Source: Solea solea (lineage: Eukaryota > Chordata > Actinopteri > Pleuronectiformes > Soleidae). Taken from it: a stretch of DNA of 64,000 bases. Location of the stretch: assembly GCF_958295425.1 (NCBI RefSeq), contig NC_081145.1, positions 18,487,772 through 18,551,771 of the forward strand. Reading direction: 5' to 3'. The notes under the pieces are model-generated. The model searched no databases. It was given only the letters and a program-made list of their open reading frames with translations, and was not told the origin of the DNA. Numbering within the stretch: position 1 is the stretch's first letter; every line of letters begins with the position of its first letter. Shown here piece by piece: positions 1-64,000 of the stretch. The position numbers and the translations under genes were made by a program.

Positions 1-2189
1 AATTTTATGAATTAAAAACAATTTAACTTTATACATATCCTCAAATAAATTGCTGGACCAATGGACAAGTCTGCTGCCCTTATTAAATATAATGTACTTC
101 TTTAAAAACAGTGTGTGAAAGAATACAGCCAGCTACAAATATACCCTTAACCTGTAGTACATTGCCTAACAGTAGTCTATCATATGTTGCAGTGAGCTAT
201 CGCAGTTGTATATGAAGCTGCGTCAGTGCAGGTACATTAGAAAGAAAGTGATTGAATAAATAAATCACATGAATTCATCTCAGGGGCCATTTCATTAGGC
301 CTTCAGTTTCCAGTAAGAACATAGATTTCTTTCCGAGGAGTGAACTAAAGTGCTGTTTATGGAATCTACTGTACAGCTGTCAGTAAATAGCACATGCTAC
401 ATATGCCGGAGATGTGGAAACTTCCTTCTCGTGGATTGAGTTGTCATGTCTCGCAGATGAAACTGATTGCTGTCCATTTCGATTACAGTGTTGCACCAAT
501 GACTCATTTTGTTTACTGGAACACTTTGAATTATTCATAACTCCCTTTGTCATTCCCGTCTTAGTATTTGTTGAATTTTTAACATTTGCTCTACATTTTG
601 TCCTGAGGTTTCTGAATGTTTTATATGTTCATAGCACTCCACGACACAGTTTCAGTAATGCAGCAGCAGATAGGTTTTTTATATAAAGCCGATTCTGGAG
701 GTTCAGTAGCCAAACTCTATAGAGTCTCTATTGTAAAACGTCCCAGCAGAGCTACATGCATAAAGCACACAGATCCTCAAGTCTTAATAAGCTCAGCCAG
801 TCTTGTTTGAAGGTGGCAGCTTTGCCTGGCGTCCCTGCCTTTGAAGCATACACTTTTATTCTTTCCTTGACAGAACCTTGTCTTAGAGTTTTTTATCAGC
901 ACAGAGTTTTTGACTTATTTTTCAAGGATAAAGTTGAATATGAAGGGGAAAAAAACTGTCAAGAGACATGATATCAATTGTTGTTTAAAATCATTGTTGT
1001 TAGTCAGATCCGAGTTTATGAGCCTTGTCAAGGTCCCAAACCCCCCCCCCATAGTAACCAAACGTCTGTTACATTCAAACTATTGTCAAATGAGGTCACA
1101 CAATGTAATCAGTTCTGTGTTTCTCAGTACAGCCGTCATTACATCTGGTGTTGCCTAGTGACAATCGTGTGCTGCACGCAGGAAGTGATTTATTTTATGT
1201 TGAGAAAGACGGAGGCAACAGCAACGCTGCGCTAGTAAAGTGAGATGGCTGCAAACCGGTTGGAGTATGACTGAAAGTATAAAGAAGAACCCTAGAAAAG
1301 TTAAAGAAGTGAATTCTTTGCTGAAAAAATAAAGCAGTCAGTAGTTTGGGAGCAGTAGTGTTAGGTTGGGATAAACCCCCACTCACCAACTCTCATGATT
1401 TACTGAGAAGTTTGCCTCAGTCAGGTCTGATAGTTAAGCTTGACAGAGAGGATTTTTAGATGAAGAAAAGTTACATGCTGAATTTGTGAATGATATTTAA
1501 GAAATAGTATTAATAGTAATCATTACATGATTTGTTGTACACAAATCATGATTATTGTATGTGGATTTGTTTTAGAGGTGCAGAGGAAAACATAATATTT
1601 GACATCAGTGACTGAGTTCAGGGTTTACTGTCTGGTGCAGGCAGTGTGGAGTGTTTGTGGGTGGGCGGCCAGTGAGGCATTGCTTTATTGTTGCTGTGTT
1701 TGCATCTTCCCTCAGTCTTTTGCATGTCTGAACAAAGGTGGGATCTGTCCGTTCATTTTAAGTTCTGGGTCTGGGCGTGAGTCCATGACAGTCACATTAA
1801 TAATACAATCAATATTTAATGATTCCCATGCTCCAGGTTTGTTCATTGGTGGAGCATCTTGCTGCTGCCATTGGTTCTCATTCTATATTTGGTTCTGTTT
1901 GGTTTTATGATGCTTAAGTCATTGTTACTGACTTATTTTGAAAATGAATGTATTGTTATATATAATGTTGTTTTTTTTGTTTGTTATTTTGTTTATTTTT
2001 ACTGCAGAGGTCTTCATCAGACATCTTTTTTATTTTTTCCATTAAATTTTCCGTGTGATTTTTATTATTTTTCTTTTTCTGAATCAGTAAAGTGGTAGAG
2101 TTGAGGAATTGCTTGGAACTGCACATATAGTACATACATGAGTGAAGTTAGAATAATATTGCATGTGCATTTAAAATAATATTGCACAG
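1..2189. other. AT-rich non-coding stretch, no gene supported
   Basis: No exon with convincing homology was found. Two minus-strand open stretches (628-383 and 892-755) look somewhat protein-like and are discussed as a finding. A C homopolymer lies near 1041-1050. Forward open frames here are short and hydrophobic or cysteine-rich, as expected from chance translation of AT-rich DNA. Confidence 0.5.
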
Positions 2190-2760
2190 CATATGTACAG
2201 TAGAGGTTCATGGATGTGTGAGTTCAGGGTGGTTATGGGTCTGGAGAACAAGCTGTCTCTGAGCCTGTTTGTCTGGGCTTTAATACACCTGTAGCGCCTT
2301 CCAGGGTGCAAGAGGTCAAGCAGGTGGAAACTGGGGGTGTGAATGGTCCTTTTTAATACTTTTTTGCCCCTCTGAGACAGCAAGCGCTTTAAAGGTCCTG
2401 CAGCCGATGATCTTTTGTGCAGTGTTTATTATCCTCTGAAGCCTCTCTTTTTCTTGTGCTGCTGAAATAACACACTGTGCTACAGTTGATCAGCAGGCTT
2501 TCCACGGAGCAGCGGTAGAAGATTGTCAGCAGCTTCTCTTCCAGATTGTTCCTTCTCAGTTTCCTTTATGATGATGGTGGATGTGTTTGTAGTCCAGCAG
2601 AGCTGATGGTGCTAAGAAATTTTAATTTGTTCACTCTTTCTACGTAGTTTCCTTTGATGAGAAGGAGAGAGGAGGTTCACCTTGTGCTTTCTGAAGTGCA
2701 GGATGCTTCTTTTTGGACGTAAAATCATTGCTCCATGCTGCCTCCACCTGTTTCCTCTCA
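2190..2760 (-). mobile_element. Decayed non-LTR retrotransposon, C-terminal part of reverse transcriptase ORF
   Basis: On the minus strand, broken frames read like the region downstream of the catalytic core of fish LINE reverse transcriptases: a segment with FYRCSVESLL, then TVCYF, then in a neighbouring frame QRIINTAQKIIGC. Several frameshifts and stops separate the pieces, so no protein can be made. On the plus strand the same DNA shows the recognisable antisense pattern (for example GCAGCGGTAGAAGATTGT near 2510). The clade is uncertain (Rex1/L2/CR1 group by general appearance). The element is 5'-truncated and old. Confidence 0.6.
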
Positions 2761-3654
2761 TGAAACGTCCTTATAATTTATTCACTTAATAACATTGAGC
2801 CTGAATAATTAATCAAAGGGTGGTGCAGTTTCTTTGTGTTGCCATTGATGTGCAAAGGGCTTAAGGCTGAAATCGGTACATGGCTGTGTGTTCCTCTGCT
2901 CAGACCTCAAGTGCCATTTGGCACTGATTCAGGCAGTGTTCACCAGAAAGGTGTCAAGTTACGCCTCACAATGGACTTTAAAGAAAAAGAACAATATACA
3001 CCATGATCTCAGTCAGAAAATGAGATTTTATCATGCAACCTTCGACGAGCATGTGAAGGGCCGATCCGGTAAATATGGTGGCTGAATAAAAGCGGGGACA
3101 TGAGAAGAATATTGACCACAGGAACAAAATTAGAATTGATCTGGTCAGCAGAGGGAAGATGGTTTACATTTCCCGCAGTGAATTGTTATGCTGGTTGTTG
3201 GGAGAAAACCTTTGGCAGTGTCAGCCTCTCATTATTCTTGCAGGCAGGCGGCCTTCAGATTGGAAATGAGTATGACTTCAGATGGTTTATAAAGTCTTAA
3301 TTGATGAAGCTGAAGTTGGTGTTGAGGTCCTTTTCCAGTGTCACATTCTCTTCTTATTAAAGCAGCTTGTCAGCAAAGAAACACAGTGTCACGGAGTGAT
3401 TTGCTTGTGCTGCTGTAGCTGCTGTCCACACACCACTCTCAGCTCTAAGAGGAAAGAGGAAACAGAAACGTTTTCTCCAGCACAACCACAATCTTCATTT
3501 TAAAGGCTGAAAAATAGTGTGAGTACTGTCCTTGGCTCATCCAGCACACGCACACAAACTCTCGTTTCCATGACTTCACAGGACATTTCCTGGAGACTTA
3601 CTCTAACCTTCACTGAACACTAACGTTAGACTAACTTCACCTTAAAATTGAGTC

Positions 3655-4158
3655 ATTTTTCATTATGGGAACTTCATTTTTGTCCCCGTAAGGAAGACAA
3701 GTCCCCATAATGTGAATGCGTGAACAGATTTAGGTCCCCACAACATGAGTAATACCTGGAACACACACATTCTCATGCAACACTCTTACTGTGAGGACAC
3801 TCGTATACATAATGTATTCCCAAACCCAATTCTACCCTTAACCCTAACCCTAAACCCAGGTCTTAACCCCCAAAAAGCCTTTTAAAGTCGTGAGGACCAG
3901 ACAAAATGTCTTCATTTTCCCACAATGTCCTCACTCCCTATGGTGTACACATGTTTTGCTCCTGTGCAGCTATTCTTTATAAAGTTCTACATTGGATTTC
4001 ATTTATTTGGTCAGTAAAAAAAAAAATGTTTAAGGCTTTTATGCTAACCTTAACCCAACCACAAATCACATTTAACCAGATCCTCAGGAATTGGGTTCTG
4101 CCTCATTAGGACCAGGCTTTACCAGAATTGGTCCCTAAGAGTCCTAAATACACACATT
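3655..4158. repeat. Dispersed repeat, copy A, with telomere-like run
   Basis: The segment contains GTCCCCATAATGTGAATGC-type sequence, a telomere-like CCCTTAACCCTAACCCTAAA run near 3834-3855, and a terminal block around 4080-4130 (GGTTCTGCCTCATTAGGACC). That block recurs at 10196-10225. The shared order of blocks shows two copies of one dispersed family. It ends next to a (CA)n run. No coding capacity is seen and the class is unknown. Confidence 0.55.

Positions 4159-4212
<54 letters not shown>
4159..4212. repeat. (CA)n microsatellite
   Basis: Uninterrupted AC dinucleotide run of about 52 bp directly after the dispersed repeat copy A. Confidence 0.95.
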
Positions 4213-4213
<1 letters not shown>

Positions 4214-6139
4214 AATTTCATCCAAAGAAATGTCTGTTTAATGTGGAGGAAATGTTTAATGGCACATTTGTTTTCTGGAGCAGGGAGCCTCACTGAGCAG
4301 CGTGTAATTAATTATCTGACAGATAATGAAATAAGTTGCTCAAATTAAAATATTCATCCAAATTGGTTGGTGCTCCGGCAGTGTGCAGTAATACATTCTG
4401 GATAATTAAATACCACTTACATGGTGCTGCCTTATCAGTTAATTGCACATGTTTTACATTACTTTGCAGTTTAAAGTAGAGCTAAGTGGTGAAGATAGTG
4501 TCCATTCTGCTGCTGCGTGTGCTGCGTGTGCTGCTGTACTGCGTATGGTGGAGTGTGTCATCTCTGGGCCATTATAGGGGAAAATGCATTTTTGTACTTT
4601 GTGAAAAAAGAAAAAAAAGTTTAATTATTTCGGGTGAAGGCTTTTAAAATAAAAATAATAAATAAAATAATACAAACAAATCCCATTTAATCTAATTAGG
4701 TTGATTCCAATATAATCCTTTTCAATCTAATTCAGTGTAATTCATTTTGATTAACCCAGTTTCTCTTAAAACAGATCTAAAGCCACGTTGTGACATTTTT
4801 GCTAATGCACATCTCCATTTAATCATATTTACAACACCATGTCATATTATTTGGAAGTAAGCTTTTTATTTATTTCTCACGTACAGCTCTCCTCGCTGGT
4901 TCCAACAGAGAACTGTTTCATGTCTAATGTTGAGAAAGCTCCATGACTAAATGACTGAGCAGTTTATTACTGTGGAGGACTGAGACATGGCTGAAAGCTC
5001 TGAATAAATCTATTAAAAGAGTCATGGATCCACATTTCAAAGATTCATTTTCAGCTTTGAATAATAATAAACTTCTTCAGCCAGATAGAGAAGTCATTCA
5101 AACGGCGAAAATAATGTAACTTCCAGAAAGTTCAATGACAATACTGGCTACTGTAAGAGAAACACTTATTATTCCTTCTTTAAAAAAGCAACTTACATTC
5201 CTAAGCGCAAACTTAACAACTCAGTATAGACCAGCTGAAACTGGCAAATCACAAAGGCCTCTGTGTAAGCCTGGCACCATATCTTTGTTGAACCTAACCT
5301 AACTGGGGCACTGGACCAATAACCTGACTAAGCAGTTCTCCCCAAGGTCGACTCTAGGTATCAGCAGAGGAAGAACATCTTGACCTGACGTCTCTCTCCT
5401 CTCCTCCAAACCAAAGATATACCTTAACTTTGAGATTCACTGGCAGAATGACAGAGGATGCCCAACTGTTAAACATCTGTTAACATTCATGTTTGGCATT
5501 GTCTCAGTTCTCTAATTGGATCTGAGCTGTCTTCAATAAAGCTTTTCAACTTCAACTCATCTCTGACTCCAAAAACTCCACCTTTGGTCGTCTCATCAAA
5601 CCCTCGGCAACGGTTGATCACTGACTTCATGTAGCACCAGCATTGTTGGTCGTAGTACATGCGTTTTTTATGATAAAGTTGAAGAAAAACTCTTTTACAA
5701 ACCTCCCAAGCAAAACCAGGCGAAATAGGACAAGGCAGCAGAAAACACAGCAGTAGCGTAGTAGTGTAAATGTTTGTAGAATGAATGTTGTATACATTAA
5801 ATTGAGATATTACAGAAAATCACAAGTGTTAGGTTGTGCACTACACAGAGTGAAGGAGTGGTGGAACAGGATGCAAGTCAGCTTCTTACTGGGCTGATTG
5901 ATGAGCATTCTGGGAAACATCCTTCAAACTCCCGGTGATCTCCAGAGGATTTAATAGCGTCCTATTATGTTCATCTTATAGTAGCAGCTTCTCTTGTCCA
6001 CGGCCGCTGAGTAATGATGCTTTTGTTTCTCTGCACTCTCAGGCTACATTCACAACATGGGCTTTCTGGATTGCTTCCAAATGACTACTCGTGATATCTG
6101 ATCCTTTTGGAGCAGTGCTCGCGTCCGAATATCTCACAT
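4213..6139. other. Non-coding; possible conserved element and possible solo LTR remnant
   Basis: No gene seen. The stretch 4300-4460 is rich in TAAT/ATTA homeodomain-type cores and resembles conserved non-coding DNA. Around 5460-5620 an AATAAAGCTTTTCAACTTC signal is followed by a CT-rich tail, an arrangement found in retroviral-type LTRs. Neither can be settled by reading alone. Confidence 0.3.

Positions 6140-6188
<49 letters not shown>
6140..6188. repeat. (GT)n microsatellite
   Basis: GT dinucleotide run of about 48 bp, ending in GTGACGG. Confidence 0.95.
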
Positions 6189-6189
<1 letters not shown>

Positions 6190-6871
6190 CGGTAACATTA
6201 GGTAGCATTCAGAGGGTAATGAAAGAGCCCTCTGAATGCTGAATGTTGTCACTACATCATGAGTTTACACAAAACTTGTCACCATATATCAAGTAAGAGA
6301 GTGTTGACCAATAACAAATCCATTATGAGAGATGGGATCATCATTTGGACAGCGCTTTTAAAAAGAGAGACGATGTGTTTTGTACAGGTACTCTGAAAAT
6401 GATGGTGTGTCCCCGTTAAGTTATGTAAGATATAGATCTGCAACTCACGATTATTTTTATGATCGATTCATCTGACAATTATTTTGGTCCATAAAATGTC
6501 AGAAAACGTTAAAAAATGTTGATCAGTGTTTGTCAAAACTGGAAATTACGAGGTTCTCAAATGTCTTGTATTGTCCACAAACCAAAATGATTCACTTATA
6601 ATGATTTCTTTCTTATCTGGAGCAAAGAAACGAAGAAAATATTCACATCTAAGAAGCTGAAACAATCAGAAATCTTGTTTTAATCATGAAAAAAGCTTCA
6701 AAGCGATTTCTCGATCAAGTAATTGTTTCAGCCCTTGTAAGATACTATCTTATCATGGTATGGGGTGTTTTTGAACATTAAATAAAAACGTTAAACTTGC
6801 CCATTGCTTGAATTTGTCAAGTGGTCAACATTAATTTACTCATATAGTTTTTAAAGTTAAAAAAGACCAAA

Positions 6872-7095
6872 AGAATGGGGGCCACACAGATGGTGTGGTG
6901 GTTAGCAGCCTTGCCTTTGCAACCTGGTCAGGTTCTCCGGTTTCCTCCAGAAACACACAGATTTGGGGATTAGGCGAATTGGACACTCAAAATTGACTGA
7001 TTGTTTGTCTCTATATGTGACCCTGTGACTAACGGGTGACCTGTCCAGGGTGTAACTTGCCTTTCGTCCTAGCTGAGAAAAGGGAATAGAAAAGT
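6872..7095 (+). mobile_element. Degenerate tRNA-like SINE, copy 1
   Basis: The start (GGGGCCACACAGATGGTGTG) and the body (GGGGATTAGGCGAATTGGAC, then TTGTTTGTCTCTATATGTGA, then CTGTCCAGGGTGTAACTTGC) match the better preserved copies at 26980-27353 and 59745-60012 (opposite strand). The region between the A-box-like start and the TTTCCTCC block is partly deleted, and the 3' end is diverged. Confidence 0.75.
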
Positions 7096-9982
7096 GAAGT
7101 TAGTATATGTGGTGTTACGTTGTCCTTGATTTCATGAGTTTTATATTTTTCAAACTAAAGAGTTGTACGTTGAATGCATGAGGTATCGTTTATGAGTCGA
7201 TTCAGTGCGATGTCAAGGCGACTGGCAAACTTTACAGATCAAAAATACATCATCATAACAGTCAACTGTGCTAAACTTAAAACCCCTTGGTGCTTGCAAG
7301 TGTGTGCTTGCCTGACAGGATATAACACATTTAAACAGCACCTTATAATGAGTTAAACAAGTTAACCCTCTGTGCTGGAGCAGCAGGCGAACTTTCCTTT
7401 CTAATTTCAACCACCCTTAAATGAGTTCAAACATGTCAGTGAGAAGATGAAATGCAATGCAGTAAGGTTTCATTTATCCATGAGTTTATCAGACTAGAAG
7501 AACGGCAAAGCAGCAAAACGCAGACAGTGTTGACAGTAAACAATGGATTTACAGTGCTTAAATTACAAAGTTACTTTTCTTTTTCTACGTATTTGGCCGA
7601 CACAGTGTGTCACTCTGTGAAGTCGCTGTGAGAAGAGGGACTGCATCATTTTCATGCGCTGGTTCCTGGTTGTTCTGTATCCTCCTTCGAGTCATGCACA
7701 CGTCTCGGACGCACAAGTTGACGTGCGCCTGCATGAGTAAAACACAATCTGCTTGAATTGCACTGTCACTGACATGCCATACACCCCTCTGTATTTATAG
7801 GCGAGTTCACGGTGTATAAATATACACTGCCTTTCATGAGCCCATCTGGTCAGGCAGTGACTGGAGGATGATCTGACACTGAACCGTGTCTCAGTTAAAG
7901 CATCGTGTTAGACAAAACCTGCACACGCTCATCAGCGGTGACTTTGAGACATCGGTTATTGTCTGCGGTGCGTGGTCCTGATTGCCCGGGGTGTCTTGTT
8001 TCTGTGTGTTACACAAAGTTCACCGTGTAGCTGCTGGTTAAAGAGACACACAATGTTGTTTGGTTTACAGGCAATTAACGGAGGAATGGTCAAAAATACT
8101 GTCACATATAGGAAAGTATATACTTTACAGGAGGCCAGGGGAAAGTTTGCTCCTTCTAAACTCCATAAGGTGGGCATTCTGGTCAATAACTCATGTTGGA
8201 AATGTCATACAGATGCAATATGATAATCGACTAATCGCAACTTCATGTCTCCTCACGGTGGCGCTGCTCAAATGAATGAGGGGAAACTTGGGTGGAAGTT
8301 ACCTGGACGAAAGAAGAGGGAGTTTACAGCAGGATAATGGTGGAGAAAGCTACGTTAAGAGATGCTCCATCCATGTTCGATACATAGACTTTAATAGAGA
8401 AATCTTGCATTTGTAACTTTTCAGTTAGTTATTGTGAGGTACCCTGTGATTCCCACCCCTAGTCCATAGTCATTCTGTGTCTGTTTCTGTACACTTATTT
8501 GAACAAAGCTTTATTTTAAAAGAATGCATGCTCTGTGCTCCGCGTCTCTTTTTCCATTTCTGTAGCAGCGTTACAGCACCACATACAGACCTGGCATATG
8601 TACTACAGCGTTGAGAGTGGTTTTTGGGGGGGTTTTGCGTGGATGAAGACATTTCTTGAGACGATTCCGTGTTTACGTCGAACTTTTTAAGGAGGCAAAA
8701 GAAAAGAAAAAGATTGTACAAAGAAAGTTGAGTTTCTTTGTGAATCAGGCTTGACTGAGCTTCAGAGCAGAGCTTTTAAGTGTTCTGACATCGTTCCCTC
8801 CTCGTCTCTCTTTCACCCCCTTCACAGTGAGCGGTGTCGTTTCACAATGACAAAGATTCAGAGCGTCTCATTGCCGCTCTGCCACTGAGCTCGCACAAAC
8901 ATTTTCACTACCCTTGTCGCCATGGAGACCAACATCTTCTCCCCAAATTCCCCTGCATCTCTAAATCTTTCTATTTCCCATACATATGTATATATATATA
9001 TGTATACACCTTTAAAACTAGTGGCAGTGAAACTGCAGCCCTGCTTCAACATGGATTTGAGATCACTTTTATATTTCCCTCTTAGGCAGTTTCATTTCAG
9101 ATGTTAAATCCCACTTCTCCCCAGTGTGTTGATAGGACATATTTTGCATTGTTGCAACGCACAGTGTCATGAATCCAGGGTGACGAATAGCAAGTGCCTC
9201 ACCTAGGGGGCATTGTTGACTTCTCACAGGAGCAATGTTTGTTGTTTAAAATGTGATTTAGACTGACTTGACACTTCCCAGTGCCCCTGTGGTGCCTTCT
9301 CCCTGATATAAATGTATTATTGGCAATTCATATCGCCTCCACCCTATTGGCCCACAGTGAGTGAATTGGTTGTACTGTACAAAAAGTGTTTACTGTAGTC
9401 TTCCTCTCATCTAAATGCCAAGAATCAGCAGATGCTCTCCTGCCCGATGAATGATTAATGAGTCAGAATGCCTCCATAACTGGCTGCACAAACAGATTTA
9501 CTCCCAGGTACCACAGCCACGTGTCAGTTCTTTGGCAGTAGGAAGAAAATGCAGGAACTTAAATTCACAAAGCATCAATGTAGACGTTGCTGGTTTGAAT
9601 CCCTGGGGTTTTTACTTGTCATCACTGTGGTGTGTCTTCACTGGCATGAGCTTGATGAATTTGCGATTTCACCACCAGCTGAATGTCCTCCATGTTTTTG
9701 TCTGGCAGGATAAACGTCCCCAGATTTATGCAGCGACGTCTCTTGTGGAGAATATGAAAGGCACAAAATGTCAGAACTCGCAGGTGTGCGGTTAGTCCCT
9801 CTTTTCTTTTCTTCTTCAACTTTTCAGAAGTAAAATTTAATTTGTCTCTTCGAACTGTAGTTGCCTTTATCACCCTCCAGCATCAGTTTTATTTTCATTT
9901 GTTTTCAACTTTTTACTGCACCAGTTTTTATACAGCACAATACATTACAAAGACATTCAATATGCTACAAAAGAGCCAAGAA

Positions 9983-9984
<2 letters not shown>
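7096..9984. other. Non-coding stretch with one TATA-like promoter candidate
   Basis: No gene recognised. A good TATA motif (TATAAATA) lies at 7815-7822, preceded by CpG-containing sequence around 7690-7735, but no downstream exon could be supported. Short palindromic TATA repeats occur near 8980-9006. Confidence 0.35.

Positions 9985-10025
<41 letters not shown>
9985..10025. repeat. (AT)n microsatellite
   Basis: About 40 bp of pure AT dinucleotides. It translates as the artefactual YIYIYI peptides seen in three frames. Confidence 0.95.
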
Positions 10026-10028
<3 letters not shown>

Positions 10029-10079
10029 AATAAAAATGCATATACATTTATTGCAGTTTCTTTATTTATCGCAGCATTG

Positions 10080-10262
10080 ACTTCCACTCATTTGAACGAC
10101 CTAAAACAACCACAACCAGTTAATATGTAACCCCAACCTTTACCGAGCCGCAACTTAATTTAATCCTTAGCCCTAAACTTCAACAGGTCCTCAGAAATGA
10201 GGTTCTGCCTCATTAGGACCAAGTTCTGGTCTCCTTGAGGACTACTGGTCCTGACATGGTCA
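10080..10262. repeat. Dispersed repeat, copy B
   Basis: Shares ordered blocks with 4040-4140: a CCACAACCA-type block, a TTTAATCC/TTTAACC block, TCCTCAG, and the 20-mer GGTTCTGCCTCATTAGGACC followed by a GTCTGGTC-type end. It is diverged and shorter than copy A. Confidence 0.6.
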
Positions 10263-13200
10263 GTGTTGAAACTGCAGTGATGGCTCTCAGGTCAAGTGAA
10301 AGACCACAATTACTAAATGTTATGTACATTTTTTTCACTATTCGCTTTTTTTATTTTGCCTCTAAATAAACATTTTGTGACAAAAAAATTACAAAGAGCT
10401 CATGAAGAACTCAAGTAGCTCTGCAGTGTTGGACTCCACACACAATAATACTCTCATGCCTTTGTCTCTAACATATAAAACATGATTTTACTGTCTCTCA
10501 GAGTACACTGAGTGAGCCCAGCTCCAGTAAAATTAAATGGAGAAACGGCAGTGGCAGAATGGAACATAAAGAACATTTCTCTCTAGCTCATTATAAACGT
10601 AGAGATGTGCCTTTGAGCAAGGCACACAACCCTGCATGCTCCCTGTTTGTGATTGACTCCACAGCATATGTGAAGCCAGATGTTGTGGAAACAGCCAACT
10701 CTCAGTAGATAAATGAACTCATAAAAATGTTTCCAAATTTGATGAACGGTTTAAGGTGAGCAACAGTCACATCCTCTCATTTTTCATCTTCTGATATCAT
10801 AGAGCTACATGTACATGCTACATACGAGTAGATGGGCTCTTTGAAATCCACAAATTCATGTTAACTATTTCAAAATCCAATCACACGTCAGTGCATTTCT
10901 GCTGTGACTTTTGAGCCAGAAACAGAATTCAGTTCTGCTTGCCAGCAAATGATCAAAGCAAATGTATTACAGTGTGTTTCAACAACAGTTCTGTAATCAG
11001 CGTAATGTTTTGCAGATCGATTTTTCTCCAATCAGCTTGTGTAAAATCCATTTTATTGCACAGTTTAGAAGCTTAGAAACAGCTGTTTGCTGTTTGTTAG
11101 AAACTAATACATACAAGTTTACCAAGCTTTCTGCAAATCATTTTAAAAGACATATACAGTAAAATAATGTAAAAAAAAATGTATATCATACTGTATATTA
11201 TTATTAGCCTGTGGCATTGTAAACAAAACACTGCTGCAAAAGATGAACTATGTTAGATGGACTATGAATTTGACACTTTTAACATAATTATTATAAACAA
11301 TATAATTTTCTATTGGTTAATTTAAATATCACATAACACTATTTTACCATTTCGTAATGCTTCTTGTCAACCAATGGCAACAAATCAAATGACAAATAAC
11401 ACTTCCATTCGCTGCATCGACTTGCTTTTTGAAAGACTGAATTTGTAAATTGCGTCTGAACCTTGCTTTGTCTTATTTGTCGGAATCCATTCGTATTCCG
11501 CTCTTGCAAGTTCTTTTAAACGTGCATACCCCAGCTTTATACCTCAATTTTTACTTAAACTCTCTCTTGTTTTGTTTCCCTTCAGAATTTTGAATGTACT
11601 GCATGTTGTAAATTAACGAGGATGTTTTGAAAAGCAAAGCTGTACATGCGACTGTTGAAGATTGCTCTCAAATACTGTTGTTTATGTGAGAAGCGTCACA
11701 CAAGCAAAGCAAAACGCTGCATCACAGACTTCACTTCCCATGCAGCGAGTGTGGAGGAATATTTGCTACAGTTCTTGCAGCCGCGTCTGTTGCCATGCAT
11801 TTTTAATCTGTTCTCCCCGTTGTCCGACAGCAGGAAGAGGGTAACTGCTGGAGCCTGGAGTCTGAGAAACTCGCTGGCTCCCTCCACATTGATGAATAAG
11901 TAAACACATTGAACCAGGCAGAAATGCAGTCAGTGAAACTCCCAGTTGGAAGCTGGTAGATTTGCTTTCTTCCGGAAGAAATGGTGTTTACTCGCTGGTG
12001 GTTCCACAGCTCGCGCTCTCTGAACTCTATTAGCATTTTCTTCGGAATCTAGATCCATGTATCAGCCATGAGTCCGACCAGGAGATTATATTTCTGTGCC
12101 TTAATCAAACTTGTAGCAATCCAATACTAACGCACATGTAGCCGACGCCTTGATGTATGGCTTTTAAAATTGTACTTTAAAGGTTTTACTTTGTGTGATT
12201 AGTCTTTGCTTTTCTTTTAAAATTGGTAGCTGTGTTAGTTGAAGGTGAAATAGTAGTATTTCCCTGCTACGTGACAATAAGGGTCTGTTCAGACATAACA
12301 GGAAGGGAGTTTTAGTCAGTAGACAGAAAAAGCTGTGATAAATATGCTGCAGGCAAAGTAAACAGATGCAAATGTGTGTCCATACAAGATGAAAATGTAG
12401 GAGGAAACAGCTCACCTGGTGCTGTAACAAAGCACCTCTAACACTCTCAATTGCCTAGCTTGTTGTTTTAAAACAAACCAAACAACTAAAACTAAGTAAG
12501 GTAAGGTTTAAGAGGAAAATGTGAATTTTTTAACCATTTGCTTGCAGTTTATAACAACAAAATGCCTTCAAACCTGATGCTAATCCCATCCTTTTGTTTC
12601 ATGTTTAAAACACAGAAATATGAGTTATACTGATATTCCTCTCTAACTCCCTTTAAGGAAGCTTTAAAGAATTTCTGTAAAAGAAGATCCACTCTTCTCT
12701 GTCACATTTTTCTATTTGGACAGTTTCATGGTCTGAATTCAAAAGAGGCCTTTCTTCCTTTCACTGTTTTTTTTTCTCTTTGCCAGAGGGAGGCCAGAGA
12801 AGACTTGATTAATGGCACAAAGGAACCACGCTATTTCGTAATTCCAAAACCAAAACCCCGCAGAGTATAGCTTTCACGTGGAATTTAACATATTTTTCTT
12901 TCATTGCACAACACTGTCTGTGAAGAAAAGTGCCTCACCGGCACCCTGCTACACTTAGACGTAGCAGTATCAACCATTATGTTTTTTCATGTTTAAATTC
13001 CTCTACAGAATCAAATCAAAATTTTCTCACAACCTGTTTTCCTGCCTCATAAACAGACACACACCAGCTAAGCTCAGGATTTCTATGGGTTTAGACACGG
13101 TGTGGACATCAACAGGCAAATGAACAATAGTGTTTACAACATGGCTTTGTTGTTCAACACACGGGCCTATTAAAATGGCATCTCATTACAGGCACTGAGT

Positions 13201-15044
13201 GAGAATGAGATTAATTGCATTTTTAAGCACTTTCCTTTCATTATCATTCTGTATTGCATATGGATTCCCCGTGACTGTAACATCATTACATATTCATATT
13301 ACAGGAGACCTAGAAACTGTCTGGAAATGAGTCGGAGGTGGAGTTTGTTTTGGTGTGCAGACTGAGGCTGAATTTCAAACACAAGCCTTTTTCTGCTCTG
13401 AATGTAAAAACAGTTGTTTTATGCTAAATTAAAGGAACGTCCAGCAGCAGCAGTCTAGTAGAGGCTGAGGAGCTTTACATCTCATTAGTGATTATCACTC
13501 ATTGTGATATAATCATGATCATTTTGAATGAAAAAACATTTTTATTTCATGTGAGTGATTTAAAAATCCTGTCTAGCTAAACAACATACATATTTTTTAA
13601 TGTGCCACAATGGGGTGCTGCATTGGTTCTGATGACTGATTATAGTCTTATTAAAATAGTTATTTTTCCTGAAAAATTGCAATGTTTCTGACCAGCGTAG
13701 ATGCAGACAGAGGGCGATGTCTGTTTAAGTAAATGAATCAAAACTAAATTATGTCAAAACCAATTTTTTCAGTCATTTTCAGGGCAATTATGTCCTGAAT
13801 CTGGATAAGTGCCTCGTCCCATGCCAACATCATGTCACATGGTTTTTACTGATAAAAGATAATCCCAAGAACAACTGTAACCATAACCATAAATATCGTA
13901 ATAATCCATGGAAAATATGTCACTGCACACACCCGATTCGAAGACGAAAATCCAGTGCAAGAAACAGTTTTCATTTTGTTTGTGCCACTGTTTGCAATCA
14001 GAATTAATGCTATATTATTCCAACTAATACAGAGTATGAATCTCTCTGATTTACAAAACACAAATCTATGAGAAGGAATTTAAATGACTTAAAGTTGAGG
14101 CTCATGGAGTAAGTCGTGGGATCACATGAACAGACGCAAAAAACATTGAGACAAACTGAGTCCACAGAAGAATTGAAGTTCACCAAGAAGCTTAAAACAA
14201 CTTATCTACAATGTACATACAACGTGTGTGAAGGAGAGCTGGTGCTGCTGTAAAGGCAAAGGAATCAACCGGGTTTATTCTGTTTATTGCACATACAGTA
14301 TTACTGAATTAAAAGCCAATTTCTTCACTTTAAGTTTAAGCTCTAATATATTTGCACAGTGCAGCATATTTGGGAGAGTGTTTTAAAATTGTGCTTCACA
14401 GCCATGTGTCGGTTGCTGGCTTTTTTGATTCCTGTAAAACCTCAGAACATATTGCAGTATTTTCAAAATGCCGGTTCTGCATTTAACTACAATTGTTTAA
14501 AGTATTCAAATCTCTGTAATCCGTCATGTAATAACAAATGGGCAGCTAAGTGCAGCTGCAGAATACTCGTTATTAAAAGAGGCTTTTGGCCCTGAGCAGA
14601 CATAATACTCGACTTCTAAAGCTTGTACAGCAGGCATGAAGTGCCATCTCGAGTGTATTTACCTTTCAGGTCAAATATGAACATGAAAGGCTCTCGCGGT
14701 CCCAGTGGTGGCGATTGTAATGAGGATATAGGCTCTCTTCAGCAGTCAGTGCTTTGACCCACATTAGTGCTCTGCCACGAGGCCCGCAGAGACAGGAGCG
14801 AGATGGAGAATAATAGCTGAATATAGTGTCGGAGATGTGGTTTGTATATAAAATGATGTTCACAGAATTCAGAAAAGACTGTGAAGTTCATAAAGTAAGG
14901 GGGATTAAAAGAAAGCTATCTATTTCAGCCCTTGGCACAGATTCCTGAGTACATCTCAGCACTGTGATGATCACTAAACGATGTGATTATGAAGACACGG
15001 TCATTATTTTACCGTTGAAGTCATTATTACCCTCATGACACAGC
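10263..15044. other. Non-coding gene-free stretch, possible conserved elements
   Basis: No exon, RNA gene or mobile element recognised in 4.8 kb. The segment 13190-13275 (AATGAGATTAATTGCATTTT and neighbouring POU/homeodomain-like ATGCAT/ATTA cores) has the look of a conserved non-coding element, judged by composition only. Confidence 0.4.
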
Positions 15045-15970
15045 TTAAAAAACAATATAGTACCTCCTCAACGTGGGCGGAGTCATCATAGCACGGCTGC
15101 ATGAAACTGCCATGACTTTGTTTTACACGCGACACACGAACGAGTGATAAGTGACTTGTAAAGCAGTTGTTGTCGGTGTACTGAATCTTTAGAATCAGTT
15201 CATTAAAAAGATTTGTTTACATTTGCATGACTGGAGCACAGACTCAGTCGGACAGCTTCTTTTCAGTGTTGAGATTTTAAAGGCGACAAAGACCGGAAGC
15301 TCCAATTAACGCTGCGTTTGTGTGTGTATCTGCGTCATTACCTCGTTTATGAAACCCTGAAGTTTCAGAACAAACAGTTCAGCCACTGCTGAGAAAATAG
15401 TGTTGTATTGTTGTCCTGGGCTCTGCCAAGCGGATCTGCACTTCCCGAAGCTGATGATGTCATCAGAAATCCTCAACACTCCTCTCACCACCGTAGCTCC
15501 TCCTGGTGCGGGCACTACTCCGGGCACATCCGGTTGCGTAAATTCAACCGCAGAAGAAGAACTAGTCTCGTTGTAGCTGCTGAGCATATCGGTTGAGAAC
15601 ATGTCTTCGAAAAAAAGATCAGTTTGCTCTGTTCTGGGTTGTAGTAAACAAGGACAGACGCTCCACAAGCTCCCCACCAATGAGCAAACAAAAGCTCAGT
15701 GGATATTGTTCATTTCTGATGGGAATGTGCCTGCTACATTTCCCAAAATTCTCCATGTATGTGGCAACCACTTCACGGAGGATTGTTACACAAACTTCGC
15801 GCAATACAAAGCAGGGCACAGCACCACACTTCGCCTCAAAGAAGGAGCAGTACCTACAATACATGCTGGATTACCTGCAGCACAAGTAAGTATTTCAAAC
15901 AGTAATACTGTCTTTGTGTGCTCGTTCTGCCGTTTAGCATTAGCGATAGCCGGCTACATGCTAAGCTACA

Positions 15971-16495
15971 CGCGTTCGCTCGTGTTTCAATTGCGTGTAT
16001 GGGTATGGTAAACACGGCTGTATTGTGGGTGACTAACCGGGGAGCACAGAGCTAAGCAGGCTTATCGCTGTAGAAGTTTGGGACCGTGTTCGCTCGTTTC
16101 AATTGCGTGTATGCGTCTCTCCATGCCGGTAAACACGGCTGTATTGTGGGTGACTAACCGGGGATCACAGAGCTAAGCAGGCTAATCGCTGTAGAAGTTT
16201 GGGACCGTGTTCGCTCGTTTCAATTGCGTGTATGCGTCTCTCCATGCCGATAAACACGGCTGTATTTTGGGTGACTAACCGGGGAGCACAGAGCTAAGCA
16301 GGCTAATCGCTGTAGAAGTTTGGGACCGTGTTCGCTCGTTTCAATTGCGTGTATGCGTCTCTCCATGCCGATAAACACGGCTGTATTTTGGGTGACTAAC
16401 CGGGGAGCACAGAGCTAAGCAGGCTAATCGCTGTAGAAGTTTGGGACCGTGTTCGCTCGTTTCAATTGCGTGCATGTGTCTCTCTCACTTGTAAA
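15971..16495 (+). repeat. 121-bp tandem repeat, about 4.3 copies, inside THAP intron 1
   Basis: The core TTCGCTCG recurs at 15975, 16089, 16210, 16331 and 16452, giving spacings of 114, 121, 121 and 121 bp. Each unit also carries TTTCAATTGCGTG, AACACGGCTGTATT and a GTGACTAACCGGGG block ending in GCTGTAGAAGTTTGGGACC. The copies are almost identical, so the expansion is recent. The last copy is truncated after the TTTCAATTGCGTG part. Confidence 0.95.
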
Positions 16496-18672
16496 CACAA
16501 CGTTATTCTGGCGGTGTTGGAAACGTGTGTTTATGTTAAAGTAGGGAACAAGTTATAGTCGAATTGGGGCAGATTCAGGAAAGTTAATGAAGTAGAAAGC
16601 CAGTCTTTTGAGCATGATCTGTATTATTGTTTTAACCTTTACTATTTTCCATACCAGGATCGTTTTATCCACACGGGCACACAAACAGAAGCTCCAAGTG
16701 TGAGAACATGTGCCACTCAACTGTCAATTGGGACCTTGAAAGCACACGTGCACAGCCAAAGTAAGTAGAATTGAAATTTCATAAGAACCAAATTATTGAA
16801 GAGCATGAAATGTTCACACATTGTATCTACTCCATAGGGACCCAGACACCAGTGTTGTCACATGAGACTGCTGGCACACAAACCACACCACCGGAGCACA
16901 TGTTTTCATCCACACCTATAAAGGTGCCAGGGTTTGGACCACAAAAAAGAGCACGTGTTGAGTCAGAGGAGGAAGAGGGATTCACCTCACCAGAGTCACA
17001 AGTCGACCCAAATGACCCAACCTTTACTCCTGGCGGATCCCTAACAACACATGATTCAACAATGTTGTAAGTACGGACTTCAAGTTCACTAGGCATGTCA
17101 CTTCAGATCAAAGAAGTGAGGCTAAATGCTTTTTGTCTTGTTACATTTGTAGGACGGAAAGTGCTGTATACATGGATAAAAAATACATTGTATTTGAGTC
17201 CTGCCTGAGGGAGCTTTTTGACACATGTCCAGTGTGCAAGAGAAATTGCGAAGTGCAGCAGCAACAGAAGGGCACGTATGTTGCATTTCATCAAACGTGT
17301 CCAAAATGCAACTACTCCAGGAAGTGGCAAAGTCAGCCCATGATTAAGAACACCCCAGTTGGCAATGTACAGTTATCTGCTGCTACATATTTCACTGGTG
17401 CATCCTTCATCCAGCTGGAAAAGGTATTACTATTAATGTTTTGTCGTCCAAATCATATGACACTTTCGACCAATAAACAATTACTAAACACTGTTTGTAT
17501 TATTGTTATGTTAGCTATGCCGCGCCTTGCAGCTCCAGATTTCTCATTATGACACCTTCCGGAAACATGCAAGGAAATACCTGGAACCTGCAATCGTCCA
17601 CAAGTGGAAGAGTGACCAGCAGGTCCTTTTCTCCACATTGAAACCGGGGGGGGGAAAGTTCAAATTGCAGGAGACATGCGTGCAGATTCTCCAGGTAATG
17701 AAAAAAATCAGACCATCATCAAAATCATAAATACCACTTGTAAACATAAAAAAAATATCAATCACTAGTTTTTTTCAAGAAATGAATTCAGATTGTTCTG
17801 TTTACTTCAGGGCACTCTGCAAAATTTGGGAGCTATTCCTTGATGCACATGGACAGCAACAAAATTTTGGACCTTCAGCTAGTTCAGGTGTGTAGGATTC
17901 TCGTGACATTTTACTTTGAAGAAAGATATGTTTTTAATTTGTTGCTTCTACTTTGTGTTTGCAATTCTCTCAACAGAGCAATGAAGTGGGTGGTAGCTAC
18001 CACATGGAAAAGGAGGGACTACGACGAAGTCTGTACTACAGTGCAACGTCCTCAACATCGGGCCCAGAGAAGGTGGCAAAGTGGACATCATAACCGTTGG
18101 AACTAAAAATCAAAACAAGACTGTCTCATTGATTGGAATCTTTATATTACATAGGTTGTACCTTGCATCCATGCATCACAACGAAAATTCCAGCCGTGAG
18201 CAGGCAACAACAGCTTTAGGCCAAGCTGTCTACAGAGTGTCGTATTCGAAGGCCGAGAAGGGAGAACCCACCGCAAAGCCGGTCAAAACAGACCCCACGT
18301 ACAGTAAGTCACTAAAATGTTTTATTTACATTGAATAACATGTTTTACAAATACTGACAAACTTTTTTTGGCTTTGTTTTCTTTCTTATTAACTTAAATT
18401 AACACCTAACACAACAAATAACACATTTAAATTTAAATAGCTGAAAATGTAATGACACAGTAAAGAAATTACTGTCTGAATGTAATGTCATGGTTCTCTG
18501 TTACATTTTAAAGACTATGTGGCTGAATTGATGAGGCTGGTGTTCGAGGAGGTGATGGAGGACCCAGAGTCTTTCGCTGAGGACATGAGGAAGATCGCCA
18601 TCCCAGAGACCCTGTCGGCCCAGTATGACAGACCCTCAAAGGAGGAAGTCATTGCCTCACACGTGACCCGCT

Positions 18673-18761
18673 TCAGTCAAGGGGTGGGCGGAAGCCAACA
18701 TATTGTCCAGCCAGATCAGGAAACTCCTGGCGTTTCCGGCACACGACACACGACGGGATGA
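18673..18761. other. 89-bp antisense coding overlap of the two transposon genes
   Basis: The final THAP exon (stop TGA at 18759-18761, +) and the final ballast exon (stop TGA at 18675-18673, -) use the same 89 bp on opposite strands. On the plus strand this is the low-similarity tail after the conserved TRF; on the minus strand it encodes the end of the conserved ballast domain (CRKRQEFPDLAGQYVGF). Selection on the ballast side would therefore fix the THAP tail. Confidence 0.75.
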
Positions 18762-19970
18762 CAACTCGTACACGTCGTCCCAAATATCCCCAGCACCAGC
18801 TGACAAAGCTGCGGTATGCTAAATGCCGGTAGCGACTGGAAAGTGGATAGAAATGTAAAAAAAATTAAATGCTGCTCTTGCACTGTGCACATTTTGTGTA
18901 AAAAGTTTTTATTAAACATTTCTAAGACACAATTCTTTTATCACTTATGTGTGTTATGATTTAAATATGCCTCTTATTTGTATGTTACATACATACTCGT
19001 GTATTGTTCTTCCCCGCAAAGGCCCATAGTCTGCCCGGTAGATGTTGTTCATGTTCTGCAGTGTGTATGGGTTCAAACAGTTAGGCTCCAGGCCTGGATG
19101 GTAGATCATGCATGTTGGTGTGTCCGGAAGTTCATTCATTCTTCGGATAACCTAAAAAGGGGCAGAGCAATACTGTTACAGTAATGGCATAGAGTAATTA
19201 GGTGAAAATAGCTGGATCACTCAAAAAAGTGATGGATTATTACTGTAAAAAGGTTGGTACAATCATAGTTACAGACAGGATTAAAGAAAATGGAGCTACA
19301 TTATAGGGCACTGGCCTAATTACAGGATTGAAAATAGTAAAATTTGTACTACATTGCTTTATAAAAAAATAAATCTAAACTAACATTTACTAATCCATTA
19401 TTTTACAACACTTAGTTATTGCTTATGGGCAAAATAATACCATAAGTGTTTCTCTACAGCAGACGTTCTCCCCTTCTGTGGGCATCGTCATGCAGTTCCC
19501 ACAAGTGCACCTTCCAGAGATACAGTATTGTGTATGAAAAGTACAGTAACACATTTCATAGATTCAAGAGTTCTATTCATCAGTTACTCATATTACGTAC
19601 AGGGGAACAAAACTACTTTCATTACAGTCCCACCAGATATCTACACAAAATGTTAAAATGAGCGTTTCACCAAACAGCAAGTGATAAAATCTAAATAGAA
19701 AACAAAAAGACATGTACAGGTATTGCTGTAGCTTATACTTAGAAAAAATGGTGGGGGGAAGGGCGGGTTATCAAGCCTCAACTAGTGTCTCCCTACAATT
19801 AACCACATACAGTATTGGGAATATACACAGAGAAAACATTACCATTCTGAGGCGTCCTGCAGCAGTCTTTGTTGTGGAGGTGTTTCACTTGCGACAGTAT
19901 CTTCTGTCTCTGGGTCAGACTCCGGGTCAAATGTGTAAGGGATTACGGCGCGGGGTCGTGACACAGCCAT
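18673..19970 (-). CDS. P2X7 ballast-domain-like protein, 171 residues, four exons, intact
   Basis: Minus-strand exons 19970-19843, 19510-19441, 19151-18997 and 18835-18673 join in phases 2, 0 and 2 into one open frame from ATG (19970) to TGA (18675-18673). Residues 1-42 form an acidic, disordered-looking head. Then come WCTCGNCMTMPTEGENVCC, CMIYHPGLEPNCLNP, YRHLAYRSFVSWCWGYLGRR and VRVVIPSCVV. This is the conserved cysteine/histidine pattern of the cytosolic C-terminal 'ballast' domain of P2X7 receptors and of many stand-alone fish and invertebrate proteins. There is no transmembrane P2X part. In P2X7 this domain binds zinc and guanine nucleotide; the function of the stand-alone form is unknown. 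The last exon overlaps the THAP coding end antisense. A minus-strand AATAAA is available near 18320. No lesion is visible, unlike its partner gene. Confidence 0.8.
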
Positions 19971-20019
19971 TTAACAATGTTTTGATAATGACGAGCAGAG
20001 CATCAATCGTGCCAGAGGG

Positions 20020-20267
20020 AGAGCTGCGTATCTGATTTATTTGATTTCTGGCTCTAATAACAAAAAAGCAATTAAGACTGTCAATGTTTGGTCTTCCTTT
20101 TCTTTTTTTAATAACTCATCAGCTACCCTGGCAAAGTTTTATTTCTCCTGTTTTTGCTCTGTTTGTTCACTAATGTAATATGTTTATTTCTTCACTTTTG
20201 TAATGTAACCGTATTTCAATAAAGTTGTTTAAAAAAAAAAAAAAAAAAAAAAGAGCTGCGTATCTGA
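20020..20267 (+). mobile_element. Retro-inserted polyadenylated cDNA fragment with 16-bp target duplication
   Basis: AGAGCTGCGTATCTGA occurs at 20020-20035 and again, identically, at 20252-20267. Between them lie about 195 bp of AT-rich sequence, an AATAAA signal at 20218-20223, and a pure A run of about 20 nt starting at 20231. This is the signature of LINE-machinery retrotransposition of the 3' end of an mRNA, 5'-truncated. No coding sequence is included and the source gene is not recognised. It sits 66 bp upstream of the ballast-gene ATG. The perfect duplication and A tail indicate a young insertion. Confidence 0.9.
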
Positions 20268-20782
20268 GAGCTGACGTTCTAAACACGTCACTTCCAGGTA
20301 CCTGGCCAATCACAGGAAAGTGGGAAAGCTCTCGTTGGCTGGCCAATCACAACACAGTCCACGTTCTGGGGGGGTGGTTTTGGTCTGAAACAGCGCGGCT
20401 GACGAGAGCGTCAGTGAGGAGATATTTTGATCGGCTCGTTTGCAGCGATTACAAGGTTTTGAACCATGAAAACAAGTTAATATATGTAAGTAGACCTCCA
20501 TAACTAACATATATGTGTGATACAAGCATTCGATGTCGCCTTTAAACATTTCTTTGCTAAAAGTTGGAGATTAACGCATGTTTTCAGGATTTTTAAGTCT
20601 TTAACTGATCTACAGTTCGGCATTGTTCCATTTGATTCTTGTGTCGGACGTCGTGCTCATGACTCTTCCAGTGACAACACTCTGACCAATCAGTGACCGG
20701 AAGTCTGACGACGTCATCTTTAGTATTGGCTTAGCTGGCTTGGAACCTCACCAGAGCAGGTACTCAAAAAAGTACCAGTTAA

Positions 20783-21985
20783 TATTGCTAATGGAGCCGT
20801 GCTAGGACTGTGTTGTGCAAAAGCGCCAATTGACTTTCAGTGGATCAACTCTATATCATCTGTCCCTCAGACAGAGATGATCATACACAATGTCAGCGCC
20901 AACCACTGATCTAAACTACGACTTTGAATGCGTCCCAGATTTACTTAAAACATTAAAAAAAAAACATTTGTCAGCCTAAAGTTGATGCATCACCAGCTTT
21001 AAATCGTCTGCGTTCAGTGAGTCAATAATGTGTTCCAGTTGTCGCGTAGATTCATCACAGTCGAGTCTCACAGCGCTTTGTCTCCGCAGCAACAAGTATG
21101 ACATTCATCTTTCCCCTAATTTATTCTGAGAGGGGCAGTTTTGCTGAGCGGGCATATTCTGCCTCAGCATTTCTTACTGTTACACACATTCCCACCCAGT
21201 TCAACCCCAGTCTGTTACTGGTGGGGACTAAAACTGCTCTATGACAGAGATTGGGAGTAAATATCTTGATGGATGTCGTTTAATTTAAAGCATTTAAGCA
21301 TTGCTGAACCACACACACACAATTTAATGGATGCAGAAACAATGGACCCATCATTTGGGTTGTATTACTCTGCAATCTGTCAGCCACAAGCAGGTGGCCA
21401 CAGACCTTGTATTTATTATCTGGGTTTTTTTTCCCGAAGACTGATAATTCTTCATTCATAAACTGCTAATTGACTGAAAACAATGCATGAATGCGCATAA
21501 TCACACCAACAGTAGATGCTGTTGGGGTTTCCAGTTTGTCTTTGCTTGTTTACGTACCTGGGTTGTCTCTGACCTATTTGTTCTACGACATTTGCTGTAC
21601 TGACGTTTACATCATGACATTCTGGAAATGGTGGTCCCAGAAAAGTTTTACATATACAATTCTGTTCATTCCTGTGGAGTCCTACTCAGTGTGTGAAAAA
21701 AGGTTATATAATAGTAATCTTTTGTGGCTCTGGGAGATCTTTTTAAGCTCCCACAAAAACATGGAATTTACTGAAATCTCGTGACAGGAAGCCTGTGGAC
21801 CCCTTTTGTTGTTTATAGTGTTGCTGTCTGCATGGCTGTTTGGAGTTCTCCACATACATGAGCATGAAAGGAATGAGGAAACAACAAAAACCCAGTTTTC
21901 TATTTTATGTATGAACTTTAATTATGCCTCTTTGAAAATAAGACACACATCTACAAAACAGCAAAAAGACCTAGGGTTCACCAAG
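20783..21985. other. Non-coding flank, nothing recognised
   Basis: No exon or repeat family identified. AT-rich, with short chance open frames only. Confidence 0.4.
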
Positions 21986-21987
21986 CG

Positions 21988-22140
21988 GTCTAACTGTGTG
22001 GGGTTTGCATGTTCTCCCCCGTGTGTGTGGGTTTTCTTTTCCAGAGTGTACCCCAACCTTTCGCCCCGTGTCAGCTGGGATTGGTTCCAGCAGCCCCCGC
22101 AACCCTCATGTGGAGGATAAAGTGGTAGACAATGAATGAA
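21988..22140 (+). mobile_element. Internally deleted tRNA-like SINE, copy 2
   Basis: GGGTTTGCATGTTCTCCCCC is followed by GGGTTTTCTTTTCCAGAGTG, then jumps straight to the 3' block (TACCCCAACCTTTCGCCCCG, CAGCTGGGATTGG, GAGGATAAAGTGGTAGACAA) with a short ATGAATGA tail. The middle of the element found at 26980-27353 is missing. Confidence 0.8.
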
Positions 22141-22786
22141 TGACAAAGCAGCAAAACTGATTATTTGCTAGACTATTTGCTTCATTTCCTGTCAGTAAAC
22201 ACTGGCCTATATTGAACAGTGCCTTGCATTTTACACAGTCAGCTCCTTTCGGTCAGTTGTTGCTCTCACAACTGCCAGATGAAGACAATGACTTTGTTTC
22301 AATTCCCTTGTTCAAATCCCTGTGGCTCCTTAAAGTTACATCATTGAGTGGTAGGAAGCTGTCGACTGCAATCATCAGCTATTCCCCTTCTTCAGCTTCT
22401 CAGTCTGTAGTGTCGTGTGGTAGTGATGGATGATGCCCAATTTTTTGAGCAGCATCCTTTTGCAGCAGCACTGTTTTAATCTATATTGGAGTAAAAATCA
22501 ATATCATGGCCTTGGCATCAATTTTGACCATTTTCATTAAAGTGTCTTTTGCAAAGTCTCACAGTTGTATCCCTTTAAATAATAATAGGAAATACATCAG
22601 TGGTGAAAACAAACTCCTTGTGCAGCCTAATGAAACCCAGCAAGCTTGAAATGCACTGCAATTAAGGCTAAATGCAAATCCAAGACTTATGGACTTCATC
22701 CACTTTGTCCCCATTTTTCTGCACATATTTAGCATATTAAACACTGGCCCCTCCTCTTTATTTTATATTTATATTTATATTTTTAT

Positions 22787-22943
22787 AGGGGGTGGAGTGG
22801 CTCAGTGGTTAAGACCCTACCTTGTGTACGAAAGACATCATGGTCGCAAGTTCGATTCCACCCCTGGCTAATTGTACTTGTTTCCATTGTAAGTCGCTTT
22901 GGATAAAAGCGTCTGCTAAATGACATGTAATGTAATGTAATAT
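22787..22943 (+). mobile_element. tRNA-derived SINE with UnaL2-type 3' tail
   Basis: The 5' part has a pol III A box (GTGGCTCAGTGG, about 22797-22808) and B box (GTTCGATTCC at 22850-22859), as in a tRNA. The 3' part contains GTCGCTTTGGATAAAAGCGTCTGCTAAATG, split here over 22891-22920, which folds into a small hairpin with a GGATA loop like the 3' recognition hairpin of eel-type L2-clade LINEs. It ends in ATGTA/TGTAA short tandem repeats. It is nearly intact and lies about 2 kb upstream of mgat4c. Confidence 0.9.
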
Positions 22944-24808
22944 TTTAATCTAATACTTTACCCAGATGTAAAGTTCAAGGTAATGATAAATTAAATATTA
23001 TATATGGTGTTTTTTTTAGTGAAGTGTTTTCTAAATAGAAACACATCTCCAGTTTTAAAGTTCAGTTGCAATCACTTAAGAACAAATGTTAATAAATGTG
23101 GTTGCTCCTAAGAGTAATTAAGCAGACATACTGAATGAAATAGAGACAACCAGGATCATTTCAGCTTCCCATTTGTTTGACTGTTGGCAGCCTTAATGTG
23201 CAATTCAAGAGAGTAATCCAATAGCATTTGTTGCAGTAACAACCTCAGACAAATTGCCCTTTATGTTTTATATAATTTGTCCACAAGCTATTGTTGTACC
23301 AGATTAAATGCAGATCCTGGAAAACATTAATAGAAGGAGAAATTGCTTGTATGAATCATCCAGTTTATCCTCATTTTACCTGCTTTAGGTTTGTCCAGAA
23401 GACTTACCTGAATGTCAGGAGAGCTGCCCCAATACTAGCATGGTGCACTGCTGTAATAGCCTTTTTTTGTTTATAAAAACAAAAGATTAGTTGACGCCGG
23501 AACAAATCTTTTCTCATTTCTGTTCCAGAGAGACTGTGTTTAATGCTCAACAGTAAAGATAAACCTTTCTCCAGGACATATTTTATCTTTTTAATCCTGG
23601 GACTCATTAGTATTCTGCTGTATCTGTTATTATTTTACCAGCTCTAATTTAAAATGACTTTTGTCATAGAAATGAGCTCAGTGGGCATGCACTCTGATAA
23701 TTTACAGAGCGAAAATAACAAAATAAAAAACAACTTGGCAGAGGAGCATTTTAAACAAACAGGCCCAACAAATGGTGCTTATTTATTCATAGATGTACCT
23801 TCATCTCCATATAAATGTGTGTGGCCTCTTAGAGTTTTGTTTGTTGTTTAGATCCACTCAAAGATCTAATTTCTTCGCAGTATTTCTTCTCCCGGAGAAA
23901 GCATCATTTCAACTTGTTAGATATTCTTTTATCGTCTCAATATCTGATTTCTCAAGCTGCTGTCTAAAATAGAGGCGCTTTTGTGAGGAGTTTCACAACA
24001 CTGACTCACAGCTGTCATTATAATTCCACTTACTGTTGCTGTGTCGCTTCTCAGCAGCCACTGTCTGACACAAAGGTAAAATAGACCACTTTTCTGGCAG
24101 ACTGTTTTTCTCCATAAAATGGTATTTGAGCAATGAATAACCCAATGAATTATAATTTGCATATGAAGTTACTGCACCCAGTGGCACGGTGGGCTTCATT
24201 TTGGTGTAAGATGCCAAAAAAGGAACAGATTGTGTCATTTTTTGAAAGTTAAAGGATTTGTCAACTATTCATGCAAATATCACACTGAATAATGACCATT
24301 TGTTTTCTATGTAATGTAGCATTTGTTGATTGGTGAAATTGCTATGACAGCTGCACACAAACTGAACAGACAGGCGATGTTTACCCTCGTGACTCGTTAC
24401 AATAAAGACCAAAGTGACTCATCATTAGTAATCATTATTGTTTTTTCCAGTGATAATGTCACTTGTATGTTGGTCACTTAGTGTTTCATTACAACCCACT
24501 TAAAGATTAATGTCCACCCAGCAAGATATTCATAACCCAGTACAGCAAATTGTTTCAAATTGAATCATTTTTGCAGTATGTTTTTATTTAAACTATGGAT
24601 CAAATTGTCTGTGATTATACCAGATACCTGCTGTTTGGAAGCAGGTGATGAAGTGTTTGTTATTCTGAGGTCGATACTAATCTTCAATAATCAGTGGTCT
24701 TACCCAAGTGATGACAAGGATCAGAATTTTAAATGTAAGGTCAGCCAGTTGTGTCATTTTAATATCCACTGAATAACTGGGCTGCTGTTTGTCTCTGATT
24801 TCCTGCAG
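22944..24808. other. mgat4c upstream region, non-coding
   Basis: No coding exon seen. The block 23930-24200 (AATATCTGATTTCTCAAGCT, CAGCTGTCATTATAATTCC and following) resembles conserved non-coding sequence. mgat4c genes usually have remote untranslated 5' exons, so part of this may be intron. Confidence 0.35.
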
Positions 24809-24822
24809 CGAGAGGAGTGATC

Positions 24823-26505
24823 ATGAGGCTGATATGGAAGTCCATGGACAAGATGAGGTGTTTCAGGAAACGATCCATGTTCCCATTCCTCGGCTTCTTC
24901 GTCACCTTTCTGCTCTTCTTTAACCTGTACATGGATGGTGGATATGTTCTGGTAGGTTTCTCATTGTGACATTTATTAAATATGATGATGCTCAAGTGCT
25001 TTGTCTTTTTTGTTCAGCTCAGCGTGCACTTGTTTTTAAGTCATTTCCCTGTCATTTTAGGAGGCTGAAAAAAGACAACTGGGGGAGACACTGATGCATC
25101 CTGCAAATTCTGAAAGATATGTCCACACATTTAGAGACTTATCCAATTTCTCTGGGACCATCAATGTGACATATCGATATCTTGCAGGGATTCCTCTGAC
25201 ACGCAAAAGTAGGTATTTCTACCAAAAATGATACCACTTTGATGTTTGAACGTGTCAAATGAAACACAACAAGAAGTATTTTAGGATTTAGTATAGTAAA
25301 GTATAGTAAAGTGACTCAAGTATTTTGTGTTCACAGAGTATCTGACCATTGGTCTGTCATCTGTCAAGAGGAAAAAGGGAAATTATCTTCTAGAAACCAT
25401 CAAATCCATATTTGATCAGTCCAGTTATGAGGAACTTAAAGAGATTGTGGTCGTGGTCCACCTTGCAGACTTTGACCTGGTCTGGTGTGAGAACCTGGTG
25501 CAGGAAATCACCAGGAAATTTGCTCACCACATCATTGCCGGACGCCTCCTGGTGATCCAGGCTCTAGAGGAGTATTATCCATCTCTTGATGGGTTAAAAA
25601 GGAACTACAATGACCCAGAGGACAGGGTTCGTTTCCGCTCTAAGCAGAATGTTGACTACGCTTTCCTCCTCAACTTCTGCACAAACCTCTCTCACTTCTA
25701 CATGATGTTAGAGGATGATGTGCGCTGCTCCAGGAACTTCCTGACAGCGCTGAAGAAGGTGATCACCTCCAGAGAGGGCTCCTATTGGGTGATGCTGGAG
25801 TTTTCCAAGCTGGGCTACATCGGCAAGCTGTATCACTCCAGAGACCTTCCACGTCTGGCTCATTTCCTGCTCATGTTCTACCAGGAAATGCCCTGTGACT
25901 GGCTCCTCATCCATTTCAGAGGGCTGCTCGCTCAGAAGGATGTGATCCGCTTCAAGCCCTCACTTTTCCAGCACATGGGTTACTACTCTTCCTACAAAGG
26001 AGCAGAGAACAAACTGAAGGATGACGACTTTGAGGAAGACTCCATAGACATTCCTGACAACCCCCCTGCCAGCCTTTACACAAACATAAATGTTTTTGAA
26101 AACTATGATGCCACAAAGGCTTACAGTAGTATAGCTGATGAATATTTCTGGGGGAAACCCCCCTGCACTGGAGATTTCTTTATCATTATCTTCAGTAAAC
26201 CAACTAAAATCAGCAGAATTAAAATTGTCACAGGTACAGACGATCGGCAGAATGACATTCTTCATCACGGAGCTCTGGAGGTGGGCCAGAGATCTGTGGA
26301 AACTAAGCATGGAAGGCAGTGTACATCCTACATAACATTAGGGGAGTTTAAAGGTGGAAACATTGAGGTTAACAACGTGGACCATAAGATTGGCTTTGAC
26401 ATTGAGTGTGTTCGAATAGTAGTTACTGCCAATCAGAAAGAATGGCTCATCATCAGAACTATCAGTTTATGGACCACACAGGCAGTAAGCCAATTAAAGA
26501 AGTAA
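24823..26505 (+). CDS. mgat4c: MGAT4 family member C, GlcNAc-transferase-like (481 residues)
   Basis: Three coding exons (24823-24951, 25061-25208, 25337-26505) join in phases 0 and 1. The first follows a splice acceptor ending at 24808, so untranslated exons lie upstream. The product is a type II Golgi membrane protein: short basic cytosolic tail, membrane anchor at about residues 18-37, a stem with NFS and NVT sequons, then the family catalytic region ([40 protein letters not shown], a MLEDDV acidic motif near residues 218-220, [20 protein letters not shown]) and a C-terminal domain. Family members add beta-1,4-linked GlcNAc to the alpha-1,3 mannose arm of N-glycans; activity of the C member on standard substrates is weak or disputed. 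Length and sequence closely match vertebrate MGAT4C (human 478). An ATTAAA lies near 26742. Confidence 0.95.
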
Positions 26506-26974
26506 CAGAGAACATTTGTAATTTGTAATTTAAAAAAAATGTACAGTTTTATTAATGAATGCAGCAACTTCAAGTTCTATTTGTACTGCTGTGATTCACC
26601 AAATTCAAAACAATCCATATTTTCTTGGGTTGTTCATTGATCTTCTCTATATGTTTTCAATGGAATGTATCAAAATGACCAGAATGTACAGTGTAAAGTC
26701 TTTATATACAGTAAGTATGCTTGTTTTCAGAAAATCTGGATATTAAAATTGTTCATACCTGGCTTGTAGCATTTCTCCTTTTTTCTAAGCATTTAAAGGA
26801 AAATGCCGCAGGATTAAAGCTATAAACCACAAATCATCATTCATAAATGTCTCTTGACAGTGGCAGATTTTTCAGGACTTGTTCAGCACCCACACATTCA
26901 TGTATGCAGCCAGGCTCAGTTAATGGATAGCAGCCTTTCATACTGTTTCTAAATTTAAAATTGAATGACGTGGA
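26506..26974 (+). other. mgat4c 3' untranslated region and short spacer
   Basis: AT-rich, with an ATTAAA polyadenylation signal at about 26742-26747, roughly 240 bp after the stop. The sequence up to the SINE has no other feature. Confidence 0.5.
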
Positions 26975-27353
26975 CTCGGGGCCACACGGTGGGTGTAGTG
27001 GTAAGCACTCTTGCAGCGAGAAGACCCGGGCTCGAGCCCCGGTTGGAACAAGGGCCTTTCTGCATGGAGTTTGCATGTTCTCCCCGTGTGTGCGTGGGTT
27101 TTCTCCAGGTTCTCTGGCTTCCTCCCACAGTCCAAAAACATGCAATGTGGGGATTAGGTGAATTGGACACCCTAAATTGACCATAGGTGTGAGAGTGAGA
27201 GTGAATGGTTGTTTGTCTCTATGTGTGTGGCCCTGCGACGGACTGGCGAACTGTCCAGGGTGTACCCCGCCTATCGCCGGATGTAGCTGAGATTGGCACA
27301 GCAGCCCCCCCCCCCCCGCAACCCTCTGGTAGAGAATAAAGCGATAGATGATG
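26975..27353 (+). mobile_element. Full-length-looking tRNA-like SINE, copy 3
   Basis: Begins GGGGCCACACGGTGGGTGTAG (21 bp, 26979-26999) with an A-box-like GTAGTGGTAAGC and a B-box-like GGGCTCGAGCCCCGGTTGG. The body contains TTTGCATGTTCTCCCCGTGT, TCCTCCCACAGTCCAAAAAC, GATTAGGTGAATTGGACACC, GGTTGTTTGTCTCTATGTGT and CTGTCCAGGGTGTACCCCGC, then a C run and AATAAAGCGATAGATGATGA. It is the best copy in the window and serves as reference for the others. It lies about 0.5 kb downstream of the mgat4c stop. Confidence 0.88.
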
Positions 27354-27834
27354 ACGTGGACTCAGTTCTGCACAAGACAGCTGCTTTCACTTCTATTATC
27401 TTTTTGTGTCTGTCATTGGTGAAGACTGAGGTAAAACTGTGAGAGCAAGTGTCAATAAAAACACTTGCTGTGTTTTTTTTCCTTCTACAAATCAACAATG
27501 AAATTCCAACGTGCCACAGATTCCTTAAGGAGAAGAGGTAAGTGAAATAGCACTGAAAATCTGCTGCTCCTCATTATCCTATAAGACTTAGAGGTTTAAA
27601 TATTATAGACAGGGATTTGGCTTCATCTTTGGTTGGTATTATTTGCTGCCACCTGCTGGTTGATATACATTTCTGCACATAGATAACAAAAACAAGAGTT
27701 CATCTGTTATGACTTGTATAAGATAAAATGTGTTCGAGTGTTCGACTACAAGTGTAGCAAGATGTAAAATAATTAAATTTAAATTATTACTTTAGTGGAA
27801 TTGTGCCCCTCTAAACAGCGAATTCCGTTACATT

Positions 27835-27959
27835 TTCCGCAATCTGTGAAAATGACGTGACCGCGACGTCATCAACCTGCGACCGTGTGGCGTCAACACA
27901 AACAGAAACTAATAGCAGAGCTAGTAAAGTGAAGTGCTGTAACTGATGTTGACACTTCG
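27835..27959 (+). promoter_or_regulatory. rnf141 promoter and untranslated first exon
   Basis: A CpG-containing TATA-less block carries a TGACGTGA-type site (about 27854) and a GACGTCA core (about 27866), both ATF/CREB-like. A strong donor follows (CTTCG|GTAAGAAG at 27959/27960). The matching acceptor is at 29390 (TGCTCTGCAG), opening the exon that holds the rnf141 ATG. The transcription start is not visible, so the exon 5' end is only bracketed. Confidence 0.55.
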
Positions 27960-29396
27960 GTAAGAAGCTTATCTCTTTCCTTCTCTTTCATTGCTCCATG
28001 TCATCGTCTCAGTTGTCTTTCCTATCGTGTCGGTCGGTGTCTATTTACACCCAGTGGCTTATTTAGTCGTGAATTAATTGCTAATGAACGGTTCTGCTGG
28101 TTAGCAGACTGCTGTCGCTGTGAGTTAGTAATGGCAGAGAAGTCGTGTTTGACTTGAAGTTCAGTTAGAGCAGGGACGTGGTTTAATAAAAGGCGGTTTG
28201 AAACTCGAGTTGACGAAAGCCACAGACACCGGAATTCGCGGTTATTCGCTGCAGTTACTTCCCTGCTACAGCATTAGCTTCCCGGTAAAGCTCGTTATAA
28301 TTGTTATTGGACTAATTTAGTTCATGTGCAGGTCCTGTGAGTTAAATAATGCTCGTGAGGAGGCTATGGTAACAAAGCGAGCTATTCCAAACCCTTTTCT
28401 TGATAGGCCCACATATTTGTTTCGATTATTTGCACTATTATTGAGAACACACCCCCATGTACTAAAAGAAAATAACCCCTTTTTGTTATGTATGTAAGTA
28501 TGTGTATGTGTTATTGCAAAACATATTTAATCATGTAATATCACTGTCACACAAGTGTCTGTGTCTAAGCCACCTTCCTGAGAAAGATCAACATTCTCCC
28601 CTTCCTGATGCTTTGCCACCTCTGTGATACAAGACCAGTTACTTAAATCTAATTTTGAGAATTAACTTGTTGGCCTCAAATTTTTTTCATCTTTATTTTA
28701 AGGCCTCCCTCTATACAGATTAAATACAACACTGTGTCACCATCTTATTGTTAAATAAGGAAAGGAGAAGAAATTATCCTTATTGTCATTTTACCACCCA
28801 AATGGCATGGTCAGTTGGAGGGTTGATCAGAGGCGCTAACGGTGACACACTTTGGTCCTTTATGCCAATGAGACATGATTTGAATGTCACATTCTATCTG
28901 AGTATTGTTGACATCTTATGATTTATCTCTTGTTTTTCAACGTCTTTGGAGACATGTTCATCTTCAAACTGGTCTTAGTGGTCTGGAGTTAGTTAGTTTA
29001 GTAAACTTAAGCGGTTCCACCCCATGTGAATCTGATAGTAAACTTTTGGGTGTGGTAGAACAAGAGACTGACATGACATTATGACTGTGTGCAGCAGAAA
29101 TTATGTGATACAGTCAGGCTCTACTGACAAAGTATTAGCAAAAGTTTCCTAATAAAGTGCTCTTTTAGTGAAAGTAAAAGTGATTTTATGGCCTCTTGGA
29201 ACATTGAGGCTATTCTTCAAGACAAAGCAAGTGAGGTCAACCTAAATCACACATTAGATTTAGATCAATGTAAAAAATAATGAGACAAGAAAATACATTA
29301 AGGCATCTAAAAATGTACATTTTAAAAAACATCTAAGTTATCACAGTCTAATCTGGATTGTTATAACTGACTTTTATGTGTGCTCTGCAGAACTGA

Positions 29397-29492
29397 ATGA
29401 GGTGCGACCTTCTTCTAGTGCTGTTTTGTAAGTGCTGCTGCCGGGATGGGCCAGCAGATCTCAGGTCAGGCGGTGTTGACCCGTCTGCCTGA
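29397..29492 (+). other. Upstream ORF overlapping the rnf141 start
   Basis: The first ATG in the exon (29397) opens a 31-codon frame that runs through the rnf141 ATG (29446) in the +1 frame and ends at TGA about 47 bp inside the gene. If translated it would compete with rnf141 initiation. Its own context (AACTGAATGA) is weak, while the rnf141 ATG lies in a good GCCGGGATGG context, so leaky scanning is likely. Confidence 0.5.
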
Positions 29493-32105
29493 GAAGTTGG
29501 TGAAACACCTCGGACTGGTACGTGACAGTGGCTACCTCACCTACGAGGAGTTTCTGGCTCGAGTGGCCGAACTCAATGATGTGTAAGTCACAGTCTGTTG
29601 AGGTTACATTATGCAACTGTTCAGGGACACAAAATGTCCTGTAAAGAAATAATTGATGTTCAGTCATGTAAACATACATGTTTATGCAGTGCAAAGACAG
29701 TGTAATGAATATGCTTGCTTTATTAACAATGTATTTGATGAACGGCAGAGAGGTCTGAAAAGATCAGCGTTTGACACCTCAATACATAAAAGTTTAGACT
29801 GTTCCTCTTAAGAGCTAAACTCCAGAGCTGCAGCATCACTCATTAATGCAGGATTTAACCCATTTTCAATTCACAGCATTCATGAAGTACCTCCTTTGCC
29901 AGTTTATTTTGGAGCACTTGCTCTCAGCAACAGTAACAAGTGAGCTGGTCTCAGTTTTTTAAATAAAAATCTCATTAATATGAAGTAAAACTGAAGAAAA
30001 AAAATAAATCCACTCACATGTCCTTTAATTATATTGACTTTTTTTATATATATATTTGTTTATTGACATTTTCAACACAGTATCATATCTTATAATGTTG
30101 TGCTTTTCTTTTTTTTTAACAATGCAAAGTGTACTTCTCCCAAAGTGAACTTCTCCCACCCCCCTCCCCCGAAGAAACAAAACAAAACAAAAAAAATTAA
30201 AATAAAACTCACAGGATGCTGCTTGAAAAAGGGAAAGGGAAAAAATGGAATGCCACTGGTGTGACAGTCACAGTTTTGTCTTCTCAAAATGGTCTATAAA
30301 GGGTTGCCGTATCGCCTGAAATTTGTTTACATTCCCTCTAAATGAGAATTTAACCTTTTCCAATTGTAAAAGATTCATCACTTCTTTCAGTAATGTTGGA
30401 TGGGCTGGTGGGGATTGTATTGACTTTTTGTCACACCATCAGGTACAGTGGCTTCAGGAAGCTCTCTTCTCTTTTGTGCACTTAGTTGTGTTGTAGGTAT
30501 AACTTTGAATAAAAAGAAACATTTTTGATTTCTCACTTAATCAGTGTGATTTATAGATATCGTACAAAGTACGAAGTGTAGAAAAGGTCAAGCAAAAGGA
30601 TGAAGGGCCACTGTTGAGCCCAGATCTGACTCATTCTGCTACATACTGGGTCCTCATTACAAACCCTAAAACACAGTTTTAGGGTTTGCTTCCAGCATAG
30701 CCAGGATTGTATTTAAAATTTTAGATTCTACCTTCACTCTCTTCTGCTGGATGTCTCTCAGTACGGCCAAGCTGGCTGCTGGACAGCAGAAGCACCTGCT
30801 GTTTGAGGTGCAGCCAGGATCCGATGCTTCAGCCTTGTGGAAGGTGGCTGTCAGGATCGTCTGTACCAAGGTGAAACCAAAATGCCCTTTTGCTCACACA
30901 TCGCATGCCAACCCGAGCATCTGTTTGCACCATATCATTTTGTGACAGTAAAAGAGAGAGGCTGATAATGTAGATGATGAATGATTCCTAGTGTGTGTTC
31001 GGTGCTAATGAAGAAAAATGACATCTATAGATCAAACTCTCTTGTGTCTAATGGTGGATAAAATCGAGATTGTATTTTATGAATAACAGTCCCTCTTTGT
31101 CTTCTTAAGACAATATGGCAAGTCAGAGACCAGTCATAATAATAGCAGTGTAGGATTGTCAGTGAATGGGTATAAACACAGTAAATTGCAACAGTGAATC
31201 ATAATTAACCTGGTTGCCTTTTCCCCTACCAGATTAACAAGGAGAACGCAATGGTGGAAGCATCTCGCATCATGAACCTGTACCAGTTCACCCAGCTGTA
31301 CCGTGACATCACCAGTCAGGCTGCTGAGGTGCTGTCTGTAGAAGGCGCCACTGAGGGCCCTTCTGCCCAACTCCCCTCAACAGACTCCTGCCAGGCCAGT
31401 ATGTGGATGGGCAGGTAAGTTCCCATGACTCGAATGTTACCCAAGTCCACTTCATGGGCCCTTTGCCCTAACAACAGCCATTTTGTCATGTTTTAGCAGG
31501 AAAGGGTAAGTGTTTCTGATCACACTGTTCACGTGAGTCAAGACCGTGTGATAGTAAACTAGTGTGATGGAAGCTGAGGAAGCTTAAGGGAATTCATTAC
31601 ATTCTTTACACCTGTGATTTTCCTCCTGTGACCTGTCAAAATGGTTGCAGTGCAAAGGTTTATGTTTTCATTACTGCTAAGGATTGGGGCCTGGGAAGAA
31701 CTGATTACATTTTGGTGTGAAGGCGTTTCTTTGTTTCCTCACAGAGTGAAGCAGCTGACAGATGAGGAGGAGTGCTGTATCTGCATGGACGGGAAGGCTG
31801 ATCTTATTCTGCCCTGTGCACACAGCTTCTGTCAGAAGTGCATTGATAAATGGTAAGAAGACAGAAAACGTTGAGGTCGATTCAAACATTGGTCTTGGAA
31901 ATAATTATAGTTTTGTCACGGAACGTTTCTTTATGTTCTTTTCTGTTCCTGCAGGAGTGGCCAGAGCCGAAACTGTCCGATATGTCGCCTGCAAGTCACT
32001 GCCGCCAATGAATCATGGGTAATGCCAGATTTCCCCACAGAGGACGACATAGCGGGCTATATCCTCAACTTGGCTGATGAGGCAGGGCATCCACACATAC
32101 CTTAA
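29446..32105 (+). CDS. rnf141: RING finger protein 141 (228 residues)
   Basis: Five coding exons (29446-29582, 30762-30870, 31233-31414, 31745-31852, 31955-32105) join cleanly. The start MGQQIS is an N-myristoylation-type N terminus. A conserved N-terminal region follows ([60 protein letters not shown]). The C3HC4 RING is at about residues 153-189 ([20 protein letters not shown] ... CPICRL), then [15 protein letters not shown]. Length and sequence match vertebrate RNF141/ZNF230 (human 230), a RING E3 ubiquitin ligase candidate linked to spermatogenesis. It is the first gene of the rnf141-ampd3-adm block shared with human 11p15. Confidence 0.97.
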
Positions 32106-33862
32106 CATACAGCACACTGAGCCATTTACATATTTGATGAGTGAAATGGGATCTGTTCCAAGTAGACTGTGTAACACACAATTTGATTTTTCACTTCGCT
32201 TTTTTTCTTCCTAAAAAGCTATTTCTTGTTTCTAGTGACAGTTTTGAAACATGAAACCAGTAATGCTTTATTTTACAGGTCGCATCTTTTCAAGCGGAGT
32301 TATTCAAAAACCTCTCTTTAGGGTTGGAGTTATGTGGGAGTTGAGCTCCCATGAAAGCAGTAAATCGGTAGGAGGCATCGAAGAAGTCAGTTTAATCATA
32401 AATAATGCAGTTTTCATTCTGACGAGTATTTTTTTTTATTATTTAAACTAGACAAATGTGTCTTCTGTGAATGGCAGTGACAATTACTGCTGTTAATCAC
32501 CAAGTAACTGAGGCTACTAGGGTCATACAAGGTACTTAATAAGTGTCGGATTCACTACCAACCCGCACAAAAAATGGCCTTTGCTGTTAATGATAGTGAA
32601 CGAGAAACTCTAAAACTCTAAAAATATGAGGAAAAGTAAACTATTACCTGGAACACATGGGCTTGTAAAATAAAGGTTTAGCATAAAACTCTGTCTCTTT
32701 AGCCCTAAAAAAAAAAAATCCCAGGATGCTTTTTGTAACATATGTATTGTAGATGTGGTGATTTATGGGAACTGTGTGTGATAATACAGTGAGTTGTCTG
32801 AAGTAAAACCTCTGTGTTTGTATTAAGCTATACTTATTCACAGTCTCTTAATTTAACACACAATAACCAAAAGTACAACTTTTACAGTACTTTTAACTGA
32901 CATGGCAAAGTTAAGGGTTAAGACCAACCAGGTACTTTAAAATATGAAACCTGATCTGTTGCCTTTCATATTAATATGAATGGGACAGAAGATGTGAATC
33001 AATATCAGCACTTGTGCTCGTAGTGGACTGACAAAGATAACTCCGAGATGCACATTTTACCCATAAAACAGCAAATGTTTATATTTTGATTTTCTTCAGA
33101 TGCATCAGTTAGTGATATTTAAAGATGGGATCTTCTGTACAAATGACTATTTTTTTTTTTTTTTTTTTTAAATCCTCCTAATATAAAGCAAATAACCACA
33201 TTTGTCAAGAAATCTAAGACAGCTAACCCACCTTGTTTTTTCTTTTTAATATCCGGTCAAACCCCACATGCCATGTGAATTTTGTTATGAGTGAACTGTC
33301 AGTCTGATCCACTTCTGACCTGATGTTGTATCAGGTCAGAATTATATCTATTATATGGATAATGTTTGGTGTATAGGACTTATTAGTTTTATATCACGTA
33401 GCTTGCTGTGGTTTCCTTTTTTTTATTGTTGGAAATAACCACTATTTGTCATCTATGCTGTGTGTTTTCTCTTCATCCAAATATGGTAGACGTACTGTAG
33501 TTCATACACATTCTCGTCTTTGCTGTGCTTTCTCATTTATGAGGATCGGCAGCTTTTCACTAACTGCTGACCTGTCGGAAATCACATATGCAGAACTTTA
33601 AGCCACAGAAATGGTTTTATTTTAAGGAAGTATTTCTGTGCACATATCTTGATCAAATAAATCACAGGAGGCACTTTTGTTTTAAGTGGACATGGTTGTG
33701 ATTTATATCAAGTATTTCAAGAAATGCAAATATATATATTTTAACCATATTTTAATTGAACATTTCTGTCTAAAATGCTTTATTAAAGATATATGTAGAT
33801 ATATAAATTGTTAATTATGTATATTATGTCTTTCCCAGCATTAATCTGCTTGTCTCTTTGCA

Positions 33863-33908
<46 letters not shown>

Positions 33909-34555
33909 CACCACAACTTCAAACATTAAGGACTGATTTTGTTTTTTTTCTGGAATAGGAGGAAGTAGATAAATTGTGCCATGGGAAACTGAGCAACCTT
34001 GGCTGAGGCCTGTGATCCGAGTGCTTTCTCTTGCGTTTGTTGTACATCGTACAACTGTGTATGTACAGTGATTACATTTAAAGCTTTTTTTTGTCTGTTT
34101 GAAACATTTATTGAAGAGTGATGCAGTAGACTTTTACTCTTGTTAAGACCATTAAAGTGATTTCCTTTTGTACCAAAAGTCATTTTTGGTTGTTGATGCT
34201 GATAATTTGCACTTTAAAAACTCACTGTAGCTTTCTTGGTGTTTGTGCACCACAAAAACTGTCAAGAAAGAAAATGTCATCTTACAATTAAATCCAAAAA
34301 TGTTATAGTACAACTACAGCTAAAAATAGAACAAAACACATGTGATCCTGTTACTGTACATTCAATTAATGAATTAATGTAACAAATGTGCCCTGGAACT
34401 GCTGTGTAATGTCATGTTGAAACCTTAAGGTGGAAGCATTTTCGTCATATTTCCTGATATGATGAGTCTGAAAGCATTCACTTTGCATAAATGAATGGAA
34501 GGTATTTGAATTTATTCCTACTGTATTATCTTAAATAAAGAATGATTTACTATTT
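32106..34555 (+). other. rnf141 3' untranslated region (probable extent)
   Basis: Long AT-rich non-coding stretch after the stop with several polyadenylation candidates: AATAAA near 33657, ATTAAA near 34150 and AATAAA at 34534-34539. A (GT)n run lies at 33864-33906. No open frame of interest. The true end is not known. Confidence 0.45.
33864..33906. repeat. (GT)n microsatellite
   Basis: GT dinucleotide run of about 42 bp within the probable rnf141 3' UTR. Confidence 0.93.
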
Positions 34556-35149
34556 GCACTGGTAAGACTGTTTGGATGTTAACACCACTCTGCCTCCTTC
34601 AGTGTCGTATGAATTTATTCTTAGTCATATATTTGACCATATAAAAGCTTTTTATCCATGGCTGTGCTGTTGTGATGAGTAGATGATAAAATTAGGACCT
34701 GCATCATTTACATTTCTGATCGAGTGGAATTTATTTAAATTGAAAACCAGACACGATGTTTTAGTTAGTTAAACCGCTGAGTCATCTTCCCTTCCCTCAA
34801 CAATCCTTATATTATGAATTTGTTTAATACTTGTAATGCAACTTAATGCACTTTATGTTTTCAAGATTGTCATTTGTTTTGATTCATACTGCTATGTTTG
34901 TGTGTCTTATCTTAAAAAGAAGACACTTCTCGATATGAAATAACAATTTCTGTATACCATTTACTTTTATCTCTGTTTTATCTCTATTATCATCTCTATT
35001 TCTCAACCTGTATATCATACTTTCATTCCTTCACACAGCGCTCATCAGTTTGTTGTAAATAGATTTGTCTAACCAGTTAAATGGCAAATATTCTTTAAAA
35101 ATCTAATTTAACCAATTCATTGGAGTCACTGCTAATCCAGCACCTGCTC

Positions 35150-35345
35150 TTCAGTGACGTCATCACGGTGTGATTGGGGCGTGGTCAGTCTCAGTAATCA
35201 AGTGGCTAATTGCAACTGAGTGCAGCAGGTGCGTCAGTTGTGTTTTAGGCCGAAGGCAGAAAACAAACTATATATATATATATATACGCCAAGGACAAGT
35301 CTACTGGACAGTGGTCTGGATACAAATCTGGATATTACTGGTAAG
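35150..35345 (+). promoter_or_regulatory. Orphan promoter-like block with palindromic CRE, TATA run and splice donor
   Basis: TGACGTCA, a full CREB palindrome, is at 35155-35162, followed by a GGGGCGTGGTC GC-box-like stretch and a (TA)n run at 35269-35286. About 55 bp further is a near-consensus donor, TTACTG|GTAAGTATAG, at 35340/35341. Together this is what a CRE/TATA promoter with a short non-coding first exon looks like. It lies between the convergent 3' ends of rnf141 and ampd3, where no known gene starts. No downstream exon was found. Confidence 0.35.
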
Positions 35346-37162
35346 TATAGTAATATTTTTAATTCTGCTCATTTACAGTAGGTAATGAATGTAATTAGTT
35401 TTTTGGACCATTTAAATTTTGAATGCTTAGCATTTTAGTCATTCATTTACTGTATTCTCAACCTTTCCACTTGGAAACTGGTGACAAAATGTTTCATCAG
35501 CTCCTTTCTCTATTCTCCATTATTCATGATCAATTCTGTTTTTTAAATGTGTGAAGTTAATGTTTGTTATATGTTTTATTGTATTAATGTGTCTGTGGTC
35601 ATGTCTTTGTTTGTATGTGGTAAACTGCAATAACAATGAAAACTACTATTACTTTGCTGCAATGGTCTTTAGAGTGAACATTATGTTAAATTACTGTTTA
35701 AAATGTTAGTTAATCTTATAACTGTTGAAGGATGCTAAACATTAAATATCTGAAATCCTTCACTGAGGCCACACTGAGCAACATATGGATAAAAAACTAA
35801 TCTCTTCACGTGTGCCATTTTCCCAGCCTTGATGTAACGTGACCTCATGCACATGCAACCATAGCTTAGAAAAAAGATGTAGGAATACATTATCAACTGT
35901 TGTGCATTGTTTATTTTATGTATGAAAAACTATAACAAATGGCAAACATAAGAAAGATTAGAAAAATCTTACAGCGTTTAGATTTAGTTACACTTCGCAC
36001 CATTTGCTATGGATTTTGAAACACATCTACATTAAAGTGACATACAAAAAAAACAACTATGCAGTTGCTTCTAAAAATGTACATTCAATTTTTTACTTTA
36101 CTTTATGTCAAATATCTGCTATCAAAAAGGTTATCTAAGTAGAAATAACATTCTTTCAAATAAAAACAACCTCCATCCCAGAAAAATTAAGCGGTTTGGC
36201 AAATTTAATTGATACAGTTTTGAATACAAAAAATAAAATCAATGTAATAATGAATTTTTTGGCGCATTTTTGATCAATAATTTTACAATAACCTTTCAAC
36301 ATAAGGTAATTTAGGTTTTTTTAGGTTAATTTACAGCCTCGCAACTAAATCTTCAGCATTGACCCATCACATGGTGCACAATCTGAAAGTCATAGGAGAC
36401 TACCGACAACACTCGGCTTCCCTAACCAAATTTGTGTTAAAAAAAAATGAACTGGTTTAAAACATGTTATTTTTTCCTTGCACAGTGTTACATAACTGGT
36501 GCCCATGTCACTGCAGGCTGTAGATGAGAAAGAACACTATAACAGTGTTTCCCAAACTTTCTGTGGGGACCCACTTATTATTTGGTGACGCATTGAGCTC
36601 ACAGAGCAATTGTTGCAATTGTCTTGTTTATATCTGCTCATGTTGTGCCTGCAGTTTGACATTTGACAGTGGAAATTTGATTCCAACATGGGCTACAGCC
36701 AGAGCAGTGTTATACACATGCTCAGCACACAGGTCCCACCTAGCACTGGATCACTACTCCAGTAAAGGCAGCTACTTCCTACACAGCAAATAAATCTAAA
36801 AAAAAAAAAAAGAAGAAGGAGAGTTTTACAATAACTGTCAATATGAGCACAGAGTTTTAGAGATGGAGAGATTGCCTCAGGTCACCTGTCATCTGATGAG
36901 ATGAACTCAGGACAGAGAACAGCCTTTAAGTGTGAGTAATTTAATAACCATGTGGATGAAACTCAAAGCATCCTTTGTGTAGCGATCCTGCCGAGCACAG
37001 TTTTAAATAACCCTCTAAAAGCCTGTAACAAGGACAACAAAACTGTAAGGACACCATTTTGCTGACTGCGGAAGATTTATAAGAAATTGTGAAAAAAAAG
37101 TTGTTTGCTGTGCAAAACTATACCCAGACATTTCAAGGCACCATTTGTGCTGTTGTAGTTGA
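35346..37162. other. Intergenic and ampd3 3' untranslated region, non-coding
   Basis: AT-rich. The proximal part (toward 37162) should be the ampd3 3' UTR. Minus-strand ATTAAA (36945-36940) and AATAAA (35935-35930) are possible poly(A) signals. No exon seen. Confidence 0.4.
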
Positions 37163-49667
<12,505 letters not shown>

Positions 49668-49814
49668 TGTGAATTAGTTTTTGATCTGTAAGAAACAAAG
49701 CTTAGATTAACACTGTGGAGGTGAAATATTAGGTTTTGAATTAGTTTTATTTGCACACACACACCAATTAGTGATAATGAATATGACCTCTGCATTTAAC
49801 CTGTCCTTTTTACA

Positions 49815-49985
49815 CAGCGGTAGTAAACACACACACACAAACCAGGCGCCAGAGCAGAGGGCAGCACTTATCTGCCGCCTGGTTGGGGAGCCTTGCTCAG
49901 GGGAACCCCATCCCCTGACCTATCCTGGGATTTGAACTAGCAACCCTCCAGTTACAAGCCCACTTCCTTTTCTCTTGACCGTTAT
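49815..49985 (-). mobile_element. SINE-like repeat near ampd3 exon 1a, copy B
   Basis: Blocks GGGCAGCACTTATCTGCCGC, CTTGCTCAGGGG, GGGATTTGAACTAGCAACCC and CAGTTACAAGCCCACTTCC follow the consensus order of a common fish repeat with a reversed tRNA-like B box. Preceded by a short (AC)n run. It lies just upstream of the 49685 exon boundary. Confidence 0.65.
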
Positions 49986-50657
49986 GACAGTGATGATGAG
50001 TGAGCTGGTATAGTTTCAGTTCTGTAGAGCTAAAATATAATGGCACCTACTGTGAGGGTCGTAAACGTGTTACAGTACAACATTGACCTGGTTCTTAAAG
50101 AATGTGAGTGTGGAGTAAAGTCATGTACCACGTCTGGGTTAAGTTCTTGCTGTGAAAAGCTCAGATGTGGAGTCAAATCTGCGGACTTCAACCTTTTAAA
50201 ATAGACTTTGTGTAGTAAGATTTATGTAAGTTAGCATGCAATTTTCAAATTTCTTACATTGCAATTATACATGCTAGAATTAACATCTGTGCAATTTCTC
50301 ATGTTATTTTCCAATGTGAAAGGTGTATATTATATAAATGTTTAATATATCCCCTATATTTGTATATTCTTAATTTATTTGGATCTCTTATTCTATTCAT
50401 GTTTTGTAAAGGCTGTAACAAGTGAATTTCCTTGATGTGGGATCAATAAAGTCTAACATTGATTAACATTGAACTTAAAATATTACAGAAACAGAAAACA
50501 CAGATGTAATATTGTAGCTAATCTTGAACTAATGTAGAACGGTAACAGTATTTGAACAAGTGTTACATTTAGTACAGCTGAAAAGTCCAAGTGAGAAATG
50601 TTTGGTCTTTCATCAGATTTGTCAAAAATGTTAATTTAGTAGCCATAAATCACTTAC

Positions 50658-50745
50658 TCAGTTAAAGAGATCAAAGTGCAGTCCAGATCTCCTCCTGACA
50701 CACTCACTGATAATACTGCTGGACAAAGGAACATGTGTTAGTTTG
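50658..50745 (-). other. Probable untranslated first exon of ampd3
   Basis: On the minus strand a donor with near-consensus sequence (AACTGA|GTAAGTG, exon edge 50658) lies about 970 bp upstream of the exon 1a acceptor. The 5' boundary is not determined; 50745 is a guess. No TATA box was recognised. Confidence 0.35.
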
Positions 50746-52560
50746 CAATCAATCTATAAAGGCAATAACACTAAAGACAGAGTGAGTGACCGAAACGGAA
50801 AGAAAGAAAGTTAATTATTGAATATTTAGAGTCTATTTGTGCACAGTTTCAATTGCATTTTACTGGTTTACTATTTAGTTAAATTCTGAGGAGGCAGAAA
50901 AAAGTAAATGATGAAAATAGACAATGGAGTGGATCAGGATTGTGCCTTTAAAAATAATCTTAAGAGAAAGGAAGAAGTGGCCAGGATACTATTTAGAACG
51001 TGAGTAATAGGTGTCAAGGTTGGTTGATGCATATGATGCATATGTAAAAAATAAATACATGATATCATCTTTCTTTGAGGTTAAGATGCACATTGAGTCT
51101 GAAACATCTATTGTATACAACACTGAGGTAAAAGTAAATAGAAGTAACAAAGAGGAACTCAGGTTGGTAGTTGGTTACAAGAGTTTAGCTGGAAGTGGTT
51201 TGTTGGTTTTGGAATTTCCTGTTGTTTTTCAGATGAGTCACTCTTTTACTTCATATTTACGCAGGGCGGTGCTGATGCCCTTCTTTGCCTGTGCAGCAAC
51301 AATATCGGTGTGAATGTTTTGACGCATCGGGGGCACTTTTTATTTTGAGGCTGTTAAATGGATTTAGATGGATTAGTAACAGGTTATAACTTGTTAAGAT
51401 AGCTGCAGTTACAGACAACACAGGTAGTCATGAGAATTAGAACGGTTTCTGTTTACCTGGAGGATTATCAGTCACCTTTGCTTCTAATGGTATGTTGAGT
51501 GCACTGCTGAGGGAAATGTCTGCACTCGTCCTGCCCTAAGAATGGAATGCATTGCTGTGGTCCAGTGAACAGAAACAAGTTCACTGCTGTCTGTAACTGC
51601 GGTGTGTGTAACAATGGCATACAGTACATGTTGGTTAATCTAATTTTATTCAGTGTGTTTCACAGAATGATCATCAACCCGGAAGTAAGACTGATAAGTT
51701 GTCTGTATTTATACAGTGTTTTAGTGTCCAGGTTGCTTCCCTTTCACGATGGACAGACATGTTCATACTTGTGTATAACTGTAGTCTCACGTTTACCTGA
51801 GCTGATTTTCTTTGGAGAGTGTGGAAATAATAAATCCAAAAAATAATATAAAACATACAGACCTCAACAACAACAGTCAGCAGTATTAACCAAATTACAA
51901 TTGTCACAACTATTAGTGCAAATTATCAATATCTTCTGATAGAAAACAAATATAAAAGCACTGAAAACATTATTTCATCTACAAAGTTTGGCTGTGTCAG
52001 CAGCGTACTTACAGTTTGCAGGTTGGTGCACAATGTAAATACCTCTTGGTACTGCAGCGACCCTTATTAGGCATCACAGGACAGAAGACAGCGCCTTATA
52101 GAGCAGCCTCTTCGACTGCAGACATCCAGTTTACTCTTTCAGTGCCAGTGTGAACAAGTGCAGAGGATACTAGTTGCACTGCTCAAAGTGACTTTCAGGA
52201 AGTGATTTGCATCAGTTCAGTACAGGAAATGCAGGAGGAAGTTTTGTAGTTTTTCTTGTGAAGAGCATAGGACATATTTATAGAATATTTTTAGAGGACA
52301 TAACCTTACAAAATATGTACATAATAATTGGATATATAGATTCAGATAATCACATAAACAATGTGTCAAACACAGCTCAGCACACTCAAAATTAATAAAT
52401 AGACATCTGTTATATCTGTCATTTAAAGTACTGAATCATTTAAAAAAAGTCATTTAAAAGTAGTATTTATTTATTTACAGATAAATATTTTGTTTTTTCT
52501 AAACCTAAGAAAGTTTACTTTATATTAACATTCGCCTTGACCTTTGCAGTGCTAGGTTGC
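50746..52560. other. Non-coding, nothing recognised
   Basis: AT-rich spacer upstream of ampd3. Chance open frames only (for example 51011-51313 and 51547-51846), with no homology or splice support. Confidence 0.4.
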
Positions 52561-52564
52561 CTGA

Positions 52565-53700
52565 GGAGCAAAGTGTGTCAAATCAAGTCAAGTCGTGCTT
52601 GTTTAGCACATTTAAAACAGCTGAACCAATGTGCTTTACAGAAAAATACTCTTTACAAATTGCAAAATCTGTATACATAAAAGTCCCCAAACCCGAAGAT
52701 CCCCAACCATACAATATATCATAAGTGATGAACAACTCATGATTGTTTAACTTGTGCACTATTTTTACTTTTTAAATACCTACCTGACCACAACTCTGCA
52801 GCAGTTTTGATGAGGTAAACCACGTTTTAGTTTCACTTGCTGTTTATCTCCTAATTTAGAGTTTAGATTGTTCTTGTGATTATTTTAGGAGAAATCTTTG
52901 ATTCAAAGAGAAAAACTTACAATTTGTTTTGACATATTTTCTGTCCTCTGGATAGCACAATGCATTATTAATTATCATGATGTCCTGTCTATTATATATA
53001 ATAGAATAATATAATAATATAATATAAAAAGAAAATACAATTAATAAAAAACAATAAATCACAATTAAAACAAATAAAATTAAACAACTTAAATGTTGTC
53101 AAATGCCAATGAAAATGGATGCGTTTTAAGAAGAGATATAAAAACAGAAAGGGAAGAGGCCTGTCTAATGTGCACAGGCAGATTATTCTACCGTTTAGGG
53201 GCCACAAAAGTAAATGCACGATCCCCTTTGAGCTTCAGTTTACTTTTTGGTCAGTCAGGAGCAGTTGCTCCACCAAAAAACATCACTTCTGTCTTCTTAT
53301 CATTAAAATTTAAAAAGTTAATAGCTATGCACACAGAAAGTTCCGTCTGCCAAGTAGGACCTGAACCACTCCAGGGCTACACCCCTAATGCCCACTCACC
53401 GTTCTAAATGAGAGCTCAAGATCTCATGGTCCACTGTGTCAAAAGCAGCAGTTAAATCTAAAAGCACAAAAATAGCACAGTCACCAGAGTCAGCAGCTAA
53501 GAAGAGATCGTTGAAAGCTCTTAAAAGAACTGATTATGTGCTGTGCAGAGTTTCAAAGCTGGATTGGAAAACGTCAAATATTGCGCTCTTCCAGAAAGAC
53601 CAGGAATTGACTGAAAACTATCTTCGAAATAAAAGGCAACTTGCAGATGGACCTTTAATTAGCGAGAACTGTGAGATCTAGACCTGTTTTTTAATCCAAG
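52565..53700 (-). mobile_element. Decayed non-LTR retrotransposon with reverse-transcriptase fragments (L2-like)
   Basis: Reading the minus strand from 53690 downwards: FQSSFETLHSTESVLL, then SGDCAIFVLLDLTAAFDTVD (RT palm motif, about 53500-53430), GIRGVALEWFRSYLADGTF (about 53390-53340), DKKTEVMFFGG (about 53300) and GDRAFTFVAP ... NLPVHIRQASSLSVF (about 53225-53140). This is the normal order of a LINE RT C-terminal half, but the YADD catalytic block is deleted and frames are broken. The 3' end at about 52570-52650 shows the GTAAAGCACATTGG / ACTTGACTTGA tail typical of fish L2-type elements. A 400-bp AT-rich insertion separates the tail from the ORF remnant. Confidence 0.85.
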
Positions 53701-54242
53701 GTCGCACTACTGCAATTTTCAGGGACCACACCTGAGCAAATTACATAGGATTAGCCTACATGAACTTGTCTGACAGTATTTTGTAACTTCTCTGCTCTCT
53801 GCTTTGTGGATATATTTCTTCTATATACAACATTGGTTCCTCTCACACTCACTGTTTATCTTCTTTGCGTATATTTGGTCGGTGGACTGTAACAACTTAG
53901 TTGCTTTTTGTGCATTAATAAGGTTTGTCAGGTCTGTCAGTAAATGCTGTTGCACATTTGACTGTGTGCCACTGCCGACTGGGACATTAGTGGTTTCTGA
54001 GTAATGGAATACAACACCACCTTGTGGACAAAGTAGGAAGACGCACTCTCATGGCCTCTTACTTTTCTCCAGTTCCACTTTTGATTGTGTCATTGCTACT
54101 TTACCCAAGCAATATTTTAAATAAATTCAATTATTTCTAGTCATTTATAGTCTTGTTATTTTGAAAATATTTCCCAGGTATTGCTTCATGTAAATGCACA
54201 ACAAATATTGCTAAATTCATTTAATCTTTCAAAATACAGATA

Positions 54243-54244
<2 letters not shown>

Positions 54245-54301
<57 letters not shown>
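54245..54301. repeat. (AT)n microsatellite
   Basis: About 56 bp of AT dinucleotides, continuing into a TATT-type tetranucleotide run. Confidence 0.95.
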
Positions 54302-54305
<4 letters not shown>

Positions 54306-56387
54306 TTATTATTATTTATTTATTTATTTATTAAATCCATGATGCTGTATCACCTCAATTTTGAGCTTTAAAAGTTTGAGATTACTGTGTAACTCGGCTT
54401 CAACTTCACAGGGAACTTTTGTGTACAAGTACAAAGAATGCATGTAGTTATTTGTCAATGTATATCTCTATGTATATCTATGTGTGTGATGAATTGTTCA
54501 GTGGACCCAAATAATTGAAGTGAGCTACATCGTTTTAGACGCTGGTGTTGAAAAACTGATTTTTTTTTTTATTATAAATGTCCATCTTTGCAGTATTTAA
54601 AACCATTTTTTACTTGTTCGAAACAGGGAGGTTTTTGACATTTTCCAGAAAATAGCCAGATTTGTTGAATGTGTTTCAGGTCAGAGCGTCCACTCTGCAT
54701 ATGATCTGTGGAGGTCAAATTCCATAGTTATTAATATCTTTTATCTAATCCTCTTTAGAATGTTGCTGATGTGCAGCGAACCCTACTGGTCCTTTCTCTC
54801 CATTCATCAAAACTTATCTCTGCCAAAACAATTCATTTTCTAGAAATGCCTTGATTGCACAATTTGGGAACATTGTGACCCAAAACAAATTAAATTATAG
54901 ATCCCATTAAATTTATCCAGCACAGATGAAAAATTGGTGTTTATTTTTAGAATGGAATGTACCCCATTGGTTCACATGTTTTGGACTCGGTATTGAATCA
55001 TTCTTTGTGAAGTCATAAAATCACTTTAATCAAGGGTTAAAAAATGAGAATGAACGCCAACTCCACACATACACATATTATGCTCTCAGGCAACAACTTT
55101 CTTGTCACAAGCCTCAAAAACGAAGTTTAAATGTAGTAATTTTGGAGATTGTTCATGAAAACAGGACCAAAGTAGTAACTTAAAGCTTCTTTACACATCA
55201 CCAGTAATGTTTTATTTATTTATTTTACTTCATGTAATAATCTTTGTCAATATTGTTTATTTATTGTAATATTTTGTCTATCTGTGAGCAGTGTGAGCGT
55301 CAAATAGTAAAGGGTAGATTTTGAATTGTGTGTATTTGAGGACCTGTAATGAGTCAATTAATTATTTTGATAATAGCGGAGTGACAATTTGTTGTTTTTC
55401 TTTTCAATATATTGTTTTCTTTTGTCATATTTAGGTTTGTTTGAGGACGTCATCTTTCCTAAACAATTAATTGATGATTCAACACACATTAAACATTCAA
55501 TTATAGCCCAATTAAAAAATAAATTAAAAGGTTTAAAAGCAGCATAACTAAAGGGTTGGATTTAGATAACATTTTCTGTGGATGTACTGTATGTTATGGC
55601 CCAAAAGAAGAAATTATTAGATTTTGCTTGAGGATCCGGTTTCAGGATTGTTTAAAAACAATTACTGATGTTGCGAGATTGTGGAGTGTGTTGACACTCT
55701 GGGCGTGGCGTTGGCGCAGGTTTTCATGCTCCGAGTGTTTTCTTTAGTTGTTTTTCTTTTTTAAACTGCTCTGATCAGAACTTGCTTCCCTGGTGTTGAC
55801 GTCTGTCAATCTTTAAATATATGTGTGTGTTAAATGATTATGGTTAAAATTAGGGTTAATGCTTTGTTTTGGCCGTCCAAGTGTTTGCTTACGTGTGTGT
55901 GTGTACACATTGAGTACAAGTTCTTAGGTGCATTCATTTATTTCAAGGGTGAGGACAAGGCATGCGGCTGAAAACATTCACAATTTCCATCTTTTGCCAC
56001 AAGAAGACATAAATCATTTTTAAACAATTTCAGCTGAATTATGAGCACATTTTGATTAATCACATTTAAATGAGCAGACAGATTCCAAAACTAAGGCTCT
56101 TGGAATGAAACATTACCACAGTCATTGCTTTGTTGAAGCAACTTAGTTTTGAATCAATGGGCTCTGCATTCAGAATACTTTTCAAAGGCAACTATAAAGC
56201 TAGATGGCAGCAGAACACTTACATTAGCTTATTGGTTCTTCTACATGATAACGGAACGATTTTGTCCATCAGTCCATCATGGCTTCTAAAGTCTGGCCAA
56301 ACACTCCTTTCACCTTTTCAGTTACTATGTCTGTGTTTTACCTTTCAAACTAATGTATTTAAAACTCAAATATGATTAATATCCAGA

Positions 56388-56417
<30 letters not shown>
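56388..56417. repeat. (AT)n microsatellite
   Basis: About 30 bp of AT dinucleotides. Confidence 0.9.
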
Positions 56418-56421
<4 letters not shown>

Positions 56422-56871
56422 GACAATAATGTTAAGACACTGATAATGAATTCACACATTACAAGGTTTTTATATACACAAACAGACAGTAAAGATACAC
56501 CAGGTACTTCACTGAAATTAAAAATAAGAGACATTTTTTACTATGTATTTTTGACGTGTAAAATATATTTGTGCTATATGATGAAATACAAGGATGTTTT
56601 TATATATTCTTGTATTTTTTTTGTTTATAAGCTTGGTTCATATTGTATAAATTGCACTTCAACACATTCAATTCACTTGTGAGAGGACTTTGAACTTCAC
56701 AGTTTGTGGTTCAATGATGGCAGTCTCTTGTTTCTCCCCTTGTGAGCCTCAGTTCCACTTCAGTTCATTGGTATTTCTAAGAACATCTTCAGGAATCGCC
56801 TTGAATCTCAGCTGCCAAGCTCACTTTGGAAGCTGAAGCTGAGACAAACATTCTTGTCAAGTCCCAAAGGT

Positions 56872-58636
56872 CTAACTTGAATTCATCCATAACTCACACA
56901 CCAACTCTGACACACTGAGACCTGAAGGAAAGCACGCACACTCAATCTTCTCGGTATCTATTATAGGCTTCTCGCTGTCATCCACAGAGTCCAGAGGTGT
57001 TCCTGATGTACTGTACAGGCGCACCAGTGGTTCCTTCTCCATGTCTTGAGTGACAGATATCTTCTTCTGTGAGCAAAAAAAAAAAACACAAACAAAACAA
57101 GGATTCCTTGTTTTCATGACTGTCTTAGGTCAATGTGCATATACTTGTGTGTCTGCGGACTCGCTGACTAACTTTTCCTACCTGGACAGTAAACTGAGCG
57201 ACATCCAGGGGTGAGCGGCGGCGACGGCGCCCATAGCCTCCCGAGCCAATCTTCTTCTCAGGGGCAACGGCATCTTTTTGATTGTTGTTTATCCTGAGCA
57301 GACGGTAGATCAGGTCGTGGTTTACACATGTGACGAGGGCACAGCCAGATGGTGTCCTCTTGGTTCTGCTATATGACGGGAAAAAAAATCCTTATTTTCC
57401 CTCCACCTTCTAGGCGATGCTACAACTGCACTGCCAGATATATGACACAGTACGTTAACATACAAAATGATACGATATACTTTATTGTCCCCCAAATTCA
57501 TTTTGGGCTGAGTGAAGCTTCATACATCACAAACAATAGATACAAGCTACACATTTCACAGCTAATAATTAAATAAATAAATGAAATAGAAAGCAATGGT
57601 TGAATAGAAAGCATTAACCATAAAATGATCCATCTGTGAGCATTGCACATAACCACATATTGCTCGTATTTCAACATCAATCTGTCACAGTCATCATAAA
57701 TATACTTTAAATTTGCTTTTTATACATGATGACAAGTGGCATCTACAGTACACATTAAAAAAAAACATAGTGCTGATTTAGGGTTTCTTGAGGTAGCCTA
57801 AGCACCACATAAGTCCCATGTACTTGATTCCAGCTGCGGACCTTTTCTGCATATCTTTCACTTTTCTCTCTTGACATGTTTCCAATCAATCTGTCAACAA
57901 TCTGAGGGCAAACATTTTCTTCTTAGCGTGTCTCCCTACCTCAATGGAGACAAAACCACTTGTCCATTCTCATCCTGCTCCTGTCCAACATGGACGTCAG
58001 AGGACGGTTCTTTGGCCGTGATTAAGATGTTGCCCAGGTCTCTCTTCATATGGCCTTGCAGCCACACTCTAAACCTCCAACACAGAAAAGAGGCCATGAT
58101 ATTAGCAACTGGCACTAATCCAGATACCGGTAGACTTAAAGTGATCACATAAGAGCACTAAAATATTATTACACGTCCAAAATAATGCAACAGTTTTATT
58201 TGAGGCAAATGTAGCTTAAGTTGTATGATGAAGTTTCTGAGCGCAATCGGGTAAGGTGTCTTTATATAAATATAAGTCACAATGTTTTATGATCAGAGTG
58301 ATGGCATAAAGAGAGGAACCTCCTAACCAATAAATACCCCCCAGTTACATAGACTGACAAGGCATGGTGGTAAAGCTGATGTCAGAAATAAGTTTTGATA
58401 GATAAATGACTGTAATTTTCAAACCAGAGAGAGCAGACAAGTTTGTTTTCACTACATATACATATATGTTCTTTAATAACAACCAACACAAATGTTTTAA
58501 TACATTTTAGGTATTATATTTGGCTAGCTCACCTTTTCTTCAGGTTGAAGTTGAGCTCCCCTGTGTCACATTTCACCAGTGGCAGGACTGTGGTGAAAAC
58601 ACAGCAGCAGATGATGGTGTGCAGGGCTAATCTCAT
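56872..58636 (-). CDS. adm: Adrenomedullin-type prohormone (205 residues)
   Basis: Coding exons 58636-58533, 58074-57940, 57365-57182 and 57066-56872 join in phases 2, 2 and 0. Residues 1-22 are a signal peptide (MRLALHTIICCCVFTTVLPL). Next comes a PAMP-like segment (NLKKRFRVWLQGHMKR). RTKR (residues 80-83) precedes the mature peptide, about T84-Y124, with a six-residue disulfide ring (C88-C93, CALVTC), VNHDLIYRL, DAVAPEKKI and GGY followed by GRRRRR, the signal for cleavage and Tyr amidation. The family acts through CLR/RAMP receptors in vasodilation and fluid balance. The PAMP-like part and the ampd3-rnf141 linkage favour an ADM1/ADM4-type rather than an ADM2/5-type gene. Odd point: 64 residues from a further exon follow the mature peptide. 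If exon 3 is not spliced it ends 18 codons later at TAA. Confidence 0.88.
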
Positions 58637-58982
58637 TTTGGCTGCAAGCTGTCAACAGCAAAGACACAGAAGTGGTATTTTATGATATTTAGTTTGAAAT
58701 GCTGCCATAAGTGTTGAAAGAAAGCATTTGACAATTGGCTAGCCTTTTCTATTTCAATTTTTTAAAATATATAAATTAATATAAAAAGATCTGTAAAGCA
58801 AATATTAATGGCAAATTAATCAATACTGCCAACACCAGAGAATATAAATACAAAATCCTACTCAACTATTCAACTGTATCCTGAATTTGACAAGTCATAT
58901 ACATTCCTTAATACATGAAAAGTGCCCCAAGCAGTTGTTTTAAAACCTAAATTAAGATTATGGAAAAAATAAATTGACTTAC

Positions 58983-59155
58983 CTTAGCTTGTACTGTGAA
59001 GTTAAGAATTTATGGCACACATTCAAGTGTGTTTTGCACGGTTTAGAAAAATATGGTGGCGGTGGTTGTTTTTTTTTTGTTTTTTTTTAAGGTTGTAAAG
59101 ACTTTACCATGAGTTGAAATCTGAAGTTTACACTGCTAACATGAGAAGCTTTATA
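58983..59155 (-). promoter_or_regulatory. adm TATA box and untranslated first exon
   Basis: A minus-strand TATAAAG lies at 59155-59149. About 130-140 bp downstream of the expected start (near 59120) is a perfect donor, GCTAAG|GTAAGT, with exon edge at 58983. The next acceptor (TTGACAG, exon from 58650) opens the exon with the adm ATG 14 bp later. A TATA promoter with the ATG in exon 2 matches the known layout of vertebrate ADM genes. Confidence 0.6.
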
Positions 59156-59744
59156 GAGAGAGGGAGGGAGCTGTACCTGAATGCCAGACCCAGTGGGAGG
59201 GACTCTGGGACAGTTCATGTCAACCCCATCCACCCCACATGTAGACAGTCAAACCAAAAGCCTGCAGATAAAAATTTATAATCAAGTCAGCAGTCCTCGA
59301 CCAAAGTGTGACTGATGCTTCTTCCTATTTGTTGGTCTTGCCTTTGGTTTATTGAAAGTCTTTGGTCTCTTGGAAAACATATAAAAGGAATAGATTGTGT
59401 TAATATATATGAATATACAATATAAGCTGGTCATCTTGGGATAAGATGTAACGGTAGCTTCATTGACTATGCTTGCTCGAAACGTGCAATGTGTGGGATT
59501 TAGCGACATCTATTGGTGAAGTTGATTGTTGCAGCTGAAAATCTCTGACCTCACTCTTCCCCCCAAAGCATGATGGAGAACCTTTGGTGGCTTTCAGTTA
59601 TCGCCAAAACTCAAGTCTTAATTTTCGTCTATTAAAACCATGGTTGCCTCTGTAGAGAAGACCAACCTCTGATATAAATATAAAGAGCACATTCTGAGGT
59701 CATGAAAACAACTCATTCGAAAACAGCAATTTAATTATTTTATA

Positions 59745-60012
59745 TTCCATCCATCCATCTTCTACCGCTTTATCCTCCACGTGAGGGTCGCGGGGGGAGC
59801 TGTGCCAATCTCAGGTGACATAGGGTGAAAAGTTTGCCAGTCCATCACAGGGGCCACATATAGAGACAAACAACCATTCACTCTCACACTCAGTCAATTT
59901 AGAGTGTCCAATTGACCTAATCCCCATATTGCATGTTTTTGGACTGTGGGAGGAAACCGGAAAACCCGGAGAAAACCCACACTCACACGGGGAGAACTCC
60001 ATGCAGAAAGGC
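59745..60012 (-). mobile_element. tRNA-like SINE, copy 4 (reverse orientation)
   Basis: Reverse complement of the 26975-27353 element: ATCCATCCATCTTCTACCGC tail, then the bodies CCAGTCCATCACAGGGGCCA, GAGACAAACAACCATTCACT, GTCCAATTGACCTAATCCCC, GGACTGTGGGAGGAAACCGG and ACACGGGGAGAACTCCATGC. It ends before the A/B-box region, so it is 5'-truncated. Confidence 0.85.
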
Positions 60013-61389
60013 TATTTTATATTCCATTTCTGCCAAATTTAATTAATTTCACCTCAATCTTACACACTGCTTAAGTTGGTAGCAAACCGTGTTATAGCTG
60101 AAATATCTTCTGAGTTTGATTGCAGTCCAGGTTAGCCACCTGTGATATTTAAATTAGCACCACTGTCGTTATAGCAACTGCATGCCCTGTGAAACTTAGG
60201 TAGAGACACGAGCATCAAACTGAACTTGAACCTGATCACTTTGAGTGCTTCTTGCATCCACTGGTAGTTAATTAAAGGCATTCTAAACACGTCCAGTGTA
60301 AAGATTAACCAAATATGGAGGTTTTCCACACTGGCTTCCATGTATTGTCATTACCATAAAGACATTAAGAGCTGTTGAACGTGCAATAGTTGGTTTAAGG
60401 GATCAAGGATTACCTTAAAGTGCCACCAGTAATCCTGTAGTTTCTTAAAGTTGATGTGATGTTCTCTCTTTCCAGGATGAAATGTTTCAACTATCAGAAG
60501 GACATGTTGCGTTCAAGATAATTACAGTTAAAAGTAGGGCTGCACTTCAACATCAGAACAGAGTGTGAAACGCTGACCACAAACTTAAAAAAGATATTTG
60601 ATTTACAGTCATATAAAACAGAGATCATCATATCCTAGTAAATGGAACCAGAGGAATGGTCGACATTTGCTTGATAAATGGCTGAAATGACAATCAATTA
60701 TCAAAATTGTTTGCAGGGAATTTCCTCACAGTTGAATAATAAACTACAGTGCAGCCCATAAAGTCTGAGTTTCAGAGAATGTCCAGAGTCGAAACTCAAA
60801 CTCCTAAACTGCTCATTTGATTAATCTTATTTAATTACTTTAATTGATAAGTGTAAGTCATATTAATACAGGCTCAAATAGCAGGCTTTTAACAATGCCT
60901 GTTGGTCCTAGCTTTGTGTTTAGTTGTAATGTTGCTGACCTAATAAAATCAGTTGCTCAGAGTAGAGATGAGTGTTTTGTTACATGCATACAGTCTATCT
61001 GCTTAATTGTTCAATTGCGTTTTTTTCTGAAATTGGAATGTGAAGACTTGTGAAACTGGTGTTTACTTCAGAGAAGGTGCACTAGAAACTGAGACGTTTT
61101 GTTACTTCTGGCAAATGTGAGCAGGAATTAACAAACATGTATTTTGGAGATATTGGTATGTACACATTTTGGATTGTTTCTATGTGGTAATGTTCGTAAT
61201 ACTGCCCAATGATGATGTGATGTGGATTATCCACAACCAGTCATTGTGAAACCTGCGGGTCAAGCAGTGTGGATTACACAACTTGACCTGCAAAAATAAT
61301 ATACTCTAATCTACGCGCTGAACCTGCATTGCACCTATTTTTATTATAAGGCACCTTTTCAAAAATCAGTTTGGAACTTTATATAGTTA
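60013..61389. other. Non-coding, nothing recognised
   Basis: AT-rich spacer upstream of adm. No exon or repeat family identified. Confidence 0.4.
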
Positions 61390-61505
61390 TGGCATGTTTC
61401 CACCGGCTCGATTCACCTTGCCTCGGCATGGCCCGGTTGCATTTCCACTAGCATAGTACCTGGTACCTGGTACTTGTTTTAGTACCTGGAGGAAGTACTG
61501 AACAA
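61390..61505. mobile_element. Terminal fragment related to the TTAA transposon at 15-20.8 kb
   Basis: CTGGTACTTGTTTTAGTACC at 61468-61487 closely matches the outward end of the 15045-20782 element (CTGGTACTTTTTTGAGTACC, minus strand from 20778). The 5' neighbour (CCACCGGCTCGATTCACCTT, CTCGGCATGGCCCGG, TTTCCACTAGCATAGTACC) fits the mosaic ends of this dispersed fish family. No internal gene is present, so this is a non-autonomous or truncated copy. Confidence 0.5.
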
Positions 61506-64000
61506 ATAGTTTTGATTAACTGATTCTAATGATTCAGTTACACTGAAAACAACTGCTGCCATAGTGGAAAACGGCCAATAGTGATGCCCTCTTCTTTTTT
61601 CAGCTACAGATAGTTTTATATCTAGTGTCATGTATAAAAATAAATGATAAAATTATTAAATAAAGTTAGTGCCTGGTGATGAATGTATAATTTACAGATT
61701 TAAAACAGGAAACAACTTTGCACATCTTCCTTAAGACGGGTGCGTGAAGAGAAAAATGTAGATCATTGAGTTGCAACGAGACTCTCGCACAGTCTAAACT
61801 TGCAAGCATGATTTTATTATCCCAACATTTGTTTTGCGCAACAATCATTATCATAAATGAATATAAACAATTAAACATTTTTACATTGATACTCTCTCTT
61901 GGCTTCATCATGATTGTTTTTCAGATACATCAATATTGAGCAGCGTTCAGCAAACGTAACGGCAGCCAAAATTAAATCAATAAATTTGTCATGTCGGTTT
62001 TGATATGAATTTTCAACACAGACTCATTTGAATGTTTGATGGGTCTATAAAAGAAGCCATGGAGTTGGATGCACACAGTGCTGTCAGGGCAACAACACGG
62101 CACCTTTCACAAGCCAAAAGATGATTCAGGAGATCTGTTCTGACTTGATCCCTTCCAGTTCTCAAATTAGTATCTGTTTTTCATCCTCGTACAGCGGAAT
62201 TTCGTAACACACTATCATCATCAATGGTTGAATGTTTTTTGTATCCATATCAATAAGCCAAGACACGTTTTGTTTTTTTTGTTCTTGGAAGTTGTTGCTG
62301 CTTTTACGTTACATACAAGAATAATCAAGACAGTATGGTGCTTGGACATAGTACAGTCTCATGGAAATCTTCAAAGTCATGGGTCAGTAGAGCACAGTAT
62401 GAGCTCAACATTTGCAGGCGCCCATTATATTGTATTATTAGACACTCTGTGTCTATTAATAGTCCCACGTTCAGTTCTTTGTTACCACTAAGAGAAAAAA
62501 AAGGGAGGAATACATGGTGTTTTCCTCACAAGTGTCTCTGGAAATACACTGCTTTACTTGCTCTGTTTACACGTGAGACCCAAGCATTCCTCTTAGTTCA
62601 TGTTGAAGACGGTAATGGAAAATTACGATGAGTGGTGTTTTGAATGGAAAAAAACAAGATCAGATATTTGCTGTTTACATGTTCAAAATATCCGTTTACC
62701 CAAGGGAGACAATGTTCACTTCTCCCTGACTGATATGGTGAGAGAGAAATGGCAACATTCAGGATAATCATTTTTTTATTGGGTATTGCTTGTCTTGTCT
62801 TGGTCCGTTGTACATATTTTAGGCTCAGCACAGCTCCCCATTCTGATGCTCACTTTGAACTTCTCTTGACAATGTCGACATGCCTAAATGCATTAAGTTG
62901 CTGTCATGTCGTAGTCTAATATACCTAATAAAGTGGATAGTGGCTGAAGATACAAATTGTACATATATTGCTTCTCAAACATTGCTGAAATGTAGGTTTT
63001 CACAATCGTACCTGGCTGCCATGAATATGGAAGAACAATTCAGTGAAATTTGATCAAAATTGCAATAATTTAAAAATATCATTTTAGATCAATTATTGTC
63101 TTGACCTTTACACCTTTTCCTTATTCTAGGGACTGAAGAGAATCTTTGTTTCTCACAGATCTTCACAAGTATCACACAGTTATCGTTTTAAAATATGATA
63201 CAAAGTGATTCACGCTATCAAAATTCAGCCCTAGCCACGAGTAGGCTCAGCGCAACAAAAGCAACAACATTGACTGTAGTGGATCTACATGATGATTCAT
63301 GTTTCAACCGATTAATAGGACAACTTTATATCGTGGGATGGTTTTGTCCCAGAAAACAGCATGAATACCAAAAAGCTCTAATTGATTGAATCTCTCCAAC
63401 TCATTTTAGTTTGATTCAGTTTAAAATGTCTTTATCTTTTCCCCCAAAGACAGCTGATGATTATTGTTGATTTAGAGACAGAACAGAATGACTGAATAAA
63501 CATACATTTTCTTCAGTTGTGATATAAGTAAAGCATTTGACTTTAGCGTCCACTGAAAGTCGGGCTACAACCAGGACAGGTCAACAAGAGACACACTGAA
63601 CACAAAGATACAAACAACCATTCATACAGTGTTATTCCACTCTCCATTACTACATTATGTGCAGGTCTTATTCCTGGCTCATTCATGCAAACATCGTAAT
63701 CCCATCTTTATTTTATCATGAGGGAGGATAATTCAAAGCTCCACTCAATAACGTTCCAGAGTTGTTAAATCTTGTGCTGTGTCACGTTTTTGTGTCTGAT
63801 AATCGTTCAAACTCAAAACGAGCGTCCTCGGATTGGATTTCACTTTCTGTGAAGCGGCTTATGCTCTTAGAGCCTGTAAAAACGCAACTGCAGGAGGATA
63901 CAGTAAATGATGACTTTGTGTTGGGCCTCAGCATTACTGCATCATGTTGAGCCCCCCCACTCTCGTTTTCTGTTTCATTAGAGCAATAACTGAATTGGAT
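61506..64000. other. Non-coding to the window end
   Basis: No exon, RNA gene or repeat recognised. Open frames are short and unconserved in appearance. Confidence 0.4.

Follow-up and report, generated by a model that had tools for sequence, protein, structure and literature searches.

What unites a THAP-type transposase gene and a gene for the ballast domain of the P2X7 receptor, lying tail to tail in the genome of Solea solea? We analyzed a 64,000-nucleotide stretch of contig NC_081145.1 (the window), in which an original prediction had placed a two-gene TTAA transposon at 15045-20782, with the ballast gene as its accessory gene. We conclude, with a probability of roughly 0.93, that the element lies at 15277-20545 and is a degenerate copy of a Kolobok cut-and-paste DNA transposon of the Kol0 lineage, the likeness to Kol0 being drawn from its published description. 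The two convergent multi-exon genes that had been predicted are indeed present, with six exons on the + strand and four on the - strand bearing GT/AG splice sites.

The + strand gene encodes the transposase. Exon 1 (15601-15885) carries the expected THAP domain (PF05485, E = 8.9e-13), and THAP fingers have been reported in Kolobok transposases (PMC6004289). It is followed by exons 2 (16658-16760), 3 (16838-17066), and 4 (17153-17423; the CPVC..C..C part), by exon 5 (17515-17694), whose frame is broken in a poly-G run at 17646-17654, and by exon 6 (17811-17887). Farther along the same strand are a coding remnant (17977-18090), in which HMEKEGLRRSL is fused to YYSATSSTSGPEKVAKWTS by one deletion and which is cut short by a second, the penultimate exon (18155-18303; LYLASMHHNEN...), and the last exon (18514-18761), whose acceptor AG was read directly. 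The poly-G frame break sits just ahead of the first catalytic D (GDMRADSPG), while the deletions have cost this copy the second D, in IVTDRH, and the E, in SLEAFH, together with the DxxH motif. Since the frame break and the two deletions removed the second catalytic D and the E, this copy cannot mobilize itself. Intron 1 also contains a 121-bp tandem repeat (16009-16484, +; 3.9 copies, 98% alike).

Searches with the transposase returned 569 matches. The best 120 listed span 383-785 residues, and those with names are from fish; the closest among them, from Solea solea, is 99% identical across 65% of the query. The query included ten noncoding residues after GLRRSLYY, which were excluded from the alignment of the relatives. 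DxxH lies between the second D and the E in all 8 of the longer relatives aligned, and reads YDVWH in 6. The DDD/E RNase H fold is assigned through homology to these longer fish relatives and through a fold model of one relative, P0101 (mean pLDDT 68.8). Here, as for the second gene, the models are of relatives (P0101 for the transposase and P0001 for the ballast protein), not of the window proteins themselves. No piggyBac domain was found in the exons scanned or in relatives P0101 and P0099, the relatives being THAP/Mutator-like.

The - strand gene is intact and encodes KolX. Its four exons (19843-19970, with the start codon; 19441-19510, with the zinc cysteines CTCGNC and CC; 18997-19151; and 18673-18835, with the stop) run from 19970 to 18673 with canonical splice sites and yield an uninterrupted 171-residue protein. 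Once spliced, this protein matches the P2X7 ballast domain as foreseen (PF20478, E = 2.3e-18); in Pfam scans of single exons, only THAP and the last KolX exon rose above the cut-off. There were 96 matches to KolX (protein cluster member counts may include isoforms), including one from Solea solea, named “P2X purinoceptor 7-like”, that is 98% identical. Stand-alone ballast proteins are also listed from oysters, mussels, lancelet, coral, brachiopod, and sea cucumber. In viral contigs, 39 pattern matches contained 0 KolX relatives.

The window KolX shares with P2X7 (rat structure 6u9v) the PF20478 domain and, by way of the close relative P0001, its fold. All 14 significant matches in a fold search with the P0001 model were P2X7, at TM-scores of only ~0.5 by query length and rmsd of 8-13. 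All seven zinc-binding cysteines of P2X7 are kept and are nearly invariant across 46 proteins. Among the five GDP-site residues named in the available text of PMC7016195, the equivalents of R546, H547, and R578 are identical (3/5), whereas those of R574 and K583 differ; the Y550 equivalent is also retained. Unlike P2X7, the window KolX stands alone, without the channel part: the 171-residue protein has PF20478 only, with no P2X channel domain attached. Four other proteins, from two pipefish, a cyprinid, and an oyster (P0049, P0220, P0228, and P0239), have THAP and ballast in one chain, P0228 weakly so; these predictions are either gene-model fusions or real THAP-KolX proteins.

An intact KolX next to a transposase broken at three places could also mean that KolX is a domesticated host gene under selection and its neighbor a fossil. 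The 98% identical Solea protein is in keeping with this, as is nanor, which is described as probably a domesticated KolX (PMC9587614). Zebrafish nanor (nanor b is P0218) is, like the window KolX, a stand-alone ballast protein and aligns with it, but it differs in that presumed domestication and is listed as closer to a KolX-like protein of the P0068 type (52% identical, from the listing). However, the window KolX sits within TTAA-bounded transposon ends, further KolX-like proteins are listed from Solea (P0003, P0056, and P0240), and a short reading frame may survive by chance. Domestication is thus improbable here, and we continue to read the locus as a degenerate Kolobok copy.

The ends of this Kolobok copy were chosen by scoring the flush inverted match at all 80 TTAA pairs surrounding both genes. 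TTAA by itself is weak evidence of an end, because it occurs ~6 times per kb in this DNA. The flush inverted match is longest at 15277/20542 (8/8; 11/16), the runner-up pair reaching 4; none of 2000 dinucleotide shuffles reached a flush match of 8, and 15 reached 6. In this one copy, the termini of the 5,261-bp element thus consist of TTAA target-site duplications (15277-15280 and 20542-20545) flush with a terminal inverted repeat, AGGCGACA, which is short (8 bp; 15281-15288 on the + strand and 20534-20541 on the - strand). The perfect 13-bp inverted match that had been predicted (15276-15288 and 20534-20546) is real, and consists of the left TTAA, AGGCGACA, and one further T. Koloboks are described as having TTAA duplications and ends that start with RR (PMC9587614), and the Xenopus Kolobok termini are AG (PMC6004289). 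The single copy here has both features: TTAA is flush with the ends, and the termini at 15281/20541 read AG...CT, following the 5'-RR ... YY-3' rule.

Less probable still than domestication is that the element ends at the outer TTAAs, with the 13-bp match as a subterminal repeat. Both of these TTAAs exist as predicted (15045 and 20779), AGTACCTCCTC and AGTACCTGCTC are found 10 and 14 bp farther in, and the 13-bp arms are nearly equidistant from the outer edges (243 and 248 bp by the original prediction, consistent with the match as located). Yet the outer pair has no flush inverted match, its inner sequences being AAAACAAT (left) and CTGGTACT (right, reverse complement), and its right end starts with CT rather than RR, in contrast to the inner pair 15277/20542, whose ends follow the Kolobok rules. 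In addition, a second copy of 15162-15217, a piece of the left flank, is found at 61557-61501 (86% identity), where the remainder of the flank is absent. The predicted edges of 15045 and 20782 were therefore off by 232 bp on the left and 237 bp on the right, and the sequence between the outer TTAAs and 15277/20545 is most likely host DNA.

The second copy of the left-flank stretch (61501-61557) adjoins GGTACC-rich sequence and resembles a separate repeat. We also considered whether both flanks belong to a single interrupted repeat, joining them and comparing them with 61341-61640. This is unsupported because the entire signal came from the left flank (score 44.5); the right flank alone scored 23.0, against a maximum of 26.5 in 200 shuffles. 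Elsewhere, the window contains a UnaL2 LINE 3' element (22876-22929; Rfam RF00436), a 396-codon open frame with an MGAT4 conserved region and C-terminal domain (25315-26505), which is host glycosyltransferase-like, and an AMP deaminase exon of a neighboring host gene (38490-38834, -). Within the element, 16-bp direct repeats, AGAGCTGCGTATCTGA (20020-20035 and 20252-20267), enclose a retrocopy-like insert of 216 bp (20036-20251, +) that contains AATAAA and poly-A. This insertion was a later event, ~50 bp upstream of the KolX start codon.

The coding ends of the transposase and KolX overlap in antisense by 89 bp (18673-18761). If this arrangement is general, fish transposase C-termini should be encodable opposite KolX C-termini. 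We compared the 70 C-terminal residues of 120 transposases (the best 120 of 569 matches) with the 50 C-terminal residues of 33 KolX proteins, chosen from 96 for having GFR in the last 12 residues and a length of 140-300 residues, with 63 dropped. At a score of at least 14, a cut-off fixed after the scores were seen, 32 of 120 transposase-like tails were antisense-compatible. The controls at this cut-off, comprising shuffled tails (best of three), the 70 residues before the transposase tail, a KolX segment from farther upstream, and an N-terminal transposase segment, each gave 0/120. Lowering the cut-off to at least 12 admitted 35/120 real tails, 1/120 shuffles (best of three), and none of the unshuffled controls; at 10 or above, the counts were 39/120, 4/120 (best of three), and 1, 0, and 2, respectively.

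The overlap frame of the window itself is used by 28 of the 32 compatible tails. These include tails from Misgurnus, Danio, Perca, Sinocyclocheilus, Onychostoma, Carassius, and Triplophysa, although they are related proteins and do not represent independent events. The remaining 88/120 tails failed the test, perhaps because some gene models are truncated or were predicted differently. Judged by these protein sequences, the antisense tail-to-tail pairing seems to recur in other fish. Apparent contig coincidences (8 of 22 rows for KolX, compared with 11 for the transposase, all hand-picked) were discarded as no evidence, most of the contigs being tens of Mb long. That the two genes, one THAP-derived and one encoding a ballast protein, are chance neighbors is very unlikely: both families are common (569 and 96 matches), but here the two genes lie between common ends, their antisense coding overlap seems to recur in other fish, and the two-gene structure of Kol0 is published (PMC9587614).

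A broader proposition is that the Kol0 transposase and KolX form a conserved antisense-overlapping pair in fish (with matching stretches 17 to 42 residues long), with tails that constrain each other, and that in this sole lineage KolX alone is kept in copies whose transposase is dead. Taken as a whole, this is a tentative idea that we consider rather unlikely to hold. An aimed literature search on antisense overlap gave no Kolobok paper among the matches listed, and the main text of PMC9587614, supplements aside, contains neither “overlap” nor “antisense”. In this respect, the gene arrangement seen here goes beyond the main text of that paper.

In its other features, the element resembles Kol0 (Kolobok-1_XT type) as described in PMC9587614: TTAA duplication, RR..YY termini, a DDE transposase, and a second gene, KolX, with the ballast fold. 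It differs in being non-autonomous, through the frame break and two deletions in its transposase. P elements make an 8-bp target duplication. Compared with the P element and THAP9, the element here has a TTAA duplication and a KolX gene.

An intact transposase of the family would, by analogy with other DDE transposons, bind the ends through its THAP finger, then cut and insert at TTAA. Judging from the family, KolX may act as an accessory factor of this transposition reaction. Our best guess is that it is a zinc-held helical domain that might assist the transposase complex or its DNA ends; the nucleases and helicases carried by other Kolobok lineages (PMC9587614) provide an analogy for such a role. 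The window copy would be mobile only in trans, with a transposase supplied by another Kolobok.

The original prediction had further proposed that a THAP/TTAA transposon carries the ballast gene as an accessory gene, and that P2X7 could owe its ballast domain to elements of this type. This reading is supported by work already in print, and our own data, the recurring antisense tail-to-tail pair and the stand-alone ballast proteins listed from other animals, are in agreement with it. According to Kojima and Bao (2022), KolX is encoded by the Kol0 Koloboks and adopts the cytoplasmic ballast fold, and its fusion with a P2X4-like gene gave rise to P2X7 (PMC9587614). Capture of the ballast domain had been described by Rump et al. 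(2020), in whose main text the word stem “transpos” is absent (PMC7016195). The idea of a transposon source is thus already published, and is confirmed rather than newly proposed here.

Starting from raw sequence, our results independently confirm the published account of a transposon as the source of an immune-receptor domain. The antisense overlap binds the two genes more tightly than a common element does, and offers a means of recognizing such copies from protein data alone. The significance of these findings would rise if retention of KolX without the transposase were shown. If true, this would mean that KolX is itself selectable, whether by helping in trans, by silencing the transposase, or by serving the host.
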